From NCBI GenBank assembly GCA_004123355.1, contig SCHM01000001.1, positions 4,580,001-4,644,000 of the forward strand: DNA of 64,000 nucleotides, read 5' to 3'. Of this stretch, positions 1-64,000 are shown piece by piece. Position 1 is the first letter of the stretch. The number at the start of each line of letters is the position of its first letter. The translations under genes were made by a program, and so were the position numbers. The stretch is from Amphirosellinia nigrospora. Its lineage: Eukaryota; Ascomycota; Sordariomycetes; Xylariales; Xylariaceae. Below the pieces are notes generated by a model that worked only from the letters and a program-made list of their open reading frames with translations, was not told the origin of the DNA and did not search any database.

Positions 1-2
1 CC

Positions 3-182
3 ATCGCGGCTCCCAATCAGCTGATCGACATATTGAAGAGGGTCGAAGTCGGCGGCATCCGCTATCAGGATGGCTGGCGCGACTACAAGGAGAGAAATGA
101 AGCGGCGATTGAAGGAGTGCATGATGATGACGACGACACCCAATCGGCCGGAGAGTCAATTAACGAGAGACAGCGGGACTGA
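3..182 (+). CDS. 3' end of an unidentified gene cut by the window edge
   Basis: An open frame enters from the left edge and runs to a TGA at 180-182, giving about 59 C-terminal residues. It contains the stretch RYQDGWRDYKERNEAAIEG, then an acidic run (HDDDDD) and a polar tail ending ERQRD. Base composition looks coding and the tail resembles an ordinary soluble C-terminus. I do not recognise the family and cannot see upstream exons. A longer frame from 70 to 390 overlaps it but reads like noise. Confidence 0.45.
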   Translation: MAAPNQLIDILKRVEVGGIRYQDGWRDYKERNEAAIEGVHDDDDDTQSAGESINERQRD

Positions 183-1855
183 GACCCAACAGATATACAA
201 CCTTATTATATACCTGATAGACAGCCAAGCGATCGGTACCGGAAACCATGGCTACATTCCGGCTTGCGGGAAGATGTCTCGATCTAGTGGAGTCGAGGAC
301 AGTAGCGTGACTGTACTGCACAATACGGAACGATATGTGGTGAACATAGTAGCACGCGAGTCCATGTCGATCGTGATAAGTTGCATATAGGTGCAGTAGT
401 TAAGTTCCAAGTTGTGTGGTCGTATCGAAGGACTCCCTATCTACCTACACACCTAGTTACACCTACCTAGGTAGTTAACGAACTGTGTGACATCGTCTGG
501 GGTCCCATCGCGACTGACCAACTTTTATGATGGGTTATGCCTGGTCATGGCACTTGGATTCAATGAACCTTCCATTTCTGGCGAATATGGGGGCGAACTA
601 CGATGCTGTGTCCCTGCCCATCGTTTTGCGAAGTCGGGAAGTTGTGGAAGGGAAGGATGAGATTAGCTGCGAAGAAGCAAGAACCTTAGCAAGCAAGCAA
701 GCACCTGGCTTAACGTTGCATTCGGCAAGATAGTCACGATGCTCCACCTCTACAGCCGGCCGGTCGCATGTACATGTACACATTCACCTTTAGAGTTTTG
801 AACTTATAGCAATTGCCTCAATGTTTGTACTTGTTCTTTTCTCAACAACAAGCAAAGAACTGCCCTCTTCCTGTGTCTTACTTGGTGGCATATTTCCTTG
901 TAGAGACTAGTGAGCGCTATGTAAGTAGAACTACCTAAATCAGCAACAGCAGAGCCAAGCAACGAAGGCCTGCACACCAACCCCCGTCACTTATGCTGTA
1001 ATACCAAGATACCTACAGTGAACTACCGATCAACGCTAGTCTAGTAGAGCCGGCGCAGGCGTATAGCATCGAATTCCTGCCGAGCAGGGACAAGGTTCTA
1101 GTAAGAATCGCATTGTTATTGGCCTCGAGTTATCACACGCTCCTTGTGTTCCTGCATAAGTGTGCGTGCGTACATACACGGCCGAGGAGGATGGTGATTG
1201 AGCGATGGGCGATCCTTCTACTAGACAAAAGAAATGCCTATCCACGAGAAGCAGGTCCTCGGACACTCTTCTCACCTACCTCCCTACTTTAATAAAGGCC
1301 GGCATAATGAGACCTAATTAGTTGAAGATCGCCGTTGATGGGCATCAACCAAGTGGTTCCCTAGCCCTCAACGTTACCTACACCCTTATCTGCAACATCG
1401 ACTATTGTCTTACCTTTATCTTTATTATATTTTACCCCACGTCCATTCCCAGATAGCAATAGAGCACATTTAAGCTCGGGCTGGCACATGGACCTAGGGT
1501 AACCAACTCGCATCCATAACCAACGCATCACTCCCAATCGTTACAGCGCTCACTCCTTAGTCAGGTAGCTTGAGCGCTTACCCCTGGTAAAGCAATCATC
1601 TGGCATGAGATCGTCACAATGCTTGGTATTGGGGAAATAAACACTTCTCCTCGAACAGCTCAATTGTTGTTGTCATGAATTTTCATTATGCTTTATTTCT
1701 AGTCTCTTAGTCCATAGCTACAGAAGCACGTTTCCCCTTTTGACGGGCACCGTCCATCCTCAGCGCTCACTATAGACAGTCAGCCATCGGCGCCGAATAG
1801 CGGTAGTTGAACCACAACCTCTCCATGAGCTGAGGGAGAACAAGGGAAGGCAAAA
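183..1855. other. Intergenic stretch, no supported gene
   Basis: No reading frame here looks like a conserved protein. The stretch holds scattered CTACCTAC/ACCTAGGTAG motifs (about 440-476) and the TTTTACCCCAC motif near 1430. It lies downstream of both flanking genes, since the left one ends at 182 and the oxidoreductase ends at 1856 on the minus strand. Confidence 0.5.
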
Positions 1856-3288
1856 TCACAGCTTCGCACCACGCACCTCGTCCGGCGACTTGATCTCGAC
1901 TAGCAGCTTGCCGGTGTTCTTGCCCTCGAAGAGGTCCCTGATGGCGAACTCGGCCTTCTCGATGCCGCCTTGACGATGGTCTCCTTGCGCTTCATCTTGC
2001 CCTCGGCCAGCCACTGGGCTATCTCCTCGCGGGCGCTGCTATAGTCCTTTGCAAAGTCGAATACGATGAAGCCCTCCATGCGAATGCGCTGGGCCACGAT
2101 CTGGGATAGGTTGCGGATGCCCTTGGTCTCCTTCTTGCCGTCGTTGTACCCCGAGATGGAGCCGCACATAACGAAGCGCGCGCGGAACTTAGCGCGGTTG
2201 AGCGCTGCCTCGAGGATCTCCCCGCCCACGTTGTCCCACTATAGCACTCGAAGTTAGTTATCATCATTTGGCGCGTAATTTGGGAAGGTTTCAGAAGCCT
2301 CTAGGCACTCTTTTACCCCAAACAGGAAGTACTATGCTCAGAAAGTTGCCAAACTGAGCAGGAAATGGTTCCGAGAATCACTTACGTATACATCGATGTA
2401 GTCGGGCGTCGCCTCGGCCAGGTCCTTCCGGAAGCTCTCCTTCTTGTAGTTGATCGCCGCGTCGAAGCCCAGTTCGCTCTTCAGCCACTCGCACTTCTCG
2501 TCCGATCCTGCGATCCCGACCACCCTAGCCCCGCGTAGCTTCGCGATCTGTCCTACCACCGAGCCCGTCGCGCCTGCGGCACCCGAAACCACGACTGTTT
2601 CGCCGGCTTTCGGTTGACCGATGTTATGGAGACCCGTCCAGGCTGTCATGCCAGTCATTCCTACAGAAGGGGGATTCAAGTCAGTGTCTTGCTCATCGCA
2701 TAAACTGGCCTATGTAGAGTTGGGGTGGTTTGCTGTCGAGTCTTGCAATGTGCACGACCACGTAGAGTAGATAGATCCAGCGATGGACACCACATACCTA
2801 AGACGCCCAAGCAATCGGTAATCTGACCATTCTTAGGAACCTCGACCTTCTGAAAGTCCTTCTCGCTTGCAATAGCGATCTCGGTCCAGCCGATAGTCGC
2901 CGTGACAAGGTCGCCTTCCTTAACTTTGGGGTTCTGCTGGCGAGCACGCGGGAGATGGTGCCGCCGCGCATTGTCTCACCGATGCCGACGGGCGGTACGT
3001 ACGAGCGTACATCTATAAGCCATGATTAGTCAACTCTGGTTTCCCCCTGTGAATCTTGGACACTCTGCTCGGGAACGCAGATATGTAACAGGCGGGTGGG
3101 TACATACCGTTTAACCAACCCCGCATAGCGGGGTCGAGGGACAGATATAGCGCCTCGACGAGGACCTGGCCATCCTTGAGGTCGTCGGCCGTAGGTGCAG
3201 GTTTCTTCTCGAGCTTGAAGGTCTCGCCAGGAACGACGTGAGCCTTGGGTCGCTCAGCGAGGACGAAAGTCTTGTTTTCGCGGGCCAT
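1856..3288 (-). CDS. NADP-dependent MDR oxidoreductase (alkenal/leukotriene B4 reductase type)
   Basis: Medium-chain dehydrogenase/reductase of the zinc-free type that uses NADPH to reduce activated double bonds in the cytosol. Four exons: 3288-3108, 3012-2798, 2660-2386 and 2238-1856, all with GT..AG borders. The N-terminus MARENKTFVLAERPKAHV and the motif LDPAMRGW are typical. The Rossmann segment reads VVVSGAAGATGSVVGQIAKL, followed by GSDEKCEWL and the later FDFAKDYSSAREEIA block; the end is SPDEVRGAKL. Two single-base losses break the frame, one near 2940 (exon 2, before NPKVKEGD) and one near 1974 (AAGGCGGC where AAGGGCGGC would restore the frame). With these set aside the protein is about 350 residues, normal for the family. 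The last intron (2239-2385) belongs to the introner-like family described separately. Substrate unknown. Confidence 0.85.
2239..2385 (-). repeat. Introner-like element, copy 1 (intron 3 of the oxidoreductase)
   Basis: A 147-bp intron with donor GTAAGT and acceptor CTATAG. In the sense direction it ends with AACTAACTTCGAGTGCTATAG-type sequence and has GGCTTCTGAAACCTTCCC in its middle. The same blocks occur in the same order in four introns of the GH125 gene about 16 kb away. Exons on either side (DYIDVY and WDNVGGEIL) are unrelated to GH125, so only the intron is shared. Confidence 0.85.
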
Positions 3289-4610
3289 GTTTGATGGATG
3301 CAGACGAGCAAAGACTCGTGCACTCAAGATTGGAGGATGTTACGTGTAGATAGGGTTGTTTGATAAGTATGTATTGATAAACAAAGGAGGAGTCAGTCAC
3401 AAGAAGAGACCTCGACACTATATATACGTCATGAGAGCACTCCTAAGACGTTAAGTGTAACAATACGCAGACCTTAAACTAGCGCCGCCAGGGTGCAGAT
3501 GGAGAAGAAGCTAGATCTAGACTGCCTATCTACTAGGTATCGTGCAGTCTCCAGTTTCCCACGAAAATTGTTGATTTATAATATTCCAGCTGGGTAGTGC
3601 ATCGTGAAATCTTAGCATCGGGCTGATTCGTTAAGATCGTAGCCCGAGTACGTAAGATTTCGCGACAAAATATCTCAACAAAAAAAAATCCTTCCGTGGA
3701 CGGAATTGACAATACTGATCGTCATGCCTCGGCAGTCGATTAATCGCTGGGAGCTAGCCGAGGGACGTCGATAACGCCACGAATATGGGTTTATGACCGC
3801 CGCTACGAGAGCGCGGTAGGACTTACTGGAAATAGCTGCCGGCTCCGGGCCGGGGTTTACGAATATACCTAACCTAATCATGTATATGTATGTGCCCGCC
3901 CTTGGCGGCTCGACAATGAAGATCAAGTCAGCAGGTGAACTGATTTATGTTTATTCTAACCAAGCGGGTATCCACTATAGGTTAGGTATGTATCAACATA
4001 TCTGCTGCAGGCCACACTGCATTTATAAGCAGGAAGACGTAACCAACGACCACACACAATGATCCAAACGGAGTGATAGATGTGCCGAGTAGTAACGCCC
4101 GAAAAGATAAGTAATCCCAATGTGACTTTTCACGTTAAATCGTGTATTTCTCACCAATGAACTTTAGATCAAGTAGATTAGGATCACGTAACATGCATGT
4201 GCACGGTGACAAACACTTGGCGTATTGTTTATTCTTTGACTTGGTTTACCAAAATGCTTAGCAGTAAACCCCCAACAGGACAGACAGTTGTTGGGAATTC
4301 ATCAACCTTATTGAAGACATATTCCGCACCAATGAACACAATCATCATGAACTCCGACCTGATTGCACGACATAGATGCGATGTGTATCAATGCGTGCCA
4401 AAAAGACTCAGCCAGCCCGTCAGACTCACACCTCCTGTCACGACCCCTCTACAAGATTTCTCGGAGCTGCCATACTATGTTACACCCCTCATACATATTA
4501 GCAACACAAAAGTAGAAAGTGACCTAATAACCATTGCTGCAGCCAGCCTCAGTTCTTGCAGAATACACACTTAAAACCGCGCGACTCCTTATTACCCGGC
4601 GCCCAACGGA
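3289..4610. other. Intergenic stretch, no supported gene
   Basis: Promoter side of the oxidoreductase and 3' side of the Myb gene. A 125-codon frame (4197-4574, +) shows no motif or composition that would make it credible. Nothing else seen. Confidence 0.45.
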
Positions 4611-7600
4611 TCAACGAGCAGGAATGCTTGAAACCTGACTGGCGTTGGTGTCACTGCTTTGATTGTCATCATCATCTTGAACGAATTTGGGCTTGACACG
4701 GGTTCCTCCAGACCAAAGACTGCGTCGGCGACGGCTGGGGTGTTGGTTTCGGGCTCGGAGTCCTCCACTACTCGCTCGTTCTCTCCGGCACTGCCAATAC
4801 TGAGGTCGACACTGCGAGGGCGAAGTCTGTATGATGTTTCTGCCCCTTCGTCCGGGGCATCAACTTGGTCGCGAATGGCTTTCCCTTCTTCCTCCCCTGC
4901 TCTTCTACTTCCTCCTCCTCATCCTCCTCATCGCTGGCCTTGCTGACGAAAGCGGCGCTTTTGGGCATTGAATTCAGCTTTCGACCTTTCCTAATTTTGA
5001 ATTCAATCTCGCGATATTCGGCATTATAATCGAGATCACCGCTCTCTTCGCTTGGATATTCAAGTTTGTGAGTCTGCTGGAAGCGTTGCAGAAGAAGGGT
5101 GCAAGCCTCCTTCACATTCAAGCTCTGCCAGCCGGAAAGAGTTCTTTTCAGTCGGAACCAGACAATCATGAGAGGAGGTCGGGTCCATTTGCTGCCCAAT
5201 TCGGTGCGTACTTTTAGCCAAGGAATGCGGCTATCAGCATTTGCATTTGTCTTGAGAATTTCATGGACGATCAAAGAACGGTTGCGGTAAGACATGGTGG
5301 TCGCTGTCTCCCTAGCCAGTTGTATGATCTCCTCGATAGGAACAACCTCTCCATCGAGGCCACCCCCATTGAGTTGTGGCTTGAGGGACTTCCATTTGGA
5401 AATACATTGCAAACGACTCCGTGTTCTGTCCATGCCTAGACTCACCAATTGCCAGTTGATGTCTTCTTCGACTGATCGGCTGTCGTCTATGCCTCGAACT
5501 GTTCGCTGGCGGTGTATCTCTACAATGGCTTGCTCAACAATGGCAATAAGCTTGTTTGTCTCCCCTGGTTCCACTGATCCTTTTCAAGTTGTCTCCAGAT
5601 GATATAGTTCCGTACACGGTCCCCGGACATCTTCGGGATGGCGATTGATCTCTTGGCCTATCAAAGCATATTTGGTTCCATGAAGCTCATACATCTGTCT
5701 AAGCTCCTGATCCTGTTCTGTAGTCCATCCCACGTGCCACAAAATTGTGGAATCTACGCCGAGTTTGGTTGATCACCTTCTGTCGGCTTCGACCTGGACA
5801 AGTTGCCACAATGCGTTCCCATAGCTCATTGCCGCTAGCTGCCTTGGGATTTCGATGAATCATGTCGTTAACTGCAGCTTGAGTCATGTTATGATCTTCT
5901 CTAAACCGCTCAACAGACTGGGTGAGATTACGAATCTCAAAGTCACTGAAAGCTCCGGATAACGTGACAGGCGTCTTAGGCGTCCGCGAGCGAACTACAC
6001 TTTGTGTTGTTGGTGTCGCAACAACATTACCATCTCCGGTTGGACTATCCCCAAGCATGCTAGTGATTTTTGGTTGCCTAACTTGTCCATTGGCAGTTGA
6101 TGGGCCGGCTGGCGTCTCATGCGCTAAGACGGCTGTCTGCTGCCTTTGTCTTTTCTGCGGATAACGCTGCCGATGAAGGCGACTGCGAGTCGGTATGATC
6201 GTCCATCCCATCTATGATGCGACTGAAGAAATCCGGCTTAGCCACCCGCTTCCGCCCGGTATTGGTCTTGTTATTTGTATGGCTCTTAGCACTGGGCTCG
6301 CTCACGCTGCCCGGATGAGGCACTGAAGACGGTACTTCAACATCTTGATAGGAAGTGCCGTTAATACAATCGGGGGCGCGCTCTCCGTTGATACTTGTTT
6401 GATTCTGGTCTGCATGATCGGCTGAATCATCATCCATAGCGCTAGCAATAGTAAGCTCGCCATTGTTACTAAGCTCATCGGAGTCCCTGGGAGGATCGCT
6501 AAACCGATGGGTGGTGAAAAGATGGCTTGAAGATGGTGCTTCTGAGGCCATATTGCTGACGCCATGATGATGATTATTGGGATTGTCAATGCCATCATCG
6601 TGGTACATTTCCACATCTTCAATCGCCCCTGATCCGTTCCGGTCACATCGCCTTCAACACTGCCAGCATCCATAGCCCCCACAGGTTTTTCATGTTCCAG
6701 TCCGGTCTCGATAGCTGGTGTTAACCCTTCCTCCATAGCATCAAGGTATGGCTTTCTCTTGCGACCAGAATATAGTTGTTCGGCCAGGTCGTTGAAGTTA
6801 ATATCGTCGTCGTTAGATATTTCAGGCTGTTCGATGGCTTCGTCGTGGGCAGATTCGTCGTGTTCTGCCGCAGCATTACTTGTACCGTTGTGGAGGCTCT
6901 TGTGCTTCTTGGGGGTCCTTCCGGGCGCTTCCTCGGCCTGAGTTTGGGACTTCCGCTTCCGCTTCTTCGATGTGGCATTCTGCGATTCGGCTGGCTCTTG
7001 TACGTAAACTCGAAGATCTTCCTCCTCTTCTCCCTCACGCTCAGCAACATTGGCGTGTTCTTGGGAATCCCAGATTTCGGCAAAGCGACTCGGTTCTTCG
7101 GCAGGTTCTAGAACAATACCAGACTCAGCTTGCTGCTTTGCAGCCTTCGCAGCACGCTTTTTTTCTTTCTTCTCCCTCTTGAGCTGGCGATTTACTGCGT
7201 CTTGCTGCTGCTGTTGCTCATCATCATATATAGGTGCATTGAGATCAGTGGAGGAATGCGGTAGAGGTTGTTGGTCTTCATTAGGATAGGAGTTGGAGCT
7301 TTGTCGTCTCTTATTCCGTTTCTTCTTCCTAGATAGCTGTGTGGGATTCCCATACTCGTCGGCCTGGACATCGGCCTCCATAGGAGAATAAAAAGCGGGC
7401 GAGGATTGGTTCGGTGAAGAGGCGGACATCTTAAGATGTGAGATGGGGGTTGGGGCAGGTGAACTGCCGGGGCGTTTAATCTCGGCGGCAGAATGTAGGG
7501 GAAGCGGTATTGCAGGATTGATGGAGCTGTCTATCTGGCTCGAGAAGACGAAGTCGTCGCTGGTGGAATGGTGAATCTGATGATTCTTAAAATAGTCTGG

Positions 7601-7669
7601 CTCGGGAGTTTCGTCTTTTATGTCGTAGCCCTCGTCCTTCTCCTGAGGTTGGCTCTGGCTCTGCCCCAT
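4611..7669 (-). CDS. Reb1/TTF1-like Myb DNA-binding protein
   Basis: Probable nuclear Myb-type factor related to yeast Reb1 and to RNA polymerase I termination factors, which bind rDNA terminators and promoters. The N-terminal half is low-complexity and charged, with several basic KKRKRK-type stretches (SRKKKRNKRRQ, SKKRKRKSQ) and a QQQQQ run. The conserved part begins at FSDFEIRNLTQSVERFREDH (about 5890-5950), then ELWERIVATCPGRSRQ, WTTEQDQELRQMYELHGTKY and IGQEINRHPEDVRDRVRNYI, as in Reb1-type Myb repeats. A further SANT-like region follows (EDINWQLVSLGMDRTRSRLQ) and the tail is acidic (DDDDNQSS). No intron is needed, but about seven single-base frame changes occur (near 6625, 6160, 5735, 5625, 5580, 4800 and 4710). 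I read these as sequence errors. The start MGQSQSQ matches an N-myristoylation signal, odd for a nuclear protein. Confidence 0.75.
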
Positions 7670-8711
7670 TGGGATTTACAGCATGGCTGCTAGTGACGTA
7701 TGTATCGTCACGGCAGACTATGGCGGGACGAGTGCCGCTTTGGCGTGGGGGACGATTGTGTCTGTAGACGGGCTTATCAGCAATAGGCAGCGTGATGGCA
7801 ACCAGAGAATGGAGAGTCGCGTGACAGGAAGATGGATGGGGACAACACAATATCGAGCAAGACCCAGGACCGGTAGAGTTTGTAGTAATGTCGATTGAAG
7901 GTTGTGGTGTGCATGCGCAGGCGCAACGGGCAAGGGGATGCAGGTTTGTCAGGGTAGCGGGGAAGAGAATGAGCGACGCTTGAAGTCGAGGCCAAGGGCA
8001 GCAATGCAAGTAAATATACTTGCAAGGCCGTGTTGAGTAGTGGTGGTGGCGATGGTGGTAGGGGTGCGTATGATTTGGTGGTATGGTGGTATGGTGAGTG
8101 AGTGATCGTCCACAATGCTCATGACGAAGACGCTTGCGGTCGAGATTAGGTAGGGCGCATCAGGTAGCTGCTACCACAACCTCTGTTGTCGTCGCAGCCA
8201 AGAGCCAATAAACACATACATAATAAATAAGGGCGAGGTCTGACCTACTTATAGCAATACTGCTAGCAGTACGGGTTGTAACGGCACAGAAATGATGTTG
8301 GTCGTAGTTATCAATGTAGTGCGCGAAGTCGAGAGGAAGGTGGTTAGGAATTAGTCGCAAGTGACTGTTAACACTGTAAGTAAGTAGATACGCGCCTACG
8401 TTGTAAAAAAACGCGAGGATGGGTCTCAATCTTGCAAGCTCAAGTACCTATATATACAGATATTTGATTGGCTAAACCCATGTGGGGTATGTCCTAAAAC
8501 CGGATGTTCTTTGGTCGAGTCCACCTGTGCTCCCAGGTAGGTACCTAACCAGGTAGGTACCTATGTATCTAAGTACTGGCTATGTCTGCCGCAAGCATGC
8601 CGTTCTGTCGAAACTTTCACGCATGTCTTACCTACCTATTCAAGACTTCCCGTTAAATTGAACGCGAGTCTATGCGCTATTTTCAATAAAGCTACCAATG
8701 CCACAGCACTA
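7670..8711. other. Upstream region of the Myb gene
   Basis: Divergent 5' space with no credible gene. Several overlapping frames of 60-140 codons occur on the minus strand, but none has conserved motifs. Contains a cluster of AGGTAGGTACCTA motifs at about 8534-8575. Confidence 0.5.
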
Positions 8712-8877
8712 CCTTGCCCAGAGTGGGTGCACCAAAACACCACACTTTCACCCGAGCCTCTTGGACGCTATGAGTTCGCAGTCGATTCAAACAAACAATA
8801 AATCTTGAAAATTAAAGAAAGATATAAGAGGGCCGGGGTACGTGTGTGGTGTTTTGGTGCATAGACGCTGGGTAAGG
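8712..8877. mobile_element. MITE with TA target site (Tc1/mariner-like), 166 bp
   Basis: Imperfect terminal inverted repeats of about 34 bp. The left end starts CCTTGCCCAGAGTGGGTGCA and the right end, read on the other strand, starts CCTTACCCAGCGTCTATGCA; both continue CCAAAACACCACAC. About five mismatches. The element is flanked by TA on both sides (8710-8711 and 8878-8879), the usual Tc1/mariner target duplication. The AT-rich core has no coding capacity, so it is non-autonomous. Confidence 0.7.
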
Positions 8878-9015
8878 TAGGCCAGTCTACAGTGTGAGCA
8901 TTGTTCAGATCGTCGGCCCCTATTTTCAATCCGGTCGGCCCATATCACCCGGTCGTTCCGGGTACCCTGGACCGCCCCTGGATCTCAATTATTCCACGCT
9001 CAAGCACCACGACTG

Positions 9016-9418
9016 CAGGTCGAATTCTCGGACGTCACGTTTTGATAACCACACGTTAAACTAGCCGCATGCGGAAGTCAGTCCCATTTTAAGATCCAGT
9101 CTGGCTATTTGATTAGCTAGGTAAACGATATAGCCCCGGTTAAATCTGCAGATTTAGCTACATATATACTATTAAGCTAAAAATTAAATAATATTTTATA
9201 TATTATATATAAAAGTTTTTTTAAAATTAAAAAATAAGTTTTATATATTTTATTTTTTTTAATTTATATATTAGTAATAATATGTTAAGTCTTGTTTATA
9301 CAATTGCTAACTTAGAGTTATGTGCTATGTATAGATGGTTATTCGTGGGGTAAACGCTTCTAAATGCGGCTAGTTTGACGTGTAGAAATCAAAACGTGAC
9401 GTCCGAGAATCCGACTTG
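9016..9418. mobile_element. MITE with long arms and 9-bp target duplication (Mutator-like), 403 bp
   Basis: Terminal inverted repeats of about 59 bp with around eight mismatches. The left arm begins CAGGTCGAATTCTCGGACGT and the right arm, reversed, CAAGTCGGATTCTCGGACGT; both continue through CACGTTTTGAT to AAACTAGCCGCAT. It is flanked by the direct repeat CCACGACTG at 9007-9015 and 9419-9427. A 9-bp duplication plus long arms suits Mutator-like elements. The centre (about 9160-9300) is very AT-rich and non-coding. Confidence 0.8.
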
Positions 9419-9427
9419 CCACGACTG

Positions 9428-10537
9428 TTGTACGGCCTCTGATGTACTTTCCAACTTGATTAAGGAAGCTAATCGAAGAGTATTTTGTAAAGCCGTATAC
9501 TGCCACATGTGTCCATGCACAATTGAGTTGCTATTCGTCACAAACTTTCCGGCACAACATACACATTGACATGCCGTTGGTCAAGATTGGGGTTTCATAG
9601 GCCAATTTGTATATCCAGGATAATAGACACACTACAAAATCCTCGATATAAATATTGAAATGATGTGGAGCAGGATAACAGTCCCCGTAGTGAAGCTGAG
9701 TCGTGAACGACTGTGGCGGGTCTTCATCCAAGTGCATTATCCGGAATTTCTACTTCGAAAAAAATCCACATCCATATTATTTGTCTACCCCACCTACTGT
9801 TGATATGAAATGAAACTGAAGGCTTCTTTCCTATGATTGTGGCTGTTTAAAGCGCCTAGGCTGTTTTGTATATGAGTCAGAGCAATTGAAGACGTTGTTT
9901 GTTCCGCGGTTGTATATCAACACGCATTGAGTTCATACCCAGCTAGAGTAACAATCGGAATTGTTTGTGCCAATAGCAAATACGCTACACGCGCTCGTGC
10001 TACATCGTCTGGCTATTCTATTCAGTGACAAACATTAGATATGTCTTAAACTGTGCTAGGTTATACTCCCTTAATAGCCAACATCCAATCACCTTGATTT
10101 CCATCTTTGGCCTATATTCACCAAACACGGTTTGAGTAGTACCAGTATCCCGGCACTCACTGAGATGATGGATTGTCAAAATTATAAATTGCCTTTCCAT
10201 CCTCCATGATCTTCATTTCATCTCTCCCTTTATCACACATGTACTATATTGGTTCTCGCAGAAAAGCATGATATAATTGCACACGCCCTGAATACATCGC
10301 TTTGCTTTTTACACCGCGTCGCTCACCAACAATAGCTACTTGTTATATTTACAGATTTTAACCATATAACGCCTTGTCTACGACGTTGCACCAACATCCT
10401 AGTCGGTACTTGGAGTTCCATCCCTCGTCAGCAATACCCTATGCTAACAAAATGATCAGCTCTTCGTCAAACGAGCCCCTAACCCTCGTCGTCTTTGCTC
10501 CAAGTTGAATTTATATTTATAAAGTACGATTTACAGG
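9428..10537. other. Intergenic stretch upstream of the amidoligase
   Basis: No supported gene. Short frames on both strands lack motifs. The last 100 bases before 10538 are the likely promoter/leader of the amidoligase gene, but I see no clear named element. Confidence 0.45.
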
Positions 10538-12393
10538 ATGGCTTCCGAATCTCAGCAGACTCTGGGTATCGAACTGGAGTTCATTGTATTCTATACAACA
10601 CCGGGTGAACAGGCGCCCGCGAAGGACGAAAAAAGATATGGGCCCGTCCTCGAGTGCCCATACTATAGCGAGATTACACCACCCCCGGGGTTTGTGATCG
10701 ATGAAAGCGTTAACTATCCCAAGCTTCTAGAAGCGGCTTGGGTCCGTCAAAAAGTAGCAGACGTCATCGCTTCAGTTGGCTTCAAGTCGAAAGCAAGCTT
10801 AGAGGCGAAGGGATCCGAGCTGGACCTCTTCGAATTCTGGAATGTAGTGCCAGATCTATCGGTGCGACTCCCTTTGGACTTCGACCAAGCGTACAGTCCA
10901 CTCAAGCATGCTGGAGGTGAATCATTTCCATATTTCTTTTTTCTTTTTTTCTCATTCGGTCAAATTATAGAGTAAAAGCCTTCCGGTTAGGCCGCGACAT
11001 CACCTTGAACTTCCTAAATCTTCACAAATCACAGTCGAAATTGCAATGGCTAACTTTAAGAGTTCTAGTGGAAGTTAATTCGCCCGTCTTCGCTGCCGGC
11101 GAGGAAGCGTTCAAGGAGATCTCGGCGGTCATTGGGGCTATCAACTCAGCTTTCCGCACGACAATCCCGCCCGTGTGCGGCTTCCACGTCCATGTCGGCC
11201 GTGGATATAAGCCCTTGGAACTTCGGCCGGTCCAGCGCACGGCAAGCTTACTCTGGCTTGCTGAGAATCTCATAGACACCTTACATCCAGGTTGCCGTCA
11301 CAGGAACAAGCAATGCTTCAGTATGAGAGGCTTTAGTGACATGACGCGTTCTCTGGATATAGAACATAAGAATAAGAATATCGGCGAAGATTTCTATCGG
11401 CCTAGGGAATCAAATCACGCCGAGTTTTCCAGGGATCGCGTTGACAAGAACAGAAAAAAGCCGACGCAATACGAGTACAACCGCCCCCTCGACGCCACTG
11501 ATAGTCCATGGTCAACGCTGTCCGGCTCCTTAGCCTTGGATTACTCTATGTCGTTCCGTGAACCTGATTATGAAGGTTTACCATGTGGCCTCGAGATGAT
11601 GGACGGGATACGAATGATTCTGAACACTATGGATAGTGCAGAGGTAGCCGCTATGACCTCCTTTGAAGATAATTGTCGAGGAGCATACAACTTCTCGAAC
11701 ATGGAGAGCGAACAGGGCGCAAGCTCCACTCGGAAGCCTACCATAGAGTTCAGACAAGCAGCGGGTTCACTCGACAAAGATTGGTATGTTTAAGAACACT
11801 AGATTTTATATTTTGGGCCAAGATGGTTTCCCGAAACGTTCAAAATCCTTGGAAGTCGTGCTTCCATGACGATTACTAACTCTACGTGCTACAGGATCAT
11901 TATCTGGGCCAAAATTTGCCTCGCCCTCAACGGGCCAGTCGTTGTAGAATCTTCGGATGACGATTTCTTCCAGCTGCTATACAACTGTGAAGAAGGTTAT
12001 CGTACGAGTCAGCGTCAGTACGATGTTTTCGACTTGCTCCACGACATCGGTCTTTGCAAGGAGGATATCGATGCCGTGCACAGCCGTCTCGTTTCCGGAA
12101 GACATGAACGGGAGCCAGTTCTTGCCTTCCATCGAGCCGACGATACCGAGGAGGGTGCCCTGGACGAGGGGTATGGACTCGGCTGGCAGCGGGGTATTCG
12201 GTACGACAACTGCAGCGATGTGACCACCCCCGAAGGGGAAGATTGGCTGTCTGGCGCCTGGGACGATATTGATGGCTGTAATGATGGCTCATCCAACAGC
12301 AGTCAGACAGATGAAGCCTGGGTTGACCCCGTCGTGAATGGGTTCTCCAGTCTTAGTGTCGAAGAGGATGACTGCTTGGCAGAGCCTTTATAG
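10538..12393 (+). CDS. Putative amidoligase (Amidoligase_2 family)
   Basis: Member of the fungal amidoligase family, ATP-dependent carboxylate-amine ligases with a glutamine-synthetase/GCS2-like fold predicted to form amide bonds on peptides or small molecules. Three exons: 10538-10916, 11069-11783, 11895-12393, with no frame break, giving 530 residues. The N-terminal LGIELEF is the family's metal/ATP-binding strand. Further family-type blocks are VEVNSPVFAAGEEAFKEI, VCGFHVHVGRG, RTASLLWLAENLIDTLHP and KPTIEFRQAAGSLD. The first acceptor was chosen at 11068 because it joins HAG to VEVNSPV in frame; earlier AGs give stops or a poor join. The C-terminal 100 residues are acidic and probably disordered. 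Neighbours give no clue to substrate. One of the few fully intact long genes here. Confidence 0.85.
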
Positions 12394-13032
12394 GTTACTG
12401 GCTCGGAACCGATACTCGACGCGCAAGATATGACTGGGGCTGAATAAAAGCCAGTGTCGGGTGAAGAGACAGGCTACTCGGGATAGCCACATAACTCAAA
12501 TCTCAGCAAAGCACCGTACACGTGTCGCGCATCTTTCTACAACTTTGACTACCTGCGGGTTTTCATTTTCTCATCATTTATAATCGTGGGCAAGTCAGCT
12601 CTTCTGTACTATATATATATTTAGGTTGGATACCACGAAGCATTAAGCCGCTGGGTTATTTGGCACGGTCCGATAGGTATAATAGAGAGATTTCCTGGAT
12701 ATATATAAGAGATGGATTTTAGATAGACACCTCGGCGATTCTTCATTTTGACTCTGCTCTGGGTCAGTAGGATTGACGAGGTTAAAAATGAAGAAACGAA
12801 CTTATGATGCATTGCCGGTCACTCGACCAAACCGAGAATGCAACGTCACGAAGAGTAGGGACTTAATATAAACTACTCGTATGAATATAATGACCTGATC
12901 TTATTAAAGCAGTTCATATTTAAAGCCTGACTAAATCATCACATGTACACAGCAGATGAACGAGGTGCACCAGCGGGCGTGACGGTATGGACAACTTCGT
13001 TGTTGGAAGCCGACACCACTCTTTCGAACCAT
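12394..13032. other. Intergenic region between convergent genes
   Basis: The 3' sides of the amidoligase and the deacetylase face each other here. No coding signal seen. Confidence 0.5.
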
Positions 13033-14221
13033 CTAACAACTTTTGGCGCCATTACCCGTGAAATTTCCGGGCTTGTACATGCCATCAGCGTCATCGAGGC
13101 ACTCAGCTATTAGCCAGCACGTCAGCATGTCCGGGTAGAGGGAACCGCGGGGGAGCAAACAAACAAGTCAACATACCGACAGTGACGATTTTGAGATTGT
13201 TAGTCTTGGCCCAGTTGATAAGCCAGGTGGTGAGCGTCGTGACGGTGGTTTGGTAAGTCTCGTGCATGAGGGGGATGTGACCCATGCCGCCAGCGCCAGC
13301 CTGTTGGAATTTCTGCTGGCTTTGCTGCGGCGACTGGTTGTTCCAGTCGCCAGTGTCAACATCATCATTTATAACGCTAATAAGTCAAATTAATCGAGAT
13401 CCTTGAGTGTCAAACCACAGGTGAGGCTAAGGAACTGGGCACAGAAGGTTTCATACGCACCTATAATTCATCTGCTTCATAACGCTGAGGAACTGCCCTC
13501 CAGTCTCTAGGTAAGGCGGACGCACGTATGCTGGCTTGCGACCGAAGATGTTCACCATGGCCTGTTCGACCTTTTCCATCTCGCTCTGTATTGCGGCAGC
13601 ACTCATAGAGCCCATGAGGATGGGTCCTTGGAAAGAAATGTTAGCACTTCTCTCCATCATTTTCCATGGTCGCTTTTGTCAACTGGCGGCTTGATTTAAT
13701 GCTATTTTTCTTGATTTCTCCCGTCGCTCCATTTAACGTGATAGATACTCACCACGTATGACTAGCAACCTGGTCTGAAGGCCAGAACAGTTAGTGATAT
13801 ATATGTTTGCTGGCTATGATTGTAAACTCAGGGGTTACATACGTCCATTGTCAAACGCCTTCTTGACAGCAGCTTGTTGGTTGTAGATACATCCACTGCA
13901 GAACTTATGGTTAGTAGATTATCCCCATAACATGTAATTGCGGCAAAAAGGAGACGCGGCACTTCCAAAACAACTATATAAAGTACCCGTGAAGAAGAAT
14001 GTGCCCTTGACACCAGCAGCATCGAGCGTGTCAACGAGGGAGGACGTGTACTGGTACGGGCCGTCGTCGTACGCGAGCGCCAGAACACCGGACTTAGAGC
14101 ATTTCGTAATGACGGTACCAGGTGTGTGCGTCCGCTTCATCATTTCGACCGGGTTTGGGACGGCGCGCGCCGAGACGCCGGCCACGAGGGCCAACGTAGC
14201 CACAGCAGAGGTGAAAAGCAT
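13033..14221 (-). CDS. Polysaccharide (chitin) deacetylase, CE4/NodB domain, secreted
   Basis: Carbohydrate esterase family 4 enzyme, likely removing N-acetyl groups from chitin or a related cell-wall polymer outside the cell. A signal peptide is visible (MLFTSAVATLALVAGVSA). NodB motifs appear in order: YDDGP (motif 1, catalytic and metal Asp), SHTWTHP (motif 2, metal His pair), RPPY (motif 3), VDTGDWN (motif 4) and PLMHE (motif 5). Exons: 14221 to about 13985, 13895-13843, 13774-13753 (only 22 bp), 13626-13461, 13376-13177 and 13106-13033, ending NGAKSC. Two joins do not hold frame as written, at exon 1/2 (before CIYNQQAAV) and just after WTHPH in exon 4, each one base off. I attribute both to sequence errors. 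No chitin-binding module or GPI signal seen. Confidence 0.88.
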
Positions 14222-15298
14222 TTTAGAGATACCGTAATCCGGAATATAGTGACTTTTCGTGATGTGTCCTCACAGTAAACTAGCGATCGCCGTGGCTGCT
14301 CGGTTTTATAAACGTATTCGGGATGAATTAAAGCCCACCCTGCCTGGCTATACGTATCTAAGTAGGTAGGTATCGGATATTGCCATTGTATATTACTTCT
14401 GTCTTGCCTATGCTCGCACCCCCTTGTGCCAAGAAATGCTGGCCTTAGGCAAGATGCGAGCCATACCCAGAAATTGTTAACAGAGAGAGACAGCTCGAAT
14501 CGACTTTTCCACGAGCCCGGCTCAATGGTACGGGGACAGGATCGTGAACCATACCTATTTCTTTACGCGTCGCCAAGTAGAACACCCGTAGAGCTGGGAA
14601 TTTAGCCGCGAATACCAATTCATTGTAGTGGTCGTTTCCCGAAATGGTTCGGAAGGACATGTGGTTTAAGTAGGGCCGCGTCCCGTGAGCTTGGCACCTT
14701 TGCACCATGTTCTTGATTTAGTTCCTTATGTTGTTCGTACACGGGTCGTAACTTTATCACGTTCTTGAAAGGCGAACACGACTAAGTCTAGAAGCCATGG
14801 CCTACATATAACAAGATAGCAAATGATTGCGACTCGCCTTGCTCGCTTAATAGTAGTAACGATATTACATGCCGGCAAATAGGATTTTGAGAATGTGATT
14901 AGTAGACAGTATATTCGGGACAACATTCACATCGGCCAGTCAGTTCAAACCGCAGAGCCAAGTTCGGCCAGCATATAATCGCATTCTAAATCTACTGAAT
15001 TTGGGCACCATGGTACTTTTAAGCTTATCGTGTTAAAGACGTGTTTTGATTCATTTGTATACATATTGAGTTAAGTAAGTATTAAACCGTTAATAACTAA
15101 AACCATCATTAATATTCATAATTTGTATATATGCGGTGCGTGGGGGATGTTCTACTAGGGTCTGGTTACCATCACACGATACCCAAAACCTTTGTCCAAA
15201 TTATACCATTCCCCCGTAGCGGTACAACGCCTGTGGAATCATAGTAATGCTGACCTAATGTAGTGTTGTGTATCGATTCTGTGTAAATGTAACTCAGT
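14222..15298. other. Intergenic stretch, no supported gene
   Basis: Promoter side of the deacetylase and 3' side of the DUF2434 gene. Contains AAGTAGGTAGGTATC near 14360. Short minus-strand frames (14445-14926) show no conserved motif. Confidence 0.45.
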
Positions 15299-17039
15299 CT
15301 AAGGGCTATTAGACATCCAACATGCTTCTAATTTGTTGAGGGGTCCTGTCAAAGACACGCCACTGTTTGTACTCGTACTCCTGTCGAAAGTTGCTCGATG
15401 CCCTGTATCCCGACCTCTGTTTTCAGCAGGAGGCGGTGGCGGCGGGGTAGGGTTACCAGCATTTGGAAAGAGAAGACCGGCGGCTGCCTGGATTGTGCGG
15501 TCATCTCTCAACTTGCCAGCGGGGCCAGAGTGAGAGTAAGCTGGTGGAGCAGTGCCACTCGCAACACTCGGCGATCTGTGCAAAGAGCTCATTTCAAATG
15601 TGTTGCTGGCGGCAGGGGCAGCCTCTATATTCGTAGCTCTCTGCTCAGCCATTTGCTGTACTCGCTGGTTGCCTCCGACTTCTCGTACATTACGGTAAAG
15701 TTGATCTCGCATAGCATCACCAGTGCCCACTTCACCACGAATTCGCCGCCACCAGGCCGGCTTCTTAGTAATACCAAGGACTTGATCAATTTGGGCACCC
15801 CTTTCTCGTCGTTGGCGAATGAGTTCTTTATCTTCATTAGGTCGCATGAAGCCAGAGACGCATAGAATGATGACGAGTAACAGAGCCGGAACGTAACCTC
15901 CGACGTACATCGCAACGAGGTTGGTGTCTTTCTTGAGGGGCGAATAATTGAATTCCCATGCAGCCAATGCTTGGTAAGCCACAACGACCAAGGCGAGGGG
16001 AATCATGAGCAAGAAGCGGAGAGGGACGTATTGAATGAACCCAACCATCCTGTTCAGCAAACCACGGTTTCGAGCCTCATAATGTCTGACAGAGTGCCAT
16101 AAGGACACCAGGATGGTAAGCCAACTGATAAACAGTAAGAATGGAGCAATCTTGAAGCGAGGCTCCGTAGCGGCGGGTTCGGCTTTGGTGATAGTCTGCT
16201 CGGGTGACCGTTGAAGTTCGATGGTACCCCAATTCCGCGGAATGACAACAAAGAAATCCTACTTCAATTAGTGATCGAAATAAACCACGGGGAAGAAACG
16301 TACCAGCCACCACCACAAGTAAAAGAACAACGGCAGCCAGAATTCAAATGTGCCCCTCCTATCCGTCTGCTGTAGCACGAATGGGTTGGGATCGATGAAT
16401 TGCCGCTCCATCCAGCTACCCCAATGACGCACCGCCTCCCACACCAAGGCCAAGGAACACATGTTCATCAGGAACCAAAAGAATACGTTGAGTACAAGGG
16501 GCAATTCCACCACACGGTAGCGATCCACGTCAATGCCAGTGAAAAGACCAATCAGGGCAGTGGTGCAAAGCAAAATAGCCCAGTACCACTGCCATCTTCG
16601 ACCAATCGCGTAGAACCGCTTTTCTGCTGGCAGATAAAGCTTTCCATGGCGAGTGAGGTTGAGTAAGATGAATATCAAGGACAACCCGAATGCGACGCCC
16701 AAACCGATTCCTATATGTGCGCGACTACCGGGCGGCTCCGTGGCAAGATAACACCATGTGCTATTGACTAATTCGCAAACTATTAGCGGGGTGCCTGAAA
16801 CTCAGGAGGATGATTCGGACAATACCGAAAGTGCCATTGTCCAGGAGGAGGGGCGGAGTGTAAGGCTGGTTTATGAGGTAACACCGCGACCAATTGCTTA
16901 ATGTCCAGTTCCCCTCGTACAGGGTGTAGTTCCAGTGGTTCAGCGTTGTCACATTGAAGTGCACGCCTCCGATAACAGTGTCATTCGCATCGTTACCGGG
17001 TGGCCAGATCGGCGGATCGCGTGGAAGCATGCCAGCCAT
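15299..17039 (-). CDS. DUF2434 family multi-pass membrane protein
   Basis: Fungus-specific integral membrane protein of unknown function. Three exons, 17039-16826, 16767-16304 and 16258-15299, keep frame throughout and give 545 residues. The N-terminal region is Asn/Trp-rich with several N-glycosylation sites (NVTTLNHWNYTLY, NWTLSNWSRCYL), suggesting a lumenal or external position. It is followed by roughly seven hydrophobic segments, among them GVAFGLSLIFILLNL, WAILLCTTALIGLFTG, VLNVFFWFLMNMCSLAL, FEFWLPLFFYLWWWL, FLLFISWLTILVSL, FLLMIPLALVVVAYQAL and ALLLVIILCVSGF. The C-terminal 180 residues are cytosolic in character, polar with a PPPPPP run. The pattern HGKLYLPAEKRF..GRRWQWYW after the first membrane segment is typical of the family. 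Role unknown. Confidence 0.85.
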
Positions 17040-18114
17040 GGGGGGAGAGTTCGGTGTTCTCGTTGTTGTTTATCGCCGGTGCAGCTGTCGGCTGCTTAGG
17101 GAAAGAAAGGACTCTCTCCCTCTCTCGCATAGGGTTCGGTGCAATATCCGTACACTATACAAAGCGCGCGATCTATTACAATAGATGAGGTGGTAATAGG
17201 ACGAGGCGAAGTAAAGTATCGATGGTTGACGGACGGGCAAGCAAGGGTCGGCGCGGCCTCGAAAGCTTAAGAAAAGGTTGTAAAAAGAGTGACCAATGCC
17301 AATACCGGAGCTTCCGTGGTTAGACCCAGTCCGCCGTGTGCGAAATTCACTCAGTTGCCCCACATCGAGATATTTGAGCCTATCGTTGGCTGCCCTGCGA
17401 GCTGTCAGCCCGGCGCGACGTCATGTTAGCATTCCCCAGCTCTGTTTTTGCTCCGCTATGCCGGTACACGCCAAGCATAATTGCCGCACTACCGTGGGCA
17501 CACACCCGAGTAGCAGGGGTCCGCCATCTGTATTGAAGCCTCTGGTTGGTTAGCTGCCCAATTGGCATTTAACATTTCATGCATATGTGCCGTTGATTGA
17601 ATTCATTTGGACCCGTTCCTCGTACTGTAGCTTTTTGGCTCCGCTATAGTAATCAAGCAAATTACTGGGTTAGACCTTCTTCTTGACTAGGAATCCCGAA
17701 TAGTTTACTATAATTCTTTCGATAAAAAATGGAATATTGGGGGCTATATAATGGCAAGATTTACTGAATAATGTTACACCTCCTCCAGGATCTCAAAAGG
17801 CAGTAGAGAATTCTTTACGACTGAGAATATCTAATGTGTTATGCTTGTTATCTTGATTAGCATAGATTTCCAACGTTAGGGGGTACGACCTATTTCCGTC
17901 TTTCCGATGCGGAGATCGGACGGTGTTAGCATCATTTGCAGCACAAGATGGAGTCAATAACCATAGTGTATTCCCGGAATGGAACAGTTTCTTACCTGCT
18001 CTACTTCAATTCTAGTGACTCTTCATCCAATTGCACTTGGCATGGAAAAAATGCCGTCACGACATCTTGTTCTTCCGTGAATGGAGGCAATTATAATATA
18101 ATTACGGTACCCTA
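17040..18114. other. Intergenic stretch, no supported gene
   Basis: Leader side of the DUF2434 gene and 3' side of the GH125 gene. A 67-codon plus-strand frame (17936-18139) rich in Ser/Asn overlaps the last GH125 exon and is not credible on its own. Confidence 0.45.
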
Positions 18115-20230
18115 TTACGAGCCTCTATGCCGCGGTTGAAACGACTCTTTCAGAAGCTCTGGTTTCCTCTCCATTAATTCCATCATCATTTGTCCAAAGA
18201 CGGCATTTCCCAGCCAAACCTATAATCGTATAAACGTCAGTCTGTATTCTATGCTCCTGAATGATTAAAACGCCGCAGACGAAGACTCACCATGATCTAG
18301 TCCACTGGGTCGCATCAAAAACTATTGACGCTCTCATGAATCAAGCCAAATCGATCTGTGCTTTGTAACACTTCCCATATCGAGTTGATAATCTCGTCGT
18401 CGTCATCCGACGTCATGGCTCGCAATAATCGCTGCCATTGGCCACGCAGCACCCGGTTTCTGCGCAACACTCGGGTCAGTTATCGTCATTTGAAGCTCTG
18501 AGAATTACTTACGATGTGCGGGCTTCCAACGGCATTGAGCACGGGCCTTGACAAAACCAAGGGTTTGACCTCGAAAGCACAAACTTGCGCGTGTTCTGAT
18601 AGATGTGTCGTTGGCCTCGACGTACCCCAGCGATGGCGCGGACAGCAAGGACGGATATTAGCATCGTCCACTACAACACTCGAAGTCAGTTATTGCTATT
18701 TAAGCTGATTTGTGGGAGGTTTAGAAGCTTCCAGGCACTCTCTTGTCCAAAAAATGAAACTTGATGCTCCGAAAGTCGCCAAAACAGAAAGAAAATAGCA
18801 CTTGAGGGTTACTCACTAAGGTTCTGGCCGCCAAGCATCCACTTCATACGCGAAGATCCGCTGCCCGTTCGGCGCCGTCACAACGCCGAATTGCTCGATC
18901 CCGGCCCGGATCTCGGCCGCCATATCGCGCATCTCGCTTGTGAGGCCCTTGGGCGCGTTCGGCAGCTTCTCCATAATAAGTGCCGTGGCTCGAGATACCG
19001 CGACAGCATCATATTGGCCGGGATTTGGAAGTCGTATATCGCGGCGTCATCGCTTGGACGAAATGGTCGCGTACCATTCCCGTATAGTTGACCGGATAGT
19101 TCATACCGTTTATTTCCAAGAGTCCCAAAGGAAGTCATTGTCTGAGATTGAAACGTGTATGCTGGTGGGTTCCACGCGCCGTCCGGACCATAGTGGGCTG
19201 GCGCAGCGCTTCCATGCGGCGAGGATCGATTGCACCGCGTTTATCCATTCTTTCAAAACTCGGAGTCAGTTATTGCAATTTGGAGCTGATTAGGGGTTTC
19301 AGAAGCTCTAGATGCTTCCTTTCCCTGAAAGGAAACTTGGTGCCCTGAGAGCTGTCGAAACAATAAGAAAATGATTTTGAAAATTGCTTACGGAACTTGC
19401 CGAAGAAGTCTACGTCACCCGTCCTTGTATAGTAATCGTGGGATAGCTGCAAGAAGGCACCGAAAATCGTCCAGCTCGAAGTTGCATGTGAAAACAATGT
19501 TGCGATCGTACGGCGGAGTCACGGAGTAAGAGGCGCCGTTCGGTTGCGCATTTAGATCGGCCTCGGGTGGCGGGAGAAGGCATTGCAGTACCTAATCATA
19601 ACATTTTCAATAAGCAGGATCGGGTTTTGGATGTACGTCGTACTTACGGCGAGATGATGAGATATCGCCCTGCAAGTTAATCGCACCGCGGAAAAACTGA
19701 GGCGACGTCGTCATCTTTGCTCTTCAGTACACTCCTGTACGAGCCACCTGGTTCGCCGAATCTCGAATCCACATCGCATCAATGTCGCCTGTAATGATGA
19801 AGCTAATTCCTCCTCTGTATTGTTGGCCGCGAAACCCCTCCATTTTATTGCAGAATCTAAAGTACTTTTGAGACTGTTAGAACCTTCCATGCCCTGAGGA
19901 AACTTCATACTCGGAAAACTGCCAAGACGAAGAAAATGGGTCTGAGAGTAACTCACTTGGGTATGTGTTCTCGAACAGGCGGAAGAGGTCGGGGTCCGTG
20001 GTCAGATTTTTGACTTGGAGGATAGCGTCCTCGACTGCCGTCGAATTGAATGTACGACAGGCCGGGTCCGGACGTTGGTAGGAGAGCGCGTAGGCCCCGG
20101 TCGAGTAGGGTTCATGCCGGTACTGCGAATAGGCCGAGTAGCTCTGACACGTCGCACTCACTGTCTGTCCGAGAAGGCTTGTGGCCGCTGCTACTGTTGC
20201 CACAAGCCGCGTCGCGTATTGCGGGAGCAT
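18115..20230 (-). CDS. Glycoside hydrolase family 125 (exo-alpha-1,6-mannosidase), secretory
   Basis: GH125 enzymes remove terminal alpha-1,6-linked mannose. The signal peptide is MLPQYATRLVATVAAATSLL, cleaved near SA. Family blocks in order: NSAIKWRGFAANNTEEEL, TGDIDAMWIRDSANQVA, FLQLSHDYYTRTGDVDFF, MTSFGTLGN, FRPSDDAAIYDFQIPANMM, VVTAPNGQRIFAYEVD, NAVGSPHI, AWPMAAII, STDRFGLIHESVNSF and FGQMMMELMERKPELLKESF. Exons: 20230-19957, 19857-19648, 19591-19392, 19249-18817, 18670-18513, 18459-18291 and 18219-18115. About eight single-base frame changes occur, several in homopolymers (TTTTT for TTTT after HESVNS; TGGGAAAT for TGGGGAAAT before NAVFGQ). All family motifs are preserved around them, so sequence error is likelier than decay. 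Four of the six introns belong to one introner-like family, which is remarkable. Confidence 0.85.
18460..18512 (-). repeat. Introner-like element, copy 5 (short derivative, GH125 intron 5)
   Basis: A 53-bp intron, GTAAGT to GCGCAG. Its sense sequence runs GTAAGTAATTCTCAGAGCTT and then AAATGACGATAACTGACCCG. The second half is the 3' block of the longer copies. It looks like an internal deletion derivative that kept both ends. Confidence 0.7.
18671..18816 (-). repeat. Introner-like element, copy 2 (GH125 intron 4)
   Basis: A 146-bp intron, GTGAGT to TTGTAG. It shares with copies 1 and 3 the middle block AGTGCCTGGAAGCTTCTAAA and the 3' block AATAACTGACTTCGAGTG. Length and order of blocks match copy 1 in a different gene. 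Confidence 0.85.
19250..19391 (-). repeat. Introner-like element, copy 3 (GH125 intron 3)
   Basis: A 142-bp intron, GTAAGC to GAAAG. Middle block AGCTTCTGAAACCCCTAATC and 3' block AATAACTGACTCCGAGTTTT match copies 1 and 2. The acceptor GAAAG replaces the TAG of the other copies. Confidence 0.8.
19858..19956 (-). repeat. Introner-like element, copy 4 (shorter, GH125 intron 1)
   Basis: A 99-bp intron, GTGAGT to TTTAG. The 5' half aligns with copies 2 and 3 (block around CATTTTCTTCGTCTTGGCAG and AGGGCATGGAAGGTTCTAAC), and the 3' end is a shortened form of their last block. Choosing the TTTAG acceptor suggested by this alignment also puts the next exon in frame (NSAIKW). Confidence 0.7.
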
Positions 20231-22230
20231 GGTTGCACACGTCCGTGTTCACCGCATAGAATCGAGCCGAGATATCGGGAGTACGTCCTACGCCGAGGGT
20301 AAGAGGTACGATCATCCACGCTCCATCCAGAGAAATGCGACAAATGTGCGCAGGCTCTCAGATTCAACAGTTCATACCCCAGGATATGGAAAGGGATGGT
20401 CTGAAACCCACAACGGGGGATTCAACCGGCCTTATGCCAATCTAAGAACTACTAGCGAACGCCAAGGAAGCCAACAAGTTGATATCGGTCGAAGTCTCAG
20501 CTGCTCCGTAAATATCCGATTTAGGAAACTAACTAAATCAGTGCCAAGCTGGGCGCCAGCCAGAACAACTCATGACCAAGCGGTAGAAATATAATCCAAC
20601 ATCCCTAGTTTTTCTATTCATCAGTTTCGGCTTTTAGACGAAGCCCATCGTTGTTGACCTGTGGCTTACTATACGTGGCAATCGGTGCGACATGGGACCA
20701 AGCTACACGGGCACCCAAGAGAACGATACAGCAGACTGGGTCCCAGACCTTAACGTGTAACGGAAATGATAGTTTATTATATCTACTAGCTAATCCTTTA
20801 CATATTGAAAGAATTCTTCGTTTGCGAATGGCTACACTTTCGTGAACGCATCTAAGGATGCTTTTGACTGTAAGATGGTTGGTTAATAAAGTTCGAGCAA
20901 GCCATGATCATCCTAGCATTGCACCGATAACCTCATGCGTCGTCGTAGTTTATCTGAGGGAAACTTACTAAGGCCACATACATGAACTAGAGTCGGAGGC
21001 GAGTGGGGTTATTATGACATTAACCCGATGGATTAGATACACTCAGCCATGAATATGATGCATCTTGTTCTTCACTCAACGTCTAGTATCCTACAGCAAA
21101 GCTGACATGTTTTAATGGAGAGAGCAGCGGAGGATAGGTGCCTAATCGCACATTTTACTGGGTCATCTGGATAACGAGTAATAGAACATAAAGAGTGATA
21201 TACTATGAGTTCCTTAGAAAGAGACCTGGATTGCAAGATATCGAACTATACGGTTCCGGCTGTCATCGTAGAGTTAATGTTTCTAGCTTGAAATAAGCCG
21301 TCGGATATACCGTATTGCAACAAAAGTACAGCTTGTTCGCCTACTTAGTGTCTCTATTACTGCTATGAGGACGAAAACAAGTGAAGAACTCGGCTAGGCT
21401 AGGTAGCGACAGATTCATTCATACTTCATCTCTTGCCCCATTTTTCTTCATACTGCAGGAATAGAAAACATAAAAATATCCTGAAAACACGAAACTAGAA
21501 TGATCAATACCGAATTATGATACTTAGGCACACGCCATACTGTCTATTATAAATCACATACGAGTATGAATAGATGCCAAAAAGAGCCCTATACATATCG
21601 TACTTAAGGACGTGGAGGTACGCGAGAATTGTATCATCGGTATCTTATAACTTCTGACTTGACGCATCCCATGTAAAAGCGAATCTCGAAATATGACGTA
21701 GTAGCCAATGAGCGGCCGTGGCGAGACGTCTGACTAGCACTCCCCGGCAAACATGGGCAGTTCTAGATGGTGATCAGGGGAAGACTAGATTCTTTAGACC
21801 ACATGGCTGCTCTAGCTTCAACTATTAATAAGCCCAAAATGGTACCAGGGCTGGCGTAGCGGTTGCTTGCAGATGTACATAGCTAGGGAGGGTTTGGGTG
21901 GGTATGTGGCTACATTTGCCATGTTTTAAACATTGGATTCTGCTTAAAATGGGATACAGAACTACATGTTTGGCATGTTTGGGGCCTGCAGGCTGAGAAT
22001 TCCTTAGTATAGGATGCATTAGTCACTATGCCGGTGATTTATCAGAGTAGTATGTGGCAAATGTCTAGCACAGCTGAAGTTCGGTTGATAGCGAGCGAAG
22101 TTTGAGTTTGTGGTGTACATGGTTGGACGCATCATTGCCGGTAGGCCGCATAAGGCTAGGTGGGACTCGAAAAACGTGAGGACCCTGAAGATCATGAGCG
22201 TTTTCCGGTGCGACGACATGGTGTTTCTTG
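20231..22230. other. Long gene-free stretch
   Basis: Two kilobases with no frame I can support. The composition is AT-leaning, with many short frames broken by stops. Lies 5' of the GH125 gene and far upstream of frq. No inverted or direct repeat of note seen. Confidence 0.45.
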
Positions 22231-22237
22231 GAGTTTT

Positions 22238-22350
22238 CGATCCGAGATACTTAGATAGGTACTCTTAGAGTTCAGCCACACGCATCTCGGTTGGCTCACG
22301 ATCGCTAAGTTGCGCCACCGAACTGGGGATCGCGCAGGGTCCAGTGGATC
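22238..22350 (+). promoter_or_regulatory. Cluster of GATC sites far upstream of frq; candidate light/clock element
   Basis: Four GATC cores lie within 113 bp: CGATCCG (22238), CGATCGC (22299), GGATCGC (22327) and GGATCAA (22346), with TTATCC sites close behind. White Collar complex elements at Neurospora frq are built on GATC/GATNC-type cores. The cluster is about 2.4 kb before the frq start codon, within the range seen for the distal clock box plus long leader. The assignment is inference from motif and position only. Confidence 0.3.
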
Positions 22351-24762
22351 AAACCAGAACCCCTAGAACCCCCAGAACCCTTATCCACGGAATCGCTTAT
22401 CCCGTGAGACCCTTATTTTACCACACATTACTGGATCATGCACGGCTAAGGCATGGTGGCTGTTTAAATGGTGAACTGGTACATATAATTCTTGCGTGAC
22501 ATTTGGTCCCGAAATATCAAATGGAACCCTACCTGTTCCAGTGTAGTACCGGGCACGCACATACTTAAGGTGATACCGGTAACAAGTGCCATCCCCACCG
22601 CGTGCGAGGGCTCTGTTGTCGTTGTTGCCGATTCCCACTGATATCACGATCCCAAACGCAGTAGCCGTGCAGGCCCTGGCACCACCTTGTCACCTTGTCA
22701 CCTGGTCTGATGAACGTATTTATGCCCGTCCAATCAACGCAACAAGCATCGGAACAAGCATGGGAGTCTGTACAATGAGTTGTCACGTATTCTCTCCAGT
22801 TCGTATTTGCATCGGAGTGTGCGTTGCAATCCTATAATTTATTATTTAGGGTACATTTTGCAACTACTATTGCTTACATGAACAGATGCCTACCTGTAGG
22901 CGCATGTGGCTTGGTAGGGTCGACTAAAGTTGGCCTTGGTACAAACCTACATATGTATACCTAAGTACTAATGCTTGTGGTTGTTTAGGTAGTGTAGAAC
23001 TGGGGGAATACAAACTGACTGGTGGCGAGTATCGACAGCGGAGGTGCTGGCCAATCGTAGCGTTTCCCATCAAGACATCGACGATGCAGCACTTGCGAGC
23101 CGACTTTGAACTTGTCGACAACATGGGCAGCCCCACTTCATTTCCCTCCCCACTAACCTTGCTCGGTGCCGGTAAGCTTCGATGTGGTTACTATACCTAC
23201 CTAATTCGGTTGTTTGAGAGGAACTGACGTTATGCTCGTACACGATCTGCCTACATATATGACACTGAGGTAGCCGAACACCAAGATGGCCTTCAAGTAA
23301 ATAGTAGCAGCACTGAGTTGCTGTGCTGCAGTAGCATCTATGATACATGCATGGCCCCAGAAGTCCCTATGTGACATATAGCTCGTTGCCGTGCAGAGAA
23401 AGGCCTACTTGGGCAGAACTGGATAGCTAAGTACCTCCTAGATAGGTACGTTCTCAAGGTGCTAGACCCTTCCATTCTCTGACCCTTCGCGCAAGGCACA
23501 GGCGCACAACGGGAGTGGGGCAGGACCCTGGATCGGCGCCGTCCAACCCTGCTAGCCATACTAAGAGGACTACTAGCAGGTAAGATGCAGAGGATGTCTC
23601 CCGATCCAAGCACCCTCCCCACACGACATCGGGATCGAGCGCAACGCTGTTCCAATCTCCATTTTGAGTCCCGCCATCCTCGTCGTCCTCACTCTCACCA
23701 TGCTTGCTGAGACTTGCAAACGGTTGCCACCCACGCCGCCGCCGCCGCTGCACACAGCGAGCGCACTGCGTACTTAGGCCGTCAGCCAGACCATGTTCTT
23801 GACCAGGGTCATGTGTGGCCAAAGCTCCGGCGAGCGATGGGATTCACATCTTTTCCTTATTGACGATTTGCCAGTGGCCTGATAGCCTGCTAGAGGCGCG
23901 TCCCCGTCTCGGTATACTCTCCGGCGTCCCCACGACCGACAACTATTAGGTTTTGTCTGCTCTGCCTCACAATCTCGATGTACGATGCCAATCTTCTCAT
24001 TATTCCATCTCGTTTGCCCCATGCACCACCGTTTCTCCCGTGCAGCTTTCCGTGCCTGGCCATCACTGGTTCCCGCCCATCCATCTCATCCCTCCCTCCC
24101 ATTTTTAAACATCCTTTCGGCTTCTTCCCTAGGCCAGTCTTAGTCTCGATCCCTACATGTGTTTTGTCTATTCTACCCATCGCCCATGACTCGAAATTGA
24201 TCTTGAAAACACGCACCACCCCCCTTCCTCTACATTTGTATAATAGAGAAACCGCCCGATTTTGCTTATTCGGCTGTGTTATTTCTCTAAATTCTACCCT
24301 CATTGCTGCTGCAGTAGAACACGTCCGCGGCAGTCGTGTGACTGTGAGTGTGTCAGACAAAGTTGTTAATAATAACCCAGTCCGCAAGCTAACCTTACCT
24401 AGGTGTTGTACGTATGACGTCGCCTTTCATCACCCTTCGATCTTCTCATTTCTGTCGACTTCCTCCATCATGCTGCATCTGAAGATAGCGTTGCACCTTT
24501 CTCAAACAAGTGTTCCACCGCTCATACTGGGTCGCGAAAACACCTAGTCCGCCCATGTTGGGTCGGTTTTATAAATCACTATGACCCTATTATTCGCAAC
24601 TTGAGAGCCCAAACAGTTATTGACTCGATTATAGACCAACATACGATCGACTTGCATATTGAATAATATTTCGTTGTGCATAACATAACCACGATGTCCA
24701 TCGGGCAAAAATACTTGTGAACACCCATTTCTTAACCGATGTAAAACATCAATCCAAATACC
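22351..24762 (+). promoter_or_regulatory. frq upstream region and probable long leader
   Basis: 2.4 kb with no independent gene. From about 23960 to 24540 the plus strand is pyrimidine-rich (many CCC/TTC runs), as expected of a long fungal 5' leader. It contains small upstream frames, including one of 189 codons at 23978-24547. Neurospora frq is known to have a leader of more than 1 kb with upstream ORFs and alternative splicing; I infer the same arrangement here but cannot place the transcription start. Confidence 0.45.
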
Positions 24763-27714
24763 ATGGCAGACCCCGAGAACACGCAAGCGGGAACGAATCT
24801 GCCCCCTACTGTCACCTACACGAACCCCGAAGAACAACGCCCGAGAACTCTATAACCTTGCGACATCATCGCCTCGCTCGGGATGCCTCGAAACGACATC
24901 CCCGCCCGCTATCCCAAATGCCCATTCGAGTGCAGCCAGGGGCCAGATGAAACCACCAAGAAGGAATTCGTCAGATGAAAGCAATGAGACAGGATGGAGC
25001 GACCCGAGGCAATGGTTCGACAAATCGAATCAGCACACTGGCGGCACCCTTCTTACCAGCGTTATGGATGTCGATCCGCCATTTTTTCAGAAGGAAACCG
25101 ACTCCTCCAACGAGGAGGCTCACAATATTCCATCGATAAGTCCAGCGTATAGGCACTCTTTTCGACCGGGCATGGCAAAGAGTAGCAGCGCTGATGATTA
25201 CCGGAGTGTCATTGATGACCTAACCATTGAAAACAAGCGCCTTAAAGAGGAACTGAGGAAGTTTAAACAAATGGGTCCGGATTCCTTACGCAACGATAAG
25301 CTTTTTGAAGTTAAAATGCATGGCCTACCTAGCGCGAAGAAAAGAGAACTTGAAGCTACATTAAGGGATTTCACAACGAAACTGGAGCGTGCAAGTACTG
25401 GGCCCCCACCAGCCGGAAGAAGTCAGGCAAATCTAAGGAAGGGGCCTCATCCGCTTCGAAACACGCCTCTTCTACCTCAGGTTCTAATTCGAGGCCCGTG
25501 GACTCTGCCTATGCTTCTATGGGGACAGGACAGAGCTCATCCCTTTTGGGGCAGACCAGATCTGCTCGTTTACGATCAACCCAAAATATTGAGGATTATC
25601 TACGAGACATTCCCGAAGGACTTTGGCCGAGGCCGGCTACAATGACAGATCATGAGAAGAAGAAGCTTGTTGTAAACGATTGGAGCAACTTTTTACTGGC
25701 AAGATGGGCCACCCGGCTGATCAACCCCTCTTAGCCGCCCTCCCGCAGCGGATAGTGGAAGATACCGAAATGGTAGATACTAGTCCTAAGATTGACCTAG
25801 TGGGAGAAGGCGCTCGAGAGGCTACGATACGGCTAGGAGAAGGGCGCCAAAAGACAAGTCATTCACACACTACGACTTCCGCATCTAACACTCGCACTCA
25901 GTCGCAATCACAATCACATTCAATCCCGCGTTCGTACGCCGACCACCAATCTCATGACCAATTTAATTCTCGCGACAATGATAAGGACAGCGGCGTAGCG
26001 GCCATGGGAGCGGAAGTGGTAGGAGAAGCGCCAACGAGGGTAAGAACACGTCGCCGCAGGAGAATATGCACGCTTCGGAACAGCGACCCACCCGCCCACG
26101 CGATTTGGACCCTGATCGCAAGCAGGTCCCCGCGGACAACATGGAGTACATACGTCATTTGGGCATCGTCGCACCTGAATCCCAGCCTCAGTTTTCGGCT
26201 AGAGACGTGTCGCCAGATGCGGACGGCTGGGTGTATCTCAATTTACTTGGCAACTTGGCGCAGCTTCACATCCTCAATGTCACCTCTGACTTCATCCGCA
26301 GCGCCGTATCAGAAAAGAGTACTAAATTTCAGCTGTCTCCCGACGGCCGAAAGATTCGATGGCGTGGCGGAGATGAGGGCACCAGGTTTACAAGCGATGG
26401 CGGCAGCAAGTCACAGACGGAACGCTCCAGCGACGAGACGGATGGGTCGAATGGACTCAACCAGCGAAAGAGACAGAAGGGGTCCAAATTCGGTCTGGGC
26501 GTTCAGGATTCCAACTCTTCCGAGAGCTTCCACTACAAGCCCCTCTTTGTGCACCAACAAAGTTCATTTGACACCGAAGACCCGTCGAGTATGGGTGACA
26601 GTGGCTCATCAAACGGACTGTCTGGAGAGAGTAACCTAGGGTTGCACTCAAAATGGAACCAGAGCGGCGTTTCGACTGGTCACAGCCAGCGCAAGCGTCG
26701 CCGCGATGGCGCCATAATTTATTATAGCGGGGCGCCATTCTGCACGGATCTCTCTGGTGATTGTAGCTACGGTGAAGTGTCTCCCAACACGTATGATATG
26801 ACGTCATCGGGTGACAACCTACGCAGGAGGATCCAGCCGCTCTCCACCTGGTTCATCGGCCTTCATCAAATCGAACTGCATCTGGGTCTTCGATTCCTTT
26901 TAAGCCACTCAGCGAGCTGAGCCCAGACTCCGCTATAACGAATTCGAACAATACGAGCGAAAGCGATGCTGAGGACTGCATCGAAGCAGAGTTCCCTTGG
27001 TCGAGTTCTGAGCAACAAGCTTATTTGGCTAACCTTGAAGCAAGTGGCTTAGGTGGTGTGTCACCGGACGATCATTTTGTTATCGTTATAACTACTAGAC
27101 GCCCCAAAGAAGGCAGTTCAGATGACGATAGTGAAGATGATAGCACTGACGACGATGCGTCGCCTCGATTGCCCCCGAAACTCGTGAGTCGCGTCAGCCA
27201 TGATACTGATGGCTCACGAGGAACCGCCGATTCGATTGTTAGTAAACTAGCTCAGATATCAACCGAACCGCATGTACCAGGGTATACTCCAACTCGCAAG
27301 GCGGTGACAATTAAGATCAGATATCTTAATAGTAAGGTTCGTCGCCTGCCACCCGTCCCGCTGCCACCACCAATGTTCTATTTCCCGTCGGGTGATTCGG
27401 ATTCCGATTACGGAGCCAGTTTTGAAGAGGAGGCCTCAGTCTCTTCTGAGCGAAGTATTCTTAGCAAACGGCCTATGCTTGAGGGTAGCCCAGATTCCGA
27501 TAACCGCGATCTTTCTGGAAATGATGAAGAGGATGAGCATTCGGAAGTCGAGCCAATATTTGCACTATCTTCTGGGGATGCGAATAAGATGTCCGGAATT
27601 AGACGTGGAGACCAAACCTCGACGACACCTTTATCGAAAATTACCACTGGAAGCTCGGTCGCTACTGCCGGTGGAGCAGGTAGCGGGTATTACAGTTCTA
27701 TGGAAGACGCTTAA
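24763..27714 (+). CDS. frq: Circadian clock protein FREQUENCY
   Basis: FRQ is the negative element of the fungal circadian clock; with FRH and casein kinase 1 it inhibits the White Collar complex. The start [10 protein letters not shown] at 24763 corresponds to long FRQ. Conserved blocks in order: [51 protein letters not shown] (dimerising coiled coil), [46 protein letters not shown] then [122 protein letters not shown] and the end [20 protein letters not shown]. Coding length is about 985 codons against 989 in Neurospora. No coding intron. Six frame changes (near 24825, 24940, 25402, 25675, 26020 and 26825) look like base-calling errors; those at 25402 (C run) and 25675 (A run) are homopolymers. 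Confidence 0.95.
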
Positions 27715-29290
27715 ATGACACCTTTTAAGCTTTCTTTATTTTGTTCCATTACTTATGGATATTATCTAATCGGCGGTTTTCATCAAAACTCGGTTTTCTA
27801 ATGGAACGGCTTGGATGCCTACAGCGAAATTTAGCGAAGCGGAGCGATTTTGTTTACTTTTACGGCGGGAATGGCGATTGCGTACGGAAATTTTTGGAGT
27901 ATTGATCTGAATGATACCTTTGGTGCTATAAAATAGGAGGGATGGTTTGGGTCAGCTTTATGAGCTTCTATGAGGATATAGAGAGGTGGATACTTATCGA
28001 ATATGACATCGCATCCTACTTTATAGGATAATACGACAAAACTCGCACATAATTATTATAGGATTACGCGCGATGCTGTATCTCTTAAGTACGTGATGGA
28101 CAAGTAAAATGCTGTCAAGACACAGCTGTGAGTGCCACTGTACCAAGAGGGTATAGCAATACGTACCTAGTATCTCGGAGGACATGCGTGCAATTCTCTT
28201 TAGGGTCTATGAGTTCCATCCACTGCCCACGTTGTATGTTGTATATTGTATGTAGAGAGTAATAGGTTTGGATACTCTCCATTCATTCTCTTCGCTATTG
28301 CTCACTCATGCTAAGGCCGTTTGCCTTGGCCGAATTATTGAGCGTGCGGTGTTAAATCGTTATAGCTTAGTCAACACTAGTAGGAACACATACATATGGA
28401 ATCGTGCAATCAACGAGCTTTTTAAAACTACTCCATGTATCATATAGTTCTCTTCCTCCAAACTCAATTTAGTTCTCTATAGCTTCTTCGATAAAGCTTG
28501 ACGTTAGAATCAAAACTAATCGAGCAATACCCGGCAACCTCTTGTACTTCACAATGGTAGCCTATCCGGAGCGGATAGATGGCGAGATTTGATACAAACC
28601 TGTGTTAATTCTGAGTCTTGACGATGCCTCCCAGGTTAGTCGATTTCGAGTGTCCGGGTCCACTAAATCAGGGCTGTCTCCAGATACTACCTAAAGGGGA
28701 ACTAACCCAATTACATTTTAGCGTGATAGAACTACCGGCTAAGCTTTACTTAGGTAGTGCTAGCTCGGCGCGGTCCGCAACAAAAATAGGCTTAGCTCCA
28801 AGGCACCAGAAACTAACCAGATTCGCACCGTCGCAGATCAACCCGATCTACTGTAGAACGATTTATGCTGGTCGACCATCACTGATTATGACGCTTGTAT
28901 CTAAACACCTTGGTGAAAATCCGCATATTCTACATTTTTATGGCTTCGACCAAGTACATCTAGGTATCCACTCTCTGCATCTAAAACGCTCACGTAGAGG
29001 GGGGGACACCCTCGCCTCTCTTGACATGCCGCCAACTACAGATGACTATGATGCCGCCAGCCTGAGTTATATCTACAAGATGGTGCAGAATTAGGACATC
29101 CATTGTCGTAATCTCTTCTTCTTCTTCTTCTTCTTCTTCTATAACTGTCTTGTCACGATTGGAAATTTTAGCGGCTCTTTAATTCAGGGGTAGGACGAGT
29201 TGAAATCAATGATTTAGGGGGCCTGCATACGAACTAGGTACGGAATTGACAGAGAGACTTTAAGAAGAGGTCTGATCGAGAGAGGGAGCT
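27715..29290. other. Region downstream of frq
   Basis: No convincing gene. A 158-codon plus-strand frame (28618-29094, ending YIYKMVQN) has no recognisable motif; it may be chance or a decayed gene. A CTT trinucleotide microsatellite of about 27 bp lies at 29114-29140. Confidence 0.4.
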
Positions 29291-29304
29291 CTTTGCACTT
29301 AAGT

Positions 29305-29460
29305 CTGCTACCTGCGAGATAATAGCCTGGCGCCAGCCGTTCAAAAGTTGGCAGATGAATATATCAAGAGAAACCATGATGTAGAGATGTCTCCTAGCCT
29401 TGAAAGGCTTACAGGGGCCATAATATTCACATGTGCTGGGACAAACAGCACAATAGCGTA
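29305..29460 (+). pseudogene. Possible cytochrome P450 gene fragment
   Basis: A short stretch translates to YLRDNSLAPAVQKLADEYI, KRNHDVEMSPSLERLTGAII, FTCAGTNSTIA and is followed at once by GTAAGTGAG, which resembles a splice donor. The AG-x-N/D-S/T-T pattern after an amphipathic helix recalls the I-helix of fungal P450s. No heme-binding segment or other exon is visible around it. If real it is a remnant; the family call is weak. Confidence 0.2.
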
Positions 29461-29742
29461 AGTGAGATAGTGGAAGTGCTGAGTCTGCCGGTTGTGTGTC
29501 TATTTGAATTTATGAGCTTGACGGTGGTTTAAACTAAACACAAGCCCGTGAGACCAAAACAACAACCAAAAAACGAAGGGTTCAACCCGACAGGTGTTGT
29601 TCATAACTATTCAATCTTGATCCAGCATCTGATATTTCTCCTTTCCATTCTCACACCTCTCCTTTCCCAACAACTGCGGCCAACTGAAGAGGAGGACCAA
29701 ACGAGAGTGAAGGTGTCGCCCGCCCCGTGCAACAGAGGCCAT

Positions 29743-30007
29743 TTCTGAGCATGTTAGAAAAGGGGTCGATGGAAAGCACCTGGCAAATTGGCGAGCAGAA
29801 AGACTTACAGTGATAATCACAATCCGGGCAGTCCCCGCGTTTTGTGATCCGCTCAATACCCGCCGAATAATCCGGCTGTAGATGGGGACATTGGAGTCCC
29901 CTGTTGGGGTTCTGGCACAAATAGGTACATTTCCTCTGCGTATGCCAATGCCTCGGCAACTCCTTGCAGCCGTCGTAACTGTAGCTGCGTGTTATGTACC
30001 TGCACAT
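29743..30007 (-). CDS. Small cysteine-rich protein, 66 residues
   Basis: Exon 1 runs 30007-29809 and begins MCRYITRSYSYDGC. It continues with CTYLCQNPNRGLQCPHL and ends RGDCPDCDYH. The CxxxC, C and CPxC spacing resembles a widespread class of short ascomycete proteins that start MC.Y and probably bind zinc. A clean intron follows (GTAAGT to CTCAG), and splicing joins T to AA, so the stop codon exists only in the spliced message. Without splicing the frame continues past 29700. No signal peptide. Function unknown. Confidence 0.5.
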
Positions 30008-31472
30008 CGTGACGGGATAGATAGTCGACGAACGGGAGGCTCTTGGCTGTATTGTAGAAAGTCTTGAGATGGAAATAGGCGAGAAGGGTGAGGGAATGTT
30101 CTTGAATGAAGATTATGCTGGCTGGATCAGCAGCTCTTTATGAGTATCTCAAGAGGTGAGCTCGTCCTCCTTGTCGCCAGATTCCTGCGCGATTCTCTTA
30201 TCCGCTACTCACCTACGCCTCATCGCATCGTGTAGCCCCCCTATGCGAGACATCCGGAAGCGTGACCTGATTGTCATGCTGACTATAGAAGGAGCCGGCT
30301 TGCTCGTGTGCATTTGTGATACAGGCGTCGCTCTCTAGTAGTTAATACATGCTTTTGTCTTCTGCTAACTTGGTTTGGAAATGTGCGGCATTTTTATAGC
30401 TCCCTTAGTTAACTTGTTTTGACAGGAGCCACAGCGCCGTGGCCGATGGATATTGTACTAAGGTGATGACCACGTGGTTATTATAGCTTTGTTGTGGTAT
30501 GTCAACTGTTTAACTCTGAATCCCGCCCTTTATCATGTTACACCTGTCGGATAGGGGTAGCGTGGGTAGGACAGAAGTGACGAGCGGAGGTATTAAACAT
30601 ACACAAAATTGACTGCATAATGAAGTCGTGTATCAGCTTCGGTTTGGGTATCGCGTCGGGAGCTGACATGCTTTAGCGGTGGCCTAGGACTGAATAACTG
30701 CGTGCCGGTATCCAACGCATGAAAAAGGAGGACATGTGTGATATTTTAGGCATATAAATACATTTCTAGAAGTGAAACACGATGAATAGTTGGGTATAGC
30801 ATATAGTAGATATATATACACGAAGTGTCTGTATCCCTACGTTCCGTACTACAATGATGAGCCGATCTACCTTGCTGGGATCAGCCTGGAAGATTCACCA
30901 CATGAAGCAAAATACAACTCCCAATAGGCATCGGTAACGGCAGTCACACGGTAGTCACTGCTTACTGAATCTTTCTCATCTCCCCGAGTCTGACTATAGG
31001 TTATCGCTCAACAGTTCTCAGACGCCCCTGAGCATATAACGAAAGCCAAGTTGTATTATCTATATCAGAAACGTCTAGGTGCTTATAGAAAACTTTTAAT
31101 CTACATTCTTATGGTAGCTTTCTTCCATTGGCAAGGAAGGTAAATGAGGAATAAGTATAAAGTATACAGTATGATGTAGTTAATTGTTCATCCTTGTAAG
31201 TAAACGGGGTAAGCTTAGGATTGGGGAATCCTTACCTAGGTAGGGCGGTTACATTGAGTGATAGGGTGGTGTAGCGGAGGAAGGAAAACAACTCGCCAAG
31301 TGAGCTTCAGCTGAGCGCCTGATGAAGTTGTCTTTTACCTGATGTTTTGGTAGCACTTAACTTGCTGAATACTAATCGACACTCTCAATCTCAGGGTCAT
31401 TCTAGATTCATCAGCGACAAAAAGTTTTTTCAGTCTAGATTTTCATTATTACTACTTTATTCTGTCAAGAAT
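30008..31472. other. Intergenic stretch, no supported gene
   Basis: AT-leaning spacer between the Cys-rich gene and the HET relic. ACCTAGGTAGG near 31235. Nothing else seen. Confidence 0.45.
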
Positions 31473-32119
31473 ATGCGACTGCTACACGTGGGCAGCCTGA
31501 AACTCATGAAATTCTTCGCTGAGGATCGCCCAAACCATGCGATTCTATCACATCGTTAATAGACTTAACGACGAAGATGTCGGGTGTTCAGACCCAGGCG
31601 TCTGGCATAAAAAGAAGACACGAGGAGCTGAAAAGGTACCGAACGCCTGCAATTTGGCCCACGGACTTGGATGTGACTGCATCTGGATCGAAACTTGCTG
31701 TTCTACAATAAGGATTAGTCTTACGTAGATAATCGGTTCTCCAAGGCTAATGAGTTGTCCGCTCTTACGAAGATAGACGAGGCGGTTTTAAGGCATGGTC
31801 ACGAAAGATCTAAAGAGCCCCGTTATGTATATGTGGCATCGACTACGATGACAACAGACTTCGGGAGTTTCGTAGTCTACCGGTGGGATTATTCGATATA
31901 AATATGCCCCTGCTTTACGGCGAAAAGAGCAAGGCCTTCAGACGCCTGCAGGAAGAAATCATTAACCAAACAAGCCATCGTCAACGAAGGCTTGGAGGTA
32001 GATGTACTCTTGTTTTCAATATCGGCGAGACAAACATACTGGGCAATTCTGATTTGCACAGTTGGCTAAAGAAATTACCAGGGCCAGATCGTTTACTTGT
32101 ACGAGAATGCACCGACTAA
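31473..32119 (+). pseudogene. HET-domain (heterokaryon incompatibility) gene relic
   Basis: Recognisable pieces of the fungal HET domain lie in order on the plus strand: MRLLHVGSLKLMKFF with PNHAILSHR at the start, LAHGLGCDCIWIETCC in the middle and GLFDINMPLLYGE..AFRRLQEEII at the end. Intact HET genes have several hundred more residues. The copy is broken by several changes and is much shorter than the family norm, so it is a fossil. It is moderately decayed, since motifs are still legible. HET genes are often lost this way in fungi. Confidence 0.7.
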
Positions 32120-32749
32120 CTCAACTCTAGTATTCAGTCTGGAGAGCTCGGATAGCCTAAGTTATGACTTAGAGACATTTATCTCTATGGTTATTTGGGA
32201 TAATTATTTCAACTACTCATGAATATCACTAACGGGCGTATGCACCAAACCACATCCACAGCCCGAGATTACCAAGATAGGAGCTGCACATCTAAGAAGG
32301 ATCACTCTGCAGTTGGCGAGTTCCGTCGTGGAAGTTCTGGTTGGGGTGAGGTTGTATCATTTCAAGAACAATTGATTCGCTGAACTCACGGTGAGCGTAG
32401 ACTCGACGCTCTGAGGCGGGAGGCGTTCCTGGTAAGAAGCATGATTGATCGAGGCTCGATGTTTGATTCGAGTTGATATAGGAAACCCCACCCACCAAAG
32501 TTAGGTACTTAGGTATCCGGTACTATCGACCAGATATATATGTTAAGGTCAGCCCCACATAACCCCATCATGTGCAACAAGCTTTTGATTCGAACCCCTC
32601 CATCTGGGTTGGTAGGTGGTAGGTACCTACACTAGCTCGCAACGCGCATTCGCTTCAGTCAAATAAATGTTTGAGCTGCCTTCCGATACCACTGGTAGTC
32701 TTCCTTGCGCCGGCAGCTTTATTCGTGTCATAATTGTATGGTAGGAAAT

Positions 32750-32799
<50 letters not shown>

Positions 32800-32907
32800 G
32801 AGAAGCTGCCGCCATGGCAGAGCAAGCTGGAGAGACAGCAGTAGGGTGTGTTTCGGTCCATAACCCCTTAGCTTGGTGCCTCTGTTGAGAAAACCTCTGT
32901 TGACACG
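32120..32907. other. Spacer with tetranucleotide microsatellite
   Basis: No gene. Contains an (AAGC)n array at 32751-32799 and GTAGGTGGTAGGTACCTAC at about 32611. The right end is the promoter of the prefoldin gene. Confidence 0.5.
32751..32799. repeat. (GCAA)n microsatellite, about 12 units
   Basis: Near-perfect tandem tetranucleotide repeat of about 49 bp in the spacer upstream of prefoldin subunit 3. The LLACLLAC-type frames across it on the minus strand are a by-product of the repeat, not genes. Confidence 0.9.
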
Positions 32908-33817
32908 ATGAGCGCCGACGCAGCAAAGGCTCAGCGCCTACGAATCCCCGAGGCATCCCCAGTGCGCCCTTTGTCGATAAGGTTGAGGACTATGTTTCGT
33001 CAAGGCAGGAAGTAGAGGCCACCTTGCGCAATTTTCAGGAGATGATTTCGTACGCCTCGCCCCCGTCCCCGACCGTCGCCCGATTCGAGAGCCATGAGCT
33101 ATGTATATCGCGGACATATCAAGGGTAAAGAGGAGGGGGAGTTGCTGGCTAACGACGGAGCCTATTCTAGGAAATACCAGTTTATGGAATTGAACCTCCA
33201 ACGGAGGATCGCTGGTCTAAAAGACAAGATGCCTGACATACAGAAAACCTTAGACACTGTTCGCTTCCTGAAGACGAGGACGGTATGTTGTACCTACGAC
33301 CGACGTTGAAAGACGGCTGCTGACGGAGCACGTGGTAGAGCGACTCAGACCCTATAGAAACTACCTTCGAACTGAACGACACACTCTACGCCAAGGCGAA
33401 TATACCACCCACCGACGAGGTGTATCTATGGCTAGGAGTACGTCATGGAAGCCCTTTCCCACAATATGCGGTCTTCGGTCTGAATTACTAATGGCATCCG
33501 TAATTCCAGGCGAATGTGATGCTGTCGTACCCCCTTGATGAGGCGGTAACACTCCTCAAATCTAAACTGGCCGCCGCCAAGCAAAGCCACTCTAATTGCG
33601 AAGAGGACCTGGAATTTCTAAGAGAGCAAATCACTGTAAGCATGGCCAATCTCCGCGGCGCTGACGTATGTCTCGGCTGACTTGGTATGTTTAGACGATG
33701 GAGGTTGCCATTGCCCGCGTATACAACTGGGATGTGGTACAGAAACGAAAGGAGAAAGCCGAGGAGGATCGCAAGGGGACGGGATCTAAGGACGGGGATG
33801 ACCAGCCTAACGGATGA
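32908..33817 (+). CDS. Prefoldin subunit 3 (Pac10/VBP1 family)
   Basis: Alpha-type subunit of the hexameric prefoldin chaperone, which hands unfolded actin and tubulin to the CCT chaperonin in the cytosol. Five exons: 32908-33049, 33171-33282, 33339-33437, 33510-33635 and 33695-33817. Two coiled-coil helices flank the beta-hairpin segment: KYQFMELNLQRRIAGLKDKM / DIQKTLDTVRFLK, then TTFELNDTLYAKANIPPTDE and VYLWLGANVMLSYPLDEA, and the second helix KSKLAAAKQSHSNCEEDLEF / LREQITTMEVAIARVYNWDV. Summed exon length is one base short of a multiple of three; the loss sits in exon 1 near 32955 (between EASP and SAPFVDK). Corrected length is 200 residues, as in the family. Essential-type gene, so sequence error is the simple explanation. 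Confidence 0.9.
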
Positions 33818-35059
33818 AAATCGCGCGGCCCGAGAACAGTGTCCTTAAAATTAGACCAGGTAGTCTAGCAGAGATTAAGGGAAGTATATCTCCCGCCGAG
33901 CACGTCGACCAGCACCCGGCTCCCGGCGGACGACATAGAGGGCGGCTCTATTCAGGTCTAGCACTTTATGGTGTGGCTGTAAATCTACAATCTCTGATTT
34001 CGTATCGGAGCAGAGAAATCAATATTGGCAAGCCATTCATCTTGTGTACACTCTTCTATCGACTTCTGTGGCAAGATGGACCATTCAACGGTTCAAGCTT
34101 CCAGGTGCAACTATACGTAGTAAATAGCTAAGTCCCTATTTAACGTCTCCTATTCTTCTGTAGTCCAAACCTCATAAAGTTCAATATTGTATATGTATAC
34201 TACCTACATAAGGTAATGTGTAAATTGCCTGGCGTGGATTATTATTTTACCCCACACAGGGCGAATACAGGCCATCCGCCTCCTCTACCTACATGAATGA
34301 TGGAGAGTAGGTTATGTTACACCAGGACTTCCCCGCGACCAATAAATAAATGGATAACGTGGGGATGTATAACAGTAAGTAGGTAGTTTCTCGTAAAATA
34401 AGTGACGACAAACCACTTCACAAACATGTTTTAGGCGTGTCTTATCTTCAACTAAATGTTTTTAGACATGGAACTTCTTATTGTATTAAATAAAACTACC
34501 TAGGTACTTTTTCGGATTAAATATCTGAGTCGTGGAATTTTTGCCCCACGTAAAGCTGCCTAAATGGGTTTACGGTCGCCTCTAGATTATGTGAAATATC
34601 GTTTTACGAGAATTAGGGGTGGCTCCCCCTCAAGCCCCTCAAGCCCCCTACTGTACAAGGCCCTCTGTCCCCGTACAGCCCACCGACATATGCGCTGTAC
34701 CAATCATGCTCGCCTGAACCTTACCGCACCTGGCAGATTGACGGCTGTACCGTATCAGCGGGAAAGGACACCACTTCACGTGTCCCGCTTGGCTGGTAGA
34801 ATTCATCCCTTCTGCTCCTGAGTCCTGAGTCCGGAGTCCTCAGCAACAGATGTCCTAAACTCTTAGCACATTATTTCTTAGGACGATTCTCCACCTTCTC
34901 CTTACCTATGATAAAGAGTCCGAAGCATTCTTATTAGACCAGCCAGCATCGCTTGTTCTCTCTGCTGGCTTCTTCCCTCTCGATCTCTCCATCTCCCGTT
35001 TAAATAAACCCCCGCCTCCCCTCGCCACACCGACACCCCTCCAATCGCGCCAAACAAGT
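33818..35059. other. Intergenic stretch, no supported gene
   Basis: Includes TTTTACCCCACACAGGG near 34248, TTTTTGCCCCACGTAAAG near 34541, AAGTAGGTAGTTT and CTACCTAGGTAC motifs. A CT-rich leader (CCCCCGCCTCCCCTCGCC, about 35007-35030) precedes the SEC14 start. Confidence 0.45.
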
Positions 35060-36335
35060 ATGGCAGACATCACGTCCCCGTCCAACATGGAGCTAGATGC
35101 CAAGTACGACCATTATGACTTCCCTACCACGTCCGTCGAGGCCCGTGAGGGTCATCCTGGCCATCTGAATGCCGGCCAGCAGGCCCAGGTTCATCAATTG
35201 CGCATGATGCTCGAGGGCGAGGGCTTCACGCAACGTCTAGATACCCTGACCCTGGTACGGATCTATTATTCGGGCTGCCAAGAATGTGGGGTGCTAACGA
35301 TTCACTCGGATCCTAGCTCCGGTTTCTGCGTGCACGGAAATGGGACGCCGATGCTGCAAAGAAGATGTTCGCCACCCTACTTATCTACTCTTTGGCTGCT
35401 CGCTGATGTCGACTAACCTGAAACCCGCAGGTTCGTCGAATCCGAAGAATGGCGCAACAACCTTACCGTTTGGGACCCTGAGAAGGGGGCATACCGACCT
35501 ATGTCACTAGCACCCAAGGATCCGAGAAGAACCCTCCCGCCGAACTTCTCAAGCTCGACGAACTCGTTCGGACATGGGACAAGGACGGGTCGTTCAAGAG
35601 GGAGCTCTCGAAATACTATAAGCAGTTCTATCACAAGACTGACAAGGTATAACCCGAGCCTCCCCACACCTTTCTAATGTATTGGTGTTGACACAATCCA
35701 TGTAGGATGGTAGACCGTGTTACTATGAGAAGCTTGGCGGTGTGGACTTTACGAAGCTCAGGAACGCAAACTATACCAACGACAGGATGCTTCTGAACCT
35801 GGCCGTCGAGTACGAGAAGATGGTTGATCCACGCTTGCCCGCTTGCTCGCGACAGGCTGGCCACCTCCTCGAGACCTCTTGCAGTGTCTTAGACGTCCAG
35901 GGTGTTGGTCTCGTCGGCCAAAAGACAATTCTCAACTACATAAGGCAGGCATCTGCCATGAGCAACGGCAACTACCCGGAACGTCTGGGTAGGATGTACG
36001 TGATCAACGCCGGCTGGGCCGTGTCTACAATCTGGACGCTTGTGAAGGGATTCCTAGACCCCGTCACCGCTTCAAAGATCAAAGTCCTTGGCAGCAGTTA
36101 CAAGTCTACTCTTCTGGAGCACATCCCTGCCGAGAACTTGCCCGCTATCTATGGCGGTAAGTGCCAGTGTGAGGGTGGCTGCGAGCTAAGCGATGCAGGC
36201 CCATGGCAAGACGAGCAATGGAAGCGTCCTGCCTGGTGGGAGAAGGACCCTGCTGATGCTACGATTGAGAACAAACCCACTGAGATTCAGACGGGCGAGG
36301 CACCAGCAACTGAGGATACCAAGGTTGTCGCATAG
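35060..36335 (+). CDS. sec14: Sec14-type phosphatidylinositol/phosphatidylcholine transfer protein
   Basis: Cytosolic CRAL-TRIO lipid exchanger that supports Golgi secretion. Exons: 35060-35254, 35317-35366, 35431-35646 and 35706-36335. The N-terminal CRAL-TRIO_N part holds LRFLRARKWDADAAKKMFVE and YKQFYHKTDKDGRPCYYEKL. The lipid-binding domain follows: RQAGHLLETSCSVLDVQGVG, YPERLGRMYVINAGWAVSTI, WTLVKGFLDPVTASKIKVLG and IPAENLPAIYGGKCQCEGGC. The tail is acidic and polar. A single-base loss in a G run at 35485-35489 (five G, six needed) breaks frame in exon 3 between WDPEKG and YVTSTQG. Adding it gives 363 residues. Start ATG lies just after a CT-rich leader. Confidence 0.93.
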
Positions 36336-36850
36336 ATACGACAGCTTCGAGCCAGGAGGCAACGGTGACATGAAGGCGTCCAATAATGCAAGGGCACTCA
36401 CCCTTGGCTATGAATATCGATATACTACGACAGAATGGGTACCTGGAGCTCATACTTCAAGTTTAGTCTAAGACAAGGGAATGGCCAGTAGCATAGATGG
36501 AAGCTAGATCGAAAGGAAAACACCAGGAAATAAATAAACACTACACTACATGGCTTGGGGTTGCTGTGCTACGTTCTGTATTATCGTCGCTGATTTCGAG
36601 CATATGTTACGTAATACCATAATGGTTTGTGCCAAGACCTCAACAGGTGACATGAAGTAAAACATCTTCAATGTCTTTATATAACGAGAGAAGGGATATG
36701 AAAGGGTATCATTGAGGTCCTGATGTTCCTATGTATGTCGAGCTCGCATCAACTAGCGTGACCAGCCGTGCCTCCACCTATGTATGTAGGTATACGACAC
36801 GATACCTGCACAAATACCTGCAGCAGCGGGAGCTTCCGTACTTTGCATTA
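36336..36850. other. Spacer between convergent SEC14 and Mis14 genes
   Basis: About 500 bases of 3' sequence from both genes. No coding signal. Confidence 0.5.
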
Positions 36851-38070
36851 TCACCGCTCTGTAACAACGTACTCGCCCGCCTTCCGCGCCCTCTCCATGC
36901 GCGCCACCACGGCCGGCATCTCCTTCTTTAAGCGACCGAGTCCACGCACAGCATTTTCAAAGCCTCTTTCTACGTCGCCCTGGCGCTCCAGCGGGTTGAT
37001 GACCAGTCCACTACTCCCAGCACCAGCCGCATCACCACCATCCGGTCCCGACGCAGTAGATCTGTCGAACTGTGCCAGGGTCGCCGCGTTGACTTTCTCG
37101 AGCGCCTCCTCGTCACCCCTGATGCCGTTTCGCGCGGCCTCGGCCCAGGAGCCCGCCACGGTGCCGGGGACGCTCTTCTTCAGCTGCGCGATGTCGCGGA
37201 GCAGGTCCTCCTCCTCGGCCGTCAGGGCCTCGACACGGGCGCGCTTGCGGGCGTCGAAGGGCTCGAAGACTTCCTCGGGCTCCAGCGGCCCCGAGGATGC
37301 AGTACCTGGCGAGAGGAAATTCGAGGCATCTACGGGCAGGCCGTTGATGGTTAGGTTGGGCCCTGCGAGGGTGAAAGTCTTGGTTATGTACTATAGGTTG
37401 TTGTTAATTTGGGCTTTTTTTTGGTTTGACACTCGGTTGGTATTAGAAGAAAACGAAAAGGTAATTGTGCGTGAGATAAAAATAAAATCGCCACGAGTAG
37501 TGATATGATAAATATCTCGCAGACCGTAAGAAAACACGGCGAATCCTCAATATATGTGTGGCATGGTGTTGCCAAAAATGCACAAAACATACAACACCAG
37601 GGATTCGCTGGTCGTCACCGACCCAACTACTAATCTGGCGGTATCTGGCTTAGCTATGGGGGAGCGGACGGGACCCGCGTTTTCCAGATCCTATGGTCGT
37701 ATGTACCAGAACTCTGTCTGAATTGGGTTATATGTCGACTGGCGAGCCACTCATGCCTTCTCATTTACTCAAGTTCATTCCATTGGATGTAACATGAGGA
37801 TTGAAAACGAGTTTTCGGAAAGCAAACTGGGGGCAAGTGTGCATTTGCAATTGAGTTGTGGAGTGCATGGAAGGGGAATATTGAAACTTTAATAAAGTCG
37901 TCATACCTCATTCACAAGCTCCTCAATTCGTGTCCGCAGTTCGTCTTCCGTGTTGTCGTCGACCGGGGGAACGCCTCATCGATGCGGGCTGCGGCGGCGC
38001 GACGGACGTTGGCGACCAGGTACGCGAGATCCTCGGGGACTTGGAGCTCGATTTTGCGCGCCGAGTCCAT
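36851..38070 (-). CDS. Kinetochore protein Mis14/Nsl1-like
   Basis: Subunit of the Mis12/MIND complex that links centromeric chromatin to the outer kinetochore. Exon 1, 38070-37907, encodes MDSARKIELQVPEDLAYLVA, NVRRAAAARIDEAF and ELRTRIEELVNE. Exon 2, 37390-36851, begins YITKTFTLAGPNLTINGLPV and continues through FEPFDARKRARVEALTAEEE, VAGSWAEAARNG and the helical end ENAVRGLGRLKKEMPAVVAR, MERARKAGEYVVTER. Order and spacing match Mis14 proteins; corrected length is 234 residues. One base is missing in the C run after DEAF (near 37971, five C where six are needed). The intron between the exons is 516 bp, unusually long for this genome. GC-rich coding against an AT-rich intron supports the exon limits. 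Confidence 0.8.
37391..37906 (-). other. Unusually long intron in the Mis14 gene
   Basis: Donor GTATGA, acceptor CTATAG, 516 bp; other introns in this window are about 45-150 bp. No conserved frame inside on either strand. Could hold an unannotated small insertion or a regulatory function; I see no inverted repeats proving insertion. Confidence 0.5.
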
Positions 38071-38887
38071 CCTTTCCCCAACGTTGTTTGGTGTCGGGAC
38101 AGCAGTTCGTTATTGTATGTATGAGAGCTCTAAACAATTTGAATGGTTGATTTTTAAGATGAAGTACCTAGGTATGGCGGGTGAGAAGTCGGCTACCTTA
38201 GGTACCTAGTGGTGAGTGAGTCGTGTTTACTGTAGTCAAATTGGAGGGGCAGACTTCGATTGGCGAATAGACCTTGGCAAAATATGGCTATAATAGGTGT
38301 ATTAATCTCTATATATACATATTTTGGGCGAGATGGGACTCTAAATGTATTAAATGTGCATTCACCCAAACTTGATTCAAACCCCTTTCTAGGACGTTCT
38401 ACTTTTTTATAATCTTCCCTCTTGTGTGAATAAGTTCTAGTATCATTAACTTGAGCCTGGTTTTTCAGTTGGATCGTAAAATTTATAGCCCCGGCAAAGT
38501 CGCGGCAATCATGCCACTTCGTTCCCGAGCGGATTGTCTGTCATTGAGATCTCTTATTCGGCCTGTGATAGACACGATATAATTTGTTGTACTCAAACGT
38601 GGCCTACAGTAATGCGACCATTGAGTGTTGTGTAATGTGCGCTTTATGAAGCACAGCAGAAATCAGGCGCATGAATCGATCGGTGAAGTTTTAGGCATTC
38701 TCTGTAAACTGGTTAACGCGGCACACCTTACAGGCCTCGAATTGCCCCCTGAGGGCTGAATAGTGTTTGTTGTGGCGAATCCTGGTAGTCGCAAGTATAT
38801 CTAATACTGGATATATATCACGTCTCCTACCATAACACCATAATAAACTTGCTTCCTGGATATAGGAATTGTATGGTCCAGTAAAGT
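38071..38887. other. Spacer upstream of Mis14, no supported gene
   Basis: Contains CTAGGTATGG and TTAGGTACCTAG motifs at about 38169-38210. Otherwise AT-leaning sequence with no gene. Confidence 0.45.
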
Positions 38888-40142
38888 TCAGACGCCGCAT
38901 CCCCCTTTCTGCAGGAGATAAATCTGCACAACCTCATCGTCCTCGCCGATCTTCGGAAGCGGTATCTCCTTCATCACTCGATATTCCCAGCTCTGGTCCT
39001 TCAACAGTCCAAATAGTGCTTGCTCTGACGAGTGTCTTGGTTTGGTAGCCAGAAGTACAGAGGACTGGACAGACCGAACATCCTCAATGTTGCAATGCTG
39101 TTCCTTGGCGGCGTGCAAGGCGCTCAGAGTCCCAACTAGGGATGGAAGGGAATCCACGTTATACGTGCAGTCGCTTAATACAACCAGATCCCATGGGTAG
39201 CTGCGGCGAGGGGTCCGAAATGACCTTCGCAGCCTTCGTCCCAATCGAGGTTTCGTATTCAATGGTCACGTCTGCACCACCTATAGGTTTGGGACCAAGC
39301 GTAGCTTTACCCCTGGCGATATTTGACCACGCGCGCTCTTCGGCTTCCTCCAAGTCCGTCAATAGCACCGTCGCATTCTTCAGACTCTGCCCATGGGCGG
39401 CGGCAGCTTTCGGTAAGATACTGGCGATCGTGATTCCGAGAATACCTACGCCGCTTCCGAGCTCGAGAAGGCTGAAACTCTCCCGCTCGATAGGGAAGAG
39501 TTCGCGGGTGCCTTCCAGTGAAGAACACATGTCCGCGAGATATGCGGACGTCACCATGCCTGCGTCCCAGATATGTCGTGCTATACTCTCCCCGATATCT
39601 TCTTCAAAGTGCAGGCTCAGTGTCCTATCGCCCGCGTCATCTCCGACGAAGTACCCAGCTCCTAGTGCAAGTGTGCGCACCGACACAGGCGCGGGAATAC
39701 CGTTTATAAACTCAAACGTTACCGGCATAATAACACCCTTCTTGAGCGTTTCATCGACGTCGACCCTCCATGGTAATATATCGCCAACATTCAGGGCACC
39801 CAGCGGCGTCGAAGGGTCTCGAGGTCGTTGTTGCGCGGGATATATCGCAAACTCGCAGTTCACACTCTCCTTTTTCAACCCAGCCCAACTTGACTTTGCG
39901 TCCAGGACGCGCATTCCCGCCTTCCATTTGCATCTGTACGCTGTTTCTCCCGCAGTAAGACTGCAGCTGAACCTGCCGGGCCTGCAGCGGGATCCACCGC
40001 GGCCACGAGAAGGTCGACTGACCCGTCTTCCGGAAGTAGAAACGAGTCCCCTAGATCCGTGTGATTGTGAAGAGCAGAGAATAACTAACCCTCCTGCCGA
40101 AGTCTGGATCTTTCGCGGGCGGAGGAGCCGGATGTAATGCAT
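38888..40142 (-). CDS. Family-16 protein lysine methyltransferase-like
   Basis: S-adenosylmethionine-dependent methyltransferase of the Methyltransf_16 group, whose members methylate lysines on translation factors and chaperones. Start MHYIRLLRPRKIQ at 40142 is typical of the fungal members, followed by DLGDSFLLPEDG. SAM-binding motif I is FSLLELGSGVGILGITIASI; the acidic post-I motif is VLLTDLEEAEERAWSNI; DLVVLSDCTYNVDSLPSLV is the family's signature strand (D-x-x-Y/T-N type). The C-terminus ends VVQIYLLQKGGCGV. Single exon. About four single-base frame changes occur (two near 40085-40060, one near 39960, one near 39200). A 331-codon frame on the opposite strand across this gene is a shadow. 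Confidence 0.8.
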
Positions 40143-40913
40143 CTTGCCTCGCAGCCCTATCCTGTTCAGTTTATGATCTCGACGGAGAGCTCTAGGACTA
40201 CCGGCTAGCGACAGCACAACCGCAGCTTTATTCACGACGGGGCAAGCCGCTCAGTTGTTGTAGGGCACTGACGTTATCTTCCACTCCAAACCGAGACTTT
40301 GATCTAAACCATGAGTTAAGATTAGTCTGTCTCAGAGATTATCTACAGCAAGACTTCATTTTTTTTCAGTTGCTATTATCCCACAGAATGTTCAGGACAA
40401 GCTACGGCAAACGAACTACCTAGTAGGTAGGTAGGCTGAAAAACAACCCACTCTTTTTTTGTAGTTTATCGTGTGCGCATTCTGAACGTGGTTGTCAATG
40501 TGAGTCTACAAGTCCAAGATGTCCGTATTCCCCTACTACCCCAACAGTGAGCAATGACACTGCCGGGCGTTTTGAAGCCTTGCTTAGTGGAAAGCCCCAC
40601 TGTCTATGAACTCCCATACATATAAGTACCGAGATACCTAGTCTGGTGTTCATGCACAGTACGCGCACAGCCCCAGGGCGAGTCTTGAAAGTACCCAATG
40701 TGAAGGCATCACAAGCGCAAAGGATGATAGGTGGTGTCATAAAAGCTAATTAATTTAGACCAATCAATCCTTCCACAACAGAAAATAAGGCAGACTAGCG
40801 CATTGTTTAGGCCAATGCCGATAACGCACCCAGGATATCCACTTGACTAATGATAGGGGACCTACAGTAGGCGCTCCTTTGTTTTACTGTACGTACAGTA
40901 CCTGGCTACACTA
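40143..40913. other. Intergenic stretch 5' of the methyltransferase
   Basis: No gene seen. Contains ACTACCTAGTAGGTAGGTAGG at about 40417-40435. Confidence 0.45.
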
Positions 40914-41272
40914 CGGAGGTTTGTGTCACTATTGATCATTATCCTTGGCAATGGTGTAAAGTGCAAATGGGGGAGCTCATACACGGTATGACGGCTTGGC
41001 AACCAGTGTTTCGGGCCGGCAGTAGTCTATAAAGTCATAGACCACTAACTGCGCTATACCGTTAATGCAGATGGGACATATCAATCGTTAGCTAGAGCGG
41101 AGTTCAGGGCTTAGCCTAGTAGAGTAGATACCTAGCTAACTTTCTGCTGAGACTGTCGGGCTGCAAGCGGCCCGATGAACTAGTTGCCAAGCCGTCACAC
41201 CGTGTGTGAGCTCCCCCATTTGCACTTTACACCATTGCCAAGGATAATGATCAATAGTGACACAAACCTCCG
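40914..41272. mobile_element. Young MITE with 91-bp near-perfect arms and TA target site, 359 bp
   Basis: The left arm starts CGGAGGTTTGTGTCACTATT at 40914 and the right arm ends with its reverse complement at 41272. The arms pair over about 91 bp with only two differences, both transition-type (within the TCATACACGGTATGAC region). TA dinucleotides flank both ends (40912-40913 and 41273-41274), as in Tc1/mariner-derived MITEs. The core of about 175 bp has no frame. High arm identity means a recent insertion or strong constraint. Confidence 0.85.
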
Positions 41273-42650
41273 TATATACTATGTATGTAAGTAGGGAGTG
41301 GGGTAAAAATCACTGCCTTTCGTGGGGTAGACCCCTTATCAGTTATCGTGCTCCAATAATCCCTACTGTACATCTCCAACCTAGATACCTAATAGTAGTG
41401 GGGTCAAGTACACTAGTGTACGGCGTCCGCAACTTAAAGCTCCCATCGGGTAACCCCACATACAGTATACAAATACTGTCTTATTCGCCTTGCCGGCACA
41501 TGAAGCATCCAACCACCATCGTCAAATCAAGCATCAGGGATAAACCTGCCATTTCATACATTCCCATCCAATCCATCATTCATGCGTCTTCCTATCTACT
41601 TACGGGCCCACCTAGGTCATTCTACCCACCAAGGTCAATAGACTAACTAGACTACCTTGCAGGTCACCCAGTTTAAAAATTCAACTGTAATGTAGGCACT
41701 TTACACGTGGTGCATGAGGAATAAGAGATAGCTGAATGAAAACAAATATATCAACCAAAACCAGGTGAAAGATTGACGCCCAAGCCCGCCAACGCATTGT
41801 CCACTACCTAGCTGCGCACCAGATGGGCAGCAATTTAGACGGCAGACAAGAGCAGCCCCGCAACACGTGGTGTCTCTAGTCTCACGGTGGTTGACCCGCT
41901 GAGTATGGTAGAGGAGAGGGTATCCTAGAGAATGTCTTGCCTGTTGGCGTTCCAGTACGACCTGGGAATGCACGTCTTAGCAGTGTCTGCTGCTAGTTTC
42001 TTTTCAGATTGTGGAATTACTCATTTGGCGTCGATCAAGTTGTGCCTTGCCTAACTAGATCTTACTAGGTGATTAGACTAAGCATCGCGGAGTATCTCCA
42101 ACGTCTTTATGTAGTAGTGCTTAGGAATTATAAATGAAGAACATGAACAAAGGCACCTAGAGGATATGAATTTTCACTTAAGATAGAGTACAGCAAGTGC
42201 TCTGTTACTATGACTGAGCCGAGTAAAGAAGTCTTCGTAATGTAATGATGCCATCGAATAAGAAAGGTTCCTTTCGGGTTGCCGTTTTATTCCACGAGGA
42301 CAACGACCTAATATCTGGCCCTTTCCGACGGTGGATATCAGGTAATGGTATAGAGACGTACGGTAAATCCACGCCTAACTCCAAAACGCCTGTGTTTAGC
42401 CCTCTCCTGAGCGGAGAGCTACCTACAATGTCATCCCGATCATATCGTAATGTTGGCTCTCCAAACTGTGCATAGAAACAACCCGTTCTACAGGCTGCAT
42501 AGAAAGAAAGTTTGTTGAGTTTAATGGTCCCATCCAGGAAATGAGAGCCCGAATCCAGACGCCGTAGTATTGCGAAAATGGTCGTGTAATCTTGCGAAGA
42601 CTTCTTGGTGTCTATGAACGAAAAGCAATAGTTGACCATCAATGACCTTA
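41273..42650. other. Intergenic stretch, no supported gene
   Basis: Contains repeated GTGGGGTA motifs at about 41298-41330 and 41398. A 188-codon minus-strand frame (42208-42774) overlaps the last exon of the next gene in another frame and is rejected. Confidence 0.45.
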
Positions 42651-43219
42651 TTATGGCAACATGCTTTTGATTTCCTCGTCGCTGAGTCGGATCTCGTGAA
42701 CAGGCTCTCGGCGGTTCTCCAGAGGTTCGTAATCCAAGTCGAGATACGAAGGAAGAAACATCTCTGGGTTCCATGCGAAGCCTTGGCTCGAGGCCAAGTA
42801 TGAAATCTATATAGATAAATACCAGTCAGCCTGCTAAGTTCAACCTCATCACAAAATGATCTCTCTTACCAGTCTTGGTGGGCCATCGGGATCGCCCACA
42901 TTGACATGTGTACACTCCTCCTTCGACAGTGCCGAGCCTAGTAAGCAGGTTAACATGGAGCCGAATTATAGGCGTTTGAAGTTAGCCCGTGTTTGACAGG
43001 CAACAAGCGAATACAGTAGTAAGAAAGATGGAACATACTCAGCAAACTTGGCCGTCGGTGATGTAGCACCTTTGGTTGGTGAGGCGTCTCAGAACTGGTC
43101 GAAGCGGGAGTCTGCGGGGAGCTTGAGAAGGACGATGCTGGGCTGGCGCAGCCCTTAGACGACTTCCCACAAGCGGTACCAGGGGAGCGCGAGGTAGGAA
43201 TGGCGATAGTAGATGACAT
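42651..43219 (-). CDS. Conserved ascomycete hypothetical protein (Ser/Pro-rich N-terminus)
   Basis: Exon 1, 43219-43038: MSSTIAIPTSRSPGTACGKS, then a Ser/Thr/Pro-rich stretch and KFAE. Exon 2, about 42937-42870: GSALSKEECTHVNVGDPDGP and PRL. Exon 3, 42806-42651: ISYLASSQGFAWNPEMFLPS, YLDLDYEPLENRREPVHEIR, LSDEEIKSMLP. The pattern GDPDGPPRLISY..SQGF.WN.E.FLPSY is one I remember from uncharacterised Sordariomycete proteins. The first intron's acceptor (TACTAG at about 42938) does not hold frame exactly, so an indel is likely there. About 135 residues. Function unknown. Confidence 0.65.
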
Positions 43220-44938
43220 GGTAGCTAGTTACACAGACGAAAGCGGTAGTCAACCTCAAATGACACCAGCGCAATGAGTACAATAAGGTAGAGGCGAAAG
43301 TCACGGTGGTGTTGAGGTTGGCGACAACAGAGTAGCCGCGATCATGAAACAAAGTTGTGTGTTGAATACAGGTGAAACGCCGCAACCCCCAGACCAAGAC
43401 CGAAGACGGAGGGGAAGGGGAGGCAATAGACGAGAGACTATGAGAGAATCCGACGCCGAAACAGTAATGCAGAAGAAGAGCCAGAAATGGATGACGAAGA
43501 ATAGAAGTAGATGTAGAAGTAGAAGTAGAAGTAGATATGAGACCCCGCTTAAGGGTAAACGAGCAGGAGACTCGAGTCGGGTGGATGTGCGTATATGCGC
43601 GTGGCGGATGTAGTTTTGTCTGATGGCCGATTGGGTTATGTTATGGAGAGAGGTGGGATGAATTTGGAAACTGACAAAGAAGTTAGGTTCAGAGGTAGAC
43701 AGGTAAGCAGGGTCAGGTGCAGGTGCAGCATGCAGGCAGAAGGAGGGAGCCTTGAGTGCCTTAGCAGAAGCACTATCTACCAACCCAGTAGCGAAGGTTG
43801 GATGACAGCTAATGTTGCCTAGACTATTGGTTATAAATGACTGAAGCCATTAAGGCTACACTGTACATATAACAGCGGGCGGGTGGTGACATCAAGGACA
43901 GCCCATGTGAAGCTCCATCTCAGGACCCTTCCAGCCCCTCATATAAGATACCTAACGCACGGTATCTCCTAATTACTAGCACACAGTGCGAGCCGCTAAC
44001 ATCGACACCTCTTAACTCAAGGTAGCAATATATTGTATCCATGTCTACTGTATGTAAGTATACAGAACCGTGCCTTTTAACAACGACGTTTTATTATTGA
44101 GAGACACACCTACGCCTACCTGGAGATGTGTGCAGTTTTACAATATCATCTGTGAGATCTAAGGTGGATTGCATGATACAGGCCGGGCAAGATCACTTAC
44201 TACATGTAGTCTTGGCCCTACTACTTACAGTTTCAGAGAGCTATTCTGAACCACCTTTGTAGCTGAAGTTTTCAGCATATACTGTACAATAAATACTATG
44301 ATACTTAATCACAATGAATTTAGGACAGCATATGCAGTTGCTTACACAACGTTTTAATTGTGCCTGCTTGGTGGGATAATGGTTAATTGGGCCTTGTCCT
44401 TTCCAGATCTCGTGTTTGGCAGGCCTTAAGCCTGGCTTGATCATGTTGCAAGTCGGGCGATGCCGGAGATGGTGTGATAAGTAAACTTACCTTGACTCAC
44501 CGGAATTGCTTCCGAAGAGGTCCAGTCTACGGGCCGGTACACATACACATGTGCTTCTGGGTCCACATCCACATTTGCGTTTATGACATTTATTGCATAC
44601 CTCCATATGACCATAGACCTCTTATCCCAGTATCTAGGTACCTACCTACCTACCTAGGTACTTCCAAGGTTATCAGGGGTCCAGTTATAAAGCTTAGCCT
44701 AAATAGGGCTAGCACATATCTGAAGGCTGCAAGGCTGGCGTGGCAGCACAACTACAAGCTTAGGTACGGAATCTTATTGCAAGGTATCACTTCCGTCATC
44801 ATTATCATCCCGTCGAGATAACCACCCGCAAATCACTTCCAGTCCCCCATCCATTTCTATACCATCACGACGCTCATTGCACTCGGAAGTAGTCAGCATC
44901 GCTTACTTTGTCATTGCCTCTCAGAGATTCAAGTCAGA
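43220..44938. other. Divergent spacer between the hypothetical gene and RPT3
   Basis: A 160-codon low-complexity frame (43301-43783, minus) arises from a TAGAAG-type hexamer repeat around 43503-43535 and is not credible. CTAGGTACCTACCTACCTAC motifs lie at about 44635-44660. Confidence 0.45.
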
Positions 44939-46311
44939 ATGGGCGATATCGCGGTAGAGAACCCGGCCAACATGCTCGCGCCACACAACAAACCCATCCC
45001 TTCCGCCATACCGAATATCGAGACCATCGAGGGCATCCCATCGCAAGGGGGAGATGAATACGCCTCATTAAAAAAGCTGCAACGGCACTTAGAGTACATT
45101 CAGCTACAGGAGGAGTATATCAAGGATGAGCAGAGGTGAGTCCAGCAATTGACGTACAGGCGATGTATGGCGACTAACTACCGTGCATAATAGGAGCCTA
45201 AAGCGCGAGCTTGTTCGTGCACAGGACGAAATCAAGCGCATTCAGAGTGTCCCGTTAGTCATCGGCCAGTTCATGGAGGCTATTGACCAAAAGTAAGCCC
45301 TCACCGCGTCATCGTGTTCGACTGCATCCTGACAATTCATAGTACCGGTATAGTCCAATCCAGTACCGGCTCTAATTATGTAGTCCGGATCCTGTCGACA
45401 CTGGATCGCGAGCTGCTGAAACCCTCGTCATCCGTTGCCCTCCACCGACATTCCAATGCGCTCGTCGATATCCTCCCCCCGAAGCCGACTCCTCTATTGC
45501 CATGCTAGGTGCCGACGAGAAGCCCGACGTGACATATGCTGATGTCGGTGGTTTGGACATGCAGAAACAGGAGATTCGGGAAGCTGTTGAGCTTCCCTTG
45601 ACACACTTTGATCTCTATAAACAAATTGGTATCGACCCCCCACGAGGTGTCCTCTTGTACGGTCCTCCTGGCACCGGCAAGACGATGTTGGTCAAGGCCG
45701 TGGCCAACTCGACAACTGCCAACTTCATTCGCGTTGTCGGCTCCGAGTTTGTTCAAAAATATCTCGGTGAAGGTCCACGAATGGTTCGAGATGTCTTCCG
45801 CATGGCTCGCGAGAATTCGCCTGCAATCATCTTCATTGATGAGATTGACGCGATTGCGACGAAGCGTTTCGATGCGCAGACCGGTGCTGACAGAGAAGTG
45901 CAGCGTATTCTGCTTGAGTTGCTGAACCAGATGGATGGTTTCGACCAGACATCGAATGTCAAGGTTATCATGGCCACGAACCGAGCAGATACCCTAGACC
46001 CCGCTCTGCTTCGACCGGGACGGTTGGATCGAAAAATTGAGTTCCCTAGTCTACGGGACCGGAGAGAACGACGCCTTATCTTCTCGACCATTGCTAGCAA
46101 GATGAGCTTGGCACCTGAAGTAGACTTGGATAGCTTGATCGTGCGGAACGATCCTCTAAGTGGCGCTGTTATCGCCGCTATCATGCAGGAAGCCGGGCTT
46201 CGTGCTGTCCGGAAAAATCGATATAACATCATTCAATCTGACCTAGAGGATGCATACTCTAGCCAAGTCAAGGGGACCAACGACGAAAACAAGTTCGACT
46301 TCTACAAGTAA
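44939..46311 (+). CDS. rpt3: 26S proteasome regulatory ATPase subunit Rpt3
   Basis: AAA+ ATPase of the proteasome base that unfolds ubiquitinated substrates. Exons: 44939-45135, 45194-45292, 45343-46311. N-terminal coiled coil ([20 protein letters not shown]), OB domain ([36 protein letters not shown]), Walker A GPPGTGKT, Walker [15 protein letters not shown], second region of homology [20 protein letters not shown], and C-terminus NKFDFYK, which ends in an HbYX-type motif that docks into the 20S ring. The sequence follows yeast Rpt3 closely throughout. The only break is one missing C in a run at 45475-45480 (six C, seven needed) between DILPP and EADSSIAML. Corrected length is 421 residues. 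Since the gene is essential, this is strong evidence for an assembly error. Confidence 0.97.
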
Positions 46312-47756
46312 ATCCGAACCAAGCAGGCTATCAGCAATGGAATGTCGAGTTTACATGGGATAATCTAAGGAAACCTGATCGTCTTACTAGGGACAAAACA
46401 CCCATGATCGACGGCGGCGGCTCTGGCCAAAATTTTAGAAGGTCAGAGCTTCAAGTACACACATTAATCAGCAGTGTATCATAGCAATATAGCAATGTTT
46501 ACGATGTACTCATCTATGCTTCTTGAAGTGATGTATCTTTGTTGTTCCTTTCTGTTAATCAGTAGGGGTACTTGTGATTGGATGCAACTATTCTTTAATA
46601 GTGAGAGGTCGATATATGGTTGAGGCAAGTCCTTTTTATGTTTATAGACCGACCTCAAAATACATATGAGCATACGGAGGAGCTAAGAAGTATTATCGTC
46701 ACATAGGATGATAATCGGTAGGATAAGCGGCATAGCATTAGCATATTCAAAACGACATGGCGGTATTTCGCAACTTTCTGTTGTTGTTTTTATAACTCTG
46801 CCGCAGTTTAATTGGAAGGTGAACAGCGTTGTACTCATTTAAGGGGCAATAGCCCCTTGCCGGCCAGAATGCTGAGAAAAAGCAAGGCACAGCCAATAGC
46901 ATAACAGAAATAACGAAACAAGCTGAGAAACTATCTATATTCGAGATCCTATCATTAGCGGCAATGAATACTAGAAAAGGGGGTTTAGTGTAACCCAAAA
47001 CTACTTTATCCGCGAATTATATTAACTTGTACCATCCATTTAAGTGCAGATACTGACGTGGGAAGTTTTCGGCCTTTAAAAAATGGTACGCATCTCCTTT
47101 CTGACAAGAATTTATTGTGTGCATAGAAGTTTCGTTTCATACATTTTACACTCTCTAGCCTCTACAAATTCGGACTTCTATCCTCACTCTAGTACCACAG
47201 TGCATTGTACCCCTTTTGACTTTAGCACCCGAACATTACCGCTGATATTACCGCGAAGTGCCTACACCACCGCATACATTCAACACCTCACTTGGATAGG
47301 ACTTGACGGAAGCTAACAGAACCGATGCCAAATAGGAACACAGGTAGAGTTTAGTAAGAAGACAAACTGGAGTTCCTTTGTCTTTGTATTTAGCGCTGTA
47401 GTATCTAATTTGAGTTTCGCCTTCCACAATGGCACTTTTGTAGCGTAGAGAGATCCAAGGACTAATGCATTGAATAGGCGATAGAACTTGTTATAGTTTC
47501 TTTGTCTACTAATAGCCGTAGCTGATTGAAAGAGGATAAAGTATAGTAGTTGTTTCAATGTTATAATGCCTTTATTTTCAAACAATGTCCTTTGTAAGTT
47601 AACCTCTCCCTTTAGCGTAAAGTGTATATATAAACCTAGGAAATCTGTAAAAAAGATGAGAATAGAACCACTTTAAACGTCAGCTACCACTCTAAAAACC
47701 CCCTTCAGTCAACAAAGTAAAAACATCACAGTAAACAAACGCTTATCCAAGTCAAC
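46312..47756. other. AT-rich spacer, no supported gene
   Basis: Low-GC sequence with many short frames (for example 46747-46998 and 47313-47585 on the minus strand) lacking motifs. May contain decayed repeats, but I cannot name one. Confidence 0.4.
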
Positions 47757-48506
47757 ATGCCAGCAACCATTCACATTTTATGCGAGGCCGAGTCCGCCAA
47801 TGCAAGACCCAACGAACAAATTGACAACCCCTCCATTACAGACAGTGGTATTCTCCAATCTCAAAACGTTCGAGATAATTTCCCTCACTTCAACCAAGTT
47901 CGGGCAATCTTTTCGTCTCCTTCGAGGCGAGCGGTGCAAACGGCACAAATTGCCTTTGAGCCCCTTTTAAACCAAAGCATGCAAATCACTCTCCGTCGGG
48001 ATCTCCAAGGACTCCCGTACACTACACGGTCTTGGGAAGAGTTGCGAGTTGAATCCGGTATTAGCCTCGATCTGAGAGATTTGCAGGCTGGCTTGGGTCA
48101 TGAAGGTGTGAGTGAAGTTATTTCTTACGATCCTTCTTCGATATCTGCTCTTTGGGACAATTTCGGCCACCAGTTGGCCGTTTCTCAGGCTCGCATCGTT
48201 AGGAATGAGATTCGAGACGCTGTTAGAGAATTCGGTGATAACGATCACGTCGTTGTCGTTGCTGGCCGCCTTTTCATAGGGTATCTATTAGAGGGCACCC
48301 TTCTTCCCTTTGCTGACGGCGAGTATAGATCCTATCAGTTTAGGGATCGATTCGATGATCAAGCTCTCCTGGTAAGCGTTGAGTCCCAAAATGGGAGTGT
48401 AAGTAATTGGTCTGAGGAAGTACTTGTTGGGGAACCATTGAGTCCGATCGCAACCCCAAGCAGCAATTCCGGCAGTAGTTCCCATTCTTCGAGGCGCAGT
48501 ATTTAG
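47757..48506 (+). CDS. Histidine-phosphatase-superfamily protein lacking both catalytic histidines
   Basis: A 249-residue single-exon protein with the outline of fungal phosphoglycerate-mutase-like phosphatases: MPATIHI at the start, DSGILQSQNVRDNFP, the strongly typical SSPSRRAVQTAQIAF, WEELRVESGISLDLR, RNEIRDAVREF, and DHVVVVAGRLFIGYLLEGTL. In active members the first strand is followed by an R-H-G/A motif; here the place reads ILCEAES, so Arg-His is replaced by Cys-Glu (residues 9-10). The second catalytic His, normally in a VVTHGGF-type strand, is replaced in VVVVAGRLF. The frame is intact, so this is probably a pseudoenzyme or a protein with altered function. The C-terminal 40 residues are Ser-rich and disordered. 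Confidence 0.75.
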   Translation: MPATIHILCEAESANARPNEQIDNPSITDSGILQSQNVRDNFPHFNQVRAIFSSPSRRAVQTAQIAFEPLLNQSMQITLRRDLQGLPYTTRSWEELRVESGISLDLRDLQAGLGHEGVSEVISYDPSSISALWDNFGHQLAVSQARIVRNEIRDAVREFGDNDHVVVVAGRLFIGYLLEGTLLPFADGEYRSYQFRDRFDDQALLVSVESQNGSVSNWSEEVLVGEPLSPIATPSSNSGSSSHSSRRSI

Positions 48507-49211
48507 ACATTTACTATTCCTAACTATTATATTCTCAAACAGATCTCGAGAACCCCTTCCTTGAGCAGAGCTTTCGATCACGGACCTCTGAGGGGGGTCT
48601 ATATCTCGCGACTTTATTATAGCTAACGGTCTTCTTGTCTCCAACTGTCTGTTTTGGGGCCTTGTGAGGGGTGTCTGGCCCCTGTGCCCCAAGGTCCTGT
48701 GGCTTATCCATATGATCATAAACGGGGATGTTAAGCGCCTCATTTAAGGTGCAGAGGAGCTACGCTTAATGTATACTGAAAGTGATAGAACTAATTACTT
48801 TTATTTATTGAACAATACGTAGCTGGCCATACACTTAATTTTTTGTCTCGTAGATGGATGGTCTTCCTCTCCGCCATTGCGACGAAAGTATGGTCGCCTT
48901 GCGCAATTGGCGAGTTTACTGTGCCGATAAACAATTGTATAAAATAACTGATAGTATTATTTAAAAGTTGTTGAATTAATACTTAATGGAATAAATAAAT
49001 TGTATCTTTTACGGCGTCTACAGCCTTAGGATGAATGAATATGTTCTACAATGTCTGAATCTCCCCACGAAGAATCGCGGCCTCGCCCCGTAGCTGGTAT
49101 TCTACCGTAATACCCCTCCGTCCTCTCATTTTAACCAACACTGCAATGAATAATAATCCTAACGAGCTAATTCCTTCCTGGGACTTACCGAACCCCTATT
49201 TCGCACCCTGG
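48507..49211. other. Spacer with AT-rich patch
   Basis: No gene. 48930-49010 is notably AT-rich (repeated TTAATA/ATAAAT). Confidence 0.45.
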
Positions 49212-51220
49212 CTACATCAAAACAGGGCTATCAATGAAAGGTATGTACTGCTGCGGACATGTCGTGTTGGACGGTGGGACTATGCCCTGGAAGTAGGCCT
49301 GAACATGTCCAAAGTAACAGTTTGATCCCCCCTGATCGACGACTGTATGCTATATTCGAGATAGGTAACCCGCCAGTAAGCTTATAATCTTATTTAAGAT
49401 AGTTGTGTAATTGGTATTTGATAACAACTTACGCCAATGGCTTCTTGCAATAGAAGTACTGATCCGGGAAACCGAGAGGACACCTTCTGCGCCCTGCGAA
49501 GAGACAAAGCTAATTAGCAATATGCCGGATGACGAGGTAGTTTGGCTAAAACATACGAGGTTAAGGGCGTTATAGGGTCGATGGTATTACTCGTAATTAG
49601 GATCGGGAAGGGAGTTGGCTTGTCTAGTCCAACTTTCGGGTCTGCATAAGAAAGAAACTGATTAGATTCTGCGTTCAATGTAGATGTTTATTTACCCTTT
49701 CGAAAGATGAAATTTTGAGAGCACGAAAAGGGCGAGAGGGGAAGGGGGAAGATATAAAAGGGGGAGTGTATACCTTTAACCACAAAGCTATCGGGCAATT
49801 GCGGTCGGAATGATCTACATAAGATATTGTCCACGTAAATGGGCCAGATGTCACCGAGGTACTTGCTCTTGGAAACCGTGTCCTCAACGTAGCTTCTGAA
49901 GTCTTCAATGGTAGTGAGCTTGTTTCTCCGATACGAATCGGCGCACTGGATGACGTGACCAGCGTCGAATGTAGCACCTAACCTGTCAAATGTGCCCGCA
50001 AGAGCAGACACGTTCCCATGCTCGACCTGATGTAAGATATCGGCCATGCCTGGGAAGGACGCCAATGGGGTGTAGAGAGTGTTGACGAAAAGGGCCTTGA
50101 GGTCTGAATATGTGACCAGCGTCGGTAGTTCTCGACTTTGGATTCCACTCACCGGGACCGGGTGGTTCTGAAGCTGGTTGATTATCCCGTCTATTCTGGC
50201 CGTGATATTAGCTGGCGTAGGTCCCCAGAAGGAACACTTTTCAAGACCCGCGGAATGGCAGAGGCTTGAGAATCTTTCCATGGCCTCATCCACTTGGTCG
50301 ACGTTATCCCTGCAGCTATTCTCGTAATATTCCTCTGCGTTCACAATACCATCGAGTATCATTCTCTCGACTCGGTCGGGAAACAAGGAAGCGAAAGTGC
50401 TGCCGATAACAGTGCCGTAACTAACGCCATAACACCATAATCTAGCATCTGATGGTGACTGACCTGCCACCTCGGCCTCGGCTTCGATAAACGTGAGCAA
50501 ATCATGGGCGACCGCTGGTGTAGTCACGTAATATCCGTATGGCTCCTTCTCGACAGCGTCGTTGCACCACTCTCCGTAGATAGAGCTTGAATAGTACTGT
50601 GTCTCAAGCGACGTCGATGAGATATTGGTAGCACCTGTTTTATGGAGTCGATTGAAGGCCGATCTTGCCTCTGCGTTCCCGAGAAGCAGTCGAGGCCCAA
50701 CCCGCTGTTGTTTACGCCGCGAGGGTCAAAGGAGACGAAGTTATACTGCTCTCCGAATAATGGCCCAATGAGTGTCCGGAATGTGAGGAGGAGATCAACG
50801 CCAGAACCACCCGGACCGCCTAAAGAAGTGTCAACCCAGTTGCGTTGATTTTAGGCAGTTTTGTAGGAGTGATTGGATCGAGATCTTACCGGGAATGAGT
50901 ACAATGCTTGGAGACTCGGCGGTAACATTCTTGCCAGCAAGTTTTATGAAGGCGATTGACGTCGTGCCAATACTTTTGTTCGAATAATCCAAAGGGACTT
51001 CCAGTTTAGAGCACGTAAAGTCATCGAAACATGGGGTCCACGTGAGGTTGGCCGATGGTTCAATCTGATGGTTGATTAGTTAGAGAGCCTTACTGGACGT
51101 TGTTCAGCAAAGCCTAGGACTCACATGGTCAAATCCATAGGCCATGCCCGGATCTTGCCAACTTTCAGCTTTGCACCCCAAGCTTGCGAGAAGAATGAGG
51201 GCATTCACAAGTCGTTTCAT
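49212..51220 (-). CDS. Secreted alpha/beta hydrolase, TAP-like (S33-type) peptidase family
   Basis: Probably a secreted peptidase/hydrolase related to tripeptidyl aminopeptidases. Signal peptide MKRLVNALILLASLGCKA. Exons: 51220-51125, 51064-50890, 50819-49774, 49641-49557, 49493-49433 and a last exon from about 49340 to 49212. Visible parts: CSKLEVPLDYSN, oxyanion segment IVLIPGGPGGSG, FVSFDPRGVNNSG, nucleophile elbow CYGVSYGTVIGSTFASLFPD (Ser in GVSYG), the acidic residue in LITSNTIDPITPLTS, and the C-terminal YFGHVQAYFQGIVPPSNTTC. One base is missing near 50690 (SG/NAEARSAF), in an A run. The usual GH.S catalytic His should fall at the last exon junction, but the sequence there reads IG then GGSNCYF; a miscalled G run or a different acceptor could hide it. 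Confidence 0.8.
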
Positions 51221-51915
51221 TGTTATCGGCAAAAGGTTTCTCATTAAGTTTTCCGTTATGTTGCTTGGAAGAGAGTGGTGACATTCATCATTGCAGCCAG
51301 CACAATTGCGATATCAGGGAGCTATTTATATCAGTTGAATGTCTCCTGAGATTTGTCAATTAAGTCAGAATTGCTCGGCTCCTCAGCCAAACGTATTCTT
51401 CTGGTTCATAATTCTTATTGCGCATAGCCTCCTAGTGCTCCGTTTATACGAACCAACCAATCAACATCTATTTTCACACGTACTGATCGTTCGAGTCTAC
51501 CGGGACTTGTCCTATCTTTAGGCTCCCTCCTTGGTACCCGTGTGCTTTTCTTGTCTTGCTCGTAACGATCTTATTAACGTATCCATCACTAGGATCTAGG
51601 TTGAAGATGACTTCTATAATTACCTGGAATTCTCCTTTCTTGGCGCCCCGCCTGTACGAACAAGCCAATCATATCTATCATTTACTCACTAACTAGTCTC
51701 TATTAGGATTTATGATTGGTCTATCTTTTACTAGCAATACGAACAGACTAATAGGTGATCCTCTTGAAATTCGACTAGTACTCGGCATCGTTTACTTTTT
51801 GAAGGCATTACTGCATGAAACTGGAGGCTTATAGGCCGTAATGGCCCTGAGACTACATATGTTCTATTTGAAACGGCGCCTGCTACAAATCATATCTTGC
51901 CTAACTAACATCAAC
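51221..51915. other. Divergent promoter region
   Basis: Shared upstream space of the hydrolase (-) and the zinc cluster factor (+). No gene. An in-frame ATG at 51841 would extend the factor by 25 hydrophobic residues; the ATG at 51916 in a better context (TCAACATGA) was preferred. Confidence 0.5.
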
Positions 51916-53703
51916 ATGACGGACGAGGTTAAGAATAAGAACACCAAGACTGCCAATCAAGCTTGGAGAAAACAGCCTCGCAAGTTCGCTCCAAAGTCAA
52001 GACTAGGCTGTAAGACTTGCAAGTGAGTTGTAACTCCGTTTATTGCTAAATTGCGATAAATTGTGTTCAAAGACTTCAATGCTGACATTCAAACCTCGAT
52101 GCACTTTTTAGGATAAGACGAATAAAGTGTGATCTATCTCAACCTTCATGTATGAAATGCCAGTCTACAGGCCGCACTTGTGATGGCTATAATGAAAAGC
52201 CTCTCACTTTCAAGGCTGAGATCGAATCAAGTCCTCTTCACAAAGAGAGGGCCAACAGAGCAGAGAGCTGCAACAGTTACTACCCTTGCACCACGAGCAG
52301 TGCGTATCAGCATAACCAATGGCATGCGAAATATCGTGACCCCATTTTGCAGAATCTCAGACCCTTTATGATCTTACCAGTGACTGGGTCAGCCCAGATA
52401 GAGGCAATGTGTTTTTTCGAGGAGATTTCGATCAAGCATCTGAATGAATACTTCCCCTGCGAATCGTGGCGGAAGACTCTCATGTTCTTCTCCCAACAGT
52501 GCCATCAGTGCGGTATGCTGCCATTGCTCTGGCCTTGGTCTACCGGAACCACCTAGAGTGTGATTCCAGCGACTGTGGGCAAGACCGGCTACCGGACAAG
52601 GCTCCCTTGTTTTACTATAATCGTGCCATCCAACTTCTTCTGAACCAGGAAACTGGCGACAGCATCGAAACAACAGCCATCACCCTTTTGGTCTGCTATT
52701 TATTCACCTGTTTTGATAATCTGGCGGGTAACTACGTCCAAGCAATGAAACACCTACGTGGAGGCGCGGAACTCTTACGAAACATCGACAAGGCTATACT
52801 GTGCAACAACGATACACATGACGATGTCAAAACCTCGGGGCTTATCTGTCAGGTCGCGAGACGCATCCGTCGGCTCGACATGCAAGCCGTGACCTTTCTG
52901 ATCGACTGGACTCCCGTCGACATCGAAGAGACACATATGTCCCGGCTTCCACTGTCCGACGGTGCCTTTCAGTCACTCGACCAAGCCGCCGACCAGCTTC
53001 AGACCCTCGTCGCTGAAGTGATGAGGCTACGCAATATGGAACAGCAAATGTCCCCGACGGATAAGATGCCACCACCACCTTCGTCACTTAAGGACATCGT
53101 CCTCGAGCAGTTGGAAACGTGGTCGAGTCTCTTCGAAAATATGCTGCAACAGGGCAGCTCCTGTAAGACAGATTCTGAAGGTTACCCGATCGTATCACTG
53201 CTGCGCTTGCAACATACTATTGTATGGACTTTACTACTCAGTAGTTATGGATCTGGCAAGGAAATGGATTATGACAACTTCCTTCCCCAGTTCCAGCAAT
53301 GTGTGGCCTTGGCGGGCCATGTAGCGGCGGCGCATGAGCGGTATTCGGGTCGTTAAACCCGATTTTCACGCCGGAGGTAGGAATCGTCCCCGTGCTTTAC
53401 ATAATCGGGGCAAAATGCCGGCATCCCGCGGTCCGGCGCGAAGTCTTGAGCATCTTGCGACGGCGACCCATTCGGGAGGCGGTTTGGGATAGCACCTGTG
53501 CTGCCAGGGTGGTTGAGCGGATAATCGAGATTGAGGAGCATGGGCCCGAGCAGGAGGAAATGATACAGAGCATGGAACAAATTGCTGTGTGGCAGAGAAT
53601 TGAAACTTTGTCTTGGGTACATGAACAGTCTGCGGCTAGGCTGGATATTACGTATACGTTCTGCGCGCGGGAGGGAATACATACCGAGTCTGTCATGGTA
53701 TAA
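51916..53703 (+). CDS. Zn(II)2Cys6 transcription factor
   Basis: Fungal-specific binuclear zinc cluster regulator, nuclear. The cluster GCKTCKIRRIKCD..SCMKCQSTGRTC has C-x2-C-x6-C-x6-C-x2-C-x6-C spacing and is split by an intron inside the Lys codon (donor GTGAGT at 52023, acceptor TTTTTAG at 52111). The middle region resembles the fungal_trans_2 type: FFEEISIKHLNEYFP, VPSVRYAAIALALVYRNHLE, YYNRAIQLLL, ITLLVCYLFTCFDNLAGNYV and AMKHLRGGAELL. The C-terminal half continues FTPEVGIVPVLYIIGAKCRH and VRREVLSILRRRPIREAVWD, ending EGIHTESVMV. Two single-base frame changes occur, near 52495 (FFSQ/TVPSVRY) and near 53355 (HERYSG/LNPIF). Target genes are unknown; the divergent neighbour is the secreted hydrolase. 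Confidence 0.85.
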
Positions 53704-54571
53704 CAGGCATAAAGTCTCATCATGTCAAATAATCTGTAGCAGACAACAGGCCGTGTACGGAGCTAAACAGAAGCCGATCCCAGTCTGGACATGCAAAACT
53801 ACCCTGCCAAATAATATCAAGACTAACGGGACTAATGTACGGCGGAAACGGGAGTTGCGCGCGAACAATTTGAAAAACAGATATATCATTGGGCGGCATC
53901 TAACTATAAAGACCAAGCAAGCAGCACGCTCTCAACCCGTGGCCACAAATAACCAATGCACAAGGCTAGCTAATGAAGGACGACTAAAGAGAATCCAGGG
54001 TATCAATCCCAAATCACTCATCCAAAACCCTGCCTGCCTCCATTCATCCAGTAAACAGTAATACTATAACCAGGTTAGAAAAAAACACGGGCGCTGAACG
54101 AGGCATTCGTCATTTCATTAATTCCCCGCCCATCTTGCGATTTACCCTCATCTTAAAATGAAAGGGTATATGTATCCAGTCGTCATTCATCAGCTAGGAA
54201 AATAACATGATTCTGGTCTGACCCGGACCAGACTCCAATGTCCAGGGGCAAGAGAACATAGCAATTCAAAACTATGCACAAAAAGAAAAAGAAGAAAAAA
54301 ACATGACCCGGGCTATGCAGCGAATGTAAAGCGTATATCAGATCGTAACATAACTCCATAACCAGCCGCGCCATCGTATATGTACCGTAATAACATGACC
54401 CAATGACAATAATGTAGTTGCAGACCGCTGGAGGGGAAGAAAGAAATCAAAGCCAATTTCGAGGTATGGGGATGCCTCGTGAAGATGCCGTAGGTCGCTG
54501 GAACGCCTTGTATAGTCCGTTGTATTGACCAGAGATGGATGAGAGGTTACCATATAGTGCCTAACATTTAT
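53704..54571. other. Spacer between convergent transcription-factor genes
   Basis: No gene. An A-rich tract (about 54280-54301) is present. The plus-strand frame 53582-54061 is mostly 3' sequence of the zinc cluster gene. Confidence 0.5.
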
Positions 54572-56581
54572 CTAGTATGCCTTAGTTGTACTGCCTTCGC
54601 CCGTTGCAACCGCAACGAGAGTCTCTAGACGGACCATCCCTCTATCTCCGGGACCCTCATCCTGGGGGCTTGATCCGGGAGGAGGATTTTCCCTCGCTGG
54701 AAAGCCAGAAAATTTAATATTCGGATGAACCATGCGATCAACACGAGCCATCTTCTCCGGACGAGCTTCGGCTTGGGCCGAGATGCCGTTCTGATAATAA
54801 CCTCGGCGCTTGGGCTCCCGAGAACTAGCTATCGAGGGTGCTGACATTGTATACTTGTGAAACCGCGAGCCAGTGGCATTCGGCGAGTTCTCCGCCATGG
54901 TGGGTTCGTGGAATCTCACAGTTGGGGGATTTAGTCGAATTCGGTCAGCTTGCATATCCATTGCTTGATTTGCGTCACAAGCCCAGGAACTAGCGTTATC
55001 AGGAGGCATAGGACTAGACGTGATACCGAGTCGGGTAAGCCCTCTATGAAGACCCATCTCCCAATTTTGAGTGCTTCGCTTCTCGTCGGGCTCGGTTGCG
55101 TTTGCTGTAGGAAGTAATACCGGGGGCGAGGAATGTCGGGCTCAACCATCATCGGAGATGCAAGTTTCCCTAAACCAGAGGCCGGTCGATGGGGCAGAAC
55201 ACCAAAGGACTCAATGCCAGGTAGGCGGACTGAGCCATTCGACTGCTGCTGCTGCACAGGTAGTGGCACATGGTTTTGTGGAGGGCTCGGATATTGCGAG
55301 GGGGTGAAACCCTGGCTTAAGCGACTACTGGGTGGATTAATACCGAAATTCGTCGAGTCCGGATGCCATGTACGTCGACGCCAGTCTTCGGTACTCGAAA
55401 TAGATTCCCGTCGGCTATAGATTGTAGAAGTAGGTGAGGCGATAAAGCTACTGGCGGGTGAGAACGGAGCCGGGTGGGGCCCACCGATGGCTCCTGGGGA
55501 ACCGGGCCCAAACATCGGACGAGTGAAGTTTGCACCATGTTGAGGTGGGAATGGTATCCCACCTGATGGAACGCTGAGACGTCGCGCAGGAGCGTGAGAC
55601 CCTGCATATAAGCTATGAGACCGCGAGTGTCCCGAGGCAGGTGATACCATGACCGGTCCCCAATGCGGGCTATTCTGGCCGGTCGAGAAGGTCGCCGAGG
55701 TCGGTGTGCTGAAGTCGCTGGGGACGGTGGTCGATGGGGGTAGATCTCGGGCGGATATTGGAATCGAGCATCAGCCATAACCAGGGGCGGGGGCGACGAC
55801 GAACATCCTCTCGTGTGGTAAAGTTGGACCCGACAGAACTAATACTGGAAGTAGAAAGAGACTTCCCGTGGCCACGAGCTGGCCCGCTCATGCTCCCACT
55901 AGTTGCGGCGCGCGCTCGATTGGGCTGTCTTACTCGGTCTGTCCGTAGCTGTCGTTGGAACCGGGTCCCGGCCGCAGCCAGTGAGTCGATCGGTATGTCT
56001 TCATTGACGTGAACGGTCTGGGCATGTTGTCGCAGGTTATCTAAACGTGAGAACCGCCTCGAACAATGACATTGAAATGGCCGTTCACCAGTGTGTTTCC
56101 TATTGCAGGTGTTAGCATGGGTATTGCTAATAGCTTTATGCAGCACAACGAATTACCGAATATGTCTAGCGAGATGCTCGCTGCGCGTAAAACTGAGATG
56201 GCACGGGGGATAGTCGGTACACCAGAAACGTTGATTTTTCTTCTGCTTGCCCGTCTTCGAGCCATCAGGATTAACGCTCTCTGTTTCGGACCCACCATCG
56301 TCTTCATTTCTGTGGGCTTCTCCGTCCGTATCGTCCATGTCAACATCTTCGGAATCCCCACGCGACTTTCTGGGGCGTTGTGAATTTCTGTGCTCTGTCA
56401 CCTCGACATCTTCGATATTATCGGGTATTTTCACGGCTTGAGGGAATGGCTCTGTTGGAAGAGGACGCTGACTGAAGGTAACCTTTGTCGGAGTGGGCGT
56501 CGTAGGAGACGGGGCTCCCCCGTCGTGCTTCTCGATCTTTATCGCCATGGGCGAGTTGACGGGGCGAAAAGTCGACGCCAT
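54572..56581 (-). CDS. C2H2 zinc-finger transcription factor, AmdX-like
   Basis: Nuclear regulator with two adjacent C2H2 fingers. Exon 1, 56581-56157, carries an acidic, Pro-rich N-terminus ([10 protein letters not shown]) and finger 1, [20 protein letters not shown]; a 57-bp intron splits the Arg codon after HLARHI. Exon 2, 56099-54572, continues [36 protein letters not shown] and [14 protein letters not shown]. This finger pair plus the VHVNEDIP extension is typical of the factor called AmdX in Aspergillus. The remaining 450 residues are Ser/Pro/Gln-rich and probably disordered, with [18 protein letters not shown] and a [20 protein letters not shown] segment. At least three single-base frame changes occur (near 55790, 55690 and 55030). 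The start at 56581 lies in frame with no upstream alternative of note. Confidence 0.82.
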
Positions 56582-59500
56582 GGCGCACTAGAAGAAGAGT
56601 AATAGAACCGTCTCTACTCCGCTTCGTGGGAACGGTCGAGGTGAAATGCAACCCCGCCAGGCGTTATCCGCCTTTGGTAATGGAGGATGGAGTCGGATAT
56701 TGCGGAGGCTGGTGTTTAAGACAAATTAAGACAAAGGGACGCGGAGACAGGGAGGGGCGTAGCCGCGTAAGAGGGAAGAGAAGATATGACAAGACGAGGT
56801 GAAGCGTTAATTAGAAGCGGTATTAGTCATTCGAGGTAGAGTATGTCTAAGGCACTCGTGTTATGTCGGCAAGCAGAGCTGTTGTATCGACGAAGACCTG
56901 CTGTTGTGGTATCTGGGCTTATGACGGAGACTGGTGAATATGTGGGGGAGTGTTGAACCTTGTCAAGGGCGGGCGGCTGAAGCTGAGACGAGACGAGACC
57001 CTAGCCGAAAGCCCTGGGGAGCGAGGGCCTCAAGCGCTGTGCATGCGACGGATGATAGTGCGATAGCGCCCTGATGAAGCACTTCTGGCCACTTACTACT
57101 AGTAGATGCCGAGTTGTATCAAACTAACTAGCGTTCATCCCAACGACGAGTGAAAGACGGCGTGGTCTGCAGGGACGGACCAACCACCGGAAGGGCTGGA
57201 TCCAGAAGCGGGAGCGTGTTATCGGCCGAGCGCTCACACCCCCATCTGGGCGCGAGGGGCTGACGACAGAGTGAGCTATGGCCACTTTCCACAGGTAGGA
57301 AACGCCTAATACCGGAACGCGCGTTAGGACACGACAGACCTGCAGATAGATTGAGAGACTGCCTCGGGATTTGGGCTGAGGCTGTGGGCTTAGATAGATC
57401 ATTCATCTATTCACTTGCTCCGCGGCGCGAATGACGGAGTCGTGGAAGAGGATTGATTATTGTCGTACAAAATGGTGTATGGGATGACGAGGAAGACAGG
57501 AGAGGTGGCGGGTAGAGAAACGTTGGTAGACAAAGTAAGTCAAACCGGAGACAGAAGGACCTGGGGTTAGTGCCTTGGATAGATGTGCCTGTAAGCCTAG
57601 GTGTAGCCTATGGATATGGATATGGGTGTTGTTACCATCCAAAGCGGCAAGTAGGTGAGGCGATGCGTCGAGAGGGGCAACTGGAGCGAAAGGCCACTAT
57701 CTAGCGCGGGATAATGGGTTGGTGATGATGATGAATGAGGTCGCTAATGGGACGGTGGATCAGGCCCATTTTAGAGGAGAAGGCTAGCGGGAGCCGTTCC
57801 TTACAGGACCAGCACTTGACAGGAATCCCAGTCTAGCACAGAGGAGCAAGGAGGAGCAGGGAGGAGGAGCAGGGAGGGGAGAAGGCAGGCCAGTCCAACC
57901 TACCTTCTACCCGCCAACTTACAAGCACAAGGCACAAGGCAGAGAGTGTACAGTGCACAACAGACAGCATATCACAGCCCGTTAGTGGAGAGCAGAGGGA
58001 GCATTCCAGCTGATAAAAGGCACGACTTGTGCAGCACTTTACGGACTGGACTAGTACATATGACCTAGGAATGCTGTGTCTCAGACTCAAAGTGGACGGA
58101 TATGTAAAGTAATCGAATTAATTGATAGAGGCACGGCTTGGCACCTCTATGGACATTCATGCATGCACAACACTGGGTCAGGACAAAGGCTGTGTGCCTG
58201 GTAAAGTGGAGGCGAGGGAGAGGCACCATAATACCATGACAGCTACAGGAATTCCATTGGCTGAAAGTAGGTGAATCAGAGGCGACGACGTAAAGGATAG
58301 GCGGAGGGGCACATGTAACGTAGGTACTCGAAGGAGATAGGGCGGGCCGGGTTTTTGTCTTTTTGCACGAATGACGCCGACAAGCCTTATACTACAAGTA
58401 GATACCTTGCTAGCAACTTAGGTAGGTAGGTAGGTACTTGAGGAGCTGGAAATGGAATGTACCTACCTAGTTTTAAGTTGATTTAGAAATGATTTTATGG
58501 TGCGCCTATCTAGAAATAGATAGTTATGTACTACCTAGCTCTGTACTTACTTGTTGTCCAATTAAAGCACTTATAAAAGTAGATAAGTAACCAGATACCT
58601 AAAGGACAATGAGAAACCTTGGAAGAGATAACATCTGCCCCCTACTACAGTATATACATTAGGTAGTAAACTATACCTGGCGTTAAGGCACCTTGGTAAA
58701 GGCTAAATGGTGGAGGCTAACAAGTAGGTACTGTAGGTAACTACCTACCTAGGTGTAGGTTCTAGATCAGCTAGCTGCCTCTAGGTACCTAAGGCACCTA
58801 CTAAACGAAGTCAGGTACCGATCTCAGTGGGGAAACAGATGAGGTACTGTATCCACAGTTAGTGTGCTGCGTGTAAGCACACGATAGATCCTGTGAAAGC
58901 TCGATTTACCATTCACCACATACTTTGTTAAAACAGTACCTATTGCTGGATACCGCCTAGTCTATATTGTCGCTGAATAAGGTTCTCTCTCAATCTAGTC
59001 CGCAAGTGCCACTGTTATGAGAAAAGGCCCTGGCTCACCCGACCACACAGTTCGTTTTAGGGCTGGGACCTACCAGCGATTCCCATGAAGGATTTTGTGA
59101 CAAAGTTAACACGCTGGGCCAAGTAGATGAACGGGCATACCCTAACTGTACATGTTATATGTACCTGCAGTGACCGACCCGTAATAAGGCGCTCGTGACC
59201 AGCAACCGGCGCATGTCTCCAGATCCCCTTTGTTTTTGATCTCTAAGAGATAAAAACATTCCTCTCATTTGAAATTGTTATTGTATCAGACCTTCTATGT
59301 ATGCATGCTGCGCTCTCATTCTGAAATGAGGTTTTTTTTTGTTTCCCTCATTCGCGGCTTCGAAACATAGGTAGCAAAAGCGCACCATCTCAAATCAGGA
59401 TGACGACGCGACAGCCAATCCGCAATACGCAGGGTTCACCTGTTTCATGTGTAGAGGTGTGATGGGCTGAGGCTTTCCAGAAGGCCGAAAATGGTCGTCG

Positions 59501-62357
59501 AAGAGGACGCCAAGCGCGGGACTTCCAGGGATTAACCAACTGCTCGGAGTATATTGCTCAACCTAGAATATAAGACATGGACCATTTGTAGGCCTGTCCT
59601 GAATTCTGCATAGAATATAAAATCCCATCCGTTGGGTTCTCCACGGCTATAAAGTGGTGGTGGCGGAATCAACTGATGAGCCTAATCATACAACAACTAT
59701 CATATTAGCCGTCGTCGTCTATCTGATACTTGGCACGTAGGAAATAAGCTAGATATGTCAGTTTTTATGTCCGTACCATTTTCCTCTGTCAAATCCTCTT
59801 CGGTGTAGATATCCGGCTGGTACCTTTATTTAGTAACAAGAATGCGCGGCGTACCTTAAAACTGTACCACCCGCAGCCTACTAGTACGCATTTACTCATG
59901 GTCAGCCGAGCCACCAACAATTGGTCGCCCGGAGATCACGAGCACAATTTTGCGCTCAAACCAGCAGCATTGACATGATTAGGACCAAAGGTTAACCTTC
60001 ATCGTACATAGCATGGCAGGATAAGCTCACCGCAGGTACAATAGAGGCCTACGATACACGGATTTCTATTCAACCATTCTATGGGACAAATTTATCGAGA
60101 AAAAAAACTGCCGGACCATCGTCCCGCCTCATATGGGACCCGATGTTATCGCAGCCCGAGACTCACCAGTCTACGTTTCTCCGAACAGCAGCCTAGTGGC
60201 GACAAGGTGGGACAAGGAGCCATGGTGTCGGGTTTCGCACTTACACATCTTACGCATAAGGATGGCTTCAATAAAGTACAACAGCGCTCCAGCTTCACCA
60301 ATCATGCAGCACGATGCAAGGCACAGTCACGCCAAAGTCCCTTCCCATGATCTCGTCTTACCCCCTCCCGCTTACCCCGGCTCCCTTATGTGCTTCCCAA
60401 GCACAGAGACTGCCCTTTGTTAATATCTTCAACTCACCCTCATTGTGTTTAAATCGGAGCAAGCTGAATTATACAACATCAACCGGCACATCCCCAAAAT
60501 ACTTCGATTTGGCGTTTATATTGCATTGCATGCTATACACGACGAGCCATGCATGCTCCAGGCTTACATATGGGTTCTGTGAGAACCCCGTTTTATTGAC
60601 TATATCAATGTTTTCTTGACATGAATTGCGGTCTCAGCCGTGACCCAAATTAGCCTGACCGCTACTCTCACATGTATAATAATGTATGGGATCCGGATTG
60701 CGTGTTGCGTTATTAACCAAAGCCTAGTCAGGCCTTGATACCATTCACATATACTCAGCGTCAGAGCAACCGCCCACTATCCTTGGTGTTGGGCTGGCCT
60801 CTTTAATTGACGTAGGGAGAGAGACCCTCTTTCTATAACCCTGGACAGCAAGGTCTCGGCTACAACAAAAGGACAAGAATTGCTTTTTTTTCTTTCGCCT
60901 TAAACCATCTATAGTCGCTCATGCAGAGTCAAGGTTGCCATCTAGTCGAATACCTAGCAGGTATCCATGCAGGTCTAATGCATGGGTTGTGCAAGCGAGT
61001 CATACCCTAGAATAGCACAAGCTCAGAGCAGGGTGGGTCGGCCAAAACTCCACACACGCAGCCAACACCACCTAAACTCTACCTTTTCAACTATCAACAA
61101 CTACGCCAAAAGAAATCATTAAAAAACAAAGGAAATATCAGGTATATAGAATTAATTAACGCGGTTCTTATAATACCGCTTTTATTTCTATATCTTCTAA
61201 AATAAAAAAGCTATTTAAGGTTAAAAATTATTTATATATACTATAATTCTATATATAGATAACTAGCGGAATAATAGTCCAAATAAAATAAAATTTCAGT
61301 AGCACAATAATTATAACAGAAATAATAGCTCGTAACTTAGATTGTATTTTTACGAATTTTTTATGCTGTTTTGTGAAGTCACAAAATCTATGGTGGTTAT
61401 GGTCGTGTGTGGAGTATTGTTCGGAAGGCCCTGCTCAGAGGTACCGTGGACCTCTATTATCGATGCTAGCACCCCTTCTCTCTAGCATATCTAGTCTTTT
61501 CCCCTCAGGCGATCTGATACATGCTTGGCATGCGCCCGCTCCTCGCCCCTCACCTGGCTACATGCCTCCATATTTACACTAAGCTTACGTCACCGCCTTA
61601 ACCGTCGACGCTAAGGCAGGCCAGGACTCACAACCCCTCTATCACTAACATCGCTAACGATGATATATTCTATCCAATACCTACCATTGGTCTCGTCCCA
61701 TTCGAGACTCTATCATATTTTAACAGCATGACCAAACCGGACTATCCGGATTAACACATGTCACGGATGGGCCATAAATCCCATCAGTTCAGATGATCGA
61801 TTAATGGCGTTGTCTTTCCCGTCATAAGATAACTTGTCTACGAAATGTCTAAACTATCCAAGACTCTGCTAGCTATAGTCGGAAGCTAGAAACTATAATC
61901 CTTTAATTAATCAGAATATTCTCATTTTAATCTCCACTCAAATAACATGGTAAAGGGACCCAATATGAGCAGTAGATATCACGCACAGCGTCAAGGCCGC
62001 CAGCGTCTTACTGCATCACGTGGTGAACCTATCATAAGTCCACAAGAAACATTCAAGCTAACTCCCACAAGATAATACTATCGTGATTTTGGATTTCGCC
62101 TACACGCAAGCAGATGGGTCGTAGATATGACTATACGGTTCTAAAACAGCGTCCGCGAAAGAGGAACAGCTCATACTATGATATTGTTTTTGTCGAATAT
62201 CCAGCTTATAAGAAAGCCAGAGCATCCCCATTGAAAAAAAATAAAGAAAAGGCTTAAATCTAGCACAATCCATTCAGGTAAGCAAATTATCACTTCGCCC
62301 TTCTAATTTGAAGACGTACACAGACACGAGACCAAGGCTAGCTTTTCTCACTAAACC
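56582..62357. other. 5.8 kb gene-poor region
   Basis: The longest stretch without a supported gene. 56600-58000 is the upstream region of the C2H2 gene and may hold a long leader. 58410-58800 is packed with TAGGTAGG/CTACCTAC/CCTAGGTA motifs (at least eight). 61130-61340 is an AT-rich block with almost no CG, resembling RIP-mutated repeat. Frames at 60081-60619 have no conserved motif. Confidence 0.5.
61130..61345. repeat. AT-rich, CG-depleted block, probable decayed repeat
   Basis: About 215 bp dominated by TA/AA/TT steps (TTATATATACTATAATTC and similar) with almost no CG, in contrast to flanking DNA. Composition suits an old repeat altered by repeat-induced point mutation; no family can be named. 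Confidence 0.4.
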
Positions 62358-62747
62358 ATGTCTCAACAACAGTTTCCTAGGCTTAATCCACGAGCCCAAA
62401 TTTTCATCCCCTCTGAGAAAGACTTCTATAGCTCTCAAATCCCATCACCGGAGCTTAGTGTAGTCTGCTCTTCTCCGCACCAGACAGTTCAATGTCCAAT
62501 AATCGAATCAGTTGCATTCTACCATCAACTCCCCATCTGGTACCCTTCCCCGTCTGAGCCAATGTTTATTTATCCACAAGCACAGATATTTGAATCTATT
62601 CAGCATTCTTGGATTACAACTCCGAAATTTCCTACTGCTAAGGTCGCTGAGTACGACCCCGTAAGTTGGTAGTAACTAATTAGGTAGAAAGGGCCTTGGT
62701 TAACTAACTCTAACATTGCTCTATTTTTAACTTCGAATAGGTGTAAA
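62358..62747 (+). CDS. Hypothetical small protein, about 102 residues
   Basis: The frame starts MSQQQFPRLNPRAQIFIPSE and continues SVVCSSPHQTVQCPIIESVA, YHQLPIWYPSPSEPMFIYPQ, ending KVAEYDP. GTAAGT directly after YDP (62660) and a pyrimidine-rich AACTTCGAATAG acceptor at 62741 suggest an intron; the next codons would be GTG TAA, ending the protein at once. Pro/Ser/aromatic-rich, no signal peptide, no recognised domain. It may instead be the first exon of a larger, decayed gene including the frame at 63111. Confidence 0.3.
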
Positions 62748-63110
62748 AAGGCCGGTTTCGCCTATTGTGCTACTGTTTAAATTAATGAGGGCTACTAAAC
62801 AAAGTAGCTATTATACAAACTAGCTCTATGTATCTTTTGATAGAGCTAAGAGACAAGTTGGAAATAAACAGCTATCAAATTTAGAATGCTCTATACCATT
62901 AACTACTGCTAATTCCTTACAAATAAATTTATTTCTGACTATGGAAGTTTTATTTGGCCTTCAAACTACTAAGCCTAAAAACCTTCCAGATGGAATTCTA
63001 ACCTAATTTACTTGGCTATTACTTTTACTTTGTACGTTATGACCTTGGCTACGAGTTAGTTCCCTGGAGTCTTTTCTTTCCCCTTTTAGACAAGGGTCAA
63101 GAGTATTCAT
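62748..63110. repeat. CG-poor AT-rich stretch, possibly RIP-altered
   Basis: About 360 bp with almost no CG and many CTA/TTA steps. No coding frame. Looks like altered repeat DNA between two ordinary-looking segments. Confidence 0.3.
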
Positions 63111-63359
63111 ATGCCAGATATTACCAAATTTGACCTTGGCCAAGGAAGTTCAGCAGGATTCAGGTTCTTTACGGACCAAGACGAAAGGGCAATACGATTT
63201 GTAGTACATGCTGTGAAACTTGACGAGGAAACCACAGAACCGCCGCTAATAATGTATACGGATGGGTTGACGCATAGATCAGTAAGGGGCATCGGCATCG
63301 CGTATCGGCGCTTCGTTAACACATTTTTAAAAGTGATATCCAAGTACTTTCTTCTCTAA
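63111..63359 (+). pseudogene. Unidentified conserved-looking fragment with an RNase H-like stretch
   Basis: The frame reads MPDITKFDLGQGSSAGFRFF, TDQDERAIRFVVHAVKLDEE and MYTDGLTHRSVRGIGIAYRR. The YTDG..GIGIAYRR pattern recalls the first two strands of RNase H folds, but the rest of such a domain is not visible. Codon use is more normal than in the AT-rich DNA on its left. Either an exon of a gene I cannot assemble or a fragment. Confidence 0.25.
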
Positions 63360-64000
63360 AAACGAAAGCATAAAAAGGCATGAATCAATCCCAAACTGGC
63401 CGTTTCATAGAATGCTATGCTATCCGTGTAGCGTTCTCTTGCGGCGGACTGCTTGGCGCTGTTGGATTGGCCGCGGTTGCGTGAAGATTACAGCGTAGAA
63501 GCAGGTACATTTAGAACTCTAGTAATGGCTTCAATAGCAAATCGTCTCGGGATGCAGAAGAAGAGGGGCGTGGCGAATAAATATAACACTCAGTGCCTCT
63601 TCCACTGGCTCCTGTGGTGTCCTGCGCGGCAACCCTAGCTGGAGCGTCGACCGGCTCGTCCGCGGCTTCGAGCCATGGATGGACGACGGTGGCCCAGACG
63701 GATTTATTCAAAAACATGTGTAATCAATACTCTCAGAGAAATAGAATGTACTCGGGGCTCTGCATTTCTGTATACAGGACTAGATCTGGAAGACCTTGCC
63801 ACGCCCGGTTCGGCCTCCTTTTCATCATCGGTAACCCAATTTCTCGCTCTGATTCTTGCGATTCTGTGGATTGTACTACTGATCACGGCGGCTGGGTCGT
63901 AGAAAATACTTAGTTTCTTCTCATAATCAAGTTAATTCAACCCACGATTAGTCATCATACACACACCCTAACATCCCGTTCATATTAATTAACCATCCCT
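63360..64000. other. Right edge, unresolved
   Basis: Small frames on both strands. One plus-strand frame ends at 63902 with a hydrophobic C-terminal segment (VTQFLALILAILWIVLLITA), as in tail-anchored proteins. Without a supported start or homology I do not call it a gene. Confidence 0.3.

What the first reader, a model, noticed from the sequence alone, without database searches (positions are those of the whole stretch)
18460..19956. Introner-like elements: one family supplies four introns of the GH125 gene
Introns at 18460-18512, 18671-18816, 19250-19391 and 19858-19956 share the same blocks in the same order: a middle block of the type AGCTTCTGAAACC and a 3' block AATAACTGACTTCGAGTG containing the branch-point-like CTGAC. 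Each begins and ends exactly at a splice site, while the exons are not repeated. Ordinary fungal introns in one gene do not resemble each other like this, so the introns themselves appear to have multiplied. Introner-like elements were described in Dothideomycetes; a family in a frq-bearing, Sordariomycete-like genome would extend this.
Basis: partly seen in the sequence, partly recalled or inferred. Interest (0 to 1): 0.88.

Follow-up and report, generated by a model that had tools for sequence, protein, structure and literature searches.

The report
Fungal introns that multiplied: introner-like family
Several introns in three unrelated genes of this fungal DNA are diverged copies of one another, in the best cases from splice site to splice site, so introns here seem to have multiplied like a mobile element, a process already known in other fungi.

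Summary
A profile built from the four GH125 introns finds a fifth copy 16 kb away in an unrelated medium-chain reductase gene (2239-2385, E 2e-18), bounded by that gene's splice sites. Two weaker copies are introns of an amidoligase-like gene (10917-11068, 11784-11894; leave-one-out E 3e-7 and 2e-4). All seven are sense-oriented introns; the profile finds nothing else above decoy level in 64 kb. Exons do not repeat, and copies show no target-site duplication signal.

Only two of its four introns carry both blocks: 18460-18512 lacks the middle, and the 19956 intron lacks the 3' block. Its Dothideomycete-only premise is outdated: multiplying stwintrons are published in Xylariales.

Best reading: an old, decaying introner-like family of plain U2 introns, probably spread through RNA. 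Unlike Capnodiales ILEs and Xylariales stwintrons as described, it shows no significant symmetry or stable fold; a near-terminal pairing is suggestive only (p 0.03-0.15). Intron gain, genome-wide copy number and taxon could not be tested, as no host genome is held. GH125 exons contain many frame changes: sequence errors or pseudogene decay.

The parts
18671..18816 (-). Family copy, full length (146 nt), GH125 intron, phase 1 (L|MDDANI)
   Evidence: Leave-one-out 77.7 bits, E 4e-23; boundaries also found by a strict donor/branch-point/acceptor pattern; junction peptide GGQNL|MDDANI, open locally
19250..19391 (-). Family copy, full length (142 nt), GH125 intron, phase 1 (GKF|QWINAV)
   Evidence: Leave-one-out 63.5 bits, E 8e-19; junction peptide DFFGKFQWINAVQSIL open in one frame; acceptor is AAG, so the strict YAG pattern does not list it
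18460..18512 (-). Family copy with internal deletion (53 nt): 5' end plus 3' branch-point block; GH125 intron, phase 0
   Evidence: Leave-one-out 13.8 bits, E 0.002 against a best decoy of 9.3; junction GSPHI|KPGAAWPM open locally; boundaries found by the strict pattern
19857..19956 (-). Family copy lacking the 3' block; GH125 intron; acceptor uncertain (19857 TTTAG or 19865 AAAAG)
   Evidence: Leave-one-out 36.9 bits, E 1e-10 over 19869-19956; the strict pattern gives 19857-19956
2239..2385 (-). Family copy, full length (147 nt), intron of a medium-chain dehydrogenase/reductase gene, phase 0 (DVY|WDNVGG)
   Evidence: Found by the profile of the four GH125 introns, 62.6 bits, E 2e-18; BLAST 76% to 18668-18783, E 1e-11; Pfam ADH_zinc_N stretches end at profile position 63 upstream (the last residue being the first intron codon) and resume at 64 downstream; joined peptide aligns without a gap at the junction to 4b7c and 8ov8; boundaries found by the strict pattern
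10917..11068 (+). Probable diverged family copy (152 nt), intron of an amidoligase-like gene, phase 1 (HAG|VEVNSP)
   Evidence: E 1e-3 with the four-intron profile, 7e-6 with the five-copy profile, leave-one-out 26.2 bits, E 3e-7, decoy maximum 8.0; open joined frame; Pfam Amidoligase_2 downstream
11784..11894 (+). Possible diverged family copy (111 nt), intron of the same amidoligase-like gene, phase 2 (DKDW|IIIWAK)
   Evidence: E 0.065 with the four-intron profile, 0.002 with the five-copy profile (13.6 bits, decoy maximum 10.3), leave-one-out 17.0 bits, E 2e-4, decoy maximum 8.6; boundaries found by the strict pattern
18133..20230 (-). GH125 (alpha-1,6-mannosidase-like) gene region, from a first ATG to the last piece recognised; reading frame changes at least ten times inside exons
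   Evidence: Pfam PF06824 E 2e-10 and 3e-9 on two pieces; PDB GH125 matches; frame map of peptides chosen by eye
19592..19647 (-). Ordinary GH125 intron (56 nt), not of the family
   Evidence: No profile match; 0 of 7 pairwise comparisons significant
18220..18290 (-). Ordinary GH125 intron (71 nt), no profile match; weak similarity to the 19956 copy
   Evidence: No profile match; score 21, 0 of 200 shuffles, in 1 of 7 comparisons; an unrelated candidate also reaches 21 against that copy

Best explanation
An old, partly decayed family of introner-like elements. Each full unit is a complete U2 spliceosomal intron of about 142-152 nt with its own donor (GTRAGY in five of seven), branch point (CTRAC), a branch-point-to-acceptor spacer of 11-12 nt (often TTCGAGTG...) and acceptor. 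Copies went into coding sequence of unrelated genes in sense orientation and are removable precisely from the pre-mRNA, so they should do little harm. Most likely step of spread (inferred, not shown): an excised intron RNA is put into DNA at a new site, by reverse splicing at a transcribed gene or by capture of intron RNA in a repaired break, and copied into DNA. Copies later lost internal or 3' pieces (18460-18512, 19857-19956) but kept splice signals. Shown here: shared descent, coincidence with intron boundaries, sense orientation, no target-site duplication signal, no further copies in the window. Inferred: that copies are gains, that they are spliced in the cell, and the RNA route.
For: Profile of four GH125 introns finds an unrelated gene's intron at E 2e-18. 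Leave-one-out recovers 7 of 7 copies above the best hit in 41 decoy windows and above every other hit in the window (best 8.2 bits). Of 21 family pairs, 10 score above the best of 1164 pairs of other strict intron candidates (27); 9 of these 10 are among the five clear copies. Self-BLAST at E<1e-3 finds, besides three inverted-repeat pairs, only two pairs of these introns. Junction peptides are open locally across the reductase, both amidoligase and three of four GH125 introns. The reductase copy is 66% identical to 18671-18816 and 59% to 19250-19391, while those two are 63% identical to each other, so the copies are not simply a within-gene duplication. Boundary-aligned flanks match no better in their own copy (mean 4.0 of 16) than when swapped between copies (mean 4.2, 42 pairs). 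Spacer 11 or 12 nt in six of six copies with a 3' end.
Against: No orthologous genes could be compared, so gain at these positions is not shown; no RNA data, so splicing is predicted only. Only 64 kb was searchable, so 'hundreds of copies' is extrapolation. Copies are 44-66% identical where 100 or more columns align, so no recent activity is seen. No internal symmetry or stable fold (7 of 7 copies within shuffles; consensus fold of three copies p 0.85), although Capnodiales and Xylariales families are described as having it. The two amidoligase copies rest on modest scores: only 4 of their 11 pairwise comparisons have p 0.015 or less, and they do not resemble each other (p 0.87). There is no control set of verified introns from this species; 11 of 21 family pairs do not exceed the best background pair. 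One reductase flank has a 4-base boundary match (TATA), as do 2 of 42 swapped pairs.
Confidence: 0.8

Rival explanations
1. Sequence transfer between existing introns (ectopic gene conversion or recombination): the intron positions are old, and only their sequences were overwritten by one another.
For: No gain was demonstrated; partial copies (18460-18512, 19857-19956) could be partial conversion tracts; three intron phases are used.
Against: Conversion would be expected to need shared flanks, and no flanking exon similarity is found; similarity runs from donor to acceptor in three full-length copies in two genes.
Confidence: 0.1
2. A non-autonomous DNA transposon (MITE-like introner) that brings or co-opts splice sites, as in Micromonas.
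For: DNA transposition is argued to be the commonest route for introners outside ascomycetes (PMC9860276, passages); MITE-like inverted repeats exist elsewhere in the window; end pairing is slightly better than shuffles in two of six copies (p 0.05 and 0.04).
Against: No target-site duplication signal, self-complementarity within shuffles in 7 of 7, no antisense or extra copy found by the profile.
Confidence: 0.08
3. Duplication inside the GH125 gene (tandem exon-intron duplication) gave the similar introns.
For: Four of seven copies are in one gene.
Against: Exons are not repeated, and the reductase copy is about as close to the GH125 copies (66% and 59%) as they are to each other (63%).
Confidence: 0.01
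4. The introns host copies of a functional non-coding RNA (for example a snoRNA), and the RNA, not the intron, is conserved.
For: Internal blocks are conserved as well as splice signals; one copy has a box-C-like TGATGA (read by eye).
Against: Rfam: only a 5S rRNA in the whole window at gathering scores, and at E up to 5 in 18400-20000 only two sub-threshold matches, both in exons; no stable fold; the box-C-like string is not shared by the other copies; the similarity ends at splice sites.
Confidence: 0.02

Closest known systems
Introner-like elements (ILEs) of Capnodiales (Fulvia fulva, Dothistroma septosporum, Zymoseptoria tritici); van der Burgt et al. 2012 (not held; known only through other papers), Collemare et al. 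2015 PMC4457414 (abstract and introduction)
   Same: Canonical spliceosomal introns repeated in unrelated genes, sometimes twice in one gene, decaying into ordinary introns; seamless insertion as summarised in PMC8469720.
   Different: [quoted passage not shown] here there is no significant fold, identity is low, and copy number is unknown. Sequences were not compared (none available).
[quoted passage not shown] parts read)
   Same: Possibly the same fungal class; introns multiplied in unrelated genes; plain canonical derivatives also multiply; internally deleted forms; possible pairing between the donor side and the branch-point-to-acceptor spacer.
   Different: No copy contains an internal acceptor followed by a split donor, so none is a [D1,2] twin (0 of 7); no 45-55 nt terminal inverted repeats; the 10-nt palindrome WTTCTAGAAA is absent from the window and the quoted NTIRE-10 strings from all seven copies; spacer 11-12 nt versus 14 or 19 nt.
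Introners across eukaryotes (Gozashti et al. 2022, PMC9860276, passages only)
   Same: Fits the ascomycete outlier class: no terminal inverted repeats, no target-site duplications, in genes.
   Different: That survey (as summarised in PMC12403724) used families of at least five in annotated genomes; this family was found in one 64 kb window and its host is unidentified. Whether the survey already holds it could not be checked.

Membership tests
Introner / introner-like element (broad sense) | Introns alike over their whole length at different positions or genes | tested here: met
   three full-length copies in GH125 and the reductase gene; two partial copies; two weaker copies in the amidoligase gene
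Introner / introner-like element (broad sense) | Repeat boundaries coincide with splice sites; exons not repeated | tested here: met
   one copy (19956) has an uncertain acceptor; splicing itself not observed
Introner / introner-like element (broad sense) | At least five members in the genome | tested here: met
   Five clear plus two weaker in 64 kb; whole genome not available
Introner / introner-like element (broad sense) | Intron gained: absent at the same position in relatives | not testable with these tools
   No host genome; frq searches of two collections found no relative
Fungal ILE (Capnodiales type) | Internal symmetry or predicted stable secondary structure | tested here: not met
   Energies and self-complementarity within shuffles for 7 of 7 copies; fold of three aligned copies p 0.85; ends of two of six copies p 0.05 and 0.04
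Fungal ILE (Capnodiales type) | No target-site duplication; sense orientation | tested here: met
   Own flanks match no better than swapped flanks; 7 of 7 copies sense
Xylariales sister stwintrons | Donor-split twin intron beginning G-GT with a second intron inside | tested here: not met
   Base before the donor is G in 2 of 7 (10917 and 11784 copies); no copy (0 of 7) has an internal acceptor followed by a split donor
Xylariales sister stwintrons | Near-terminal complementary elements, 3' one between branch point and acceptor | tested here: inconclusive
   Mean duplex energy p 0.061 (four copies), 0.032 (six copies), 0.147 (three copies) by column permutation; the published NTIRE-10 strings are absent
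DNA-transposon introner (Micromonas type) | Target-site duplication and/or terminal inverted repeats | tested here: not met
   weak end pairing in two of six copies

The most novel reading that the evidence does not exclude
A previously undescribed introner family in a frq-bearing, Neurospora-like fungus that spread as plain, unsymmetrical U2 introns, hitting one gene up to four times. This would show that the symmetry thought to drive fungal intron multiplication is not required, or is needed only as a short stem joining the donor side to the branch-point-to-acceptor spacer.
Probability: 0.25. Interest if true: 0.75.

Novelty: new member of a known kind. Interest (0 to 1): 0.52.

Why it matters
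How new spliceosomal introns arise is an open question, and repeated introns are among its best natural evidence. A family of plain introns in a likely Sordariomycete, with several copies in one gene and deletion variants, would add a system for testing intron gain and for asking whether RNA symmetry is needed. It does not by itself change what is known, since fungal introners and multiplying stwintrons are published.

Tried and rejected
Family sought elsewhere with a 26-position pattern in viral contigs and genome contigs: 0 matches, which says little because these are virus and prokaryote collections. A piece of the FRQ protein was used to look for fungal contigs in the same collections: 22 and 3 pattern matches, none confirmed as a relative.

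Internal symmetry: by eye 18671-18816 looks like a long hairpin with the branch point bulged out, but it is within shuffles (energy z 0.08; gapped end pairing p 0.052). Consensus fold rejected (p 0.85). Near-terminal stem kept only as a lead (in the same call the pairing of 10 background candidate introns was often as strong). snoRNA idea rejected. Middle block as a signature on its own rejected. The 18148-18169 repeat lies in the last GH125 exon (ERKPELLKESF) and is taken as chance. Insertion before TGG at 3 of 7 sites (2239-2385, 18671-18816, 10917-11068; flanks) is a post-hoc pattern and not claimed. The strict-pattern control (54 candidates, 5 overlapping the family) holds unverified candidates, so it is a background, not a set of proven introns.

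Full report
What was checked. The gene of the finding lies on the minus strand, from a first ATG at 20230 to about 18.1 kb. Pfam assigns two of its pieces to GH125 (PF06824, E 2e-10 and 3e-9), and a joined piece matches 7 solved GH125-type sequences. The other two are partial: 18460-18512 is the 5' end joined to the 3' block, and the intron starting at 19956 keeps the 5' two thirds only. Two more introns of the gene, 19592-19647 and 18220-18290, give no profile match.

More than chance. Pairwise local scores of the five clear copies exceed all of 200 dinucleotide shuffles in 9 of 10 pairs; the exception is the two partial copies, which overlap little (p 0.065). Of the 11 pairs that involve the two amidoligase introns, 4 have p 0.015 or less and 7 do not. 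Leave-one-out profiles recover each of the seven above the best hit in 41 decoy windows, which are the reversed window and 40 shuffles. As a background of intron grammar, 54 strict donor/branch-point/acceptor strings were collected, 5 of them overlapping the family. The 49 others give 1164 non-overlapping pairs with a best score of 27; 10 of 21 family pairs exceed it and 11 do not.

Copies outside the finding. The four-intron profile found 2239-2385 on the minus strand at E 2e-18. The exons around it encode a medium-chain NADP-dependent reductase: ADH_zinc_N stretches end at profile position 63 upstream (its last residue is the first intron codon) and resume at 64 downstream, and the joined peptide aligns without a gap at the junction to the two solved reductases shown. 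On the plus strand 10917-11068 and 11784-11894 match at E 1e-3 and 0.065 with the four-intron profile, 7e-6 and 2e-3 with the five-copy profile, and leave-one-out E 3e-7 and 2e-4. Both are introns of an amidoligase-like gene (PF12224, E 3e-11), with open reading across both junctions. The leave-one-out profiles report no other place in the window above 8.2 bits. So five clear and two weaker copies sit in three unrelated genes. Extrapolating five to seven copies per 64 kb to a fungal genome would give thousands, but four copies share one gene and this is not a measurement.

Anatomy. Full copies are 142-152 nt. Donors are GTGAGT, GTAAGC, GTAAGT, GTGAAT and GTATGT. The branch point is CTGAC or CTAAC, with 11 or 12 nt between it and the last three bases in six of six copies that have a 3' end. 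Phases are 0 (two), 1 (four, counting the uncertain one) and 2 (one), read from the joined frames. All seven are sense. Boundary-aligned flanks match in a mean of 4.0 of 16 positions in their own copy and 4.2 when swapped between copies; the longest run is 4 (TATA, reductase copy), also reached in 2 of 42 swapped pairs. Identity is 66%, 63% and 59% among the three full-length copies and 54-57% to the 10917 copy; the reductase copy is about as close to the GH125 copies as they are to each other. This argues against duplication inside GH125 and suggests an old family.

Structure. Folding energies and self-complementarity lie within shuffles for 7 of 7 copies. The ends of 18671-18816 and 19250-19391 pair slightly better than shuffles (p 0.052 and 0.042 by gapped alignment; the other four tested do not). 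Pairing between the first 18 nt and the branch-point-to-acceptor segment gives p 0.061 for four copies, 0.032 for six and 0.147 for three. This is the place where Xylariales stwintrons carry complementary near-terminal elements (PMC12403724, section read), but here it is only a lead. The stwintron palindrome does not occur in the window, the quoted NTIRE-10 strings occur in none of the seven copies, and no copy shows a nested second intron.

What it works like. The pattern (complete introns, sense only, in genes, seamless, no target-site duplication) is what has been argued to indicate spread through intron RNA in fungi. I read PMC8469720 (abstract, results parts 1-2 of 3, discussion part 1 of 2, figure legends), PMC12403724 (abstract, passages, one results section, discussion), PMC9024468 (abstract and one section), PMC4457414 (abstract and introduction) and passages of PMC9860276. 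[quoted passage not shown] The present family agrees with that. It does not meet the symmetry or stable fold described for Capnodiales ILEs and Xylariales stwintrons, and it is not a twin intron. Decay could have erased a former symmetry.

Host. The window encodes FRQ in pieces (PF09421, E 4e-109 and two others) and a 26S proteasome 6B/Rpt3 subunit about 18 kb away. In Neurospora crassa frq is NCU02265 and rpt-3 is NCU02260 (passages of PMC5940138), so the linkage resembles Neurospora. This supports a Sordariomycete-like host but is not proof; no species name was obtained.

Sequence quality. GH125 peptides chosen by eye lie in changing frames within single exons, at least ten changes, and FRQ is split over several frames, while the reductase and amidoligase junction regions are open. 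Either the assembly carries indels or GH125 is decaying. Single-base differences inside introns should not be over-read.

Literature. Searches for introner-like elements with fungi (22 of 22 listed), introner with Sordariomycetes (3 of 3), introners with intron gain from 2022 (6 of 6), introner-like with stable structure or Zymoseptoria (6 of 6), intron transposition with Mycosphaerella (10 of 28), introner with five Sordariomycete genera (5 of 7,429, uninformative because only three terms were required) and intron proliferation (15 of 28) showed no row whose title or abstract start describes this family. Subscription papers are mostly not held, and supplementary tables could not be read, so an earlier report cannot be excluded.

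Verdict. A real, older introner-like intron family: a new member of a known kind, with the host and intron gain still to be established.

Noticed in passing
window 40912-41274: A 363-base inverted-repeat element (75% self-complementary by BLAST over its whole length, E 1e-62), MITE-like.
   Followed up: no
window 9015-9070 and 9364-9419 (with 8709-8745 / 8844-8880 nearby): Inverted arms of 56 nt, 89% alike, around an AT-rich interior; a second smaller inverted pair lies next to it. Looks like a MITE or a decayed element.
   Followed up: no
window 18133-20230 and 24689-27711: GH125 exons change frame at least ten times and the frq coding region is split over several frames, while the reductase and amidoligase junction regions are open: indel-prone sequence or pseudogene decay.
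   Followed up: partly
window 24689-27711 and 45376-46308: frq and an rpt3-like gene lie about 18 kb apart, resembling Neurospora where their locus numbers are NCU02265 and NCU02260.
   Followed up: partly
window 37586-37704: A 5S rRNA gene on the minus strand, the only Rfam match of the window at gathering scores (E 3e-17).
   Followed up: no
window 2236-2238, 18668-18670, 11069-11071: Three of seven family copies are followed directly by TGG in the exon; possible target preference, noticed after the fact.
   Followed up: no
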